Source: Ruminococcus sp. (GTDB taxonomy: Bacteria; Bacillota; Clostridia; Oscillospirales; Ruminococcaceae). Taken from it: a DNA stretch of 64,000 nucleotides. The translations under genes and the position numbers were made by a program. The stretch is taken from NCBI GenBank assembly GCA_024697545.1, contig JAILFN010000053.1:1-64000 (forward strand), given 5' to 3'. The first letter of the stretch is position 1. Each line of letters opens with the position of its first letter. This document shows, piece after piece, positions 1-64,000 of this stretch. The notes under the pieces are model-generated. The model saw only the letters and a list, made by a program, of their open reading frames with translations. It searched no databases and was not told the DNA's origin.

Positions 1-242
1 TGAACATTTTTGAATATGCGGAGCAGCATAAGGACTGCCCCAAGCACACTAACGAATATGAGATCGACGGCAAGAAGTATATCGTTCACAGCCACTTTGT
101 CGGGCAGAAAGATATTGATAAGGTGCTTTCAGATATAGCGATGAACCGCGCTTTATCGGAGACCCTTTACAGAGATAATAATGCCGTTGATGATAATAAT
201 ACAGTTCTCTCAGACACAGAAAATTCAGATAAAATAGCGTAG
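1..242 (+). CDS. Small mobile-element-associated hypothetical protein (start codon cut by the window edge by one base)
   Basis: Open frame NIFEYAEQHKDCPKHTNEYEIDGKKYIVHSHFVGQKDIDKVLSDIAMNRALSETL...DKIA* ending TAG at 240-242; window begins TG AAC, consistent with an ATG one base earlier; directly upstream of the serine recombinase. Confidence 0.6.
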   Translation, partial: NIFEYAEQHKDCPKHTNEYEIDGKKYIVHSHFVGQKDIDKVLSDIAMNRALSETLYRDNNAVDDNNTVLSDTENSDKIA

Positions 243-335
243 AATATTTGATCGAAGTATTGCCATATCCGATATTCTGTGCTATAATATATGTATATCG
301 GATATGGCTGCTTTGATTACGAAAGGAGTATTTTT

Positions 336-2003
336 ATGGCAAAGCAGACCATATATAATGCAGGGATTTACGTTAGACTCTCACAGGAAGATATGAGGGC
401 GGGCGAGTCTCTGTCAATAGAAAATCAGAAACTTATCCTCACGAAATATGTCAAGGAACAGGGCTGGAACCTCATTGATATTTACGTTGATGACGGTTAC
501 AGCGGAACGAATTTCGACAGACCGGGTGTTCAGAGATTACTCGATGACGCGAAAAACGGCGTTATCAACCTTATCATTTGTAAGGACTTATCTCGTTTCG
601 GTAGGAACTATATTCAGGTGGGTCAGTACACGGACTATATCTTCCCGACGTATAATATCCGTTTCATAGCCTTGAATGACAATGTGGATACCGCGAACAA
701 GGACAGCTCCGCGCTGGATATGATGCCTATTGTGAACCTTTTTAATGAGTGGCACAGCGCCTCGACTTCCAAGAAAATAAAGGCTGTTATTGAAGCTAAT
801 GCAAAGGCGGGTAAGTATCGTGTTTGTATGCCTCCCTATGGATATGTCAAGAGCGATACCGAGAATAAGCTGCCGATTCCCGACGAACCTGCGGCAAGTG
901 TCGTCCGCCGTATCTTTGAACTTAGGGCAAAAGGGATCAGTCCTCGTCATATTTGTGATATACTGAATGATGAGCATATTCTTCCACCGTCTGACTACGC
1001 AGCCGAACATAACAGAACAACCACAACCCGAAGTAGTTCACACTTATGGTGCGGTTCTCAGATTCGCAAGATTCTTCACAATCCGACTTATCTCGGACAT
1101 TTGGTTCAGCTTCGTTCAACTACTGTCAGCTATAAGAACCACAAAAAAATTAACAAGAGTGAGGAAGACATGGTTATCATTAAAAACACCCATGAGCCCC
1201 TCGTTTCACAGGAATTGTGGGATAAAGTTTTGGAGATGGAAGCAAGTGTAAGTCAAGGCAAGAAAACCAAAACGGGAATTACCGATCCGTTGAGTGGGCT
1301 GATGTTCTGTCAAGACTGCGGAAATAAAATGCGGCTGATGTACAATAATACGACAAACGGCAGCAAGAAAGTTCCTCGCATTTACACAAGGCATAACTAC
1401 AACTGCGGTGCCTACAACCGTTTCGGGAAACGTTTCTGCAACAGCCACTATATCAAGCGCAAAGATATGAATGCTGTTATTTTGGCAGATATTAAGATGA
1501 GATCGAGGCTCGTTATTGAGGACGAAGAAGCTGCGAGAGCATATTTCATGGCTCAGAAAGAACAGTACAATGCCGAGCAGTACGAGGCGGATACGAAACA
1601 TCTTAATGCTGCTAATAAGCGTCTCGCGGAACTTGCAAAGCTGATACCGTCTATCTATGAAGATAAGGTCATCGGAAAGATTCCCGAAGATGTGTGCGTA
1701 TCTCTTTTGGAGAAGTATCAGACCGAACAGAAAGCTCTTACCGAAGAGGTCGAACAGATCGAGGAAAAGCTCTCCGCCGCAAAGCAAGATCAGCAGGACG
1801 TTGACGAATACATCTACCGCTTGAAGAAGTACGCTGACGTTCCCGAGATTACTCGTGAAATGGCACTCGAACTCATAGAATATATCACGGTAGATGAATA
1901 TGCGGCAGACCGTCCGCGAGATATTCATATTTACTACAAGTTACTTGATAAGCCGCTGCCGAACAAAACAAGGTTAGAAGTCGAAACACCGATAAGGCGC
2001 TGA
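336..2003 (+). CDS. Large serine recombinase (resolvase/invertase N-terminal domain, recombinase domain, zinc beta-ribbon)
   Basis: AGIYVRLSQEDMRAGESLSIENQK, DDGYSGTNFDRPGVQRLLDDAKNGVINLIICKDLSRFGRN, Cys motif CQDCGNK...CGAYNRFGKRFC; RBS GAAAGGAG before ATG 336. Confidence 0.95.
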   Translation: MAKQTIYNAGIYVRLSQEDMRAGESLSIENQKLILTKYVKEQGWNLIDIYVDDGYSGTNFDRPGVQRLLDDAKNGVINLIICKDLSRFGRNYIQVGQYTDYIFPTYNIRFIALNDNVDTANKDSSALDMMPIVNLFNEWHSASTSKKIKAVIEANAKAGKYRVCMPPYGYVKSDTENKLPIPDEPAASVVRRIFELRAKGISPRHICDILNDEHILPPSDYAAEHNRTTTTRSSSHLWCGSQIRKILHNPTYLGHLVQLRSTTVSYKNHKKINKSEEDMVIIKNTHEPLVSQELWDKVLEMEASVSQGKKTKTGITDPLSGLMFCQDCGNKMRLMYNNTTNGSKKVPRIYTRHNYNCGAYNRFGKRFCNSHYIKRKDMNAVILADIKMRSRLVIEDEEAARAYFMAQKEQYNAEQYEADTKHLNAANKRLAELAKLIPSIYEDKVIGKIPEDVCVSLLEKYQTEQKALTEEVEQIEEKLSAAKQDQQDVDEYIYRLKKYADVPEITREMALELIEYITVDEYAADRPRDIHIYYKLLDKPLPNKTRLEVETPIRR

Positions 2004-2145
2004 TTTAGGCGCTTTTGAGGATCATACGAATGTGTGTCCATTTGATGTGAGGACTACAGCGAACATCTATGCCGATGTACTCCAAAAGCAGAAGATACGC
2101 CTTGCCGACACGATCGACGATAATCTTTCCGATGAACTGAGCTGA
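1996..2145 (+). pseudogene. Truncated tyrosine recombinase (integrase) C-terminal remnant
   Basis: Frame reads ...HTNVCPFDVRTTANIYADVLQKQKIRLADTIDDNLSDELS*, resembling the integrase end with catalytic Tyr (GHxxVxTTxxIYADV); no start codon or upstream catalytic domain. Confidence 0.6.
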
Positions 2146-2151
2146 CACAAA

Positions 2152-2190
2152 AAACCTCTCTGTCGGTTTCCCGACAAAGAGGTTTACTTT
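2152..2190. terminator. Rho-independent type hairpin
   Basis: AAACCTCTCTGTCGG-TTTC-CCGACAAAGAGGTTT stem, flanked by A/T runs on both sides. Confidence 0.6.
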
Positions 2191-2276
2191 CAAAGTATTT
2201 AGTTGAACAATCTGTTGAACAACTTCGTAAAAAATTCTCGAAAATACCGTATATAGGCGTTTTGCGAAAAATTCTT

Positions 2277-2678
2277 TTAACGCTTCGAGAACTGAGGAGC
2301 ACGACGTGCGGCTTTCAGACCGTACTTCTTTCTTTCCTTCATTCTGGGGTCTCTGGTGAGGAAGCCTTCCTTCTTCAGAGCGCTTCTGAGCTCGGGATCG
2401 AACTGGAGCAGAGCGCGGGAAAGACCGTGTCTGATAGCACCGGCCTGACCGGTAACGCCGCCGCCCTTAACGGTGCAAACGATGTCGAACTTGTCCATGG
2501 TGTCGGTAACAGCAAAGGGCTGACGAACGATGAGCTTGAGGGTCTCGAGACCGAAGTAATCGTCGATATCTCTGCCGTTGATGGTTATCTTACCGCTGCC
2601 CTCGTAAACACGAACTCTTGCAACGGAGTGCTTTCTTCTGCCGGTTCCGTAATAGAACGGTGTCTTGGATTCGTACAT
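2277..2678 (-). CDS. rpsI: 30S ribosomal protein S9
   Basis: [35 protein letters not shown]...[27 protein letters not shown]. Confidence 0.99.
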
Positions 2679-2699
2679 TTAAAATCGCTCCTTTCTTTA

Positions 2700-3128
2700 T
2701 CAAAGCTCGTACTTCTCGGGCTTCTGAGCAGCGTTGTCGTGCTCGGCACCCTTGTAGACTCTGAGTCTGGTTGCCTGTTTTCTGCCGAGAGTGTTGTTGG
2801 GGAGCATACCGGTAACGGCGATGTTCATAGCTCTGTCAGACTGCTCAGCCATGAGCTTGTCATACTTGATCTCCTTGAGACCGCCGATCCAGCCGGTGTG
2901 CCATCTGTAAGCCTTCTGCTGGAGCTTGTTGCCGGTAAGAACAGCCTTATCGGTGTTGATGATGATTACGTAATCGCCGCAGTCAGCGTGGGGTGCGTAG
3001 GTGGGCTTGTGCTTGCCTCTCAGGATATGAGCTGCCTTAGCCGCTACACGACCGAGAGACTGACCCTCGGCGTCGAGAATATACCACTTGCGCTCGATGT
3101 CGCTTGCTTTGGGCATATAGGTTGCCAT
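2700..3128 (-). CDS. rplM: 50S ribosomal protein L13
   Basis: RKWYILDAEGQSLGRVAAKAAHILRGKHKPTYAPHADCGDYVIIINTDKAVLTGNK. Confidence 0.99.
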   Translation of the reverse strand: MATYMPKASDIERKWYILDAEGQSLGRVAAKAAHILRGKHKPTYAPHADCGDYVIIINTDKAVLTGNKLQQKAYRWHTGWIGGLKEIKYDKLMAEQSDRAMNIAVTGMLPNNTLGRKQATRLRVYKGAEHDNAAQKPEKYEL

Positions 3129-3194
3129 AGTGTTTTCCTCCTTAACATACTTTCACGCATTGTCCATGCGCGTGTGAACTGAACAACAGGTGTT

Positions 3195-3223
3195 ATTATA
3201 TCAGATTTTTCCCGACCCGTCAA
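3195..3223 (-). promoter_or_regulatory. sigma-A promoter of rplM-rpsI
   Basis: Minus strand TTGACG-17 nt-TATAAT. Confidence 0.8.
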
Positions 3224-3566
3224 GCCCCTGCGGGCTCTTTTTAACTGAAAATTCAAAATATATCCCCCGTTCTCTTGATTTCTCTCTGTTTTTCTTTAAA
3301 TCTCTTTAAATCTCGTTTGCTGTCCCAAAGAATGTTTGTTTATAAGATCCGACAGAAAAAAATGCCCGGGCGGCACCTTGCAGCTGCTGTCCTGCGTCTT
3401 TCGGATGTTCCCTTTGTGTATAGGCTCTTAAAAAAAATGAATAGCCTGCTGCCCTTTCGCATAGTATCATTATTGATATCCCGATCAGTTCTTGAAAGCT
3501 TCTGCACCGGACAAGCAGATGATACGGGGATCATTTTGAAAGCAATATATAAGGAGGGGACAGATC

Positions 3567-4724
3567 ATGTTCAGAAGAGCGATGGTCCTGCTTTCGGTGG
3601 CGGCGCTGTTTGCTTCGGAGCCGCTGCCCGTAACGGCAGAGAACGCGGCGGAGGAGGTTTTCCCCGAGGTCTCGGCTGCTGCCTGCTGCCTTTTTGAGGC
3701 GGGGAGCGAAACGCCAGTATTTCTGCGGAACGCCGATGTACCTCGCCCGATGGGTCACATGGCAAAGCTCATGACGGTGCTTATATGTGCCGAAGCCTGT
3801 TCGGAGGGGAAAGCCTCGATGTCGGATACCGTTACCGTTTCGGCGAACGCCAACTCAAAGCAGGGGGCTCAGATATGGCTCGACGCGGGCGAGGAGATAA
3901 CCGTTTCGGAGCTTATGAAGTCTATAATAGTAGGTAACGCGGGCGATGCCTGCTGTGCACTTTCGGAATATCTGTCGAGCAGCGAGGAGCAGCATACAAA
4001 GCGTATGAACGCCCGCGCGGAGAAGCTGGGCATGGAGAACACCCGTTTTGCCGAACCTCTCGGCGAGTCGGAAGATACCGTTTCTACGGCGCGTGACATC
4101 GCCCTGCTGACGGCGGAGCTTTCACGCCACCATGAGCTGGACGAGCTGTTCACGACGCGCATAGACCGCGTGAGGGACGGAAAGACAGAGCTCGTCAGCA
4201 CAAACCGCCTGATACTCAGCTATAAAGGTATCAGGGGCACCAAAGCCTGCGGTGGGATAAAAGCGGGGGAGTGCATAGCTGCCTGCGCCGACAGGAACGG
4301 CATGACGATGTGCGCCGTGCTGCTGGGCGAGCCCGATGCCGACAGCAAGCTCCATGACGCGCGTGAGCTGCTTGACTGCGGATTTGAGAGCTGCCGCCTG
4401 TTCGTCCCCGAAGCCGACGGGAAGTACCTCAAGGACATCACGGTGACGGGAGGCTGCGCCGACAAAACTGCGGTCAGAGCCGAGAAGACACCGCCCGCAC
4501 TCATAATGGCGGGGACGGCGGGGGATATCGAGCTCAGGGCAGAGTTGGCCAAGACGCTCAAAGCTCCCGTAAAACGCGGGCAGACGGTAGGCACCCTCGA
4601 GTACAGGCTCGGCGGGGAAAAGATAGCTGCGGTAAAGATCGTCGCCGCTTCGGACGTGGAGCGCATGAACATTGGTTTTGCCTTGAAAAGAACATTGTTT
4701 AATTTGCTCGATATCACATACTGA
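3567..4724 (+). CDS. DacF-like D-alanyl-D-alanine carboxypeptidase family protein (S11), catalytic motifs degenerate
   Basis: Signal peptide; colinear with S11/DacF proteins (RNADVPRPMGHMAKLMT, GAQIWLDAGEEITVSELMKSIIVGNAGDACCALSEYL, MNARAEKLGMENTRF) but SxxK, SxN and KTG are altered. Confidence 0.8.
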   Translation: MFRRAMVLLSVAALFASEPLPVTAENAAEEVFPEVSAAACCLFEAGSETPVFLRNADVPRPMGHMAKLMTVLICAEACSEGKASMSDTVTVSANANSKQGAQIWLDAGEEITVSELMKSIIVGNAGDACCALSEYLSSSEEQHTKRMNARAEKLGMENTRFAEPLGESEDTVSTARDIALLTAELSRHHELDELFTTRIDRVRDGKTELVSTNRLILSYKGIRGTKACGGIKAGECIAACADRNGMTMCAVLLGEPDADSKLHDARELLDCGFESCRLFVPEADGKYLKDITVTGGCADKTAVRAEKTPPALIMAGTAGDIELRAELAKTLKAPVKRGQTVGTLEYRLGGEKIAAVKIVAASDVERMNIGFALKRTLFNLLDITY

Positions 4725-4869
4725 AAATTGTACAGATTCAACAAAACTGGAATACCTCGAGGAAAAGTCTTGAAAATTTCATAAAAGTATAGTATAATAA
4801 AACCATCGAAAGTGCGTTTACGCGCCGCGGGCGGTCGTCGCCCGTATGAAAGGAAAGGATAGAATAGTT

Positions 4870-6201
4870 ATGGCAATAAAGCTTAATACCAATTACCTTG
4901 CTCCGTTCGTTGCAGAGCATGAACTCGAAGCTATCGCTCCTCTCGTAGAGGCAGCAGATAAGACCCTCGCAGGAAGAAACGGCCCCGGAAGCGATTTCCT
5001 CGGCTGGGTAGATCTTCCCGTTGATTATGACAAGGAAGAGTTCGCTCGCATCAAGGCGGCGGCAGAGACTATAAAGAAGTCCTCCGAAGTGCTGATCGTT
5101 ATCGGCATTGGCGGAAGCTATCTCGGCGCAAGAGCTGTTATCGAGGCGCTCCGCTCCTCTATGTACAACAGCCTTAACACCGATACCCCCGATATCTATT
5201 ACATAGGCAACACCATCAACCCCGCAGCACTCAACGATGTTCTCAAGGTATGCGAGGGCAAGGATATCTCCGTAAACGTTATATCCAAGTCCGGCACCAC
5301 CACCGAGCCCGCTCTGGCTTTCAGGATCTTCAAGAAGCTCGTTGAGGACAAGTACGGCAAGGAAGGCGCAAAGAAGCGTATCTTCGCTACCACCGACAAG
5401 GCTAAGGGCACTCTTAAAGAGCTGGCTGATGCCGAGGGCTATGAGACATTCGTTGTTCCCGATGATGTCGGCGGAAGATTCTCGGTGCTCACCGCTGTTG
5501 GTCTGCTCCCCATCGCCTGCGCGGGCATCGACATCGACAAGCTGATGGCAGGTGCGGCAGCAGCAAGAGAAAAGTATGCAAAGAACGACGGCAACGACTG
5601 CTACAAGTACGCTGCCCTCAGAAATATCCTTTACAATAAGGGCAAGAGCGTTGAGATGCTCATAAGCTATGACCCCTCCTTCGCTATGATGAACGAGTGG
5701 TTCAAGCAGCTGTTCGGCGAGAGCGAAGGCAAGGATCAGAAGGGTATCTTCCCCGCATCCGCAGTATTCTCTACCGACCTGCATTCGCTCGGTCAGTTCA
5801 TTCAGGACGGCTCCCGCATCATGTTCGAGACCGTTATGGATATCAAGAAGCCCCGCTCGGATTTCTTCCTCGAGGCTGACGAGGCTAACCTTGACGGACT
5901 CAACTTCCTGACAGGTCAGAATATGTCCGTCGTAAACGAGAAGGCTTTCCAGGGCACCGTGCTCGCTCACACCGAGGGCGGCACTCCCAACATGATCCTC
6001 GAGCTCGATGCCGTTGACGAAGAGACCATCGGCGAGCTTATCTACTTCTTCGAGAAGGCTTGCGCTATCTCGGGTTATATGCTCGGCGTAAACCCCTTCA
6101 ACCAGCCCGGCGTTGAAAGCTATAAGAAGAATATGTTCGCACTGCTCGGCAAGCCCGGCTTTGAGGACAGAAAGGCAGAGCTTGAAGCTAAGCTCGGCTG
6201 A
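4870..6201 (+). CDS. pgi: Glucose-6-phosphate isomerase
   Basis: [65 protein letters not shown]. Confidence 0.98.
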
Positions 6202-6281
6202 TAAAATTTAAGGAATTAAAGAGCAGGATGTTCTGACGGCTCTTTGATATAAATGTCGCAAGACAGATTGGAGATATAACT

Positions 6282-6686
6282 ATGATTAATTTGATTCCCG
6301 GAAAAAAGGGTACAGGCAAGACCAAGATCCTGGTTGACCAGATCACCAAGGCAGCTGCTGAAAGCACAGGATATGTTGTCTGCATCGAGAGGGGCATGAA
6401 GCTCACCTACGATATACCGCACAAGGTAAGACTCGTTGACGCTGAAGAGTACGGCATCACCAGCTATGACGCTTTCTACGGCTTTGTAGCAGGAATGCTC
6501 GCAGGCAACTACGATATTCAGGAGATCTACGTTGACGGTATCCTCCGCATCGGCGGCAGAGACTACGATGAGTTCGGCGCTATGATCGAAAAGGTCGCAG
6601 TTCTGGCTAAGGACGTTAAGGTCGTACTGACCGTTTCGGCAGATCCCGAGGAGCTGCCCGATAAGGTCAGAGCATTTATCAAGTAA
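6282..6686 (+). CDS. P-loop protein of unknown function (134 aa)
   Basis: N-terminal Walker A LIPGKKGTGKTKILVDQ; intact ORF with RBS. Confidence 0.75.
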   Translation: MINLIPGKKGTGKTKILVDQITKAAAESTGYVVCIERGMKLTYDIPHKVRLVDAEEYGITSYDAFYGFVAGMLAGNYDIQEIYVDGILRIGGRDYDEFGAMIEKVAVLAKDVKVVLTVSADPEELPDKVRAFIK

Positions 6687-6695
6687 GAAAAAGCG

Positions 6696-6727
6696 AGCAG
6701 CCGCCGTTTATAACTATGGCGGCTGCT
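6696..6727. terminator. Hairpin AGCAGCCGCC...GGCGGCTGCT
   Basis: Perfect 10-bp inverted repeat after the 6282-6686 CDS. Confidence 0.6.
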
Positions 6728-6759
6728 TGTGAATATTTAAAAAACTTTTGCAAAAGGGG

Positions 6760-6788
6760 TTGACAAATCCCGTGCAATGGTTTATAAT
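6760..6788 (+). promoter_or_regulatory. sigma-A promoter of yceD-rpmF
   Basis: TTGACA-17 nt-TATAAT. Confidence 0.85.
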
Positions 6789-6849
6789 AAGATTTGTTAC
6801 GCTTGCGTGTTGAGCGCGGGCATATACAGATGAAAGGAACGCGCGGCTT

Positions 6850-7317
6850 ATGATCTTGCAGCTCAGACAAATATTTGAGTTATCCGGTCAGTCGGTCGAT
6901 ATTGATGTATCGCTGCCTGCCGAACAGCTGAATGAGTCGGAACCGTTTCTTGAATTTTCCGCACCGTTAGAGATACGCGGTGCTGTAAAGAGCAGGAGCG
7001 GCGTGGTGACACTCGACTACGCGGTGAAAACGACGCTCTCGCAGCAGTGCGACAGGTGCCTGAAAGCGTTTGACAGGGAGTATGGCTATGAGTTCTCGCA
7101 TACCCTCGTCCGCGAGCTGGCTAACGACAGCGATGAGGACGAGTATGAGGATTATATCGTCTGCCCCGATAATACGCTGGACATTGCAGAGCTTGCATTG
7201 TCCGAGTTGAAGTTATCGCTGCCCTCAAAGATACTCTGTAATGAGGATTGTCTTGGTCTGTGTCCCGTCTGCGGGCAGGATCTTAATGAGGGAGACTGCG
7301 AATGTGAAGAAATTTAA
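6850..7317 (+). CDS. YceD family protein (DUF177)
   Basis: TLSQQCDRCLKAF, CNEDCLGLCPVCGQDLNEGDCEC; immediately upstream of rpmF. Confidence 0.92.
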   Translation: MILQLRQIFELSGQSVDIDVSLPAEQLNESEPFLEFSAPLEIRGAVKSRSGVVTLDYAVKTTLSQQCDRCLKAFDREYGYEFSHTLVRELANDSDEDEYEDYIVCPDNTLDIAELALSELKLSLPSKILCNEDCLGLCPVCGQDLNEGDCECEEI

Positions 7318-7348
7318 CGTGCGTCTGCACGGTTAAGGAGGTGCCAAA

Positions 7349-7531
7349 ATGGCAGTACCGAAGAGAAAAACATCTAAGGCGAGACGCGACAAGAGACGTT
7401 CTAACGTCTGGAAGCTCGAAGCACCCGCTCTGAGCAGATGCTCCAACTGCGGAGAACTGACTGCACCCCACAGAGTCTGCAAGAACTGCGGCTATTACAA
7501 GGGTGTTGAGGTAATCAGCAAGGAAGCTTAA
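7349..7531 (+). CDS. rpmF: 50S ribosomal protein L32
   Basis: [52 protein letters not shown]. Confidence 0.99.
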
Positions 7532-7547
7532 TAGGTGTTTTCAACGG

Positions 7548-7586
7548 GCAGAGGAGGCAGATTTTTCCTTCTCTGCTATTTTTTTA
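7548..7586 (+). terminator. Terminator after rpmF
   Basis: GCAGAGGAGG...CCTTCTCTGC followed by a T run. Confidence 0.75.
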
Positions 7587-7649
7587 TAATCGCACCTGTG
7601 CCGCTGCGGCAGGGTGCGCCCACGGTTTTCTGTATCAAGGAGTTGTGTT

Positions 7650-8954
7650 ATGGCGGTCAAGGTCACTGGTGTTGATAAAAAGAGCTATGCCGAAAGGGCG
7701 GGGATATGTGAGGGGGATACGCTTATCTCGATAAACGGTCACTCTATCGCCGATGTGCTCGATTATATGTTCTATGCCGCCGAGTCACGCTGCGACCTTG
7801 AGCTTGAACGCGGGGGCGAGAGGTTTCGCGTCAGGATAAGAAAGTCGGAATACGATGACCTCGGTATGCAGTTTGCTTCGTTCCTTATGGACGAAAAGCG
7901 CTCCTGCTCAAACAAGTGCATATTCTGCTTTATCGACCAGATGCCGCCCGGTATGCGTGAGACGCTCTACTTCAAGGACGACGACGCACGCCTTTCTTTT
8001 TTGCAGGGCAACTATGTCACGCTGACGAACCTGAACGACAAGGACATACAGCGTATCATTGATATGCGCCTCAACATAAACGTGTCGGTGCATACGACCA
8101 ATCCCGAGCTTCGCTGCATGATGATGCACAACCGCTTTGCGGGCGACAAGCTGCGCTATCTTAAAATGATGGCGGACGGCGGGCTGATGCTCAACTGTCA
8201 GATAGTCTGCTGCCCCGGGATAAACGACGGCGATGAACTCAGGCGGACGCTCACCGACCTTTATGAGCTTATGCCGCAGATAACCTCTGTTGCGATAGTG
8301 CCCGTCGGGGTGACAAAGTTCCGCGAGGGGCTTTTCCCCATGAAGATATTCGATGCCGAGGGCGCTGGCAGGACGATAGATGTGATCGCCGAGACTCAGG
8401 AGAAGTGCCTGAAAAAATACGGCACGCGAATGGCTTTTGCGGCGGACGAGTTTTACCTCACGGCAGGCAGACCTCTGCCCGAAGCGGATTTCTATGAGGA
8501 CTATCCGCAGTACGAGAACGGCGTCGGCTTGTGCAGGTCGCTTATAGATGAGGTACACGCGGCGCTTAGGCTCGCGGACTACGACGGCGGCAAACGAAAG
8601 GTGACTATCGCTACGGGAACGCTCGTCTACCCCGTACAGCAGCAGCTCGCGGAGGACATAATGGCGCAGTTCCCCGACATCACCGTGCAGGTGATACCGA
8701 TAGTCAACCATTTCTTCGGCGAGACTATAACCGTCACGGGGCTTATAACCGCGGGCGACCTTATGGATCAGCTGAAGGGCAAAGACCTCGGCGACGAGCT
8801 TCTTATCGCAAGATCTATGCTCAAAGCCGATGAACCGATATTCTTAGATGACATATACCTCGATGAAGTTAAGGAAACACTCGGCGTAAAGATCACCGCC
8901 ACCGCAAACGACGGCTATGAATACCTCGACGCGGTGCTGGGCGTGGAGTGGTAA
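7650..8954 (+). CDS. PDZ-domain radical SAM protein, DUF512 family
   Basis: N-terminal PDZ-like segment, KRSCSNKCIFCFIDQMPPGMRETLYFKDDDARLSFLQGNYVTLTN, C-terminal DUF512-type region. Confidence 0.93.
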   Translation: MAVKVTGVDKKSYAERAGICEGDTLISINGHSIADVLDYMFYAAESRCDLELERGGERFRVRIRKSEYDDLGMQFASFLMDEKRSCSNKCIFCFIDQMPPGMRETLYFKDDDARLSFLQGNYVTLTNLNDKDIQRIIDMRLNINVSVHTTNPELRCMMMHNRFAGDKLRYLKMMADGGLMLNCQIVCCPGINDGDELRRTLTDLYELMPQITSVAIVPVGVTKFREGLFPMKIFDAEGAGRTIDVIAETQEKCLKKYGTRMAFAADEFYLTAGRPLPEADFYEDYPQYENGVGLCRSLIDEVHAALRLADYDGGKRKVTIATGTLVYPVQQQLAEDIMAQFPDITVQVIPIVNHFFGETITVTGLITAGDLMDQLKGKDLGDELLIARSMLKADEPIFLDDIYLDEVKETLGVKITATANDGYEYLDAVLGVEW

Positions 8955-9030
8955 GGCAGCAGCGGCCGTGATCTGCAAGAACTTAACTTTGGTATAATAC
9001 AGTACAAAAATACGGACAGGAGATGATAAG

Positions 9031-10365
9031 ATGGCATTACCGTTGGTCGCAGTGGTCGGCAGACCGAACGTCGGCAAGTCAACGCTGTTCAACAAGCTGA
9101 TAGGACAGCGCCTCTCGATAGTAGAGGACACGCCCGGCGTTACCCGTGACAGGATATATTCAAAATGCGAATGGCTGGGGCATGAGTTCATGCTCGTCGA
9201 TACAGGCGGTATCGAGCCCGAATCGCAGGATATCATACTTTCACAGATGAGACGTCAGGCACAGCTTGCCATCGAGCGTGCGGACGTTATAGTGTTCGTC
9301 ACAGACATAAGAAGCGGCGTTACCGCCACCGATGAAGAGGTAGCGGCGATGCTGAGAAAGTCCCGCAAGCCTATAGTGCTCTGCGTGAACAAGTGCGATA
9401 CCGTCGGCGAGCCGCCCGCGGAATTTTATGAATTCTACAACCTCGGCATCGGCGACCCCATTGCCGTATCCTCGGTACACGGACACGGAACGGGCGACCT
9501 GCTCGATCAGGTACTTGAAGAGCTTCCCGAGATGCACGAGGAGGACTACGGCGAGGACGTTGTGCGCGTTGCCGTTATCGGCAAGCCGAACGTCGGAAAG
9601 TCCTCTATAATCAACCGCCTCTGCGGCGAGGAGAGGGTCATCGTATCGGATATCGCAGGCACCACCCGCGATGCCACCGATACATATGTCGAGAACGAGC
9701 AGGGCAAGTTCGTGTTCATCGACACGGCGGGTATACGCAAGAAATCAAAGGTGCTCGAAAGCATAGAAAAGTTCAGCGTGCTGCGCTCATATATGGCAGT
9801 TGACCGCGCGGACGTCGCCGTTATCGTGATAGATGCCGAGGTCGGCTTTACCGAGCAGGACAGCAAGGTGGCGGGCTATGCACACGAAAAGGGCAAGGCT
9901 TGCGTTGTAGCCGTCAACAAGTGGGACGCCATCGAGAAGGACACCAACACGATGAACGAGTTCAAGAAAAAGCTTGAGATAGATTTCAGCTTTATGAGCT
10001 ATGTTCCCTTCGTGTTCGTTTCGGCAAAGAACGGCACCCGCATGGATAAGCTGCTGGAGCTTATAAACTACACCGCACAGCAGAACGCGGTCCGCATACC
10101 TACGGGAAGGCTCAACGATGTGCTGGCGTATGCAACAGCCCGCGTGCAGCCGCCTTCCGACAAGGGCAGACGCTTGAAGATATACTACATGACGCAGGCT
10201 TCTACCAAGCCGCCTACGTTCGTCTGCTTTGTAAACCGTGCCGAGCTTTTCCATTTCTCGTACAGGCGCTATATCGAGAACCAGATCCGCGAGACCTTCG
10301 GGCTTGACGGTACGCCGATAGTAATGCTCGTGCGCGAACGTGACCGCGATGACGTCAAGTCCTGA
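9031..10365 (+). CDS. der: Ribosome biogenesis GTPase Der (tandem GTPase domains)
   Basis: VAVVGRPNVGKSTLFNKL and VAVIGKPNVGKSSIINRL, KH-type C-terminus. Confidence 0.98.
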   Translation: MALPLVAVVGRPNVGKSTLFNKLIGQRLSIVEDTPGVTRDRIYSKCEWLGHEFMLVDTGGIEPESQDIILSQMRRQAQLAIERADVIVFVTDIRSGVTATDEEVAAMLRKSRKPIVLCVNKCDTVGEPPAEFYEFYNLGIGDPIAVSSVHGHGTGDLLDQVLEELPEMHEEDYGEDVVRVAVIGKPNVGKSSIINRLCGEERVIVSDIAGTTRDATDTYVENEQGKFVFIDTAGIRKKSKVLESIEKFSVLRSYMAVDRADVAVIVIDAEVGFTEQDSKVAGYAHEKGKACVVAVNKWDAIEKDTNTMNEFKKKLEIDFSFMSYVPFVFVSAKNGTRMDKLLELINYTAQQNAVRIPTGRLNDVLAYATARVQPPSDKGRRLKIYYMTQASTKPPTFVCFVNRAELFHFSYRRYIENQIRETFGLDGTPIVMLVRERDRDDVKS

Positions 10366-10395
10366 CAATAAGAATCTATCAAAGGAGCAAGTGGT

Positions 10396-11097
10396 ATGAA
10401 ATATGCACTTTGTCTTATAATAACAGCGCTGCTCTCCTATCTCTGGGGCAGTCTCAATTCCGCGATAATCACAGTAAAGCTGCTAAAGGGCGAGGATATC
10501 CGAGGGAAGGGAAGCGGCAACGCCGGACTTACCAATGTGCTGAGAGTATACGGCAAGGGCGCGGCTTTGACCACGCTGATCTTTGACCTTATCAAGGGCG
10601 TGGCGGCTGTCGTGGCTGCAAGGCTCATCGTCACGAACCTTGCAGGAGTGACCTTCTTCGGCGGCGACAAGATATTCATAGGCTATATCGCGGGGCTGTT
10701 CACCATCATCGGGCATATGTTCCCCGTGTTCTACGGCTTCCACGGCGGAAAGGGCGTGCTGCTCGCGGCGACTACTCTTATCGCTATGGATCCGCTGACC
10801 TGCATAGTATCGCTGACTGTTTTTGCGGTGCTTGTGGCTGTTACCAAATATGTATCTGTGGGTTCGATATGCGCGGCGATAACCTATCCCGTTTTTACGC
10901 TGATATATCAGTCGATAAGGGCTGACGCTTATCCCGGGCATATACAGAACTTCCTCGTGGCGGCTGTTATAGGCGGCATGATAGTGTATATGCACAAGCC
11001 AAATATCGAAAGGCTCAGGGCGGGAACTGAGAATAAATTTGGACAGAAAAAGAAGAACCCCGTTGAGAACGACGCGCCCGCAGACAGGGCGCGATAA
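10396..11097 (+). CDS. plsY: Glycerol-3-phosphate acyltransferase PlsY
   Basis: SYLWGSLNSAIITVKLLKGEDIRGKGSGNAGLTNVLRVYGK; FHGGKGV. Confidence 0.97.
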   Translation: MKYALCLIITALLSYLWGSLNSAIITVKLLKGEDIRGKGSGNAGLTNVLRVYGKGAALTTLIFDLIKGVAAVVAARLIVTNLAGVTFFGGDKIFIGYIAGLFTIIGHMFPVFYGFHGGKGVLLAATTLIAMDPLTCIVSLTVFAVLVAVTKYVSVGSICAAITYPVFTLIYQSIRADAYPGHIQNFLVAAVIGGMIVYMHKPNIERLRAGTENKFGQKKKNPVENDAPADRAR

Positions 11098-11147
11098 AAT
11101 AAACTGTACTAAAATTTGTACAACTAAGAAAGAGAGGTGCCGTTGAT

Positions 11148-12155
11148 ATGGCAAAGATCATGATTCTCGGCTCGGGCGGCTTCGGACTTGCAGTCGCCGT
11201 CACCTGCGCCTCCGCAGGACATGAAGTTACCGTTTGGTCGAAATTCCGCGACGAGATCGAGGCTATCGAAAGAACGGGCGAGCTCAAAGCAAAGCTTCCA
11301 GGAGTGAAGATCCCCGCTTGCATCACCCTCACCACCGATATCAGTCTTTCAAAGGGCAAGGATCTCGTGATACTCGGTATCCCTACGGCTTTCTGCCGCA
11401 AGGTGTGCGAGGAGGCAGCGCCCTATATTGATCCCGAGACCATCGTGGTGAACACTGCAAAGGGTCTTGAAGAGGGCTCTCTCAAGACGATGAGCGTTGT
11501 TACGAAGGAATCTCTGCCGAACAACCGCGTGGCTATACTTACGGGTCCTTCTCATGCGGAGGAGCTGGCACGCGGCATACCCACCACCGTTTGCGTGGCT
11601 GCCGATGAAGCAGATGTAGCGGAGTACGTTCAGACCACATTGTCCTCGTCATACTTCCGCATATACTCCAACAGCGATGTGCTCGGCTGCGAGCTGGGCG
11701 GTTCGCTTAAAAACGTCATCGCACTTGCAGCGGGCGTTTGCGACGGACTTGGTCTCGGCGACAACACAAAGGCTGCACTTATGACCCGCGGCATACGCGA
11801 GATATCCGCACTCGGCACCGCAATGGGCGCTCAGGAAAGCACCTTTGCGGGGCTTTCGGGCATCGGCGACCTTATCGTTACCTGCTGCTCTATGCACAGC
11901 CGCAACCGCCGCGCGGGAATACTTATAGGCAAGGGCACCTCTCCGCAGGAGGCTGTCGAGCAGGTCGGCACCGTTGAGGGATACAAGTGTACCAAGAACG
12001 CCTATGAGCTTGCGAAGAAATACGGCGTTGAGCTGCCCATCACCGAGCAGCTGTACTCGATACTCTTTGAGGGCGGAGCACCCGACAAGTCTCTTTCCGC
12101 ACTCATGCAGCGTCCGAGCAAGCCCGAATCGGAATCCAAATTCCTCGGAGAATAA
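11148..12155 (+). CDS. gpsA: NAD(P)-dependent glycerol-3-phosphate dehydrogenase
   Basis: ILGSGGFGLAVAVTCASAGHEVTVWS, GPSHAEELARGIPTTV, GSLKNVIALAAGVCDGLGLGDNTKAALMTRG. Confidence 0.98.
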   Translation: MAKIMILGSGGFGLAVAVTCASAGHEVTVWSKFRDEIEAIERTGELKAKLPGVKIPACITLTTDISLSKGKDLVILGIPTAFCRKVCEEAAPYIDPETIVVNTAKGLEEGSLKTMSVVTKESLPNNRVAILTGPSHAEELARGIPTTVCVAADEADVAEYVQTTLSSSYFRIYSNSDVLGCELGGSLKNVIALAAGVCDGLGLGDNTKAALMTRGIREISALGTAMGAQESTFAGLSGIGDLIVTCCSMHSRNRRAGILIGKGTSPQEAVEQVGTVEGYKCTKNAYELAKKYGVELPITEQLYSILFEGGAPDKSLSALMQRPSKPESESKFLGE

Positions 12156-12165
12156 AAACACACGG

Positions 12166-12202
12166 ACAGACAGCAGAAGCTTATATCTGCTGTCTGTTTT
12201 TT
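12166..12202 (+). terminator. Terminator after gpsA
   Basis: ACAGACAGCAGA-8 nt-TCTGCTGTCTGT plus T run. Confidence 0.9.
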
Positions 12203-12257
12203 GTGTGGCAGAGTGTCGGGGATATTGTGTCAATTTGTTAAAAAATAAAAAAAAGAC

Positions 12258-12286
12258 TTTACAAATCGGCTGAAATAAGGTATAAT
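12258..12286 (+). promoter_or_regulatory. sigma-A promoter of the pyrH operon
   Basis: TTTACA-17 nt-TATAAT. Confidence 0.8.
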
Positions 12287-12423
12287 TTTAGATAAGGATA
12301 TTTCTGCCCGAATGTATGTTCGGCAGACGAGAGCCTGCTTTCACAAGTTCTGTCCGAAGAAACAGGCACAGCTCTTGTAAAGACAGGTTCTAACTTCAAA
12401 TGAACAGAAGGAGTGTATATCTG

Positions 12424-13128
12424 ATGGAACCAAAGTATAAAAGAATACTGCTGAAGCTTAGCGGTGAAGCTCTCGCGGGAGACAAGAAGACAGGTCTTGA
12501 TTACGATATCATCAACACTTTAGCACAGTCTGTAAAGAAGTGCGTTGACGCGGGTGTTCAGGTAGGTATCGTTGTGGGCGGCGGAAACTTCTGGCGCGGC
12601 AGATCAAGCGGCGCTATGGACAGGACCCGCGCAGACCACATCGGTATGCTCGCTACCGCCATGAACGCTCTTGCCGTTGCAGACGGTATGGAGCACTGCG
12701 GCTTGCAGGTCAGAGTCCAGACCGCGATCTCGATGCCGCAGGTGGCTGAGCCGTATATCAGAAATAAGGCAGAGAGACATTTTGAAAAGGGCAGGGTAGT
12801 CATCTTCGGCTGCGGCACCGGCAACCCCTTCTTCTCTACCGACAGCGCAGCAGCCCTCAGAGCTGCCGAGATCGAGGCTGATATAATCTTCAAGGCTACA
12901 ATGGTAGACGGCGTATATAACAAGGACCCGCACAAGTATGACGATGCGGTCAAGTATGACGAGATCACCTTCGACAACGTTCTTGCTGAGGACCTGAAGG
13001 TAATGGATTCCACCGCCGCTGCGATGTGCAGAGACAACGGTATCCCGATACTCGTTTTCGATATCGCACGCCCCGATAATATTTACGACGCCTGCATGGG
13101 CAAGAGCATCGGCACCATCGTAAAGTAA
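12424..13128 (+). CDS. pyrH: UMP kinase
   Basis: [53 protein letters not shown]. Confidence 0.98.
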
Positions 13129-13133
13129 GCTGA

Positions 13134-13268
13134 GGATACGGCTCTTTCACACGCGGGGCGGTAAAGAACGTTAGGCAAAGCGCAGGAACGGATGCTTTGC
13201 GGCACAGGCATCATATGTGACCCGTATCCCGACGCGGTTTTGAAAGACTAGGCAACATCAGCCGTATC
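13134..13268 (+). ncRNA. Candidate structured intergenic RNA (cloverleaf-like) between pyrH and frr
   Basis: GGATACGG/CCGTATCC closing stem, TCTTT/AAAGA, GCAAAGC/GCTTTGC and CACA/TGTG hairpins, plus competing AGCCGTATC. Confidence 0.4.
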
Positions 13269-13311
13269 TGTAATGTCAGTAAAAAATAAATTATCGAAAG
13301 GAACATTTATC

Positions 13312-13866
13312 ATGAATGAGATCATAGAAAAAGCTAAAAATAAGATGAACAAGTCGATAGACTTCATGCTCGAAGAATTTGCAACTATCCGCGCGGGAAG
13401 AGCTAACCCCGGCGTGCTCGATAAGGTAAAGGTAGACTACTACGGTGCGCCTACCCCCGTAAACCAGCTCGCTGCCGTATCCGTTGCCGAGGCAAGGATA
13501 CTCGTTATCTCCCCCTATGACAAGAGCATACTCAAGCAGATCGAAAAGGCTATCCAGGCTTCCGACGTCGGCATCAACCCTCAGAACGACGGTCAGGTGC
13601 TCCGCCTTATCTTCCCCCAGCTCACCGAGGACAGACGTAAGGAGATAGTCAAGGACGTAAAGAAGATCGGCGAGGACGGAAAGGTATCCGTTCGCTCCAT
13701 CCGCCGCGATGCCATCGACAAGGTAAAGGCTATGAAGAAAAACGGTGACATCACCGAGGACGACCTCAAGATCGCCGAGGAAAAGATACAGAAGATCACC
13801 GACAAGTCCGTAAAGGAGATCGACGAGCTTGTTGCCAAGAAGGAAAAGGAAGTTCTTTCGCTTTGA
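13312..13866 (+). CDS. frr: Ribosome recycling factor
   Basis: KMNKSIDFMLEEFATIRAGRANPGVLDKVKVDYYGAPTPVNQLA. Confidence 0.99.
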   Translation: MNEIIEKAKNKMNKSIDFMLEEFATIRAGRANPGVLDKVKVDYYGAPTPVNQLAAVSVAEARILVISPYDKSILKQIEKAIQASDVGINPQNDGQVLRLIFPQLTEDRRKEIVKDVKKIGEDGKVSVRSIRRDAIDKVKAMKKNGDITEDDLKIAEEKIQKITDKSVKEIDELVAKKEKEVLSL

Positions 13867-13881
13867 TAAGGAAATTGGTTT

Positions 13882-14628
13882 ATGGCAGATAATAAAAAGG
13901 CTCTTCTTCCCGAGGGCACAAAGGTACCCGTGCATATCGGTATAATCATGGACGGCAACGGCAGATGGGCGAAGAAGCGTATGCTTCCGAGAAAGCTCGG
14001 TCACCGCGAGGGTGCACAGACCTTCCGAACCATCACCCGCCATGCCAAATTGCTCGGCGTGAGATATGTGACCGTTTATGCGTTCTCGACAGAGAACTGG
14101 CGCAGACCCGTTGATGAGGTCGAAGCGCTGATGGATCTTTTTGAAAAATACCTCGATGAAGTAAATGATTTTGTTGACGAGCATATCCGTGTATGCTTTA
14201 TCGGCGACCGCTCTATGCTGCGGCGTTCACTGCGGGACAAGATGGAGTCGGTCGAGAAGTCTTCGGAACACTTCGACAGCATGACTCTTTTGATAGCGAT
14301 AAATTACGGCGGCAGGGACGAGGTGGTCCATGCGGCGAAAAAGCTTGCAGAGCGTGTGAAGAAGGGTGAGCTTTCTCCCGAAGATATCGACGAGAAGGCT
14401 CTTAATGATTCGCTCTATACCGCAGAGCTCGCGGGAGATATCGCTCCCGATGTCGATCTTATAATCCGCCCGAGCGGTGAGCAGCGGCTGTCAAACTTCA
14501 TGATCTGGCAGGCGGCTTATGCGGAGTATTATTTTACAAATATCCTGTGGCCGGATTTCAAGCCCGCAGATCTTGAAGCGGCAATAATAGAATACAGCGA
14601 CAGGAACAGAAGATTCGGCGGGGTATGA
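13882..14628 (+). CDS. uppS: Isoprenyl transferase (undecaprenyl diphosphate synthase)
   Basis: HIGIIMDGNGRWAKKRMLPRKLGHREG, VYAFSTENWRRP, IIRPSGEQRLSNFMIWQAAYAEYYF. Confidence 0.98.
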   Translation: MADNKKALLPEGTKVPVHIGIIMDGNGRWAKKRMLPRKLGHREGAQTFRTITRHAKLLGVRYVTVYAFSTENWRRPVDEVEALMDLFEKYLDEVNDFVDEHIRVCFIGDRSMLRRSLRDKMESVEKSSEHFDSMTLLIAINYGGRDEVVHAAKKLAERVKKGELSPEDIDEKALNDSLYTAELAGDIAPDVDLIIRPSGEQRLSNFMIWQAAYAEYYFTNILWPDFKPADLEAAIIEYSDRNRRFGGV

Positions 14629-14678
14629 GCCCCATGCCTCATGGCAGCTGCCGTATCTGTAGAGGGGACTGATAAATT

Positions 14679-15521
14679 ATGAAGGTCAGAGTCATCTCGG
14701 CGCTTGTGGCGCTGGTGATAGCCATAGTCGTTCTGGCACTGGCGCATACCTGGGTGTTCTATCTTGCGATAGCCGCACTGAGCGTCGGCGCACTTTATGA
14801 GCTTTTCAAGGCAATGGGACTTATCAAGTTTCCCGTTGAGTGCTGCATATGTTTCGGGTATGCGGCGTTTGATATACTGATCGAAATGGTACACGGCTAC
14901 AATATACTCGGCGGGCTCAACGGCAGGATCTATGGTCTTGTGTTCGTCTCGCTGATACTGCTTATGTATCTTAAAGATTACAGCAAGTATGTATATTCGG
15001 TGCCTTTCACGCTCGTGGGTCTGACGCTCGGTGTCAGCTGGGCGTTCAGATCGCTGGCACTTATGCCGACGATGTTCCCGAAGTTCGGCGTGTTCGCCAT
15101 CGTGCTGACTCTTGCGGGCGCGTGGCTTGCGGATTCGGGCGCATATTTCGCAGGGACGTTTTTCGGCAAGCACAAGCTGGCACCCGTGATAAGCCCGAAA
15201 AAGACCATCGAGGGAGTTATCGGCGGCACGGTGGTAAACGGCGTGCTTCTTCTGATAGTAGCGGGAGTTTACGGAGCATTCATCAACAAGCAGGTCGATT
15301 TGCACTACCTGACGATATTCATCATGGGAATGCTCTGTTCACCTATCGGACTGCTCGGGGATCTTGCGGCTTCGGTTGTAAAGCGTCAGGCGCAGATAAA
15401 GGATTACGGCAATATAATGCCCGGACACGGCGGCATCATGGATCGTTTCGACAGCGTCATGACTGTAGCGCCGTTCATGTACTGGCTCTTTTCGATAGGC
15501 GCACTTATAACTATAAAGTGA
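14679..15521 (+). CDS. cdsA: Phosphatidate cytidylyltransferase
   Basis: AGAWLADSGAYFAGTFFGKHKLAPVISPKKTIEGVIGG, KDYGNIMPGHGGIMDRFDS. Confidence 0.97.
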   Translation: MKVRVISALVALVIAIVVLALAHTWVFYLAIAALSVGALYELFKAMGLIKFPVECCICFGYAAFDILIEMVHGYNILGGLNGRIYGLVFVSLILLMYLKDYSKYVYSVPFTLVGLTLGVSWAFRSLALMPTMFPKFGVFAIVLTLAGAWLADSGAYFAGTFFGKHKLAPVISPKKTIEGVIGGTVVNGVLLLIVAGVYGAFINKQVDLHYLTIFIMGMLCSPIGLLGDLAASVVKRQAQIKDYGNIMPGHGGIMDRFDSVMTVAPFMYWLFSIGALITIK

Positions 15522-15591
15522 TCTTTGCACAAGGCTTTGTGAATGGGGCGACCCGAAGTCATAAAGCCTTTGCTCTGTTTATTGAGGTATT

Positions 15592-16752
15592 TTGAAAATG
15601 CAGACTATATCAATTTTAGGCTCTACGGGGTCTATCGGCACTCAGTCATTAGAGGTCGCCAAAAAGCATAATATCAGGATAAAGGCTCTTGCCGCGCACT
15701 CAAATGCAAAGCTTCTGGCAGAGCAGGTGAGGCAGACGGGCGCGGAGTATGCCTGCATATACAACGAAGAGAAGCTGCCCGAGCTTGAAGAAGCGCTGAA
15801 CGGCTGTGATACCAAGCTGCTCACGGGCATGGAGGGGCTTAAAGAGATCGCCGCGCTTGACGGTGTTGACAAGCTGCTCAATTCGGTCGTGGGTATGGTG
15901 GGGCTCGAGCCTACGCTTACCGCCATCGAAGCGGGCGTTGACATAGCCCTCGCCAACAAGGAAACGCTCGTCGCGGGCGGAGAGCTTGTTATGAAGCGCG
16001 CTGCCGAAAAGGGGGTACACATATACCCCGTTGACAGCGAGCATTCCGCGATATTCCAGTGCCTTCAGGGCAACAAAGCCGAACAGGTCCGCGGGATAAT
16101 CCTCACCGCTTCGGGCGGACCCTTTTACGGAAAGACAAAGGTCGATCTTAAAGACGTTACCGTCGAGCAGGCGCTCGATCACCCGAACTGGAGCATGGGT
16201 AGCAAGATAACGATAGACAGCTCGACACTTATGAACAAGGGTCTTGAGTTTATCGAAGCCATGCGGCTGTTCGATCTCAGACCCGAGCAGATAGAGATAG
16301 TAGTTCACCGCCAGAGCGTTGTACATTCTGCCGTCTGCTACAACGACAGCTCGGTGATAGCGCAGATGGGCGTGCCTGATATGAAGATACCGATACAGTA
16401 TGCACTTCTGTATCCCGACCGCTTTGAATGCCCGACCCGCCCCCTCTCACTGACAGACTACGGCACTCTGACATTTGCAAAGCCCGACTTTGACACCTTT
16501 GACTGCCTGACCGCCTGCATAAAAGCGGCGGGCGAGGGCGGCATACTTCCCGCGGCTGTCAACGGCGCAAATGAAGTCGCGGTAAGGGCGTTTCTGGACG
16601 GCAGGATAAAGTTCCTGCAGATAGGCGAGATCGTCACCCACGTCCTCGGGAACACCGAGAACCGTCCGCAGGACAGCCTTGAAACGGTGCTTGCGGCAGA
16701 CAGGGCGGCAAGAGACTTTGCCGAAAGAGAGATAGAGCGCCTCAGCAATTAA
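15592..16752 (+). CDS. dxr: 1-deoxy-D-xylulose 5-phosphate reductoisomerase
   Basis: ISILGSTGSIGTQSLEV, LANKETLVAGGELV, PVDSEHSAIFQCLQG; start may be TTG 15592 or ATG 15598. Confidence 0.98.
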   Translation: MKMQTISILGSTGSIGTQSLEVAKKHNIRIKALAAHSNAKLLAEQVRQTGAEYACIYNEEKLPELEEALNGCDTKLLTGMEGLKEIAALDGVDKLLNSVVGMVGLEPTLTAIEAGVDIALANKETLVAGGELVMKRAAEKGVHIYPVDSEHSAIFQCLQGNKAEQVRGIILTASGGPFYGKTKVDLKDVTVEQALDHPNWSMGSKITIDSSTLMNKGLEFIEAMRLFDLRPEQIEIVVHRQSVVHSAVCYNDSSVIAQMGVPDMKIPIQYALLYPDRFECPTRPLSLTDYGTLTFAKPDFDTFDCLTACIKAAGEGGILPAAVNGANEVAVRAFLDGRIKFLQIGEIVTHVLGNTENRPQDSLETVLAADRAARDFAEREIERLSN

Positions 16753-16773
16753 ACGGATAGTAAGGAGACAAAC

Positions 16774-17838
16774 ATGACAAAGATATTAAGCATAGTATTC
16801 GCGCTGCTGATCTTTGAGATCATCATAGTGATACATGAATTCGGTCACTTCATAGTTGCGCGATGGAACGGCGTAAAGGTGAACGAATTCGCCATCGGAA
16901 TGGGTCCCGCGATATTCAAAAAGCAGGGCAGGCAGACGCTTTTTGCTCTGCGCGCATTCCCAATAGGCGGTTACTGCGCTATGGAGGGCGAGGATCAGGA
17001 CAGCACCGCCGAAGGTGCCTTCTGCACAAAGAGCGCCCCGAGGAAGATAGCTGTCGTATCGGCGGGTATCATAATGAATATCCTGCTGGGGTTCATACTC
17101 CTCGTGGTGTTCACCTGTATGTCGGGTCCCATAACCTCCACCACGATATCAGAGTTCTACGACGACGCGGTATCGAACGCTTCGCTCAAAAAGGGTGACA
17201 GGATACTTTCGGTAGACGGCATGAGGGTATTCACCGCTTCGGATATAGTCTACAAGTTCCAGAACGATGACGACGGCGTGTTCGATATGGTGGTAAAGCG
17301 CGGCGGCAAAAAGGTCGAGCTTTCCGATGTGACCTTCGATCTGCGTCAGAACGGCGAGAACAAGAACTCGCTCTACATCGACTTCATGGTGAAGCCCACC
17401 GAGCTTACCCCGCTGACCGTCACGGGTGAATCAGCGCGTTCAGTGCTGACCTACGGCAGGATAATATATATATCGCTGTTCGATATGGTTCGCGGCAAGT
17501 ATTCGCTCAACGACCTTTCGGGACCTGTCGGCATAGTTGAGCAGATAGATGACGTAATAGATTCCGAGACCACCGCCGACAAGGGCATCGATTGGCATTT
17601 CCTTGCCCTCGACCTTATCAGCATGGCGGCGCTCATAACGATAAATATTGGCATATTCAATCTTCTGCCCCTTCCCGCACTGGACGGCGGCAGACTTGTG
17701 TTCCTGCTGTTCGAGCTTATCTTCCGCCGCAGGGCAGACCCGAGGTTCGAGGGTGCGGTGCATCTGGCAGGCATGGCTCTGCTGCTGGCGCTAATGCTCG
17801 TTGTGACGGTCAGCGACGTGACAAAGCTGTTCAAGTAA
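16774..17838 (+). CDS. rseP: RIP metalloprotease RseP (site-2 protease)
   Basis: IIVIHEFGHFIVARWNGVKV, PDZ-like region, NLLPLPALDGGRLVFLLFELI. Confidence 0.96.
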   Translation: MTKILSIVFALLIFEIIIVIHEFGHFIVARWNGVKVNEFAIGMGPAIFKKQGRQTLFALRAFPIGGYCAMEGEDQDSTAEGAFCTKSAPRKIAVVSAGIIMNILLGFILLVVFTCMSGPITSTTISEFYDDAVSNASLKKGDRILSVDGMRVFTASDIVYKFQNDDDGVFDMVVKRGGKKVELSDVTFDLRQNGENKNSLYIDFMVKPTELTPLTVTGESARSVLTYGRIIYISLFDMVRGKYSLNDLSGPVGIVEQIDDVIDSETTADKGIDWHFLALDLISMAALITINIGIFNLLPLPALDGGRLVFLLFELIFRRRADPRFEGAVHLAGMALLLALMLVVTVSDVTKLFK

Positions 17839-17929
17839 GAGTACGGGAACTATTGCGGATACGGTAAATATGAAGCTGCAAGGCTGCGGCGAAAACTGCA
17901 CAGAAATATGAAAATGCGAGGGTAAAGCT

Positions 17930-18970
17930 ATGGCAAGAAATGTAAGACCTGTCAGGGTGGGGGATCTCACCCTTGACGGAAAGAAGATATACATACAGTC
18001 GATGCTCAACGTTGAGGCACACGATATTGAAGGCAGCGTTAAGCAGGCACGGGAGCTTGAGGCTGCGGGCTGCGAGGTGATCCGCGCTGCCGTCCCCGAC
18101 CTTGAAGCCGTGCCGCTGATACCCGCGCTGAAAAACGCGGTGAACGTTCCGATAGTCGCAGACATTCATTTTGACTACCGCATAGCTCTCGCCTGCGCGG
18201 AAAACTGCATCGACAAGATACGCATAAACCCCGGAAACATCGGCGGCGAGGACAGGGTGCGGGCGGTAGTCGATGCCTGCAAGAGCCGTCATATCCCAAT
18301 ACGCATCGGCGTGAACGGCGGATCGCTTGAAAAGGAGCTGCTCGAAAAATACGGCTCGCCCACGCCCGAAGCACTCGTTGAGAGCGCTATGGGTCATGTG
18401 AAGATACTCGAACGCTGCGATTTTGAAGACATAGTCATCTCGATAAAGTCCTCCAACGTGGCGACCATGATAAACGCTTACAGACTGCTCGCAGAGCAGT
18501 GCGATTACCCGCTGCACCTCGGCGTTACCGAGGCGGGCACGGAACGCATGGGGATAATAAAATCCGCAATGGGCATAGGCTCGCTGCTGATAGACGGCAT
18601 AGGCGAGACTATCCGCGTTTCGCTGACAGATACCCCTGTAAAGGAGATATATGCCGCAAAGGATATCCTTAAAGCCTGCGGCAGGGGCAGGGGAGTGAAG
18701 ATAGTTTCCTGCCCGACCTGCGGACGCACACAGATAGACCTCATAGGCCTTGCGAACAAGGTTGAGCAGGCGGTAAAGGACGTTGACAAGGATATAACGG
18801 TAGCGGTCATGGGCTGCGTCGTCAACGGCATCGGAGAGTCGGGCAACGCCGACATCGGCATTGCGGGCGGCAAGGGCTGCGTCGTGCTTTTCTCGCACGG
18901 AAAGCAGTTGTGCAAGCTTCCCGAAGAGCAGGCTCTTCCGAGACTTCTTGAAGAGATAGAAAAGCTTTAA
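17930..18970 (+). CDS. ispG: 4-hydroxy-3-methylbut-2-en-1-yl diphosphate synthase
   Basis: VRVGDLTLDGKKIYIQSMLNVEAHD, CPTCGRTQID, VMGCVVNGIGESGNADIGIAGGKG. Confidence 0.98.
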   Translation: MARNVRPVRVGDLTLDGKKIYIQSMLNVEAHDIEGSVKQARELEAAGCEVIRAAVPDLEAVPLIPALKNAVNVPIVADIHFDYRIALACAENCIDKIRINPGNIGGEDRVRAVVDACKSRHIPIRIGVNGGSLEKELLEKYGSPTPEALVESAMGHVKILERCDFEDIVISIKSSNVATMINAYRLLAEQCDYPLHLGVTEAGTERMGIIKSAMGIGSLLIDGIGETIRVSLTDTPVKEIYAAKDILKACGRGRGVKIVSCPTCGRTQIDLIGLANKVEQAVKDVDKDITVAVMGCVVNGIGESGNADIGIAGGKGCVVLFSHGKQLCKLPEEQALPRLLEEIEKL

Positions 18971-19130
18971 TGCAGCACCGCAAAAGCCTTTGTACGTCAT
19001 CTGACAGCAGAGCTGACGCACAATGACCGCGCGGTATTGCCTTGACGGGCTCTTCCCGCATTTTAAAAAGCATCCGTGCCGAAAGTCGGACGGACGCTTT
19101 ACCTAATGATATAGTGTAAGGAATGTATAT

Positions 19131-22100
19131 ATGAAGGAATACACACTGGATGAATTCTTGGAGGGCTGCGGACAGCAGGTGCCCGAAAGTCTGAAAGGCG
19201 CAACGCTTCTGAAGATAGCCTATGACGAGTCGAACGGCGGCAGTATGGTCATGACAATACGCTGCCGCAGTCTCGTGAGCTTCCGTGATGCCTGCGATCT
19301 TGAACACTCGTTGAAGCAGAAGCTCGGGCTTAATTCACTTTCCGCAGCCCTGAAATATACCCCCGATATGCTTTCGGGCGAATACTTCTTTGAGCTGATA
19401 CAGTTTTTAAGGTCGCGCTTCCCGACGGTCAACGGGTTCTTTGACAATGCTGTGGTAAACTATGACGGCGGCACCTTTTATGTTGACCTCGATCACGGCG
19501 GCGGCGATGTGCTCAAAAAAGCGGGCATAGAGGTTGCTTTCCCGCAGCTCGTGCATGATATGTTTTCGATAAACGTAAAGATAGTGCTGGGCGGCGTGCT
19601 TAGGTTAAGCGATGAGACTTACGCCGATGAACAGAAGAAGCTCCTCGACGCTATCCCGATAAATAATCCTCTGCCCCTGCCGCGCGGCGGAAGTGCTCCG
19701 CAGAAGCAGGAGCCCGAGATAAATTTCCGCACCGTTGACACCGAGTTCACGGGTCTTCCGATAATCGCGGAAGGGGCAAAGGTACTCGTCGGCGCACCGA
19801 TACTCCCCACCGAAAAGGTAACGCCCATGTGGGAGCTTTCAAACGAGACGGACGAGCATATAACCGTCTGGGGCGAGATATTCAGCGTCGATACCCGCGA
19901 GACGAAAAAGGGCATGATAATAGCTACTCTTTTCTTTACCGACTTCACCTCATCGCTTTCGATGAAGCTGATGAGCAGCAACTGGAAGCGCGGCAAGAAC
20001 CTTTCAAAGGAGCAGCTTACCGCCGTGCTCGAGAACATGAAAAAGGGTACGACGATCATCGCATCGGGCAAGATAGAGCAGGACGATTACGACCACAATT
20101 TCTATTTTATCCCAGAGAACATAATGCAGGTCAAGAAGACCAAACGCTCTGACAAGGCGGAGCAGAAGCGCGTCGAGCTGCACTGCCATACCAATATGTC
20201 CGCTATGGACGCTCTCGCCGCACCTTCAAAGCTGGTGCGCCGCGCGTTTGAATGGGGACACAAAGCGATAGCCATAACCGACCACGGAGTGGTCCAGGGC
20301 TTCCCGAATGCCGTCAATGAAACTGCTGCGATACGCAAGGGCGGCGGAGATTTCAAGACGATACTCGGCATCGAGGCTTATGAAGTCAACAACGATGTCG
20401 TGATATACAAGGGCTGGGAAAAGGAAAAGCTTACCGATGAGATAATCGTCTTCGACCTTGAGACAACGGGCACCAATCCCGTCAACGACAGGATAATAGA
20501 GATAGGCGCTGTGAAGCTCAGAGGGCTTGAGGTGGTCGAGGAGTTCAACAGCTTCGTAGACCCTCACCGTGAGCTTACCGATTTTATCTCGGGGCTCACA
20601 AATATAACCGATGATATGCTGAAAGGCGCTCCCGACGAAGCCGATGCTCTGGCGGAGTTCAAGAAGTTCTGCGGCGACAAGCCGCTGTTCGTTGCACACA
20701 ATGCCGACTTCGACTGCGGGTTCATACGCGAGACCGCAAAGCGCTGCGGGATAGATTTCCCCTTTTCGCAGCTTGATACCGTCGTGATGTCACGCTGTAT
20801 GCTCCCCGATCTTGAAAAGCACAAGCTGAACTTCGTGGCGGAGCATTTCGGATTTGAGTTCAACCATCACCGCGCCTGCGACGATGCGGGCGTACTGGCT
20901 AAGATATTCATCAAGCTGGCAGGTCAGCTGATGGAGGAGTACCCGAATACCGTGCTGACGGCGGATATGCTCAACAGCCTGCTTGCAAACACAGACAGTG
21001 TCACAAAGGATAAGTCCTACCACCAGATAATACTGGTCAAAAACAACACGGGACTCAAAAACCTTTACCGCATGATATCTGATTCAAACCTCAAATACTT
21101 CAAGCGAAACCCGAGGATACCAAAGTCTGAGCTGGTAAAGAACCGCGAGGGTCTGCTGGTAGGCTCTGCCTGCGAGGCGGGTGAGCTTATACAGGCATAC
21201 CTGCGGGGCGAGAGCCGCGAGCGCTTAAAGCAGATAGCTTCATTCTACGACTACCTGGAGATACAGCCCGACGGCAATAATGAATTCATGCTCCGTTCCG
21301 ACAGAGAGCCTTACGACAAGATCAACACCCCCGAGCAGCTTAGGGATATCAACCGCTTTATCGTAAAGCTCGGCGAGGAGCTTGGCATACCCGTCTGCGC
21401 TACGGGCGACGTTCACGTTATGGAGCCCGCAGACCTGCAATTTCGTGCCATAATCATGACCGCAAAGGGATTCTCCGATGCGGACAAGCAGGCAACGCTT
21501 TATTTCAAGCCGACCGACCAGATGCTTGATGAGCTGAGCTATCTCGGTGATGAAAAGGCGTTTGAGGTCGTCGTCACCAATACCAATATGATCGCCGACA
21601 GGATAGAGGCGGGCTTGCAGGCATTCCCCTTCGGCACCTATACCCCCTCGCTCCCCGGTGCTGTGCGTGAGCTTCAGGATCTTTGCTGGCACAAAGCCTG
21701 CTCGATATACGGCGACTGCGACCCTTCGGAGATCGAAGTTCCCGAGGGCGAAGATGTTGAGGTAGCACCGTATTTCAAGGGGCATATCCCCGATATAGTT
21801 TACGACCGCCTTGACAGAGAGCTGAAGGCGATAATCAAATACGGCTTCTCGGTGCTTTACATGATCGCACAGAAGCTTGTGCATAACTCCGTTCAGCACG
21901 GCTATCAGGTCGGTTCGCGTGGTTCGGTAGGCTCGTCGTTCGTAGCTTCGATGTCGGGCATTTCCGAGGTAAACCCGCTGATGCCGCACTATGTATGCCC
22001 AAAATGCCGTTACAGCGAGTTCATAACCGACGGTTCGGTGGGTTCGGGCTACGACCTTGAGCAGAAGAACTGTCCAAATTGCGGGACAGATATGCTCCGC

Positions 22101-23594
22101 GACGGACATGATATCCCCTTCGAGACCTTCCTCGGATTCAAGGGCGACAAAGCCCCCGATATCGACCTTAACTTCTCGGGCGATTTCCAGAGCCTTTCCC
22201 ACCGCTACACCGAAGAGCTGTTCGGTAAGGATCACGTTTTCAAGGCGGGCACCATAGCGGGCGTTCAGGAAAAGACGGCGTTCGGTTACGTCAAGAAATA
22301 CCTCGAACAGAATAACAAGACGGCAAACCCCGCCGAGATGCAGCGTCTGGCTCTCGGCTGCTGCGATGTAAAAAGGACTACAGGTCAGCACCCCGGCGGA
22401 ATGGTCGTTGTTCCCGGCGATTACGAGGTCTATGACTTCACACCCGTTCAGCACCCTGCCGAAAAGGACGAGAGCGACCTTATCACCACCCACTTCGACT
22501 TCCATTCAATGCACGACACGCTGCTAAAGCTCGATGAGCTGGGTCATGATGTGCCGACGATATACAAATACCTCGAGGAATTTTCGGGCAGGATCATCAC
22601 CGAGATACCCATGTCCGACCCCGATGTGTACAGTCTGTTCACCTCGCCCGAGGTGCTCGGCGTTAACGCCGATGATCTGCTCTGGAAGACGGGAACTCTC
22701 GGCATACCCGAGATGGGTACCAACTTTGTGTGCGGGATGCTGCTTGAAGCGAAGCCTAAAAATTTCAGCGACCTGCTGCAAATATCGGGACTTTCCCACG
22801 GTACCGACGTATGGCTCGGCAACGCGCAGGAGCTTATCAAGAACGGCACCTGCACTATATCCGAAGTTATCGGTACCCGTGACAGCATCATGACATACCT
22901 TATCTACCACGGAATGGACCCGTCGCTCTCCTTCAAGATAATGGAGATCACGCGAAAGGGCAACGCGCCCAAGCTGCTGACGGAAGAGATGAAGCAGGAT
23001 ATGCGCGACCACGATGTTCCCGAATGGTACATCGACAGCTGCCTGAAGATAAAGTATATGTTCCCGAAAGCGCACGCGGCGGCTTACGTCACATCGGCGA
23101 TAAAGCTATGCTGGTTCAAGGTACACGACCCCCTCGTGTTCTATGCTTCGATATTCACCGTCCGCGGTGAGGACTTTGATGCCGAGACTGCCATCAAGCC
23201 TGTCGAGCAGATAAAGGACAGGATAATCGCGATACGCTCGCTTCCCAAGGAGGAACGCAGCGCCAAAATCGACGACACCCACGATATGCTCATGATCATC
23301 TATGAGATGAGACTGCGCGGGTATGAGTTCCTGCCCGTGAATATCTACAAATCGCACGCCTTTATCTACCAGATCGAGGACGGAAAGCTGAGACTGCCGT
23401 TCAAGGCGATAAGCGGTGTCGGAGCTTCGGCGGCGCAGATGATATACGAAAAGGCAAAGGACGGCGATTTTATTTCGATCGAAGAATTCCAGCAGCAGAG
23501 CGGTGTCGGCAAGACTGTTGTGGATACCCTGAAATCGGTTGGAGCTTTCGGCGATCTGCCTGAAAGCAACCAGATATCTTTGTTCAATTTCTAA
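19131..23594 (+). CDS. polC: DNA polymerase III PolC-type alpha subunit
   Basis: 1487 aa; OB region, PHP ELHCHTNMSAMDAL, exonuclease VFDLETTGTNPVNDRIIEIGA, GSRGSVGSSFVASM, PDIDLNFSGDFQ. Confidence 0.98.
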   Translation: MKEYTLDEFLEGCGQQVPESLKGATLLKIAYDESNGGSMVMTIRCRSLVSFRDACDLEHSLKQKLGLNSLSAALKYTPDMLSGEYFFELIQFLRSRFPTVNGFFDNAVVNYDGGTFYVDLDHGGGDVLKKAGIEVAFPQLVHDMFSINVKIVLGGVLRLSDETYADEQKKLLDAIPINNPLPLPRGGSAPQKQEPEINFRTVDTEFTGLPIIAEGAKVLVGAPILPTEKVTPMWELSNETDEHITVWGEIFSVDTRETKKGMIIATLFFTDFTSSLSMKLMSSNWKRGKNLSKEQLTAVLENMKKGTTIIASGKIEQDDYDHNFYFIPENIMQVKKTKRSDKAEQKRVELHCHTNMSAMDALAAPSKLVRRAFEWGHKAIAITDHGVVQGFPNAVNETAAIRKGGGDFKTILGIEAYEVNNDVVIYKGWEKEKLTDEIIVFDLETTGTNPVNDRIIEIGAVKLRGLEVVEEFNSFVDPHRELTDFISGLTNITDDMLKGAPDEADALAEFKKFCGDKPLFVAHNADFDCGFIRETAKRCGIDFPFSQLDTVVMSRCMLPDLEKHKLNFVAEHFGFEFNHHRACDDAGVLAKIFIKLAGQLMEEYPNTVLTADMLNSLLANTDSVTKDKSYHQIILVKNNTGLKNLYRMISDSNLKYFKRNPRIPKSELVKNREGLLVGSACEAGELIQAYLRGESRERLKQIASFYDYLEIQPDGNNEFMLRSDREPYDKINTPEQLRDINRFIVKLGEELGIPVCATGDVHVMEPADLQFRAIIMTAKGFSDADKQATLYFKPTDQMLDELSYLGDEKAFEVVVTNTNMIADRIEAGLQAFPFGTYTPSLPGAVRELQDLCWHKACSIYGDCDPSEIEVPEGEDVEVAPYFKGHIPDIVYDRLDRELKAIIKYGFSVLYMIAQKLVHNSVQHGYQVGSRGSVGSSFVASMSGISEVNPLMPHYVCPKCRYSEFITDGSVGSGYDLEQKNCPNCGTDMLRDGHDIPFETFLGFKGDKAPDIDLNFSGDFQSLSHRYTEELFGKDHVFKAGTIAGVQEKTAFGYVKKYLEQNNKTANPAEMQRLALGCCDVKRTTGQHPGGMVVVPGDYEVYDFTPVQHPAEKDESDLITTHFDFHSMHDTLLKLDELGHDVPTIYKYLEEFSGRIITEIPMSDPDVYSLFTSPEVLGVNADDLLWKTGTLGIPEMGTNFVCGMLLEAKPKNFSDLLQISGLSHGTDVWLGNAQELIKNGTCTISEVIGTRDSIMTYLIYHGMDPSLSFKIMEITRKGNAPKLLTEEMKQDMRDHDVPEWYIDSCLKIKYMFPKAHAAAYVTSAIKLCWFKVHDPLVFYASIFTVRGEDFDAETAIKPVEQIKDRIIAIRSLPKEERSAKIDDTHDMLMIIYEMRLRGYEFLPVNIYKSHAFIYQIEDGKLRLPFKAISGVGASAAQMIYEKAKDGDFISIEEFQQQSGVGKTVVDTLKSVGAFGDLPESNQISLFNF

Positions 23595-23646
23595 GAACGG
23601 GAAACCGAATATTTACAGAAATTCAATGGAATGGAAACAGTTTTGC

Positions 23647-23675
23647 TTGACAATCTTCTGTCAATGTGATATTAT
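23647..23675 (+). promoter_or_regulatory. sigma-A promoter of the his operon
   Basis: TTGACA-17 nt-TATTAT. Confidence 0.85.
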
Positions 23676-23687
23676 ATATAAGTCATC

Positions 23688-23711
23688 TGCTAATATGCTA
23701 CTATATTAGCA
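23688..23711 (+). repeat. Perfect 9-bp inverted repeat in the his operon 5' region
   Basis: TGCTAATAT-GCTACT-ATATTAGCA, starting ~12 nt after the -10 box. Confidence 0.7.
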
Positions 23712-23752
23712 CTTTAACATAGTAAATCAACCGTATGTGAAAGGAAATACGA

Positions 23753-24949
23753 ATGAAAAGATATGATCTTATAACTCCCGAAGGCACAAGGGATCTGCTG
23801 TTCGAGGAGTGCCTTGCAAGACGCATGGTCGAGGAAAAGCTCGCAAAGCTTTTCTCGGGCTTTGGTTACAGCGAGGTCGTTACGCCAGGAATGGAATTCT
23901 ATGACGTGTTCCTCGGAACTTCGAGAACATTCCGTCAGGAGAGCCTTTACAAGCTCACCGATTCCAAGAACCGCCTTATAACCCTCAGACCCGATTCCAC
24001 TATCCCGATAGCCCGCCTTGTGGCGACAAGGCTCAAAGAATCCGACCTCCCGCTCAGGCTTTACTACAATCAGTCGGTGTTCGAGAACAATGCACTTCTA
24101 AAGGGACGCTCGGACGAGGTGGTCCAGGCAGGTATCGAGCTTATAGGCGGCGAGAACACAAAACGCGCCGATTACGAAGCCCTCTGCACCGCAGTTGAAG
24201 CGCTCGCACTCTTCGGCAAGGATTTCCGCCTTGAGATAGGTCACATCGGCTACTTCAAGGAGCTGGTGCGTCAGCTCAATATCGACGCTCAGACGGAAGA
24301 GGAGATACGCATACTCATCAACGCGAAGAACTACCCCGCGCTCAACGACCTGCTTGACGGTATCGCTGACAATGAGATAACCGCTACCCTTAAAAAGCTG
24401 CCCGGTCTGTTCGGCGGCGAGGAGGTCTTTGACAAGGCTGACAAGCTTTACACCGATGAGAACATAAAGTATATCCTTGAAAACTTAAAGGTCGTTTACC
24501 GCAGACTGAAGTCTCTCGGCTATGAAGACAAGGTGATAGTTGACCTCGGTATCGTTCGTCATACCGATTACTACACGGGCATAGTTTTCAAGGGCTACCT
24601 TACGGGTATCGGAGACAGCGTGCTGAAGGGCGGACGCTATGACGGTCTGCTGGGCGAGTTCGGGCGCGATTGCCCCGCGGTCGGCTTCGGCGTGAACTGT
24701 GATGCTATCGCCAATTACTTCTGCAAGCAGGGCGAGGCTCCGAGCCCCAAGACCGCGGATGCGATAGTTTACGGAGAAAAGGGTCACGTTGTTGAGGCTA
24801 TGGCTTATGCCACAAAGCTCGTGCGCGACGGACTTACCGTTGAGAACAGCCTGTTCAACACGATAGAGGACACAAAGGAATATGCCGCCGCCAAGGGCAT
24901 ACATAAGATATTCGTGGTGGGTGAAAAAAATTACCACATCGAGCTGTAA
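23753..24949 (+). CDS. hisZ: ATP phosphoribosyltransferase regulatory subunit HisZ (HisRS paralog)
   Basis: TPEGTRDLLFEECLARRMVEEKLAKLFSGFGYSEVVTPGMEF; 398 aa, shorter than HisS, in operon with short-form hisG. Confidence 0.9.
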   Translation: MKRYDLITPEGTRDLLFEECLARRMVEEKLAKLFSGFGYSEVVTPGMEFYDVFLGTSRTFRQESLYKLTDSKNRLITLRPDSTIPIARLVATRLKESDLPLRLYYNQSVFENNALLKGRSDEVVQAGIELIGGENTKRADYEALCTAVEALALFGKDFRLEIGHIGYFKELVRQLNIDAQTEEEIRILINAKNYPALNDLLDGIADNEITATLKKLPGLFGGEEVFDKADKLYTDENIKYILENLKVVYRRLKSLGYEDKVIVDLGIVRHTDYYTGIVFKGYLTGIGDSVLKGGRYDGLLGEFGRDCPAVGFGVNCDAIANYFCKQGEAPSPKTADAIVYGEKGHVVEAMAYATKLVRDGLTVENSLFNTIEDTKEYAAAKGIHKIFVVGEKNYHIEL

Positions 24950-24962
24950 GGCGGATACGGCA

Positions 24963-25514
24963 ATGCTTTATATAATGAGACACGGCAAGACCGACTGGAA
25001 CGCTCAGCACAAGCTTCAGGGCAGGGCAGATGTTCCCCTGAATGAAGAGGGCAGGCAGATGGCTCGGCGGGCTGCCGAGGAGTACCGCGGCGTTCACTTT
25101 GACGTATGCTACTGCTCTCCTCTTTCCCGTGCCAGGGAGACTGCCGAGATACTTCTTGACGGCAGAGATGTCCCGCAGTTAACAGATGACAGACTCGTTG
25201 AGATGAGCTTTGGAAGCTGTGAGGGGATGCAGTACAGCTTCGGGGATATCGATGGACCCATGAGCGTGCTTTTCCATCATCCCGAGGATTATAATGAGTC
25301 GATCGGCGGTGCGGAGACTTTAGACGAGCTTTTCGCACGGACGGGGGAGTTCCTCAAAGAAGTCGCGCTCCCGCAGGTGGCTGAGGGCAAGGACGTTCTG
25401 ATAGTCGGGCACGGCGCTATGAATTCAAGCATCGTCAGCATCATCCGTAAACTGCCCCGCTCCGAATTCTGGAAGGCGGGTATCGAGAACTGCAAGCTCA
25501 TGCAGCTGATCTGA
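24963..25514 (+). CDS. Histidine phosphatase superfamily protein (phosphoglycerate mutase-like)
   Basis: LYIMRHGKTDWNAQHKLQGRADVPLNEEG, CYCSPLSRARETAEI, VLIVGHGAMNSSI. Confidence 0.93.
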   Translation: MLYIMRHGKTDWNAQHKLQGRADVPLNEEGRQMARRAAEEYRGVHFDVCYCSPLSRARETAEILLDGRDVPQLTDDRLVEMSFGSCEGMQYSFGDIDGPMSVLFHHPEDYNESIGGAETLDELFARTGEFLKEVALPQVAEGKDVLIVGHGAMNSSIVSIIRKLPRSEFWKAGIENCKLMQLI

Positions 25515-25537
25515 CAACAAGTAAAGGAAGATAATAT

Positions 25538-26167
25538 ATGAATAAACCGATTAGGATAGCCCTGACAAAGGGCAGACTCGAAAAGGACACGGTAGGGCTT
25601 TTCGAGAAGATTGGCTACGACTGCACGGCAGTGCGCGAAAAGGGAAGAAAGCTGATACTCCCCGTAGCCGACGGAAATATGGAAGTCGTTCTTGCTAAGG
25701 CAAACGATGTTATAACCTACGTCGAGCATGGCGTATGCGATATCGGCGTTGTGGGCAAGGACACCATAATGGAAATGCAGGGCAAGTTCTTTGAAGTGCT
25801 CGACCTCGGCTTCGGGCGCTGCAAGTTTGCGCTTGCCACAAAGAAGGGATCGCCTTTTTACGGCGGCTACAACGTCAAGACGATAGCCACAAAGTACCCG
25901 AACATCACCCGCACCTTCTTTGAGAGCAAGGGCATGGACGTTGATATCGTAAAGATCGAAGGCTCCGTTGAGCTGGCTCCGCTGCTGGAGCTTTCCGACG
26001 GCATCGTTGATATCGTTGAGACAGGCACTACCCTTAAAGAGAACGGACTTGAAGTCATAGAGGACATCTGCCCCATCTCCGCACGTCTTATCGTCAACAT
26101 GGTAAGCATGAAGCTGAGACAGCAGGAGATCGAGGAATTCGTCGCAAAGGTGCAGTCGAATCTTTGA
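25538..26167 (+). CDS. hisG: ATP phosphoribosyltransferase, short form
   Basis: IRIALTKGRLEKDTVGLFEKIGYDC, DIVETGTTLKENGLEVIEDI. Confidence 0.97.
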   Translation: MNKPIRIALTKGRLEKDTVGLFEKIGYDCTAVREKGRKLILPVADGNMEVVLAKANDVITYVEHGVCDIGVVGKDTIMEMQGKFFEVLDLGFGRCKFALATKKGSPFYGGYNVKTIATKYPNITRTFFESKGMDVDIVKIEGSVELAPLLELSDGIVDIVETGTTLKENGLEVIEDICPISARLIVNMVSMKLRQQEIEEFVAKVQSNL

Positions 26168-26177
26168 TGACCTGATA

Positions 26178-26480
26178 ATGATCGGAGTGAAAAGGATGGG
26201 CAAGACAAAAGCAGAAAAAGAACGAAGCGAGCTTGATAAAAAACTCATCAAAAAAACCTTTAAACAGGAGATCGGGCAGAAAAGAAGCTTTGATTGGCAA
26301 CAGTTCATCAAAACAGCTATTGGTATATTTATAGGCATGATGATATCCGATCGGTTGAGAGGATCGGCTGATATCGCCGCACCTTTAATGTTTGCTGCGG
26401 AACTCATCATCATGATCGTTTGTATTGTTGCTGTCGATCTTTTGCGATCAGCTTTTGGAAGAATAATTCGGAGGAAATAA
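26178..26480 (+). CDS. Small hypothetical membrane protein within the his operon
   Basis: Charged N-terminus and hydrophobic C-terminal segments; ends directly before hisD; start may be 26196. Confidence 0.65.
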   Translation: MIGVKRMGKTKAEKERSELDKKLIKKTFKQEIGQKRSFDWQQFIKTAIGIFIGMMISDRLRGSADIAAPLMFAAELIIMIVCIVAVDLLRSAFGRIIRRK

Positions 26481-26481
26481 A

Positions 26482-27774
26482 ATGGAAATTATCAGAAAAA
26501 TATACGCAGACGGTACTGCCGAAGAGGAATTCTTCAAGCAGGTAGAAAAGCGCAGCGGCGAGACGGATAAGAAGGTAACTGCCGTTGTCAGTGAGATAAT
26601 CGAGAACGTTAAGGAAAACGGCGACAGCGCCGTAAAGGCCTACACCGAAAAGTTCGACGGCAAGCTGCCGCAGTATTACGAAGTCCCCCGCGAGGTCATA
26701 AATGATGCCCTGACAGAGGCAGACCCCGCATTCACCGACGCTCTTTTAAACGCCATCGAGAACATCTCCGACTTCCACAACCGTCAGAAGTCGCAGAGCT
26801 TTGTCAATGCAAAGGAAAACGGCGTTGTGCTGGGTCAGCGTGTACGCGGACTTGAAAGGGTCGGTCTTTACGTTCCGGGCGGCACGGCGGCTTATCCTTC
26901 AAGCGTGCTGATGAACGCTATCCCCGCAAAGATCGCGGGCGTAAAGGAGATAATCATGGTGACACCGCCCCTCAAGGACGGCACGCCAAACAAGGATATC
27001 CTTGTTGCAGCTGCCCTCTGCGGAGTTGACAGAGTGTTCCTTTCGGGCGGCGCACAGGCTATCGCTGCACTTGCATACGGCACCGAGGAGATACCGAAGG
27101 TGGACAAGATAGTAGGTCCCGGAAATATCTTCGTGGCGACCGCAAAGAAGCTGCTCTACGGCACTGTTGACATAGACATGATCGCAGGTCCTTCCGAGAT
27201 ACTTATCGTTGCGGACGACAGCGCAAAGCCCAAGTTCGTGGCGGCTGACCTTATGTCTCAGGCTGAGCATGACAGACTTGCTTCCGCGATACTCGTTACC
27301 ACAAGCGAAAGGCTCGCGGACGAGACTATCAGGGAGCTTGAACGTCAGATGGCTGACCTTGAGCGTAAGGAGATCATTGCGGAGTCGCTGGCAAACTACG
27401 GCGCTATCATAATCTGCGGCAGCCGTCAGCGTGCCTGCGAGATCGCCAACAAGCTGGCACCCGAGCACCTTGAAGTTCTGTTCGAGAACCCGATGGAGTA
27501 TATCGGCTGCCTCGATAACGTCGGCTCGCTGTTCCTCGGCGATTACGCTCCCGAGCCTCTCGGCGATTACTATGCGGGTCCCAACCACGTTCTTCCCACA
27601 AGCGGCACCGCACGCTTCTTCTCGCCCCTCGGAGTAAACAGCTTTGAGAAGCGCTCCAGCTTCATCTACTACACCGAGCAGGCACTCTGCGAGGCAAAGG
27701 ACGACATCGTTCTCGTGGCTGAGAAGGAAGGACTTACCGCACACGCCAATGCCATCAAGGTTAGATTCAACTGA
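26482..27774 (+). CDS. hisD: Histidinol dehydrogenase
   Basis: [59 protein letters not shown]. Confidence 0.98.
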
Positions 27775-27793
27775 ACCACGAAAGGCTGATATC

Positions 27794-28372
27794 ATGAGAA
27801 AAGCAGAAATCAAGAGAAAAACAAAAGAGACTGACATAACCGTTGCACTCGACCTTGACGGCAGCGGCAAGGTGGATATAGATACGGGGATCGGATTTTT
27901 CGATCATATGCTTACAGCCCTCGGCGTACACAGCGGGATGGATCTTACCGTCCGCTGTAAGGGCGACCTGAATGTTGACGGTCACCACACCGTTGAGGAC
28001 GTGGGCATAGTTATCGGACAGGCTGTGGCTCAGGCACTCGGCGACAAGGGCGGCATCGCAAGATACGGCAGCGCTTATGTGCCTATGGACGAGGCACTGA
28101 GCTTCTGCGCGCTCGACATAAGCGGCAGACCCTTCCTCGCTTTCAAAGCAGAGTTCACCGATTTCCGCTGCGGCGAGTTCGATACCTGCCTGACTGAGGA
28201 GTTCTTCCGTGCCTTCGCGATGAACAGCGGCATAACCCTGCATATCCGCGAGGAATACGGCAGGAACGACCACCATATCATCGAAGCTATGTTCAAGGCT
28301 GTGGCTCACGCACTGAAGGACGCCATGACCGTGACGGGCGGCGGTGTATTATCCACAAAGGGCGTGTTATAA
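27794..28372 (+). CDS. hisB: Imidazoleglycerol-phosphate dehydratase
   Basis: [45 protein letters not shown]; no fused phosphatase domain. Confidence 0.98.
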
Positions 28373-28983
28373 TGATAGCTATAATTGATTACGGCGCGGG
28401 GAATATATTCTCGGTCAAGAATGCGCTTGACTACCTCGGCGTTGAGAGCAAGCTTACGGCTGACGCAGCCGAACTTGAAGCCGCCGACGCGCTGATCCTT
28501 CCGGGTGTAGGCGCTTTTCCCTGGGCTATGAAAAAGCTTACCGAAAGCGGTCTTATAGAAACCATCAAGGAGCAGTCGAAGAAGAAGCCGCTGCTGGGCA
28601 TATGCCTCGGTATGCAGCTGCTCTTCGAGAAGAGCTTTGAGTTTGAAGAGTGCGCGGGTCTGGGGCTCATAAAGGGATATGTTGACAAGATACCCGACGC
28701 GGGTCTGGTCATACCCCACATGGGCTGGAACAAGCTGGAGTATTCAACCCCCTGCCCGCTGTTCGACGGGCTCGGCGATGATGAGTATGTTTATTTCGTA
28801 CACTCCTACAAGGCATTCTGCCCCGACGAAGTTCTGAACGCTTATGCAGAGTACGGCGGGAAAGTACCTGCCGTGGTGTCCGACGGAAAGAATGTTTTCG
28901 GCTGTCAGTTCCACCCCGAAAAGTCGGGCGCCACGGGACTTAAAATGCTTGAAAACTTCGCGAAAATGACGGGGGAGGTATAA
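28372..28983 (+). CDS. hisH: Imidazole glycerol phosphate synthase subunit HisH
   Basis: [42 protein letters not shown]. Confidence 0.98.
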
Positions 28984-28985
28984 CG

Positions 28986-29741
28986 ATGCTCGCAAAAAGA
29001 ATAATCCCCTGCCTTGATGTTCGCGACGGCAAGGTCGTCAAGGGTGTCAATTTTGAGGGTATAAAGGAAGTCGGCGACCCCGTTGAGTGTGCGTATGAGT
29101 ACAACCTTCAGGGCGCGGACGAGATAGTATTCTATGATATAACGGCTTCTCACGAGGGCAGGGGAGTTATCCTCGATGTCGTGCGTGAGACTGCAAAGAA
29201 GGTATTTGTCCCCCTGACCGTAGGCGGCGGCATAAAGACCGTCGAAGATATTCGCAACACCCTTCGCGCGGGCGCTGACAAGGTATCTGTAAACTCTCAG
29301 GCGGTGCAGAACCCGCAGCTTATAAAAGAAGGCGCAGATGTTTTCGGCAGCCAGTGCATATGCGTTGGTGTCGATGCAAAGACGATAGGTCCGAATAAAT
29401 GGACAGTTTTCATCAATGGCGGACGCATAGACATGGGCATCGACCTTATCGACTGGGTAAAGCAGTGCGAGCAGCTCGGTGCGGGTGAGATCTGTCTGAA
29501 CTCCATCGACACCGACGGCGTTCGCGGCGGCTTCGATCTGCCGATGCTCAAAGCGGTCGTTGATGCGGTGAAGATCCCCGTCATAGCCTCGGGCGGCGCG
29601 GGAAAGCTCGGCGATTTTGCCGAAGCGTTCGAGAAGACCGACTGCTCGGCAGCGCTGGCGGCTTCGCTCTTCCACTTCCGTGAGCTGACCGTTTCGCAGG
29701 TAAAGGACGACTGCAAAGCCAAGGGTATAATAGTTAGATAA
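28986..29741 (+). CDS. hisF: Imidazole glycerol phosphate synthase subunit HisF
   Basis: [49 protein letters not shown]. Confidence 0.98.
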
Positions 29742-29827
29742 AGAGGGGTTCGGTATGGCAGAAAAGGACATGGAAAAGCCCGAGTGCATGACCGATCTTC
29801 AGATGTTATACCTACGGAGGACTTGCG

Positions 29828-30319
29828 ATGGACGGTAACGAAACAAAATGCCCCTGCTGCGGAGCGCCCGACAAAGAAGTGCATAACTTCTATAAATACG
29901 GCAGTCTTATCCGCGTCTGCAAAAACTGCGGCGAGAAATATTTAGACCGCAGCTTCCGCGAACCCGCTATCCAGGGCGTTCACCCTAGAGCAAAGAATAA
30001 TTATAAAAATAATTTTATATGTATCATCGGTGCAGTGATCTTCGCTGTCGTTTTTGCCGCACAGGCGCTTTGGTTTTACAAGACAAAGACCCCTTTCGGC
30101 TATGACACACAAAATCAGATAGGCGTGCTTATAATTTCCGCGGGTGCTGTTATCGGCTGTATATTACAGCTCATATATAACAAACTGGGTTATATGGACA
30201 AGTACAATCAAAGGTTCATTGCCGAAAGCGAAAGACGGCTGCAAGATCCGGAGTATGTAAAGGAACTGCTTGCCTTTGGTATTTATGTTCCCAAAAAATA
30301 CATAAAAAAGGAGAAATGA
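29828..30319 (+). CDS. Zinc-ribbon membrane protein, tandem paralog 1
   Basis: CPCCGAPDKE...CKNCGEKYLDRSFREPAIQG plus two hydrophobic segments; inside the his operon. Confidence 0.75.
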   Translation: MDGNETKCPCCGAPDKEVHNFYKYGSLIRVCKNCGEKYLDRSFREPAIQGVHPRAKNNYKNNFICIIGAVIFAVVFAAQALWFYKTKTPFGYDTQNQIGVLIISAGAVIGCILQLIYNKLGYMDKYNQRFIAESERRLQDPEYVKELLAFGIYVPKKYIKKEK

Positions 30320-30822
30320 CAATGGGTTATTCCGAGATGAAATGCTCGCACTGTGGGAAGATGAACCGTGAGAGCTGCAACGCCTGGATGTACGGCAGCC
30401 CTATACGCTTCTGCAAGAAATGCGGCGAGAAATACATAGACCGCCGCTACCGCGAGCCTGCGATACAGGGCTTTGACAACAGGACGATGAGCGCTGAACT
30501 ATATCTGAAGATCGCACCGATATTTGCGGGTATATTCGTCCTCGCGCTTATATGGAACAGATATACCGTGACCCACCTGGGCTATTTCACCACCTATCAG
30601 ATACTTTTCATGCTGGTCGGCGGGCTGGGGGCTGTCGGCGGTATAGTGCAGTATTTCCGCATAAAGCTGGGTATCGAGGAAAAGAGCAATCAGCGCTATC
30701 TTGCTGAGAGCGAGGAAAGGCTCAAAAACCCGGAGTACGTCGCTGATCTTATCGCCAACGGCTTTAATGTGCCGGAGAAGTACAGACCCGCAGAGGAAAC
30801 AGACGGAGGACAAGATGACTGA
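30316..30822 (+). CDS. Zinc-ribbon membrane protein, tandem paralog 2
   Basis: [10 protein letters not shown]...[20 protein letters not shown], similar to paralog 1; ATGA overlap (start 30316 or 30322). Confidence 0.75.
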
Positions 30823-31177
30823 GAATAATTACATCAAGATAGATATTAACGACCTTGACCGCTATTTCGTCAAGAGTGAGCTCATACCTGCCATATGCTA
30901 TGAGGTCAACACAAAGACGGTGCTGATGCTCGCATATATGAACAAGGAGAGCCTTCGCAAAACGCTCGAGACAGGCTACACCTGGTTCTGGAGCAGGTCT
31001 AGGCAGGAATACTGGAACAAGGGCGCTACGAGCGGTCATGTGCAGAAGGTCATATCCATTTACGCCGACTGCGATGATGACACGCTGCTCGTAAACGTAG
31101 AGCAGACGGGTGCTGCCTGCCACACGGGCAGCTACAGCTGCTTTTTCAAGGAAATATATAACGAGGAGGAAGAATGA
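30815..31177 (+). CDS. hisI: Phosphoribosyl-AMP cyclohydrolase
   Basis: [66 protein letters not shown]. Confidence 0.98.
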
Positions 31178-31178
31178 T

Positions 31179-31517
31179 ATGACAGTTTATCAGGAGATCT
31201 TTGAGGTGCTGAAGCTTCGCAAGGAAATGTTCGACAAGGGTGAGGCTCCCGAGAAGAGCTATACCTGCTACCTTTACAGTCAGGGCGTTGACAAGATCTG
31301 CAAGAAGATCGGCGAGGAAGCGAGCGAGACTATCATAGCCGCCAAGAACAACGACAACGATGAGCTGAAAAACGAGATCAACGATCTGCTGTACCACGTT
31401 ATGGTGCTGGCTGTGAATCAGGGTCTTGACTGGTCGGATGTTGAGAAGGTGCTCGACGAGCGCAACGAGAAGATCGGCAACTTAAAGCAGTTCAAGACTG
31501 TGGATAAGAATACCTGA
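31179..31517 (+). CDS. hisE: Phosphoribosyl-ATP pyrophosphatase
   Basis: KSYTCYLYSQGVDKICKKIGEEASETIIAAKNNDNDELKNEINDLLYHVMVL. Confidence 0.97.
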   Translation: MTVYQEIFEVLKLRKEMFDKGEAPEKSYTCYLYSQGVDKICKKIGEEASETIIAAKNNDNDELKNEINDLLYHVMVLAVNQGLDWSDVEKVLDERNEKIGNLKQFKTVDKNT

Positions 31518-31551
31518 TCCGTTTGCTGAGCAAAGAACGAAAGGGAACTGC

Positions 31552-32046
31552 ATGGACAACAAAGACTTCAGGATAAATATGGAGCAGCTTTCGGACGAAC
31601 AGAATGAACAGCTGACCAACATATTAAAGCAGGCGGAGAGAAGAAGAAGGAACAGCCTGCCCGAATCGACAGGCAAAAAGATAGGCATCATCGTGCTTTC
31701 GCTCTCGGCGCTTATAGTGCTGTTTTGTATGTATCTGCTGCTGTTCGGCGGCAAGGCGGAGGGCATCTGCACAAAATCGCCGCGCACCGTCAAGCATCAT
31801 TACGATTGTTATACCTACACCGTTGACGGCAAGGAATACTGGACCACATTCAACATGACGCAGGGCAAGCCCAGCCACCTCGGCAGGGAAAAGACGATAC
31901 GCTACCTGCCCGCCGCCCCTTCGGTGACCTTTGACTTCAACCTGCTGATACTCGCTCTGATAACCGCGGTCTTCGGCATGGGATTCCTGATGCTCTCGGG
32001 AGACCAAAACATCGGCGGGACTTATGAGCTGCCGAAAAGGGAATAA
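31552..32046 (+). CDS. Hypothetical membrane protein (two TM segments)
   Basis: IGIIVLSLSALIVLFCMYLLLFGG and LLILALITAVFGMGFLML. Confidence 0.65.
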   Translation: MDNKDFRINMEQLSDEQNEQLTNILKQAERRRRNSLPESTGKKIGIIVLSLSALIVLFCMYLLLFGGKAEGICTKSPRTVKHHYDCYTYTVDGKEYWTTFNMTQGKPSHLGREKTIRYLPAAPSVTFDFNLLILALITAVFGMGFLMLSGDQNIGGTYELPKRE

Positions 32047-32205
32047 GGCTGTAAGTTTTTTAACGGCAAAGCATTTTGTCGCTTACTTGATCTTCAGAAT
32101 AAATAAACCGACCCCGAAAAGTTTGTCAGACTTTTTGGGGCCGCTTCATTATAAGTGTCCGTTTTTAGTAACTCGTTAAGAAAATGTTAAAATACTTGTT
32201 TAGAC

Positions 32206-32234
32206 TTGAATTTTTTAGCTTTATGTGCTATAAT
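32206..32234 (+). promoter_or_regulatory. sigma-A promoter of pyrB
   Basis: TTGAAT-17 nt-TATAAT. Confidence 0.75.
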
Positions 32235-32310
32235 CAAAGAGTATGGATATTTGCGCTCCCGCATACAGGATGGGCGGCGGCGTGAAATATCGTGAAAGGC
32301 AGTGATGTAA

Positions 32311-33396
32311 ATGTCCGATTACGCACGAAGACTTAACCTTATCGATCTTAATGATTATCCCGTTTCATGGTGGAACGGTCTGCTGGAACTTGCACATGAG
32401 ATACTCAGTGCTCCGCAGGATTACGCAAAAGCCTGCGACGGCTGCATAATGGGCACCCTCTTCTATGAGCCCTCCACCCGCACGCAGATGTCATTCCAGA
32501 CCGCGATGCTCCGCCTCGGCGGAACGATAATCGGATTCGATAACCCCGCTACATCTTCTGTGGCAAAGGGCGAGAATCTTAAAGATACCACAAAGATAGT
32601 TTCGGGCTACGCCGATATAATGGTCATGCGTCACCCCGTTGAGGGTTCGGCAAAGGCGGCTGCGCTGACCGCAGAGTGCCCGATAATAAACGCAGGCGAC
32701 GGCGGACATCTTCACCCCACCCAGACGCTTACCGACCTGCTCACCCTCAAGGAGGAAAAGGGAAGCCTTGAAAACCTGACTATCGGCTTCTGCGGAGATC
32801 TTAAAAACGGCAGAACGGTGCATTCCCTCATAAAGGCTATGAGCTGCTATAAGGGGAGCCGCTTTGTGCTGATCTCTACCCCCGACCTCGGGCTGCCCGC
32901 ATACATGAAGGATATGCTCGCGGCTGACGGTCTGAGCTACAAGGAAGTCTCAAGACTCGAGGACGCTATCGGCGAGCTTGACGTTCTTTATATGACACGC
33001 ATACAGCAGGAACGCTTCGCCAGCGAGGAGGAATACCTCGCGCAGAAGGGCGCTTATATACTCGATAAGGAAAAGATGAAGCTTGCAAAGCCCGATATGA
33101 TCGTACTCCACCCGCTGCCCCGCGTTGACGAGATAGCGATAGAGGTAGACGACGACCCGAGGGCTATGTACTTCAGGCAGGCACGTTACGGAATGTTCGT
33201 CCGCATGGCGCTGATACTTACCGTGCTGCACAAAAACGGCACTCCTCCCGCACTTATCCGCGGCAGAGAGCATAAGTCGGTCAAGTGCTCAAACCCCCGC
33301 TGCATAACCCACCGTGAGCAGTATCTCCCCCATTTCTTTGAGGGCAGCGGAGATATACTTACCTGCGAATACTGCGATCAGAGAACTCTGATCTGA
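32311..33396 (+). CDS. pyrB: Aspartate carbamoyltransferase with C-terminal PyrI-like zinc-binding tail
   Basis: LFYEPSTRTQMSFQTAMLRLGG, RHPVEGSAKAAA, HPLPRVDEI; tail CSNPRC...CEYC. Confidence 0.95.
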   Translation: MSDYARRLNLIDLNDYPVSWWNGLLELAHEILSAPQDYAKACDGCIMGTLFYEPSTRTQMSFQTAMLRLGGTIIGFDNPATSSVAKGENLKDTTKIVSGYADIMVMRHPVEGSAKAAALTAECPIINAGDGGHLHPTQTLTDLLTLKEEKGSLENLTIGFCGDLKNGRTVHSLIKAMSCYKGSRFVLISTPDLGLPAYMKDMLAADGLSYKEVSRLEDAIGELDVLYMTRIQQERFASEEEYLAQKGAYILDKEKMKLAKPDMIVLHPLPRVDEIAIEVDDDPRAMYFRQARYGMFVRMALILTVLHKNGTPPALIRGREHKSVKCSNPRCITHREQYLPHFFEGSGDILTCEYCDQRTLI

Positions 33397-33448
33397 CGAC
33401 CCTGCGGCGTTTGCCGTAATGATCCGAGAAAGGAGGAGCCGCCCGCAA

Positions 33449-34534
33449 ATGGCTCAAAGTGTACAGTCCGACAGCGGAAGAAGTATAGTCCATACCGAGC
33501 GTGTCGGAAGGGTAAAGTATACCTACTACGACGACGGCGTAGTGAAAATCACAAGGTATAAGGCTAAGAAAAAGATATACTGGGGCAGGATATTTGCCGC
33601 GCTGTGTATGCTCATGATACTCATGATGGGCTTCATCCAGCTTGGCAAGTCCTTAAAAAAGGCTGTAAAAGGCAGCCGCACCGAGATCCAGGTGAATAAT
33701 TCAATGCCCGAGTTCGTGATGAGCGGCTCTGATAATACTACTCAGACTTCCGCCTCGGGAACTCCCGATGATGCCGAAGTTCGGGCAGAGGCTGAAAAGG
33801 GTCAGCTCTACAGCAATATGAATATCCGCGTCTGCATCGACCCCGGACACGGCGATTACGATACGGGAACTGTGGCGGGCGACGGCATAGTCGAAGCTGA
33901 GCAGAACCTTGAGATATCGCTGCTGATACGCGATTACCTTGAAAGCTGCGGCGTTGTTGTGACGATGACAAGAGAGTCTGATGTTTCGGTGTCTCTCTCA
34001 GACAGGTGCAGCATTGCCAATGAAAACGGCTGCGATTTCTTTGTTTCGATGCACCGCAATTCCGTTTCGGATACCTCGAGCGATTACAGCGGGATAGAGG
34101 CTTGGGTGAATAACAAGGCTCCCGAGTATGACACCGCGCTTGCACAGAATATACTCACGAAGCTCGATGAAGCGGGCGTGAGCGACGACCACGGCGTAAA
34201 GTACGGATACCGCGATATGCCCGGAAATAACTATCAGGTAAACATGGACACCGTGATGCCCAGCTGCCTGCTGGAGCTCGGGTTCGTGACCAGTGAGCAG
34301 GATAATGAGCTTTTCCTCAACAAAAAGCAGAAGTACGCCGAGGCTGTCGGCAATGCGATAATCGAGACTGCTATACAGCTCGGGGTCATCAGCGAGAGCG
34401 GCGAAAGGCTGCTTTCGGGACAGCTGATCTCCGAAGGCAAGAATAATGTTTATATCACCGACGCTTATGCAAAAAGCGGCGAGTTGAAATTCGTGACGGG
34501 CATAAATGATGCCGGGAACGATCCTCAAAGGTAA
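33449..34534 (+). CDS. N-acetylmuramoyl-L-alanine amidase (Amidase_3), membrane-anchored
   Basis: CIDPGHGDYDTGTVAGDGIVEAEQNLEISLLIRDYLESCGVVVTMTRESD, MPSCLLELGFVTSEQDNELF; N-terminal TM. Confidence 0.92.
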   Translation: MAQSVQSDSGRSIVHTERVGRVKYTYYDDGVVKITRYKAKKKIYWGRIFAALCMLMILMMGFIQLGKSLKKAVKGSRTEIQVNNSMPEFVMSGSDNTTQTSASGTPDDAEVRAEAEKGQLYSNMNIRVCIDPGHGDYDTGTVAGDGIVEAEQNLEISLLIRDYLESCGVVVTMTRESDVSVSLSDRCSIANENGCDFFVSMHRNSVSDTSSDYSGIEAWVNNKAPEYDTALAQNILTKLDEAGVSDDHGVKYGYRDMPGNNYQVNMDTVMPSCLLELGFVTSEQDNELFLNKKQKYAEAVGNAIIETAIQLGVISESGERLLSGQLISEGKNNVYITDAYAKSGELKFVTGINDAGNDPQR

Positions 34535-34536
34535 AA

Positions 34537-35214
34537 ATGAAAGGACGAGTAAAGATGTTTGATTTTCTGAGAAATGTAATGATCGTGACTACCGCTGCCG
34601 CTGTTATCTGCGGTTTTACAGGCTGTGCTGACAAGAACCAGCCCGAGCATTCGGCTGCCGATGATCCCGTAGCTTCTTCTTCGACAGAGGCAGAGGAGAC
34701 AGGAAGCTTTATCATCACCATGTATCCCGATACCGCTCCCATCACCTGCGAGAACTTCGAGAAGCTCGTGAGCGAGGGATTCTATGACGGTCTGACCTTC
34801 CACCGCGTTGTTGATGACTTCATGGCACAGGGCGGCGATCCCAACGGCGACGGCACCGGCGGTTCTCCCGATACCATCGAGGGCGAGTTCTCCGCAAACG
34901 GTCATGAGAACAACCTCTCCCACACCCGCAGCGTGGTTTCTATGGCAAGGTCTATGGATATGAACAGCGCTTCCTCGCAGTTCTTTATCTGCTATTCCGA
35001 TTCCGATACCTTCCTTGACGGTCAGTATGCCGCTTTCGGCAAAGTTACAGAGGGCATGGAGATAGTTGACAGCTTCCTTGATGTTGAGAGACTTGTGAAC
35101 ACCAACGGAGAAATGGCTATCCCCAAGGATCCTATCGTTATCACAAAGGCTGAAATGATCGAGGACGATACCGACGGCAATCCCCGCGCTAAGTTCAGCA
35201 TCTCCATAGGCTGA
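34537..35214 (+). CDS. Cyclophilin-type peptidylprolyl isomerase, lipoprotein
   Basis: Lipobox-like CGFTGC; TAPITCENFEKLVSEGFYDGLTFHRVVDDFMAQGGDPNGDGTGG. Confidence 0.95.
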   Translation: MKGRVKMFDFLRNVMIVTTAAAVICGFTGCADKNQPEHSAADDPVASSSTEAEETGSFIITMYPDTAPITCENFEKLVSEGFYDGLTFHRVVDDFMAQGGDPNGDGTGGSPDTIEGEFSANGHENNLSHTRSVVSMARSMDMNSASSQFFICYSDSDTFLDGQYAAFGKVTEGMEIVDSFLDVERLVNTNGEMAIPKDPIVITKAEMIEDDTDGNPRAKFSISIG

Positions 35215-35990
35215 TGCTGAACGAAGAAAAGCTGCTTTCGGCAGCGGGAGACTGCGGCTGCGTTATACACATAGTCCCCGAAACAGGCTCTACAAACGAT
35301 GATATGAAAGCGATGGCAGCCTACGGTGCTCCCGACGGCACCGTCATCGTGACCGATAAGCAGAAAAACGGCAAGGGCAGGATGGGCAGAAGCTTTTTCT
35401 CTCCGCGCAGCGGGGTGTATCTGTCCATGCTTCTGCGTCCCGAGGCTGATGTTTTGCAGTCGCTGCATTATACCGTTGTCGGCGCGGTAGCTGTCTGTCG
35501 CACCATTGAAAAGATCTCGGGCAGAAAGGCTCAGATCAAATGGGTCAATGATGTTTACGTTGACGGTAAAAAGGTCTGCGGGATCCTCGCCGAGGGCTCG
35601 GTCTCGGGCGACAGACCCGACTGGATAATCGTCGGCATAGGCACGAACATAACTCCGCCCGAGGGCGGCTTCCCACCCGATATCGCTTCGCGTGCGGGGG
35701 CGCTGTTTGAAGACGGCGATGCTCCCCGCGGCATTTCCGAGCTTTACGCCGCGGAGCTTATCCGTGAGCTTCGAGCACTTATGTCGCTTTCGCGTGAGAC
35801 TGTCGATGAGGTTATAGCCGAGTACCGCGAGCGTTCGCTTGTGATCGGAAGGGATATCATAGCCGTTACCCCCGCAGGAGAAAGACCCTGCCGTGCAGTC
35901 GGCGTTACCGACGCCGCAGAGCTTATGGTCGAGTATCCCGACGGCAAAATGGGTATACTCTTTTCGGGAGAGGTCAGCTTGAAGCTTTAA
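35214..35990 (+). CDS. birA: Biotin-[acetyl-CoA-carboxylase] ligase without HTH domain
   Basis: VPETGSTNDDMKAMAAYGAPDGTVIVTDKQKNGKGRMGRSFFSP, IKWVNDVYVDGKKVCGILAE; no N-terminal HTH. Confidence 0.93.
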   Translation: MLNEEKLLSAAGDCGCVIHIVPETGSTNDDMKAMAAYGAPDGTVIVTDKQKNGKGRMGRSFFSPRSGVYLSMLLRPEADVLQSLHYTVVGAVAVCRTIEKISGRKAQIKWVNDVYVDGKKVCGILAEGSVSGDRPDWIIVGIGTNITPPEGGFPPDIASRAGALFEDGDAPRGISELYAAELIRELRALMSLSRETVDEVIAEYRERSLVIGRDIIAVTPAGERPCRAVGVTDAAELMVEYPDGKMGILFSGEVSLKL

Positions 35991-36137
35991 GGAAAAATTT
36001 AGAAAACTTTCTTCCATATTCCGAAACTTTTTACTGATTATCACGAAATGAACACAATTGTAGTGTATTATATATATAAAGAATAATCAGAACTTTAGAA
36101 AAACATATTATTTTTCTCCATCATATTTACTGTAAAG

Positions 36138-36169
36138 GAAGAGGCACCGCGTGGTGCTTCTTCTTTTTT
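36138..36169 (+). terminator. Rho-independent terminator
   Basis: GAAGAGGCACC-GCGT-GGTGCTTCTTC followed by a T run. Confidence 0.85.
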
Positions 36170-36232
36170 GCATTGCAGATCAGACGATTATTTGAAATTA
36201 TATAAAATTTACGAAAAATGACCTTGCGACTA

Positions 36233-36261
36233 TTGCATTTTCATAAGATATGTGCTATAAT
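36233..36261 (+). promoter_or_regulatory. sigma-A promoter of the solute-binding protein gene
   Basis: TTGCAT-17 nt-TATAAT. Confidence 0.7.
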
Positions 36262-36319
36262 ATATTAGATTAGAAGTATTTGTTTTTGGCGAAACAATTA
36301 TTGATCGGAGGATATTAAC

Positions 36320-37735
36320 ATGAAAGTATTAAAGCGTATCGCTGCACTTTCTGCGGCACTTGTGCTTACTGCGGGTCTTGCAGCCTGCGGCAGCTCGAAG
36401 AAAAGCGGCGAAGATGAATCTTATGTCGATAAGGTAAAGGTAGAGGACACCGACGAGGTGGCTCCTATCGCTGAAGGCGAGGAGACCGAGCTTGAATGGC
36501 TCTCCTACTTCGACATCAACCCCAGCAAGAACTCAAAGGAAAAGAGAGTTGATCTCGACCTGTTTGAAAAAAAGGGCGGCACTATCCACTACTCCCCCAC
36601 GACCTCGATGGTAAAGTATGACCAGCTCGCAAACCGCGTGCTCTCCAACGACCCGCCCGATCTTTTCTGGTTCGAGCAGAAGATGACCTTCCCCTGCTAC
36701 TGCGTAAAGGGAATGTTCCAGCCCGTTGATGATGTCGTAGATTTCGACAGCGATCTCTGGGTCGATATGAAGGGTCTTGCAGATCAGTTCGTGCTAAACG
36801 GCAAGCACTATGTCGCACCCGTTTCGGTCGGACCTCTTTCGGTGCTGACCTACAACAAGGATTTCATCGAAGCCAACGCCCTTGACGATCCTTACGATCT
36901 TTACATGGACGGCGACTGGACTTGGGATACCTGGTACGGTCTGATGGAGGAATTCGTAAACGGCGCTACCGGCGAGGAACAGCGCTACGGCATAAACGGC
37001 TGGTTCGGTCCGTTCATATTCCAGTCCACGGGTCAGACTCTTATCACTTATGATGAGGAAAAGGACGAGTTCGTATCCAATATCGATAACCCAGAATTCG
37101 ACCGCGCTTCCTCGCTGCTTTATGATTTAAAGAAGAACAACTATTACTACGGCGACTGGATAGGCAGCGCTACCGAGTGCTTTAAGAAGAACATACTCTT
37201 CTACGGCATGGGCACATGGGCAGTTTCTCCAAAGGAAGGCGACAACTGGGGCATCGTTCCAATGCCCAGAGACCCTAACTCTGATAACAACTACACCACG
37301 ATCGACATCGCGGCTTATATGTGGGTAAAGGGCTCGACCAAGAAGGACGCTGTACGCTGCTGGTATGAGTGCGCGCGCATAGCAGAATCGGATCCCGAGT
37401 ATACCGAGGCAGGCAGAGAGAAGTTCTTCGTAACTCAGCCCGCATGGACAGATGAGATGTATGAGATGGCAAACGTTGAGCCTCTGACCGACAAGTATAT
37501 CAAGGTCGTCGATCCCGGCTACGGTATCTCCACCATCCTCTCAAACGACGATGCCGCTACAAACGCCACCAAGGAAGCGGTAATACCTTATATGTATACT
37601 TCCGTTATGAAGACCGACGACGACGGCAAGCAGTTCACATGGACTCAGCTGCGTGAGACCTACTCTTCGACCATTGATTCCGAACTCAAGACATTCAATG
37701 AGGAGTACCACAAGTTTATTCAGGAAGGCAATTGA
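36320..37735 (+). CDS. Extracellular solute-binding lipoprotein (family 1-like)
   Basis: Lipobox LTAGLAACGSS; NRVLSNDPPDLFWFEQ, YGINGWFGPF, sugar-ABC-type SBP features. Confidence 0.85.
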   Translation: MKVLKRIAALSAALVLTAGLAACGSSKKSGEDESYVDKVKVEDTDEVAPIAEGEETELEWLSYFDINPSKNSKEKRVDLDLFEKKGGTIHYSPTTSMVKYDQLANRVLSNDPPDLFWFEQKMTFPCYCVKGMFQPVDDVVDFDSDLWVDMKGLADQFVLNGKHYVAPVSVGPLSVLTYNKDFIEANALDDPYDLYMDGDWTWDTWYGLMEEFVNGATGEEQRYGINGWFGPFIFQSTGQTLITYDEEKDEFVSNIDNPEFDRASSLLYDLKKNNYYYGDWIGSATECFKKNILFYGMGTWAVSPKEGDNWGIVPMPRDPNSDNNYTTIDIAAYMWVKGSTKKDAVRCWYECARIAESDPEYTEAGREKFFVTQPAWTDEMYEMANVEPLTDKYIKVVDPGYGISTILSNDDAATNATKEAVIPYMYTSVMKTDDDGKQFTWTQLRETYSSTIDSELKTFNEEYHKFIQEGN

Positions 37736-37801
37736 CAGAACTGTTTTATTTCCCCGCCCAAACAGCGGGGAATAAAGCTTTTTGGTGACGGAGAACAAAG
37801 T

Positions 37802-39175
37802 ATGAAAAGAACATTACGCGCAGCCGCCGCCGTGACGGCAGCGCTTGTTATAAGCAGCTGTACCGTAAAGATAGATAATGTTGACAGCAACGGCGAGCTG
37901 CTGTATCGTTCGTCAAGGGCTGATATGAGCAGTGCTGCCGAGACGACCCTGACAGAGACTGAGGCTTCCGTATCGGAAGAGCCCGATGACAGCGCCGAAG
38001 AGGAGCAGGGCATCGTTATGCCCGATGACAATACCCTGACCGTGCTGATCGGCGACGACCACGAGAAGCTGCTTGAAGGCTGCAATAGTTTTTTTGAGAG
38101 CCTGGGCGGAGAGCTTAAAACAGAAGTCGTTGACAGCGACCTTATGTATGATACCATCGCCGCGGGCGTGATATCCGACAGCCCGATCGATGTCGCGACC
38201 TTCGATAACGGTATGCTGTTCCCATACTTTGCGGTCAACGGCATTGCCGCACCGATAGATCATGAGATCGAGATGCCGGCACTCCCCGATAAGCTGGAGG
38301 ACGCGGCGGATCTGTTTGCGATAAACAACTGGCACTATGTGTTCCCGCTCGGGATCGGGCAGTCATATCGCCTGCTTTACGACACCGAGACTATAAAAAG
38401 GTACAAGCTTGAAGACCCCGCTGATATTTCCGACAGCGAATGGAGCACCGAAAAGCTGTGCGAGATGATAGGTAAATTCCACGAACGCGGCGGAGAGTTC
38501 CCTATATCGGGCAACTACGGCGAGCCGATACATATCTCGACGGGAAGTGCTCTTGCGATATTCGAGCGCGATCCTGCGGGTTTTTATAACAATCTTTTCG
38601 ACCCCGCAATGGCTGAGACTACCGATATGCTGTTTTTGCAAAAGCAGAATGGTATCGACATGGAAAGGCAGTTTGCCTCCCCCGCCGAAGCCTTCAGAGA
38701 GGGCGTGCTGTTTTACTCGGCGACGTTGTTTGAAGCCGAAAAGGAACCGCTGCCCGATACGGTAAAATCGGTCGCGGTGCCGACCTTGAAGGAACTGGAC
38801 AGGTACAGCGAGCTTTCGGTATACGGTCTGACGCTTATGGAAGCATCGGAGCATAAGGCGGCGGCGGAGTGCTATTTCAAGTGCGCCGCAGAATATGCCG
38901 CCGCAGAGCTGCCTGCGGGAAGATTTGCAGATGATTACCGCCTTGAAAGCCTTGAAAGGACTGTCTACCCTTATGACAAGGGCATATCCCCAGGCGTTTC
39001 ATACAGCCCCGCCCACATGAACGAGGACAATCAGCTGGCGGTGTCGCCGCTTATATATACGGGGCTGGAGAACAAGGAAGACTGGGGCGGCGTGTGCGCA
39101 TATTATTCACGCTTGTTTATTAACGATTGTACCGCGCTGAACAACATTATCAGCAAGGAGATTTACGGAGACTGA
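37802..39175 (+). CDS. Extracellular solute-binding lipoprotein, divergent second copy
   Basis: Lipobox-like VISSC; LYDTETIKRYKLEDPADISDSEWSTEKLCEMI, SBP-like architecture similar to the upstream protein. Confidence 0.7.
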   Translation: MKRTLRAAAAVTAALVISSCTVKIDNVDSNGELLYRSSRADMSSAAETTLTETEASVSEEPDDSAEEEQGIVMPDDNTLTVLIGDDHEKLLEGCNSFFESLGGELKTEVVDSDLMYDTIAAGVISDSPIDVATFDNGMLFPYFAVNGIAAPIDHEIEMPALPDKLEDAADLFAINNWHYVFPLGIGQSYRLLYDTETIKRYKLEDPADISDSEWSTEKLCEMIGKFHERGGEFPISGNYGEPIHISTGSALAIFERDPAGFYNNLFDPAMAETTDMLFLQKQNGIDMERQFASPAEAFREGVLFYSATLFEAEKEPLPDTVKSVAVPTLKELDRYSELSVYGLTLMEASEHKAAAECYFKCAAEYAAAELPAGRFADDYRLESLERTVYPYDKGISPGVSYSPAHMNEDNQLAVSPLIYTGLENKEDWGGVCAYYSRLFINDCTALNNIISKEIYGD

Positions 39176-39178
39176 CTT

Positions 39179-42100
39179 ATGGCGATTGAATGGACTGATG
39201 AACAGGCTGCTGCGATAGCAACTATCGACAGGGGAGTTGTAGTTCCCGCTGCGGCAGGAAGCGGAAAAACGGCAGTGCTCATAGAACGCACTGTGCGTAT
39301 GCTTGAAGACCCCGACCCCAAGACAGGCTGCCCCGCGGAAAAGCTGCTTGCCGTTACATTTACAAAGCAGGCGGCGGCGCAGATGAAGCGAAAGCTGCGT
39401 CAGGCTTTGCTTGACAGGATAGTTGTGCTCGGCGACAGCGATCTTAGGCAGAGAAAGTGGCTGGAGACCCAGCATGAGATGCTGGAGCTTGCAAACATAA
39501 GCACGATAGATTCCTTCTGCTATGAGATAGTGAAGAACAACATCGACGAGTTTGATTACCGTAACGGTCTGAAGATCGCCGATGAAACTGAGGCAAAGGC
39601 TATCATAGATGAAGCCGCAAGGCTTGCCGTTGAGCAGCTGCGGAGGGAACATCCCGAAAAAGCAGAGCTGCTGACCGACGCTTTCTCAAACAAGGACGAC
39701 TCCGCGCTTTTGGGGCAGATCTGCGAGCTGCGCGATTTCCTGCGCTCCCTCGCGTTCCCCGAAAAATGGATCGACGAAACGCAGAAGAAGCTTTCGAGCA
39801 GAGCCTACGCCGACAGCTGCGCCGCAAAGATCATGGATCATATGCGTGAGCAGATAGATAAGGCTGAAAAGTTCGAGGAGATGGCAGAGACTGTCGCGCA
39901 TGATATGCTGGCGAAAAAATACCTGGAGCTCGCCTGCGATAACCGCGAGCGTATACTTGATATCATAAAGGCGCTGGACAACGGCAGTTGGGAGCAGCTT
40001 TTTGATGTCACACGCTTCGATTCACTCGGCAGGCTCACAAAGCCGCCGATGAAGGGTCTTGACCCGGAAGCCGCCGCCAACGAGGAGCATCTTTACGAGC
40101 AGTTCAGCCTGCTGTTCAACGGCTTAAAGGCTCCGATCACGGCGATCAAAAAGGAAGTTGACCTGGTCGGCAGGGATATTTACGAACCCATGCAGTCCTC
40201 GGCGCTTATATTCTCCGCACTCATCGAAGCCGTCAGACTGCTTGAGAAAAATGCCGCCGAAATGAAGATCGAGCGGGGCATATCTGATTTCTCCGACATC
40301 GCCCGTATGGCGCTCGACCTGCTGGTAGTCAGCGAAGACGGCGTGCCTAAAAGAACGCCCTTAGCCGAGCGCATAGTATCAGAGGACACCTACCGTGTCA
40401 TGATGATAGATGAATATCAGGACGTCAACAATCTTCAGGAGACCATATTCCGCGCCATTTCAAAGACCACAGATCTGAACGTTCTCGGCTCCAACGTGTT
40501 TGTCGTGGGCGACCGCAAGCAGTCGATATACCGCTTCCGACAGTCAAATCCGAGGCTCTTCTCAAAAGCCGTCGGCGATGCGGATGACCCCGAAAAGCCG
40601 TGGCTCAAAAAAATAAGCCTCACCCAAAATTTCCGCAGCAGAAAAGTCGTTATCGACTTTGTCAATGCGATCTTCGGCACACTCATGAGCGAAGAGATCG
40701 GCGAGGTGACTTATTCGGGCAGCGAGCTGCTGCGCTTCGGCGCTCAGTTTGCGGGTGAAGATCAGCCCTGCGAGGTCATGCTCATCGAAGAACCCGAGGA
40801 GTTCGATGATGACGAGCTGAAATACCTGAGCTTCGGCATCGAAGAACTTGTGGTGGCGAACAAGATACGCGAAATGCTGGAAAATGGCGTTATGGTCTCG
40901 GACGATATGACGCTCAGGAAAGCGCGTCCATCGGACTTCTGCGTGCTGACGCGCTCGAACGACAGCTGCGGGAAGATCGCCGACGCGCTGAGATATGTGG
41001 GTCTGAAAGCCAAAAACGAACAGAGCGACGGCTACATCGGCTCACGCGAGATCATGATAATGATAAGCCTGCTGCGGGTCATCGACGACCCGATCAAGGA
41101 CACCGATATGGCGACCGTGATGGGGTCGCCGATAATGGGCTTCACCGCCGACGACCTCGCAAGGCTTCGCATACGCGGCAGGGAAGTTCTCGCCGAAGAA
41201 GCAAAGGAGGGCGAGACCGCTGCTAAAAACATGGGTCTGCGGCTTATCATAAACCGCGCCGCAAAGAGTGAAGATGCCGACGAAAAGGAAAGCCGCCGCA
41301 TTGAGCTTTCCGATGAGACTTTGCAGGAAAAGTGCGTGAAAGCGGATCAGCTGCTGCGTCAGCTGGAGTTTTACGCCGTGAGCCTGCCGCTCGATATGCT
41401 CATCACAAAGATATACGACGAGACAGGCTTTCTCGCTTCCGCGAGCGCTTTTGAGGATCCCCGCCAGCGCAGGGCGAATCTGCGGCTTCTGGTGCAGTAC
41501 GCCGCAGCCTATGAGAAGAATTATTCCGGCGGCATAGCGGGATTTTTGAGCTACCTCAGCAGGATCTCGGAATCGGGCAAGGATTTCAGGCAGGCGGTGA
41601 CGACCTCCGGCGGCGAGGATTCCGTCAACGTCATGACCGAACACAGATCAAAGGGTCTGGAATTCCCGTTCGTGATAATGGCGAAGATGAACACCCGATT
41701 CAGCGGCATGGATATCTCAAAGAAGGTGCTGCTAAATGAGTATGAGGGCGCGGGACTGAAGTATTACAGGCACGACAAGCTCATGACCGTCGATACCGTC
41801 GGGCGGCTCGCGCTGAAAAAGAATGTCATATCAGAGCAGCTCAGCGAGGAGATGCGCCTGCTTTACGTCGCCCTGACCCGTGCCAAGGAAAAGTTGATAC
41901 TACCGTTTTTCCTGACGAAGAGTACATCGACTGCGGGCGGCATGAAGGCGGCGTTAGCTGATCTTGCCAACGCCATCAGTTCGGCGGGCGGGGTAAACAG
42001 CCGCATACTTTTTGATTGCCACACCGCTTCGGAATGGCTCGCCGCATTCCTCATGCAGTCCGACTTCAACTACCCGCTGCTCGAAGCTATCGGGCTGGAG

Positions 42101-42934
42101 GACATGGCGCCTGAGCTTGCGGCACTTGCGAGATACGAGCCTGAAACAAAGCCGTCGCTCATATGGTCGTTCCCGAAGCTTTCGGAGCTTAAACGTTATG
42201 CTGAAGCACGAGAGACTTTTGTTCAGGGCAAGCCGCAGCCTGAGCTTGTCGGGCAGCTTGTTGAAAAGTATTCACGGAAATATCACGGCGAAGGCAAGGC
42301 GGCAGCTTCAAAACGCACCGTGACCGAGATCGTCGCCGAGATGCGCCGCGAGGAAAGCTCGGACGAAAAGACCGACCACAGCTTCTTCCCGCAGCTCGGC
42401 AGCCTTACCGAAGAAGCGGGCAGGCTGACAGCCGCGCAGCGCGGCACATTCACCCACCTGTTCATGGAGCTTGCCGATTACGACCTTGCGGAAAAGAACG
42501 TCAGTGCCGAGATCGAAAGGCTTCTTGTGGCAGGCAGAATGTCCCCCGCAGAGGCGGGCGGCATTTACACCAACGCGGTGAAGCACTTTTTCGAGAGCGA
42601 TCTTTACCGCCGCATGAAAGCCTCCGACGATATCCGCCGCGAGATGAAATTCATGGTATCGGCTGAGGACGCGGGGCTTTATGAGAAGTTCGGCAAGTAC
42701 ATAGACAGGAGCGGTATGCTCCAGGGTGTCTGCGACTGCATTTTCCGCGAGCCCGACGGTTATGTGCTGGTGGACTACAAGACCGACGGCTTTACAGACA
42801 TCTCCCAGCTCGACACCTATCACACGCAGCTGGAGCTTTACAGGTCGGCGCTTGAACTCATTCTTCCGATGCCCGTCAAGGCGTGCTATATCTATTCATT
42901 CAAGCTCGCTGAGGGCAAGGAGATCACGCTGTAA
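39179..42934 (+). CDS. addA: ATP-dependent helicase/nuclease subunit A
   Basis: UvrD-like VVPAAAGSGKTAVLIERTVRML, MMIDEYQDVNNLQE, VVGDRKQSIYRFRQSNPRLF; C-terminal nuclease GVCDCIFREPDGYVLVDYKTD. Confidence 0.96.
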   Translation: MAIEWTDEQAAAIATIDRGVVVPAAAGSGKTAVLIERTVRMLEDPDPKTGCPAEKLLAVTFTKQAAAQMKRKLRQALLDRIVVLGDSDLRQRKWLETQHEMLELANISTIDSFCYEIVKNNIDEFDYRNGLKIADETEAKAIIDEAARLAVEQLRREHPEKAELLTDAFSNKDDSALLGQICELRDFLRSLAFPEKWIDETQKKLSSRAYADSCAAKIMDHMREQIDKAEKFEEMAETVAHDMLAKKYLELACDNRERILDIIKALDNGSWEQLFDVTRFDSLGRLTKPPMKGLDPEAAANEEHLYEQFSLLFNGLKAPITAIKKEVDLVGRDIYEPMQSSALIFSALIEAVRLLEKNAAEMKIERGISDFSDIARMALDLLVVSEDGVPKRTPLAERIVSEDTYRVMMIDEYQDVNNLQETIFRAISKTTDLNVLGSNVFVVGDRKQSIYRFRQSNPRLFSKAVGDADDPEKPWLKKISLTQNFRSRKVVIDFVNAIFGTLMSEEIGEVTYSGSELLRFGAQFAGEDQPCEVMLIEEPEEFDDDELKYLSFGIEELVVANKIREMLENGVMVSDDMTLRKARPSDFCVLTRSNDSCGKIADALRYVGLKAKNEQSDGYIGSREIMIMISLLRVIDDPIKDTDMATVMGSPIMGFTADDLARLRIRGREVLAEEAKEGETAAKNMGLRLIINRAAKSEDADEKESRRIELSDETLQEKCVKADQLLRQLEFYAVSLPLDMLITKIYDETGFLASASAFEDPRQRRANLRLLVQYAAAYEKNYSGGIAGFLSYLSRISESGKDFRQAVTTSGGEDSVNVMTEHRSKGLEFPFVIMAKMNTRFSGMDISKKVLLNEYEGAGLKYYRHDKLMTVDTVGRLALKKNVISEQLSEEMRLLYVALTRAKEKLILPFFLTKSTSTAGGMKAALADLANAISSAGGVNSRILFDCHTASEWLAAFLMQSDFNYPLLEAIGLEDMAPELAALARYEPETKPSLIWSFPKLSELKRYAEARETFVQGKPQPELVGQLVEKYSRKYHGEGKAAASKRTVTEIVAEMRREESSDEKTDHSFFPQLGSLTEEAGRLTAAQRGTFTHLFMELADYDLAEKNVSAEIERLLVAGRMSPAEAGGIYTNAVKHFFESDLYRRMKASDDIRREMKFMVSAEDAGLYEKFGKYIDRSGMLQGVCDCIFREPDGYVLVDYKTDGFTDISQLDTYHTQLELYRSALELILPMPVKACYIYSFKLAEGKEITL

Positions 42935-42963
42935 GAAGGCGGCGTTGGCTGCCGAAAACAATT

Positions 42964-42992
42964 CAGACCGTCCGTTTTGCGCGGGCGGTCTG
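42964..42992. terminator. Hairpin between convergent genes
   Basis: CAGACCGTCCG-7 nt-CGGGCGGTCTG. Confidence 0.7.
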
Positions 42993-43010
42993 ATGTTTAT
43001 TATTCGGCTG

Positions 43011-43817
43011 TCAGCTTCTGCTGCTGCCCGATGTACGGCTGCCTGATACGGGCGGTGTCGTATCGTTGTCGGTGATCTGCTGCTCCTGACAGCTTATCGA
43101 GCAGGGATCGAGCGCCTGCGGGAAAAACTCGCCGGCAGGGAAGCTCATCTTGTCAAACAGCTCGCAGGGGCTGTCGGTGTTGGTCGAGCATTCCTTTGCG
43201 GGCATACAGTAGTCGTAGCTGGGTACCATCAGAGGTACGGGACGCGCCAGCTGTATTATCGCGAACAGACCTATGGTGATGTAGATAGGACGCGCGCCGG
43301 CCGCAGGTACTTCCCCCAGGCTTGCCGCAAGGCAGACAGGGGGCGCAAGATTTACCGAAGCCACAGGCAGGGTGCAAACGTCGCAGGAACAGCAGGCACA
43401 GCCGCTCGTTGCGTTCTCCTGCACGGCGGGGGCAGTCTCGTCAGAGCTGAAACGTATGCTGTTCGCATCGCTGCCGAAAAGTATCACCCGCTTTGAAAAG
43501 GTCGAGGTGCCGTATACTATCGTGGGCGGTGTGACACCCGTCTGGTGCGCTTCGATCTCGGAGTTGAAATTGTAAGTAAGATCGACGGTGTAGAATCCCC
43601 TGTTGAACGGCACGGGGTCGATCACGAAGTTTACGTCCGAAACGCTGATGTTCTTTACCTTGATGTAGGAAGCGTCGGTGATCGTCTGCTCATCCTCCGC
43701 GTCCACGGTAAAGAGCAGATCTTCAAGACAGTCCTGCGAGCTGCATGAGTCGAAGATCCGCATGGCGTCGATGCAGCAAGCCTCTTTGAATTGTCTGGCA
43801 GATAAGTTGTCACTCAT
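43011..43817 (-). CDS. Cysteine-rich hypothetical protein
   Basis: ACCIDAMRIFDSCSSQDCLEDLLFTV, GCACCSCDVCTLP; RBS AGGAGG before ATG. Confidence 0.8.
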   Translation of the reverse strand: MSDNLSARQFKEACCIDAMRIFDSCSSQDCLEDLLFTVDAEDEQTITDASYIKVKNISVSDVNFVIDPVPFNRGFYTVDLTYNFNSEIEAHQTGVTPPTIVYGTSTFSKRVILFGSDANSIRFSSDETAPAVQENATSGCACCSCDVCTLPVASVNLAPPVCLAASLGEVPAAGARPIYITIGLFAIIQLARPVPLMVPSYDYCMPAKECSTNTDSPCELFDKMSFPAGEFFPQALDPCSISCQEQQITDNDTTPPVSGSRTSGSSRS

Positions 43818-43904
43818 AAAAAGCTCCTCCTTATAGTTTTATTATGACCTATGTAGCGTCATTAGTACATTCTATTCGGAAAGGCGCGATTATGTGCAGG
43901 ATAG

Positions 43905-43933
43905 TTGACAAATCCTCTGCGATAAAGTATAAT
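43905..43933 (+). promoter_or_regulatory. sigma-A promoter
   Basis: TTGACA-17 nt-TATAAT. Confidence 0.85.
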
Positions 43934-43962
43934 TAGTATAATGAGATCAAGGGAGTGATAGT

Positions 43963-44814
43963 ATGCGTATAGCGGCTATGGGCGATATCCACGGCAATCA
44001 TATAGCGCTTGAAGCGTGCATGAAATGGGTGTACAGGAATAATATCGACGGGATAGCTTTTCTCGGCGACTATATCTCCGACTGTCCCTATCCAGAAAAA
44101 ACTATGCGTATAATAAGGAATATCCCCGATGCCTTCAGGACATGGTTCGTCCGCGGCAACCGTGAGGATTATATGCTGGATCACCGCTATAACCTCACCG
44201 AGGAATGGCGAAGGGGCTCATCTCGGTCGGGCTCGCTGCTTTATACCTATCAGGCGCTCTCGGGCGGTGATATGCGTTTTCTTGAAGCTATGCCGATCGG
44301 CATGGAGGTAAAGCTCGACGGCTATCCGCCGTTTTCCATCTGCCACGGCTCGATGCAGGATAACCGCCGCCTGATATTTCCCGATTCCCCCGATATCGAC
44401 GAGCTTTTTGATGAGTTCATGACTGGCGTGCTCGTCTGCGGGCACTGCCATAAGCCTTATACAGCGACCCGCGGCAGCAAGACTATCATCAATGCGGGCT
44501 CGGTGGGCAACCCCGTTTACGGTCAGAAGGGAGCTTCGATCGTGCTGCTTACATCCGACGGCGGCGAATGGAGCGCCGAGCATATAGAGATACCCTACGA
44601 CAAGGAAGCTCTGATAGAGGAGTTTGAGCAGAGCGGTCTGCTGTACTTTGCCGATGTATGGGCACGGGCATTTATCGCCTCGCTGCGCGATGAGGACGGC
44701 AGGAACTTCAATTACGAATGTGCGACCCTCGTTAAAGAGCTCCGCGCCGAGCAGGATAAAGAGTTTGACGACGAGGATATCTGGCAGGAGGCAGCAAAGA
44801 GGCTTGGCATATGA
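43963..44814 (+). CDS. Metallophosphoesterase family protein
   Basis: MGDIHGNHIALEAC, FLGDYISDCPYPEKT, VRGNRED, VCGHCHKPY, NAGSVGNPV. Confidence 0.93.
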   Translation: MRIAAMGDIHGNHIALEACMKWVYRNNIDGIAFLGDYISDCPYPEKTMRIIRNIPDAFRTWFVRGNREDYMLDHRYNLTEEWRRGSSRSGSLLYTYQALSGGDMRFLEAMPIGMEVKLDGYPPFSICHGSMQDNRRLIFPDSPDIDELFDEFMTGVLVCGHCHKPYTATRGSKTIINAGSVGNPVYGQKGASIVLLTSDGGEWSAEHIEIPYDKEALIEEFEQSGLLYFADVWARAFIASLRDEDGRNFNYECATLVKELRAEQDKEFDDEDIWQEAAKRLGI

Positions 44815-45368
44815 AAAGAAGTAAGGAACTGCTGGGCAGCGTGCGGAATCCTGTCATGATACTCATGTGCGTATTCTTCTGCTCGGGACTGATACTGCTT
44901 TGCATAGCGACCGACCGCTATCTTTTTTCGGAAGAAAAGCAGCAGGCGGCAGAAGCCGCAGCGCCGCCCGAAGTGATAATGGGCTTTCCCGTGCAGGATA
45001 TAAAGGATATGTTCGGCGTTTCCGAGGCTCAGATAGAGGATCTTTTCTGCATCACCGTCACCGATGATATGAAGATCGAGGACTTTGACGGCGATATAGC
45101 AGGGTTCTGGGAGCAATCGCATAACACGCTTACGATAGATTACACAGGCAGCTATGAAGATCTGCTGAAGCTTTGTGACGGCGATCTTGAATACTTCACA
45201 AAGGACGGCATGATACATTATTCCGACGGCTCGGTAAAGCCCGACAATACCATACATATGTATAATGAGTCGTTCTGCTATGTGAACAAGACGCAGTATT
45301 CCTTCACCCGCGTTTACGGACGCATTTACCGCAGCGGTGATGGTTACAGAGTAGAGCTGCGCTTGTAA
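44811..45368 (+). CDS. Hypothetical membrane-anchored protein
   Basis: Single N-terminal TM; ATGA overlap with the upstream gene. Confidence 0.65.
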   Translation: MKRSKELLGSVRNPVMILMCVFFCSGLILLCIATDRYLFSEEKQQAAEAAAPPEVIMGFPVQDIKDMFGVSEAQIEDLFCITVTDDMKIEDFDGDIAGFWEQSHNTLTIDYTGSYEDLLKLCDGDLEYFTKDGMIHYSDGSVKPDNTIHMYNESFCYVNKTQYSFTRVYGRIYRSGDGYRVELRL

Positions 45369-45380
45369 GGAGAAGGTAAT

Positions 45381-46454
45381 ATGGAAAAGAAAAAAGTACT
45401 CGTCGCCATGAGCGGCGGTGTTGACAGCTCTGTGGCGGTCAGGCTGCTGCTTGAGCAGGGCTATGACGCGGCAGGAGCTACAATGCACCTGTATTCAAAC
45501 GAGGATATCGGCATTGAGCGCAGCAAGACCTGCTGCTCGCTCAACGATGTCGAGGACGCGAAGTATGTGGCGCTGAAACTCGGGATAGAACATCATGTCT
45601 TCAATATGTCCGCCGAGTTCAAGCGTTTCGTCATAGATGATTTTGTAGGGACATACCTGCGCGGCGGCACTCCGAATCCCTGCATCGAATGCAACAAGCA
45701 CTTAAAGTTCGGCTGCTTTCTCGAACGCGCAGAGCTTCTCGGCTATGACTATATCGCGACGGGACATTATGTAAGGCGCGAATTTGACGAAGCCTCGGGA
45801 CGCTGGCAGCTTCTGCGCTCGGCAGACAGGGCGAAGGATCAGAGCTATGTGCTTTACGGCATGACGCAGCATCAGCTTTCACACACCCTGTTCCCCGTAA
45901 GCGATATGAACAAGGACGAGATCCGCCGCATAGCGCAGGATAATGAGCTGATAAACGCCGCAAAGCCCGACAGTCAGGACATCTGCTTTATACCCGACGG
46001 CGATTACGCGCGGTTCATAACCGAAGCCGCGGGCGAGCAGCCGCGCGGTGATATCCGCCTGACCGACGGCACGCTGCTCGGTGAGCACAAGGGGCTTATA
46101 CATTACACCATCGGGCAGCGCAAGGGGATAGGCGTGTCCTATTCCGAGCCGCTGTTCGTTGTGGAAAAGGATATGTCTGCTAACACGCTGGTGCTCGGCA
46201 GAGCGCCCGAGCTTGCCCGAAGCTCACTCACCGCCCGCGATGTCAACTTCATCGCCTTCGACAAGCTTGAGGGCGAATACCGCTGCACCGCGCAGACGAG
46301 GTATCATCAGAAGGACGTTCCCTGCACGATATCCCCGCTGCCCGACGGCAGGGTGCAGGTAGACTTCGACACCCCGCATCGTGCGATATCCCCGGGTCAG
46401 GCAGTCGTCTTTTATAACGGCGAATATGTTGTCGGCGGCGGGACGATAGAATAA
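45381..46454 (+). CDS. mnmA: tRNA-specific 2-thiouridylase MnmA
   Basis: [63 protein letters not shown]. Confidence 0.98.
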   Translation: MEKKKVLVAMSGGVDSSVAVRLLLEQGYDAAGATMHLYSNEDIGIERSKTCCSLNDVEDAKYVALKLGIEHHVFNMSAEFKRFVIDDFVGTYLRGGTPNPCIECNKHLKFGCFLERAELLGYDYIATGHYVRREFDEASGRWQLLRSADRAKDQSYVLYGMTQHQLSHTLFPVSDMNKDEIRRIAQDNELINAAKPDSQDICFIPDGDYARFITEAAGEQPRGDIRLTDGTLLGEHKGLIHYTIGQRKGIGVSYSEPLFVVEKDMSANTLVLGRAPELARSSLTARDVNFIAFDKLEGEYRCTAQTRYHQKDVPCTISPLPDGRVQVDFDTPHRAISPGQAVVFYNGEYVVGGGTIE

Positions 46455-46458
46455 AAAC

Positions 46459-46493
46459 AACGGCAAGGCTATATATCAGGCCTTGCCGTTTTG
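46459..46493. terminator. Bidirectional terminator between mnmA and the rRNA methyltransferase gene
   Basis: AACGGCAAGGC...GCCTTGCCGTT. Confidence 0.85.
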
Positions 46494-46508
46494 TGTTATC
46501 TGTGTGTG

Positions 46509-47867
46509 TCAGGTCTTTTCGAGATGTACCACGCACTCCACATGCTCCGTCCTCGGAAACAGATCCGCGGGGGTCACGCTTATTACCCTGTACCCGAGTT
46601 TTTCAAGCTCCGCGCAGTCTCTTGCGGCGGTGGCGGGGTTGCAGGATATCATCACTATCCGCGAGGGGTGCATCTTTGCCATGTATTCCAGCGTGTCGGG
46701 GGTGCAGCCCTTTCTTGCGGGGTCGGCGATGATGACATCGGGCAGCTCGCCGCGGTCGTAAAGCATCTGTGCAGCCCTGCCTGCGTCGGCGCAGATGAAC
46801 TCGGCATTACCGATATCGTTTGCCGCCGCGTTTTCCTTTGCGTTTTCTATCGCCTGTGAAACGACCTCAACACCTATGAGCTTGCCGACCCTGTCAGCCA
46901 TCGAAAGCCCTATCGTGCCCGCACCGCAGTAAAGATCGAGCAGCGTTTCGCTGCCGCCGAGGGATGCTTTTTCCGCCGCAAGACGGTATACCCTCTCGGC
47001 TTGCATCGTGTTTATCTGGTAGAAAGAATGCAGCGATATGGCGATCTTCCGACCGCACATAGTGTCGTGGATACGGTCGCTGCCGAAAAGCGGTACCACA
47101 CTCTCTCCGAGTATCGCGTTTGTGCGGCGGCTGTTTATGTTCAGCAGTACCGACTTTATACCGCTGTATTTCTCGGCGAGGGCTTCTGCCAGCGGTCTGA
47201 AAAGAGCCGCGCATTCGTCGGAGGTGACGACGAGCGCCGCCATTATCTCTCCGCTGTGAACGCCCCGCCTGATGTAGATATGACGCAGCAGTCCCTCGCC
47301 CGTAAGCTCATCGTATGCCGTCACGCCGTGCTCGTTTGCGTAGTCGAGTATGTCCGCGCATATGCCGCAGAATACCTCGGGCAGCAGCGGACAGTCGGAA
47401 GTCTCTATCGCACGGTGGGAACGCCTTGCGTAAAAGCCCGAATAAAGCCGCCCGTTCTCGTCAGCAGATACGGGGAACTGCGCCTTGTTACGGTAACGGT
47501 CGGTCTGCTCGGCGCCGAGAATCCCGCAAAACTCGGGGTGCAGCCCGCCTATGCGTTCAAAAGCGTCGCGGACTATCTGTTCCTTTGCTCTGAGCTCGGC
47601 GGGGTATGTCATGTGACGGAACGAGCAGCCGCCGCATTTGCCGTATATCCCGCAGCCGCTGTTGCAGCGGTCGGGCGATGGCGTTATGATATCGCTGACG
47701 ATGCCGTAGCAGTAGCTTTTTCTGACCTTCACTATTCGGCAGGATATGATGTCGCCCACAGCCGTGAAAGGCACGAAAACCGCAATGCCCTCATGTCTGC
47801 CGACACCGTTTCCCTCGTTTGTAAGAGCCGTGATCTCAAGCTCTATGATGTCATTCTTTTTCAGCAT
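46509..47867 (-). CDS. rlmD: 23S rRNA (uracil-5-)-methyltransferase, RumA/RlmD family
   Basis: TRAM-like N-terminus, CGIYGKCGGCSFRHMTY, LLDLYCGAGTIGLSMAD, IIADPARKGCTPDTLE, RIVMISCNPATAARD. Confidence 0.96.
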   Translation of the reverse strand: MLKKNDIIELEITALTNEGNGVGRHEGIAVFVPFTAVGDIISCRIVKVRKSYCYGIVSDIITPSPDRCNSGCGIYGKCGGCSFRHMTYPAELRAKEQIVRDAFERIGGLHPEFCGILGAEQTDRYRNKAQFPVSADENGRLYSGFYARRSHRAIETSDCPLLPEVFCGICADILDYANEHGVTAYDELTGEGLLRHIYIRRGVHSGEIMAALVVTSDECAALFRPLAEALAEKYSGIKSVLLNINSRRTNAILGESVVPLFGSDRIHDTMCGRKIAISLHSFYQINTMQAERVYRLAAEKASLGGSETLLDLYCGAGTIGLSMADRVGKLIGVEVVSQAIENAKENAAANDIGNAEFICADAGRAAQMLYDRGELPDVIIADPARKGCTPDTLEYMAKMHPSRIVMISCNPATAARDCAELEKLGYRVISVTPADLFPRTEHVECVVHLEKT

Positions 47868-49350
47868 AAAACTCCCTTATCCTGTCCTTGCGCTTTAACA
47901 TAAGCTGAAAATTGTTGTTGTAGTCCTGCGGATATTTGTAGTTGAATATCCTCTCCAGCCGACCGTCTTCCGTGTCGAGCAGCTTTGTAGAGCTGACAGC
48001 GCCCATCGCGAGTATGGTCTGCACTTCTTCCATTATGCAGATGTTGTATACGCTCTCGTGACCGGGTCTTGCCCAGCCGATGTTCTCGAGGTTGTCTACC
48101 ATGTTCTTCTGGCGGTAGAGGTAATAGGGTCTGTACCCCGCAGCCGAGAGCTTTTCGTTCGCATACTCTACCATTTCGGAAGCGGGATTGTCGAACACTT
48201 CGCTCTTTCCGTCCTCCATGTTGAGGTTTGAAGAACGCTTGACCGAAAGGGTGTGTACGGTTATATTCTCGGGCGAGAGTTCTATAAGACCGTCTATCGT
48301 CGCCCTGAAGCTTTCAAGTGTGTCCGAGGGGAGCCCCGCGATGATGTCGGTGTTTATCGTATCAAAGCCCGCCTCACGCGCGGTGCGGAAAGCCTCGTAA
48401 AACAGCTCGGTGCTGTGGCTCCTGCCGATGGTCTTCAGCACCTCATCATTCAGCGTCTGCGGGTTTATCGAGACTCTCGTGCAGCCCTTTTCACGAATGG
48501 CGCTGAGCTTTTCGGCGGTCACGGTGTCGGGGCGGCCCGCTTCTATCGTGTATTCGCGTATCTTTGAGAGGTCAAAGCTTTCCTCAAGGACGGTCATTAT
48601 CCTCGTCAGCTGAGCCGCAGACAGGGTGGTGGGGGTGCCGCCGCCGAAGTATACGCTGTCGGCTGTAAGCCCCAGCTCACGCGCGATCTTTCCCGTGTAA
48701 CGTATCTCGTCGCAGAGGTTCTCGATATAGGGCGGTATCAGCTTCTTGATAGCGCTGCCCTGTGCCGACATCGAGATGAACGAGCAGTAGGAGCAGCGGG
48801 TCGGGCAGAAGGGTATCGAAACATAAAGCCCGAAGCTCTTTCTCCCGCGCCTTGCTGTCTCTTCGAGCAGCGGACGCTGAGTGACGGCGGTTTCCCATGC
48901 TATGCGGCTTTTTTCCTCGCTCACGAGAAAGCTCTCGCGCAGCTTTGCGAAGACTTCATCCTTGCCGCAGCCTGCGTCGGTCAGCTTGTGTACCTGCTTT
49001 ACGGGTCTTACCCCCGTGAGCACGCCCCACTTTGATGATATCCCCGTGAGCTTGCTCATGCAGGTGTACAATTCTTTGGATAGTTCTATCTTGCAGCTGT
49101 CGTCGTTGAAGTCCTTCGGGAAGCGGCAGACCTCGTGCTGCCTCCTGCCGCCCAGCTGAACTTCGACTGAAAGCTCTGTGTCCTCGCCGCCGACTGTCCT
49201 CACCATCATGGCGCAGTCGCCGTCAAAATGCTGCTTCGCTTCGTCTAAGCTCTCGCAGTAGGAAAATTCAAACCTTTCGGCGGGCAGGAAAAGCTTCATC
49301 ACCGCTTCTGTGTCGTATTTAAAATCGTTCCCGACATATATAAGTCGCAT
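47851..49350 (-). CDS. hemZ: Coproporphyrinogen dehydrogenase HemZ-type radical SAM protein
   Basis: LYVSIPFCPTRCSYCSFISMS, VYFGGGTPTTLSAAQL, INPQTLNDEVLKTIGRSHS. Confidence 0.94.
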   Translation of the reverse strand: MRLIYVGNDFKYDTEAVMKLFLPAERFEFSYCESLDEAKQHFDGDCAMMVRTVGGEDTELSVEVQLGGRRQHEVCRFPKDFNDDSCKIELSKELYTCMSKLTGISSKWGVLTGVRPVKQVHKLTDAGCGKDEVFAKLRESFLVSEEKSRIAWETAVTQRPLLEETARRGRKSFGLYVSIPFCPTRCSYCSFISMSAQGSAIKKLIPPYIENLCDEIRYTGKIARELGLTADSVYFGGGTPTTLSAAQLTRIMTVLEESFDLSKIREYTIEAGRPDTVTAEKLSAIREKGCTRVSINPQTLNDEVLKTIGRSHSTELFYEAFRTAREAGFDTINTDIIAGLPSDTLESFRATIDGLIELSPENITVHTLSVKRSSNLNMEDGKSEVFDNPASEMVEYANEKLSAAGYRPYYLYRQKNMVDNLENIGWARPGHESVYNICIMEEVQTILAMGAVSSTKLLDTEDGRLERIFNYKYPQDYNNNFQLMLKRKDRIREFYAEKE

Positions 49351-49398
49351 CGGATCACCTCACATAAAAGGGCGCACCGTAAGCACGCCCGCATGGTA

Positions 49399-50019
49399 TT
49401 ATTTCAGATATGAGTTCAGCCTGCGCTCTGTTTCAAGGGTGGTCTCTCCCATATGTCCGGGGAGGATACGCAGGTCGCCTCCCAGATCTTTGATGACAGC
49501 CATAGATCTCATGAGATCCTCGTAGCTGCCGTCGGGCATATCCGTCCTGCCGACAGACCTTGCGAACAGCGTGTCGCCGCTGAACATAACGTCATCAGCG
49601 ATATAGCATACCGAGCCCGAAGTGTGCCCCGGGGTGTGGATAACGTCAAACTCGATCTCGTCGAGCTTTATGATATCGCCGTCGCCGATGGGCTTTGCGC
49701 CCGCATAGGGACGGTAGCCCCTGACGTGGAAAAACTGTATAAGCTGACTCTCGGGGTCTGTGAGCTTTGTAAAGTCGCGCTCGTGGATATAAACGTCGCA
49801 GCCTGTCCTTTCGGCTATGTCAGCAACCGCACCGACGTGGTCGAAATGCCCGTGGGTGAGCAGTATCATTTTAAGCGCCAGCCCGCGCTTTTCTATCTCG
49901 CCGAGTATATAGTCTGCATCGGCAGGCGCGTCGATAAGCGCCGCATTGCCCGCTTTCGAGACTGCGATATAGCTGTTGGTATCGCACACGCTGAGCGGTT
50001 TGAGTTTAATAACGTCCAT
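49399..50019 (-). CDS. MBL-fold metallohydrolase (glyoxalase II-like)
   Basis: LLTHGHFDHVGAVADIAE, HTPGHTSGSVCYI, FSGDTLFARSVGRTDMPDG; start chosen at ATG 50019. Confidence 0.95.
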   Translation of the reverse strand: MDVIKLKPLSVCDTNSYIAVSKAGNAALIDAPADADYILGEIEKRGLALKMILLTHGHFDHVGAVADIAERTGCDVYIHERDFTKLTDPESQLIQFFHVRGYRPYAGAKPIGDGDIIKLDEIEFDVIHTPGHTSGSVCYIADDVMFSGDTLFARSVGRTDMPDGSYEDLMRSMAVIKDLGGDLRILPGHMGETTLETERRLNSYLK

Positions 50020-50160
50020 TTTTTTAACTCCCGTCACGCCTGCCTTTTGCAGGCTTACTGTGTTCAGGTCGTGCAGCTTGCCGACCCGCTTACTTTCTTT
50101 TGTGGAAATACGCACTGCCGTGCCCGCATTCTAAGGACAGAGTGCGTTACTGCGGTTCCG

Positions 50161-52452
50161 TCATTTTCCGCTTCTCTCGACCGAGATCACATTCTGTATC
50201 TTTTTCAGCTTGGTGATAACGGTGTTGAGCTGCTCCATGCCCGCTACGCTTATCGTGATGGAAAGGATAGCGTTGCCGTTTTTCAGCTCTCTCGAAGCCG
50301 ATTCGTAAATGTATATGTTTATCATCGCCAGTGCCGAGGAAACGTCAGCCAGCAGACCTATGCGGTCTACCGCGATGATATCGAGCGTGGTCTTGAAATA
50401 TGTCGAATTGTTCTTGGTCTGCTGCCAGCGGACGGGCACCCAGCGCTCCGCGCTTTCGGGGTCGTCCTTGTGTGAGGTGTAGTTCTGGCAGTCCGACTTG
50501 TGTATCGAAACGCCGTGACCTCTTGTGATGAAGCCGACTATCTCGTCGCCGGGCAGCGGATTGCAGCACTGCGCGAACTTGATGACGCAGTCCTCAACGC
50601 CGTCAACGATAACTCCCGACTTGCTCTTTGTTGACTGCGGCTTGATGTCCTCCTGAGAAAGCTGCTTTGCGGTGTCGCCGTAGCGCTTCTGGTACTCTGT
50701 CTTTAAGCGCTGCATCACCTTTGAGAGCTGAACGCCGCCGTAGCCTATCGCCGCGAAGAAGTCGTCAAGGGTGTCGCAGTTGTGCTTGCTCATATCCGTC
50801 TTGAGGAAGTCCTCAAGCTCGTCCTCGGGAACGCGCAGGTTGTTGCGCCTGAACTCTCTTTCAAGAGCCGTCCTGCCCTCATAGATGTTCTCTTCGCGGC
50901 GCTCCTTCTTGAACCATGCGCGGATCTTAGCCTTGGCGTCGTTGGTGCGAACTATGTTCAGCCAGGATCTGCTGGGACCGTGTCCCTCAACATTCGTGGT
51001 GAGTATCTCGATTATCTCGCCCGTCTTGATCTGGTAGTCGTAGGATACCATCTTCTTGTCCGCCTTGGCACCGCACATCTTGTGACCTACCTCGGTGTGT
51101 ATGGCGTATGCAAAGTCGATGACGGTAGCACCCTTGGGGAGCGTTATCATGTCTCCCTTCGGGGTGAAGGCGAACACGTCCTCGGGTGCGAGGTCGTTCT
51201 TTATCGCGCGGACGATCTCTTCAACATCGTTCGATTCCTGCTGGGATTCGATTATCTGCCTTACCCACGCTATGCGGTTGTCAGACTTTGAATTGCTGAC
51301 GATGCCTTCCTTGTACTTCCAGTGTGCCGCGATGCCGTATTCCGCCATGCGGTGCATCTCCCATGTGCGTATCTGTACCTCAAAGGGTATCGCCTCGCGC
51401 CCTATGACGGTGGTGTGCAGCGACTGGTACATATTCGGCTTGGGGGTCGAGATGTAGTCCTTGAAGCGGTTGGGTATGGGTCTGAACATATCGTGGATTA
51501 TACCCAGCACATTGTAGCATTCGGGTATGGTGTTGACGATTATGCGGACAGCGTAGCGGTCATAGATCTGGTCGATGTCCTTGCCGTCGCGGAACACTTT
51601 CTTGTATATGCCGTAATTTGACTTTACGCGCCCGTCGATGTGGGGCGGGGGAGTGAAGCCTTCCTTTTCAAGGCGCTCTGATATGCGGCTCTTGATCTTC
51701 TCTACAAGCTCCTCGCGGTCATTGCGCCTGAGCTTCATCTGCTCCTCTATCTCCATGTAAGCATATGGGTCGAGGTAATAAAACGCTAAGTCCTCTATCT
51801 CGTCCTTGATGGAGCTGATACCGAGTCTGTGCGCGATGGGCGCGTATATGTTCATAGTCTCATGGGCGATGGTCCTGCGCTTGTCGGGACGGCAGTAGGT
51901 GAGCGTCCTCATGTTGTGCAGGCGGTCTGAGAGCTTTATGATTATTACTCTTATGTCCTCGCTCATGGAAATGAGTATCTTGCGGATGTTCTCCGCCTTC
52001 TGTTCTTCCTTTGTAAAGATCTCGACCTTGCCGAGTTTTGTGACGCCGTTTACAAGCATTGCGACATCGTTGCCGAATCTCTTCCTCAGCTCATCGAGGG
52101 TGCATTCGGTGTCCTCAACTACATCATGCAGGAGTGCGGCGCATATCGTGTCGGTGTCCATGCCGAGCTCGAGCAGAATGTACGCCACCGCAAGGGGGTG
52201 CGTTATATAAGGCTCGCCCGACTCACGCTTCTGATCGTGGTGGTAGCTCTCGGCAAGCTCGTAAGCCGAGATTATCTTGTCCAGGTCATACTGCTTCTCG
52301 CTGTCGAGTATCTTCTGGATAAGAGCGTCGATCGTCACCAGCTCTTCCGGCTCCAGTAAATAGTCATTGTTCCTCGAAGACCTTTCGGGTCTGTCGGGCA
52401 GCATCTTTTCCGTGATGACTGTTTTCTCATTGTTTTCCTTTACTTCCTGCAT
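50161..52452 (-). CDS. relA: Bifunctional (p)ppGpp synthetase/hydrolase, RelA/SpoT
   Basis: HD: HPLAVAYILLELGMDTDTICAALLHDVVEDTE; synthetase, TGS and ACT regions; 763 aa. Confidence 0.98.
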   Translation of the reverse strand: MQEVKENNEKTVITEKMLPDRPERSSRNNDYLLEPEELVTIDALIQKILDSEKQYDLDKIISAYELAESYHHDQKRESGEPYITHPLAVAYILLELGMDTDTICAALLHDVVEDTECTLDELRKRFGNDVAMLVNGVTKLGKVEIFTKEEQKAENIRKILISMSEDIRVIIIKLSDRLHNMRTLTYCRPDKRRTIAHETMNIYAPIAHRLGISSIKDEIEDLAFYYLDPYAYMEIEEQMKLRRNDREELVEKIKSRISERLEKEGFTPPPHIDGRVKSNYGIYKKVFRDGKDIDQIYDRYAVRIIVNTIPECYNVLGIIHDMFRPIPNRFKDYISTPKPNMYQSLHTTVIGREAIPFEVQIRTWEMHRMAEYGIAAHWKYKEGIVSNSKSDNRIAWVRQIIESQQESNDVEEIVRAIKNDLAPEDVFAFTPKGDMITLPKGATVIDFAYAIHTEVGHKMCGAKADKKMVSYDYQIKTGEIIEILTTNVEGHGPSRSWLNIVRTNDAKAKIRAWFKKERREENIYEGRTALEREFRRNNLRVPEDELEDFLKTDMSKHNCDTLDDFFAAIGYGGVQLSKVMQRLKTEYQKRYGDTAKQLSQEDIKPQSTKSKSGVIVDGVEDCVIKFAQCCNPLPGDEIVGFITRGHGVSIHKSDCQNYTSHKDDPESAERWVPVRWQQTKNNSTYFKTTLDIIAVDRIGLLADVSSALAMINIYIYESASRELKNGNAILSITISVAGMEQLNTVITKLKKIQNVISVERSGK

Positions 52453-52556
52453 AGTCCCGGACTCTCCTCTCCGCTATATGGTTATTGATCTTTCTTACTG
52501 CTATACTATCAATAAAGCCGTCCATCGGCTTTTGCCTGCCTGCGGTCCTGCTGATG

Positions 52557-54584
52557 CTAATTCCTGACCGCGTTTGTGAGCATCTTCATCGTGGGCGTTG
52601 ACATAAGGTCTGCTTTGCCGCTCGGGGTGAGCAGCGTCACTGCCTGCTCTGAGGCTTTGAACTGCATGAGCCCCGCTTCCGTGAAGATATCTGCCGCAAG
52701 CCTCAGCTTGCAGTAGTTGAACGCCGCGTTGTTTATCTTCATAAACAGATCGTCGAGCTTTATGGTGTGAAGCTTTGACATCAGATTGTAGAGGTATACG
52801 AGCTCCTGCCTTGACGGGGTCATTTTCCGCAGGTAAGCCGCGGGCAGCTCAGCGCCGTTCCTCAGCTTTTCATAGCTGTCGCGGGCTGCAAAGTATCTGT
52901 CGGTGTCCATGCCCGCAGGCTTCATGTCGGTGACTCTGAGGCTTACCGACTCTTTGCCGTTGAAGCAGTTTACCGAAGGCACCGCCGCTATGTCTATCCT
53001 GTCGCCTGTGCGGAAGAAAAGGCTCTCGGGCGATCTTGAAAATACGAGCGCCTGTGATCTCAGACCGTCGCAGGTGATGTCGAGCTTTGTGTGCTTTCCT
53101 CCCGAAAGAGGGTAAATGCCGTTTACCGTGCAGCCCTCCAGCATGAACATCGGCTGAGCGTTGTCAACGCCGAACGGCTGAAGCTTTTCGAGCGACCTTA
53201 CCGCTTCAAGGTCAAGATCCGCGGCTGCTGCCTTCATATCACATTCGGTCAGCGGAGCGGGCATCTGCGGGGATGCTGCCGCGTATTCCTGTACCTTCAG
53301 GCGGAAGGCTTCAATGTTCTTTGGCAGCAGCGAAAAGCCGCCGGCACATTCGTGACCGCCGAATTTTGTCAGCAGATCCTTGCAGTAGGTCAGGCATTTG
53401 TGTATGTTGAAGCCCTTTATGCTGCGTGCGCTGCCGCGGGCTTCGTCGTTTTCTATCGAGATGATAAGGCAGGGCTTGCTGTAAAGATCCATCACCTTCG
53501 CCGAAACTATCCCTATGACACCGTGGTGCCAGCCCTCGCCTGCGATCACCAGCACGCGGTCGTTGAGAAGCTCGGGGCGCTCGTCGATGGTGTGCTTTAT
53601 CTCTTCCATTATCCCCGTTTCGATGTCCTTCCGCTGCTGATTGAGCGAGCACATCTCACTTACGAGCTGTTCCGCTTCGGCGGGATCCTCGGTGAGCAGT
53701 GCCTTGAGTGCCGTCAGGGGAGATGCCAGCCGCCCCGCGGCGTTTATCCTCGGGCATATCTGAAAGCCTAAAGATTCGGTGCTGAGCTTTTGGCGGTCGG
53801 GGACTGCGTGCTCCATCAGTGAGTTCAGCCCGAACCGTTCCGTGTTCGGCAGGTAGAGAAGTCCCTTCTGCACGAGTGTGCGGTTCTCGCCCGTAAGCGG
53901 CACGAGGTCGCCTACCGTCCCGATGGCGCAGAGATCGGCGTACTGCTCAACAACGGCATCGAAGTCGCCGCCGTCCATAGCGGCACACAGCTTCAGCGCC
54001 ACACCTACTCCCGCAAGCTCCTTGTATTCGGAAGGGCAGTCGGGGCGGTGAAGATCCACCACGGCTTCGGCTCTCGGCAGCTGCTCGGGTACGGCATGGT
54101 GGTCGGTGATGACAAGCTTCATGCCGAGAGAGTAGATCTCCTCGGCTTCATCAACGCAGGATATGCCGTTATCGACCGTCACGATGAGCTTTACGCCCTT
54201 GTCGGCAAGGCGGCGCACAGCGTCTATATTCATGCCGTAGCCTTCCTCGCGCTCGTTGATGTGGTATATGACGTTGGCACCCATGCTTTCAAGATAGCTG
54301 AAAAGCAGGGCGGTAGCGGTTATGCCGTCGCAGTCATAGTCGCCGTAAACGCAGATGAGTTCATAAGAATCTATGTATTCGTTTATGGTATCGACCGCCT
54401 GCTGCATATCGGCTATCACGAAGGGGTCGCCGAATCCGTCGGTGCCGAACATATCCGAGACCTCATCAAAGCCGCTTGCCCCTCTGGCGGTGAGCAGCCT
54501 GAGCGCCGTCAGACTGAGGTCGCACTGTTCCTTGAACTGTGCGGCGAGCTTGTCATCGGGGCTGTTTGTTTTCCACTTTCTCAT
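52557..54584 (-). CDS. recJ: Single-stranded-DNA-specific exonuclease RecJ
   Basis: VYGDYDCDGITATALLFSYL, VTVDNGISC, ITDHHAVPEQLP, VIAGEGWHHGVIGIVSAKV; start chosen at ATG 54584. Confidence 0.95.
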   Translation of the reverse strand: MRKWKTNSPDDKLAAQFKEQCDLSLTALRLLTARGASGFDEVSDMFGTDGFGDPFVIADMQQAVDTINEYIDSYELICVYGDYDCDGITATALLFSYLESMGANVIYHINEREEGYGMNIDAVRRLADKGVKLIVTVDNGISCVDEAEEIYSLGMKLVITDHHAVPEQLPRAEAVVDLHRPDCPSEYKELAGVGVALKLCAAMDGGDFDAVVEQYADLCAIGTVGDLVPLTGENRTLVQKGLLYLPNTERFGLNSLMEHAVPDRQKLSTESLGFQICPRINAAGRLASPLTALKALLTEDPAEAEQLVSEMCSLNQQRKDIETGIMEEIKHTIDERPELLNDRVLVIAGEGWHHGVIGIVSAKVMDLYSKPCLIISIENDEARGSARSIKGFNIHKCLTYCKDLLTKFGGHECAGGFSLLPKNIEAFRLKVQEYAAASPQMPAPLTECDMKAAAADLDLEAVRSLEKLQPFGVDNAQPMFMLEGCTVNGIYPLSGGKHTKLDITCDGLRSQALVFSRSPESLFFRTGDRIDIAAVPSVNCFNGKESVSLRVTDMKPAGMDTDRYFAARDSYEKLRNGAELPAAYLRKMTPSRQELVYLYNLMSKLHTIKLDDLFMKINNAAFNYCKLRLAADIFTEAGLMQFKASEQAVTLLTPSGKADLMSTPTMKMLTNAVRN

Positions 54585-54809
54585 CTGTAATATCCTGCCG
54601 ATCCTTTCTTTAAGGCTATGCCGCAGTGCTTTTCTGCGGGGCTGCCTTTTGTACCTATATATAAAAGTAATTATACCACAAACCGCGTGAGAATTCAATA
54701 GCTGCTTTTATAAATATATAAAATTTTAAGAAATCCCCCTTGTTAAAGCTCGTGATATGTGTTATAATCAAAAGGATACAGATGAACGAAAGAAAAGGGA
54801 GGGTGAGAT

Positions 54810-57374
54810 ATGTCAGAGATCAATAAAAAGCTGACTATCGGTATACTTGCCGACGTTGACGCGGGAAAGACGACGATCTCCGAGGCTATGCTCTATCTTG
54901 CGGGTGCTGTAAGGAGCCGCGGCAGGGTGGACGACGGCAGCACCTTTCTCGATACCCACGAGCTTGAACGGGCAAGGGGCATAACGATATTTTCAAAGCA
55001 GGCGGTGTTTGAGTATGGGGGTACCCGCTTTTATCTGCTCGACACCCCCGGGCACGCCGATTTTACCGCCGAGACCGAACGCGCGGCAATGGTGCTCGAT
55101 CACGCGGTCATGCTGATAAACGGCTCGGACGGAGTGACGGCACACGCCCTGTCGCTCTGGAAAACGCTTCGCAGCAGGAACGTCCCTACGTTTATTTTCG
55201 TCAACAAGACCGACCTTGCGGGCTTTGACAAGGCAGCGGTCATGCAAAACCTGACAAGGCGGCTGGGCGATGCCGTCGTGGATTTTGATGCCGACCCAGA
55301 CGAGATAGCCGAGGAAGCCGCAGTCTGCGATGAACAGCTGCTCGAAGTGTTCGACCGCACGGGGAGTATCCCCGAAAGCGAGCTTGCGGCGGCGGTCGCA
55401 AGATGCTCGGTCTTCCCCTGCATATTCGGCTCGGCGCTCAGGTCCGATGGAGTTGACAAGCTGCTCGGACTTCTTTGCAGCCTTACCCGTGCTCCGCATT
55501 ACGGTGATACATTCTCCGCGAAGGTGTATAAGATAGAGCGCGATTCCGAAGGCAAGAGGATGACCGTCATGAAGCTGACGGGCGGAAGTCTTTCTGTCCG
55601 CGATGTTATCAGATACCGCGCCGCAGACGGATCGTATATCGAGGAGAAAGCCGCGCGTATACGCATTTACAGCGGCGGCAGAGCAAACGAGCTGCGTACC
55701 GCCGAAGCGGGCGATGTCATAGCCGTGCCGGGACTGACCGCTACATACGCGGGCATGACGATAGGCGGCACCGAGGAAACGTCCGAGGTCTCAGGTGAGG
55801 CTTCGATATGCTGTGCCGTTTACCCGCCCGAGGGCTGCGACAGCTATACGCTTCTCATGAAGCTGCGCGAGCTTCGTGAGGAGGATCCCTCGCTCTGCGT
55901 GCATTTCAATGAAAAAACTCAGGAGACCGAGGTCAGCCTTTCGGGAGAGCTGCGAACAGAGGTGCTGCGGCATGAGATAAAGCGCCGCTACGGTCTTGAC
56001 GTTACTTTCGGCAGCGGGCGTGTGCTTTATAAGGAGACTATAGGTGCGCCCGTGGAGGGAGTGGGGCATTTCGAGCCGCTGCGCCACTATGCCGAGGTGC
56101 ATCTTGTGCTGACACCTCTCCCCGAGGGCAGCGGCATAGTCTATGATTCCGCCGTCCCCGAAGACAGGCTCGACCGCAGCTGGCAGAACCTTATACTGTC
56201 AAGCCTTAAAGCCAAAGAGCATATCGGTGTGCTGACGGGAAGCCCGATCACCGATATGCGTATCACCCTTACCGCAGGCAGGGCACACACAAAGCATACC
56301 GAGGGCGGCGACTTCCGCGAGGCTTCATGGCGTGCGCTGCGTCAGGGACTCATGAAAGCACGCAATATCCTGCTTGAACCGTTTTACAGCTTTGCGCTCA
56401 GAGTTCCCGCAGCTCAGGTCGGCAGGGCGCTCACAGACCTCGATGCCATGCACGCCGAGTTCTCACAGCCCGAACCCGACGGCGATATGCAGCTGATAAC
56501 GGGCAAGGCTCCCGCCGTCAGGCTGAAAAGCTACGCTGCCGATGTCGCAGCCTACACCCGCGGCAGCGGCTCGATCTATACCGAGCCTGCGGGCTACTTC
56601 CCCTGTATAAATGATAAGGAGGTCATAGCCGAGATGGGCTACGACCCCTGCGCGGATCTTGAAAATACCCCCGATTCCGTCTTCTGCTCGCACGGCTCGG
56701 GCGATGTCGTAAACTGGGCGGAGGTGGAGAAGTATATGCACCTGCCCGCAACGCTTGCCGATGACAAGCCCGTGCCTGTCTCCGCGGAACGCAGCCGCAA
56801 GATAAGCCTTGGCGACGATGAGCTTCGCAGGATAATGCAGAAGATAGCCCCCGAAAAAGAAAAGATCTCCGATGAGGAGGAGAGCCGCCGCTCACGCGAG
56901 AAGGCAAAGGCGGCAGCCGCAAAGTCGGTAAAGCCCGACACCCGCCCCCGCCTGCTGCTTGTGGACGGATATAACATCATCTTTGCATGGGAACAGCTGC
57001 GCGGGCTTGCGGGCGTGAATATCGACTCCGCCTGCGCGAAGCTTGCGGATATACTCTCAAACTATGCGGGCTTCAAAGGCATTGACGTAATGCTCGTCTT
57101 TGATGCCTACAAGACACCTGCCGTCACCCCGCATAAGGTCACAGCCGATTCCATTGAGGTGGTCTACACAAGGTCGGGGCAGACGAGCGATGCTTTCATA
57201 GAGAGCTTTTGCAGCGAGAATCGCAAGAAGCTGAGGATAAAGGTGGCGAGCAGCGACGGCATGGTGCAGATGTCGGTGATGCGCTGCGGCGCTCTGAGAA
57301 TGTCCGCCCGCGAGCTTGAGCTTGAGGTCGCCCGCACCGAAGCTCTGATAACCGAGATCATTTCGGCAGACTGA
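54810..57374 (+). CDS. TetM/TetO-like translational GTPase fused to C-terminal YacP/Rae1-like NYN domain
   Basis: ILADVDAGKTTISEAMLYLAGAVRSRGRVDDGSTFLDTHELERARGITIFS, LLDTPGHADFTAETER, NKTDLAG; C-term LLLVDGYNIIFAWEQLRG, LVFDAYKTPA, TSDAFIESF, VASSDGMVQMSVMRCGA. Confidence 0.93.
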   Translation: MSEINKKLTIGILADVDAGKTTISEAMLYLAGAVRSRGRVDDGSTFLDTHELERARGITIFSKQAVFEYGGTRFYLLDTPGHADFTAETERAAMVLDHAVMLINGSDGVTAHALSLWKTLRSRNVPTFIFVNKTDLAGFDKAAVMQNLTRRLGDAVVDFDADPDEIAEEAAVCDEQLLEVFDRTGSIPESELAAAVARCSVFPCIFGSALRSDGVDKLLGLLCSLTRAPHYGDTFSAKVYKIERDSEGKRMTVMKLTGGSLSVRDVIRYRAADGSYIEEKAARIRIYSGGRANELRTAEAGDVIAVPGLTATYAGMTIGGTEETSEVSGEASICCAVYPPEGCDSYTLLMKLRELREEDPSLCVHFNEKTQETEVSLSGELRTEVLRHEIKRRYGLDVTFGSGRVLYKETIGAPVEGVGHFEPLRHYAEVHLVLTPLPEGSGIVYDSAVPEDRLDRSWQNLILSSLKAKEHIGVLTGSPITDMRITLTAGRAHTKHTEGGDFREASWRALRQGLMKARNILLEPFYSFALRVPAAQVGRALTDLDAMHAEFSQPEPDGDMQLITGKAPAVRLKSYAADVAAYTRGSGSIYTEPAGYFPCINDKEVIAEMGYDPCADLENTPDSVFCSHGSGDVVNWAEVEKYMHLPATLADDKPVPVSAERSRKISLGDDELRRIMQKIAPEKEKISDEEESRRSREKAKAAAAKSVKPDTRPRLLLVDGYNIIFAWEQLRGLAGVNIDSACAKLADILSNYAGFKGIDVMLVFDAYKTPAVTPHKVTADSIEVVYTRSGQTSDAFIESFCSENRKKLRIKVASSDGMVQMSVMRCGALRMSARELELEVARTEALITEIISAD

Positions 57375-57399
57375 GCCCCGACGGCAGCTGCAAAATGGC

Positions 57400-57524
57400 A
57401 AAAAAAAGAGCCTACACGGTGTAGGCTTGAGATGAAATGAAATAAAACTATGTGTAGAACAAAAGAAAGGAGACAACAAAACGGATGTTAGCATCAATCA
57501 TTAAATGAATGACTATTTAACATC
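57400..57524 (-). ncRNA. Candidate small regulatory RNA (~125 nt)
   Basis: Minus strand: promoter, 5' stem GATGTTA/TAACATC, CU-rich linker with TCTCCTTTC, terminator AGCCTAC..GTAGGCT + C + T8. Confidence 0.6.
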
Positions 57525-57530
57525 AATTAC

Positions 57531-57559
57531 ATTATATACTATTTTCGGTCACTTGTCAA
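57531..57559 (-). promoter_or_regulatory. Consensus sigma-A promoter on the minus strand for the candidate sRNA
   Basis: TTGACA-17 nt-TATAAT (minus strand). Confidence 0.8.
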
Positions 57560-57760
57560 GAATTTTTTGCTGAAAATGCAAAAAGATGTACGGTTTCAGC
57601 GTTATGCACAATTCCAAACACATAATTTTCACGAAACCAACACCCTTTTTGTATAAATTTTTACTCATTTTCTATTATTTTCTTTTTTTTCGCATTTTCT
57701 TGATTTTTTTTCCATGTTATGGTATACTAAAAGATATCTCTGAAGAAAGGCGGGAGAGCT

Positions 57761-58795
57761 TTGAAACATATTGCTAAGGCTAAGAATAACAAAAGACGAC
57801 AGGGCTCTTCCGTGATGCCGCAGGCGGTCGAGTGCGTCCTTGCGGTGCTGGTCATGCTGATATCGGCAACGGCTGCGGGACTGGGCTTTATCATAATAGC
57901 AGGCTCGAGCGTGGCAAGGGTGCTCGTGGGACTTTGTAGCTGCGTGCTGGTCATACTTCCCGCATTCGTCACAAAGACCTTTGCCGTGCTTACGGGTTTT
58001 CGGAACAGAAGGACGCTCTGCCTGCTCTCGGCAGCGGGCTTCCTCATTTCGCTTTATCCGCTGCTTTGCTTCTTCGTCAGCCATGATTATGAGATGAGCG
58101 TTTACAGGTATATGAAAACCAGCCGCGCCGATGTTTATTACTTCGGCGGGCTTGATGAGATAAAGAAGGACTATGACAGCACCGAGGACTATATGTATCA
58201 CATGAAGCAGGCACCCGCTTCTATCGTGCTGCAAAGCATGAGCCGCGACAAGCTGCATGAGCTGAGTTCCGAAGACCTCGGTACTATAATCAATGAGAGC
58301 CTCTGGGATTACTGCGGCTTTGATGAGATACTCGGTGCCACAGCCGATGAAGTCCACGATTCGATGGAGCAAGCCGCAGGAATGAACGCCTATGACTTCA
58401 CATTCGATTACCGCGGCCTCAGCCCGAAGGATCTGAAGTATATGCTCAAAAACCCGAAGGCTATGTTTCAGGAGCTCTCGCTGCTGTTTATGGGCGGCGA
58501 TCATTCTGATTCGCCCGCCGTGCTGGTGTTCTACTTCGCGGGTCAGCTGTTCGCCCTTTACATGATCTCGCTGCATTTCGATGTCAATGAAAAGGGTCAG
58601 CTCGTGTATCTATATGAAAAGCACGAACGTTCATTCGTCGGGGACAGCATAGCGTTTATCAAAAGCGCCTACGGCAGGGAAGGCAGAAAGCATCCCGATA
58701 AACGCACCAAAGACCGCATCCCCGCCGCCGAACCGCCCGATGTCAGCCCCGCGGAGGCAGCGCTCGGTCCTGCCGATGATAAAGCAAAAAAATAA
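57761..58795 (+). CDS. Hypothetical multi-pass membrane protein
   Basis: Several TM segments; TTGATT-17-TATACT promoter upstream; 344 aa intact ORF. Confidence 0.7.
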   Translation: MKHIAKAKNNKRRQGSSVMPQAVECVLAVLVMLISATAAGLGFIIIAGSSVARVLVGLCSCVLVILPAFVTKTFAVLTGFRNRRTLCLLSAAGFLISLYPLLCFFVSHDYEMSVYRYMKTSRADVYYFGGLDEIKKDYDSTEDYMYHMKQAPASIVLQSMSRDKLHELSSEDLGTIINESLWDYCGFDEILGATADEVHDSMEQAAGMNAYDFTFDYRGLSPKDLKYMLKNPKAMFQELSLLFMGGDHSDSPAVLVFYFAGQLFALYMISLHFDVNEKGQLVYLYEKHERSFVGDSIAFIKSAYGREGRKHPDKRTKDRIPAAEPPDVSPAEAALGPADDKAKK

Positions 58796-58834
58796 CCGCC
58801 GAAGAGCTTTTGAGCTTCGGCGGTATGTTTTTTG
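58795..58834. terminator. Bidirectional terminator between convergent genes
   Basis: ACCGCCGAAG...CTTCGGCGGT plus T-rich tail. Confidence 0.85.
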
Positions 58835-58848
58835 TTATACGTTATAAG

Positions 58849-59343
58849 TTACGCCTTTACCTCTACGTTAGTCTCTAACAAAGATGATGTGCAGTGAGGG
58901 CAGCGTGTAGCCTCGATCTTGATATCTTCCATCAGGCAGTAAGGGCAGGTCTTGGTGGTGGGGGCAGCCTCTTCCTCGTTCTTCTTGGCAAGAGCAGCAG
59001 CCTTCTCAACAGCGCCGTTGATAGCCTTGAGCATGAGGAACAGAATAAGCGCGATAACGATGAAGTTGATGACCGCCGAAATGAAGGAGCCGTAGTCGAA
59101 CTCTACGTTGCGGAGAGTGAACTTTCCGCCCACTACCTGCATAACGCCGTTCTCATCCTTCTTGGCACCGCCCGTTACAACGCCGATCAGAGGATTGATG
59201 AAGTTGTCGGTAAGAGATGTCACGATGTTGCCGAACGCAGCACCGATGATAACACCTATCGCCATGTCCATAACGTTGCCCTTGAGCGCGAACTCCTTGA
59301 ACTCACTCATAAAATTCTTGATAAAACCTTTCTTTTCAGCCAT
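58849..59343 (-). CDS. mscL: Large-conductance mechanosensitive channel with C-terminal zinc ribbon
   Basis: FMSEFKEFALKGNVMDMAIGVIIGAAFGNIVTSLTDNFINPLIG; tail CPYCLMEDIKIEATRCPHC; start chosen at 59343. Confidence 0.95.
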   Translation of the reverse strand: MAEKKGFIKNFMSEFKEFALKGNVMDMAIGVIIGAAFGNIVTSLTDNFINPLIGVVTGGAKKDENGVMQVVGGKFTLRNVEFDYGSFISAVINFIVIALILFLMLKAINGAVEKAAALAKKNEEEAAPTTKTCPYCLMEDIKIEATRCPHCTSSLLETNVEVKA

Positions 59344-59530
59344 ATTAAAGCACTCCCTTAAATAAATATTTGCAACGCGGTAAAGCACTGCATTTTTTAC
59401 GATAAAAATTATAACATATTTGAGATGCAAAGTCAACAGTTTTTTGTCAAATAATGTGCTTTTTTGTATATCATACCCGATATCTGCCGAAGAGAACTCT
59501 TGAAAAATGAACGAAAGTTCCAAAAAACTA

Positions 59531-59559
59531 TTGACATATCACATAAATCATGGTATAAT
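59531..59559 (+). promoter_or_regulatory. sigma-A promoter of glgA
   Basis: TTGACA-17 nt-TATAAT. Confidence 0.85.
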
Positions 59560-59635
59560 ATGTTAAAACAGTTTGGTTATTATAATGAACGAAAAATGAT
59601 ATATCTATCAAATATACAGAAAGGAATCTTTTGAT

Positions 59636-61078
59636 ATGAAAAATATTCTTTTTGCTTCGTCAGAGGTCGTACCTTTTATCAAGACAGGCGGTCTTGCGGA
59701 TGTTGCGGGCTCGCTGCCAAAGTGCTTTGATAAGAGATATTTCGATGTAAGGGTCATTCTGCCAAAATACGCCTGCATTCCGCAGAAGTTGAAGGACGGC
59801 ATGGCTTACAAGACCCATTTCTATATGTACTTCAACGGTCAGAACCGCTATGTCGGTGTTCTTGAATCTCAGTACGAAGGCATAACCTTTTACTTTATAG
59901 ACAATGAATACTACTTCAACGGCGATAAGCCCTACGGCGACTGGCACTGGGATATCGAGAGGTTCATGTTCTTTGACAGATCGGTGCTTTCGGCGCTGCC
60001 GCTTTTAGGCTTCCGCCCCGATATCATACACTGCCACGACTGGCAGACGGGTCTTATACCCGTGTACCTGCATGACAGCTTTCAGGGCGGCGAGTTCTTC
60101 CGCGGCATAAAGACGGTCATGACGATACACAACCTTAAATTCCAGGGCAACGAGAATGCAGAACGCTTCAAGAAGCTTTCGGGGCTTTCAGATTACTACC
60201 TGACCTACGACAAGCTGCTTCATCAGCGTGACGGCAATATGCTCAAAGGCGGTATCGTCTATGCCGACGCTGTGACCACCGTTTCCGATTCCTATGCGGA
60301 GGAGATCAAGACGGGCTTTTACGGCGAGGGGCTTGACGGTCTTCTTCGCGCAAGGAGCCATGATCTTCGCGGCATCGTAAACGGCATCGACTATGATGCG
60401 TTCGACCCTGCAAAGGATGATATGATAGCCTGCAAGTACGACAAGAACACGGTGACTGAGGGAAAGCTCGCCAACAAGCGTGCTTTGCAGCAACAGCTGG
60501 GGCTCACCCGTGATGATAACAAGTTCATGATAGGCATAGTCAGCCGCCTTACCGACCAGAAGGGCTTTGACCTCATAGCTTACATGATGGAGCGCTTTTG
60601 CCAGCAGGATCTTCAGATCGTGGTGCTGGGCACGGGCGACGGCAAGTATGAGGATATGTTCCGCCATTTTGCATGGAAGTATCCCGACAAGGTCTCGGCG
60701 AACATTTATTACAGCGAGGAGATGTCACACAAGATATATGCCGCTTCCGATGCTTTCCTTATGCCTTCGCTGTTTGAGCCCTGCGGTCTTTCACAGCTGA
60801 TGTCGCTGCGCTACGGCACTCTGCCCATCGTGCGCGAGACAGGCGGTCTGAGGGACACCGTCCAGCCGTATAACGTCTTTGAGAAGACGGGCACGGGGTT
60901 CAGCTTTACAAACTATAACGCCCACGATATGTATAACACCGTAATGTTCGCACATTCCATCTATGTGGTAAACCGTGAGGACTGGAACGGTATAGTCAGC
61001 CGCGCTATGTCCGCAGACTTCTCATGGCAGGCTTCCGCAAAGAAATATCAGGAGATGTACGACTGGCTCATCGGATAA
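59636..61078 (+). CDS. glgA: Glycogen synthase (ADP-glucose type, GT5)
   Basis: ILFASSEVVPFIKTGGLADVAGSLPK, HCHDWQTGLIPVYL, SLFEPCGLSQLMSLRYGTLPIVRETGGL. Confidence 0.97.
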   Translation: MKNILFASSEVVPFIKTGGLADVAGSLPKCFDKRYFDVRVILPKYACIPQKLKDGMAYKTHFYMYFNGQNRYVGVLESQYEGITFYFIDNEYYFNGDKPYGDWHWDIERFMFFDRSVLSALPLLGFRPDIIHCHDWQTGLIPVYLHDSFQGGEFFRGIKTVMTIHNLKFQGNENAERFKKLSGLSDYYLTYDKLLHQRDGNMLKGGIVYADAVTTVSDSYAEEIKTGFYGEGLDGLLRARSHDLRGIVNGIDYDAFDPAKDDMIACKYDKNTVTEGKLANKRALQQQLGLTRDDNKFMIGIVSRLTDQKGFDLIAYMMERFCQQDLQIVVLGTGDGKYEDMFRHFAWKYPDKVSANIYYSEEMSHKIYAASDAFLMPSLFEPCGLSQLMSLRYGTLPIVRETGGLRDTVQPYNVFEKTGTGFSFTNYNAHDMYNTVMFAHSIYVVNREDWNGIVSRAMSADFSWQASAKKYQEMYDWLIG

Positions 61079-61091
61079 AAGGATATCACCC

Positions 61092-61124
61092 GCCCGCATT
61101 CCTCAGAGGGATTGCGGGCTTTTT
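61092..61124 (+). terminator. Terminator after glgA
   Basis: GCCCGCA...TGCGGGC plus TTTTT. Confidence 0.85.
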
Positions 61125-61148
61125 GCTTCATGAAAAGTTTACACTATC

Positions 61149-61180
61149 TTGTCAACCAAATAATAAAAAGAGGTTGACAA
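61149..61180. promoter_or_regulatory. BirA-type operator upstream of bioY
   Basis: TTGTCAACC-N14-GGTTGACAA, perfect 9-bp arms overlapping the -35 box. Confidence 0.85.
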
Positions 61181-61202
61181 ACATTCCCGCGTGTGTTATA
61201 CT
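61174..61202 (+). promoter_or_regulatory. sigma-A promoter of bioY
   Basis: TTGACA-17 nt-TATACT. Confidence 0.85.
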
Positions 61203-61237
61203 ATCATACGTCAAAATATCACAAGGAGTGTTTTAAA

Positions 61238-61807
61238 ATGTCTGAAGCAGTTATGAAAAAGAATAAGTTTTCCGTCATTGAGCTTGTGTATATGGCTATG
61301 TTCGCAGCTCTGATGGCGGTATGCTCGTGGGTGAGCATACCCGCGCCCGAACCGTTCGTGCCGTTTACCATGCAGACGTTCGGGGTGTTTATCACCCTTC
61401 TGATGCTCGGCGGAAAGCGCGGCGGTATGTCGATACTGGTATTTATCCTGATGGCAGCGGTGGGGCTTCCCGTGCTGGCCGGGTTCTCGGGCGGTATCGG
61501 GGCGCTGCTCGGAGCGACCGGCGGATACATACTCGGCTTCCTTATCGCCTCACCGATATATATCGCAGGCGAAAAGCTGCTCGGTGATAAGCAGTGGGTC
61601 AAGGCGGTATCGCTCCTGCTGGGGCTTATCGTATGCTATGCTTTCGGTACGGCTTGGTTTATGGTAGTCTACACAAAGAATACGGGTGCTATAGGTCTCG
61701 GCGCGGCGCTTAGCTGGTGCGTCCTGCCGTTCATTATCCCCGATATCGCAAAGCTCATGCTTGCATGGGGACTTGCGGCTCTGCTGAAAAAAAGGATAAA
61801 CCTGTGA
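61238..61807 (+). CDS. bioY: Biotin transporter BioY
   Basis: PFTMQTFGVFITLLMLGGKRGGMSILVFILMAAVGLPVLAGFSGGIGALLGATGGYILGF. Confidence 0.97.
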   Translation: MSEAVMKKNKFSVIELVYMAMFAALMAVCSWVSIPAPEPFVPFTMQTFGVFITLLMLGGKRGGMSILVFILMAAVGLPVLAGFSGGIGALLGATGGYILGFLIASPIYIAGEKLLGDKQWVKAVSLLLGLIVCYAFGTAWFMVVYTKNTGAIGLGAALSWCVLPFIIPDIAKLMLAWGLAALLKKRINL

Positions 61808-62175
61808 AGCTGCGTCCGCACCACGCCCTCTGCGTGCAGTTTTTCGAGGGCAAGGGCTACTCGGCTGAGTTCACGGAGAGTATGTGCCGTGTGACGGAGC
61901 GCCTGGCGTCGGAAGATCCCGTGATCGAGCTTACCCTTTCGGCGGACGTTATATGCTCCGCCTGTCCGCACAATGTCGGCGGGGTATGCGAAAGCAATGC
62001 AAAGGTCGCGATGTATGATGCTGCCGTGCTGAAAGCGGTGTCCGCAGAGAAGGGAAGCGTCATGCCGTGGAGCAGGCTTTCAAGCTCGGTGCATGAAAAG
62101 ATCATCGACTGCGGCAGGCTCTCCGACATATGCGGCGACTGCGTTTGGGCAGGGATATGCGGTCCAAAAGCCTGA
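61804..62175 (+). CDS. DUF1284-like cysteine-rich protein (GTG start, overlaps bioY)
   Basis: KLRPHHALCVQFFEGKGYS, CSACPHNVGGVC, CGDCVWAGICG; GTGA overlap with the bioY stop. Confidence 0.85.
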   Translation: MKLRPHHALCVQFFEGKGYSAEFTESMCRVTERLASEDPVIELTLSADVICSACPHNVGGVCESNAKVAMYDAAVLKAVSAEKGSVMPWSRLSSSVHEKIIDCGRLSDICGDCVWAGICGPKA

Positions 62176-62204
62176 GCTGCACAAAGACAGATAACAACAG
62201 ATCG

Positions 62205-62228
62205 GGGCGGTCACAGACCGCCCTTTTA
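62205..62228 (+). terminator. Terminator after the bioY operon
   Basis: GGGCGGT-CACAG-ACCGCCC-TTTT. Confidence 0.85.
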
Positions 62229-62276
62229 TTATTGCTCTTTTGCTAACGTAATGATCGTTTAGAGATCGGCACTGTA

Positions 62277-62305
62277 TTGACAATTCAGCCGATCTGTGGT
62301 AACAT
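62277..62305 (+). promoter_or_regulatory. sigma-A promoter of the dockerin gene
   Basis: TTGACA-17 nt-TAACAT. Confidence 0.65.
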
Positions 62306-62343
62306 TATGTGTGTCGTCATTTGCAAGTAAAGGAGTAGTGACA

Positions 62344-63003
62344 ATGAAGTACATGATGAAGATGATCGCGGGGCTCGTTTCGGCAGTGATACTTGCTTCC
62401 GTTTCGGCTGTATCTGCTTCCGCAGCAGCCTATTACCCCGAGGTCGGCGGAGGGCTGCACGGTGACGTGGACGGGAACGGGGCTGTAAATGGTGATGACC
62501 TCGACTTGCTTAAAAACGCAATGCTCGGGTACCGCGACCCGCGCGTTACCCCGATGTCCGCTGACGTGAACGAAGACGGTTCGGTCAGCATTCTTGATGT
62601 GGTCATGCTGATGAAGATATTGAAAGCGGATATGCACTGTACAGACGGCATCAATTCCAAATATCAGTTTACCTGCAACGGCAGAACATTTACAGCCGTA
62701 TACACCGAGAACAAAGAAAAAGGTCTGTATAACTGGAAGATCACGGATTCCTATCAAATAACCAAAACGAGCGATATGCTGTTTATCTGCCGACTTCTGG
62801 CAGAGCGTCACCCCATACCCACCGCGGCTCTGAACGGGATGAGCTTCAGATCGGCAGACAACATGGCAATGGAATGGGACGCTCATAATTATGTGTACGG
62901 CATTACGGCAATAGGCAGCAGCTGGAATGATCGTGCCAAAGATGTTGACATAGACCCCACGGGTGACGGCATGAACAGAAATAATTTCTTTTTCTATCTG
63001 TAA
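62344..63003 (+). CDS. Secreted protein with N-terminal type I dockerin and novel C-terminal region
   Basis: Signal peptide; GDVDGNGAVNGDDLDLLKNAML and ADVNEDGSVSILDVVMLMKIL dockerin repeats. Confidence 0.88.
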   Translation: MKYMMKMIAGLVSAVILASVSAVSASAAAYYPEVGGGLHGDVDGNGAVNGDDLDLLKNAMLGYRDPRVTPMSADVNEDGSVSILDVVMLMKILKADMHCTDGINSKYQFTCNGRTFTAVYTENKEKGLYNWKITDSYQITKTSDMLFICRLLAERHPIPTAALNGMSFRSADNMAMEWDAHNYVYGITAIGSSWNDRAKDVDIDPTGDGMNRNNFFFYL

Positions 63004-63112
63004 AAGCTGACGGCAGAACTCATCAGGTGAGATCGGCGCAGTTTCAGGATATCCGAACGGAGCGGTTTCTGACCGTTCTTTTTCTTGTTCACAGAATATT
63101 TCGGTTTGGGTA

Positions 63113-63141
63113 TTGAAAAGACAGCCGAAATATGCTATACT
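63113..63141 (+). promoter_or_regulatory. sigma-A promoter of guaA
   Basis: TTGAAA-17 nt-TATACT. Confidence 0.7.
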
Positions 63142-63174
63142 AAATATATATTTTTTGAAAAAGGAGCAAGGCTT

Positions 63175-64000
63175 ATGAGACAGAACGGTCACGAGTATGT
63201 GCTTATTATCGACTTCGGCGGACAGTATAACCAGCTTATCGCCCGCCGTGTGCGTGAGTGCAATGTTTACTGCGAGGTCAAGTCGTACAAGACTATCACC
63301 ATCGAGGAGATAAAAGAACTTCACCCCGAGGGCATCATCTTTACGGGCGGTCCTCAGAGCGTTTACGGCGAGGGTGCGCCCTCCATCGACCGCGAGATCT
63401 TTGAACTCGGCATCCCCGTACTGGGTATATGCTACGGTTCTCAGCTCATGGCGCACGTTCTCGGCGGTAAGGTACAGACCTGCACCACGAGCGAATACGG
63501 AAAGACCGAGACCGTTTACGACAACGGCTGCCTGATGTTCGGCGGTATGCCCGAAAAGGCTGTATCCTGGATGAGCCACACCGATTACATTGCAGAGATC
63601 CCCGAAGGCTTCAAGATCACCGCGCACACCGACAACTGCCCCGTTGCAGCTATGGCTAACGCCGAAAAGAAGCTCTATGCCGTACAGTTCCACCCCGAGG
63701 TCAACCACACCGAGAACGGTCTTGCGATGCTTGACAGCTTCGTGAAGAAGGTCTGCGGCTGCAAGGGCGACTGGACTATGGGAAGCTATGCCGAGACCGC
63801 TATCCGCGACATCCGCGAGAAGGTCGGCGACGGTAAGGTGCTGCTGGCACTTTCCGGCGGCGTTGACAGCTCGGTTCTTGCGGCTCTGCTCTCAAAGGCT
63901 GTCGGCAATCAGCTGACCTGCATTTTCGTAGACCACGGCTTCATGAGGAAGAACGAAGGCGACGAGGTCGAAGCGGCATTTGCCGACTGGGACGTAAACT
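63175..64000 (+). CDS. guaA: GMP synthase (glutamine-hydrolysing), 3' end outside the window
   Basis: [31 protein letters not shown]-type segment, [34 protein letters not shown]; no stop before the window end. Confidence 0.97.

Follow-up and report, generated by a model that had tools for sequence, protein, structure and literature searches.

Promoter, predicted transcript and fold of the locus

The window analysed here, a 64,000-nucleotide stretch of Ruminococcus sp. DNA, carries on its minus strand a promoter identical to the sigma-A consensus, followed by a predicted RNA with a hairpin at each end (Table 1). This layout had been read from the letters in the original prediction, and its parts hold: the promoter is exact, the 5' stem is present and reproduced by our fold, the CU-rich linker is left unpaired and single-stranded, and the terminator hairpin with its C and eight Ts lies where it had been placed. 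The 125-nt RNA folds into exactly two hairpins with the unpaired linker between them (MFE -22.4 kcal/mol; z = -3.25), and 0/200 shuffled sequences are equally stable.

An Elongation-factor-G-like GTPase gene with a C-terminal YacP-type NYN nuclease domain (54810-57374) is convergent with the sRNA gene. Two 12/12 promoter sites occur in 10 kb, the sRNA promoter among them; the second (59531-59559), with TG before its -10, lies upstream of a glycogen-synthase-like gene. The promoter profile of the sRNA loci contains only the -35, the -10 and A/T tracts, with no operator-like motif seen beyond these, suggesting strong, perhaps constitutive, transcription.

Table 1. Predicted features of the sRNA locus, with positions in the window
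Feature	Position	Strand	Basis
Sigma-A promoter, TTGACA-17-TATAAT	57531..57559	-	12/12 consensus; at least 11/12 with 17-nt spacer at 127/130 listed homologous loci
-35 element TTGACA, followed by 17-nt spacer	57559-57554	-
-10 element TATAAT	57536-57531	-
Predicted sRNA transcript, ~125 nt	57400..57524	-	fold; covariance model, 84.8 bits
5' hairpin, GATGTTA...TAACATC	57484..57524	-	fold; helix covaries among relatives
5' stem arms, GATGTTA paired with TAACATC	57524-57518 with 57490-57484	-
Linker core, 26 nt, invariant, proposed pairing region TTGTCTCCTTTCTTTTGTTCTACACA	57451..57476	-	conservation; complementary leaders in relatives
TCTCCTTTC within the linker	57473-57465	-
Spacer from linker to terminator, U-rich, unstructured	57428..57450	-	fold; U-rich in most relatives
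Intrinsic terminator, 8-bp stem, 3-nt loop, C and eight T	57400..57427	-	sequence, fold; present at 130/130 listed loci
Terminator hairpin, AGCCTAC-ACCGT-GTAGGCT, then C	57427-57409	-
Eight T	57407-57400	-

A conserved, free-standing RNA gene

The 26-nt linker core UUGUCUCCUUUCUUUUGUUCUACACA is invariant at at least 130 distinct loci, a set that joins whole-genome matches to the at least 120 stretches found by an exact scan of 85,488 species genomes; this invariance is partly by construction, since the exact-match scan supplied loci, yet independent mismatch-tolerant searches still return mostly 26/26 core matches. The flanks drop to 28-52% identity while the linker stays invariant. Exact-core matches listed include several strains of R. 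flavefaciens, R. albus 8 and Anaerotruncus sp. MC2020. The original prediction had staked itself on homologous loci keeping promoter and stems, and among the 130 listed a promoter matching at 11-12/12 positions with a 17-nt spacer is found at 127 and a terminator at all 130, with predicted sRNA lengths mostly of 102-144 nt. Judged by the recurrence of linker and architecture together at these 130 or more loci, the layout is more than chance.

By BLAST, the locus is present in 12/13 genomes of the genus (the missing one is a 56% complete genome) and also turns up elsewhere in the family, in several genera. Across the family it occurs in 54/199 genomes and 31/125 genera, usually as one gene per genome; in other families of the order it was found in 0/271 genomes. 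A covariance-model search revealed no clear divergent class, and below ~48 bits it gave target loci and weak matches, with no divergent members recognised besides these. One locus (L132:1249-1274, 1496-1521) carries two tandem cores at a distance of 247 nt, both with the same hairpin, and no TATAAT-like hexamer precedes the second. Another copy, with a sigma-A type promoter, lies on a contig labelled as an Alistipes sp. MAG (L106) that is probably mislabelled or misbinned.

The original prediction had proposed covariation in related genomes as a check on the structure, and the 5' hairpin bears this out. In a sample of 45 diverse members, pairing holds in 89.8% of the cells of its 6-pair helix versus 33-53% when slid, double-sided changes occur at 6/6 pairs, and the covariation score is 0.494 versus 0.224 in shuffles; across relatives the hairpin is also stabler than shuffles (median z about -3). 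RNAalifold predicted no pairs on the divergent alignment because the arms are misaligned there, and the named helix was counted directly instead. At the other end of the RNA, the 5' arm of the terminator takes 85 different sequences among the 130 listed loci. Covariation of the 5' helix, together with the co-occurrence of promoter and terminator on a single strand at almost all loci, makes it very improbable that the locus is an untranscribed conserved DNA element or a chance terminator hairpin.

Neighbouring genes vary, the biggest shared neighbour cluster covering 33/122 loci, and by its genomic context the sRNA locus is thus neither tied to one neighbour nor cis-acting. It is equally improbable that the linker encodes a small protein. 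The linker is stop-free in any frame and TTG-start frames cross it at many loci, but an SD-like sequence accompanies just 13 cases, the distance to the stop takes 26-27 values per frame, and third positions vary no more than the rest. Among relatives, no ORF that crosses the linker shows a consistent end or SD, in agreement with the earlier reading that the RNA holds no convincing ORF. A short plus-strand ORF (ATG at the stem, 7-8 codons) was rejected, as it is absent in GTGTTA-type relatives such as L019 and L020. By these sequence criteria, the locus is a conserved, free-standing RNA gene.

The exact 26-nt core also occurs on six IMG/VR viral contigs (L154:85-110, L156:6637-6662, L157:970-995, L155, L153 and L158). 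On the first three it lies just upstream of a same-strand tRNA gene (tRNA-Leu or tRNA-Met), and on L156 it is near terminase genes; that contig encodes terminase and portal proteins and is therefore a real phage. The phage copies keep the 3' hairpin and some keep the 5' hairpin; no U-tract was seen in them. The phage and plasmid collections searched gave weak matches only, consistent with chance. We disfavour reading the phage copies as mRNA leaders: the downstream tRNAs lie on the same strand as the sRNA and no ORF is conserved, both of which speak for a sense reading.

Complementary mRNA leaders in relatives

When the 61-nt linker was searched against 13 congeneric genomes, with the reversed sequence as control, it returned 15 non-self matches versus 0 at E<1e-3 and 23 versus 1 at E<0.01. 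An SD and start codon lie near the site on the antisense strand at 26/41 inspected sites and on the other strand at 0/41, a strand control with some built-in bias, since CUCC has an SD-like complement; start calls for the target genes are mechanical. Complementarity to the linker reaches ~30 nt in the leaders of specific genes: those for GntR, PadR, anti-sigma/ECF sigma, histidine kinase, LytTR, FtsX permease and lipoproteins. Pfam supports the recurrent genes among the predicted targets: GntR and PadR regulators, zf-HC2 anti-sigma, ECF sigma, HisKA kinases, a LytTR response regulator, an ABC ATPase, FtsX permeases, and lipoproteins, of which one is a serpin.

Several of these predictions recur between genomes. 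GntR sites are found in G000, G005, G012 and G149, the last of another genus; PadR sites in G000 and G006; histidine kinase sites in G000, G005 and G006; and FtsX sites in G000, G009 and G132. In G000 and G006 the site covers the start codon of the anti-sigma gene, and in R. albus 8 it covers the SD of the ECF sigma gene. In three histidine-kinase leaders (L278, L285, L286), the stretch from the complementary site to the start codon contains a shared hairpin.

How the sites are built separates them from ordinary ribosome binding sites. In 31 sites, chosen by linker similarity so that the pairing profile is biased to matches, the arms AACAAAAGAAA and GACAACAAAAC are preserved in almost all, and mismatches gather at the GG of GGAG, each G being affected in 10/31; centres of such two-arm sites include GCA, GAA, GAC and AAA. 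Many leaders thus appear to keep the pairing yet avoid a spurious ribosome-binding site. The core includes CUCCUUUCU, identical to the anti-SD end of 16S rRNA, and the RNA could on that ground act as a global anti-Shine-Dalgarno RNA, damping translation in general by mimicry of the 16S 3' end. We consider this most unlikely: at 411 gene starts, linker pairing energies equal those of flank-shuffled linkers that keep the anti-SD core, and the specific sites avoid GGAG, which together argue against mere SD resemblance. The original prediction of a trans-acting sRNA with an anti-SD linker therefore divides, its trans-acting part being strongly supported and its generic anti-SD pairing not: neither the general complementarity to ribosome binding sites nor the general excess of targets at start codons that it had expected appears at the 411 starts. 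From the site sequences, the specific pairing signal comes instead from extended sites, present in certain leaders; the SD-like centre is gone from many of these sites.

R. flavefaciens ATCC 19208 and Anaerotruncus sp. MC2020 hold few or no extended sites despite an identical linker. Genomes in which extended mRNA complement is not seen, and a core unsubstituted over 26 nt at at least 130 loci, tighter than most base-pairing seeds, would fit an RNA whose CU-rich linker binds and sequesters an RNA-binding protein, as CsrB does with CsrA. Titrating RNAs have many repeats, however, and each RNA here has a single unrepeated core; moreover, many mRNA leaders hold the complement, with G:U-tolerated changes in G194, and a protein site predicts neither. 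We regard protein titration as unlikely, though less so than the global anti-SD reading.

Some leaders carry more than one site: R. albus 8 and G194 have a triple tandem site, and a double site occurs in G006 C79. In R. albus 8 (L338:1470-1680) and G194 (L354), three tandem ~80-nt repeats lie in one leader, a possible sponge, and each repeat holds a near-complete linker complement and a second partial one. These tandem sites lie between the gene for a His/Asp-rich protein, NfeD-like by eye only and without a Pfam match, and the next gene. It is conceivable, if doubtful, that the sRNA is mainly a controlled molecule, with such two- and three-copy leaders acting as sponges and the main targets using shorter pairing. 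Sites often lie upstream of the SD without an SD-like centre, as this would allow, but most are single and at most 60 nt from the start codon, and several extend over the SD or the start itself.

Proposed function and relation to known regulatory RNAs

We propose, with good though not complete confidence, that the locus encodes a trans-acting base-pairing sRNA acting on complementary mRNA leaders. Properties expected of such an RNA are found here: a free-standing gene with its own conserved promoter and terminator amid varied neighbours, an invariant exposed linker, and complementary leaders in relatives above the reversed control. In the mechanism we envisage, the near-consensus housekeeping promoter would yield a short RNA whose two hairpins cap its ends and expose the CU-rich linker. 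The linker probably pairs with the leaders of transcripts that encode cell-surface regulators and transporters: mostly those of ABC-transporter regulators (GntR, PadR), sigma/anti-sigma pairs and sensor kinases, and also of FtsX-type permeases and surface lipoproteins. A site over the Shine-Dalgarno or start codon would block translation, while at a site 20-60 nt upstream the long two-arm duplex would lower mRNA stability (for example through RNase III), and leaders with several sites may titrate the sRNA. Physiologically, the RNA is likely to adjust cell-envelope and transport functions. We infer transcription, in vivo pairing and the direction of regulation from sequence.

The RNA appears to be new. 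Rfam 15, at gathering and relaxed thresholds, gave no family match in the whole window (best sub-threshold E = 0.88), and the literature searched held nothing relevant on sRNAs in Ruminococcus or on the linker sequence itself. By sequence, it is a new sRNA family of a known general kind: two-hairpin, CU-linker and trans-acting. By analogy, it would work like the streptococcal csRNAs or listerial LhrC while belonging to neither. The csRNAs of Streptococcus are several related copies, CiaR-dependent and with a short conserved nonamer (PMC3091779); like them, this RNA has a strong promoter, a ~100-nt scale and two stem-loops flanking an unpaired region complementary to translation initiation regions. 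Unlike them, it is usually present in one copy, its invariant core is 26 nt long and different in sequence, no operator-like motif is seen around its promoter, and at most sites it would have no anti-AUG role. In Listeria monocytogenes, LhrC is encoded in five copies, every one with three UCCC sites, and depends on LisRK (PMC4132741). The two share CU-rich unpaired target-binding sites and a link to cell-envelope stress, LhrC having a cell-surface protein target, but here there is one linker, without UCCC, in a usually single copy, and the Rfam scan found no sequence relation. RoxS/RsaE and FsrA are C-rich sRNAs whose single-stranded C-rich region pairs with mRNA leaders, as is predicted here, and RosA is a sponge RNA with several complementary regions (PMC8216469). 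Our RNA has no sequence or Rfam match to the former and belongs to Ruminococcaceae, outside Bacillales; unlike RosA, the complements seen here lie inside mRNA leaders and not in a stand-alone sponge RNA.

A broader model, which we offer tentatively, is that the sRNA is a lineage-defining hub of Ruminococcaceae that controls envelope-stress regulators through two-arm leader sites under selection to be free of an SD-like centre, with some leaders acting as multi-site sponges and phage copies of the exact core next to tRNA genes interfering with this regulation or supplying it. The SD-avoiding two-arm sites and the phage-borne copies raise specific new questions. No sRNA is described in the literature searched for these fibre-degrading gut and rumen bacteria, and the one proposed here occurs in cultured strains (R. 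albus 8, R. flavefaciens) and about thirty genera, with a concrete list of targets. Cultured hosts, a conserved seed and that target list would thus make post-transcriptional control in Ruminococcaceae directly testable.
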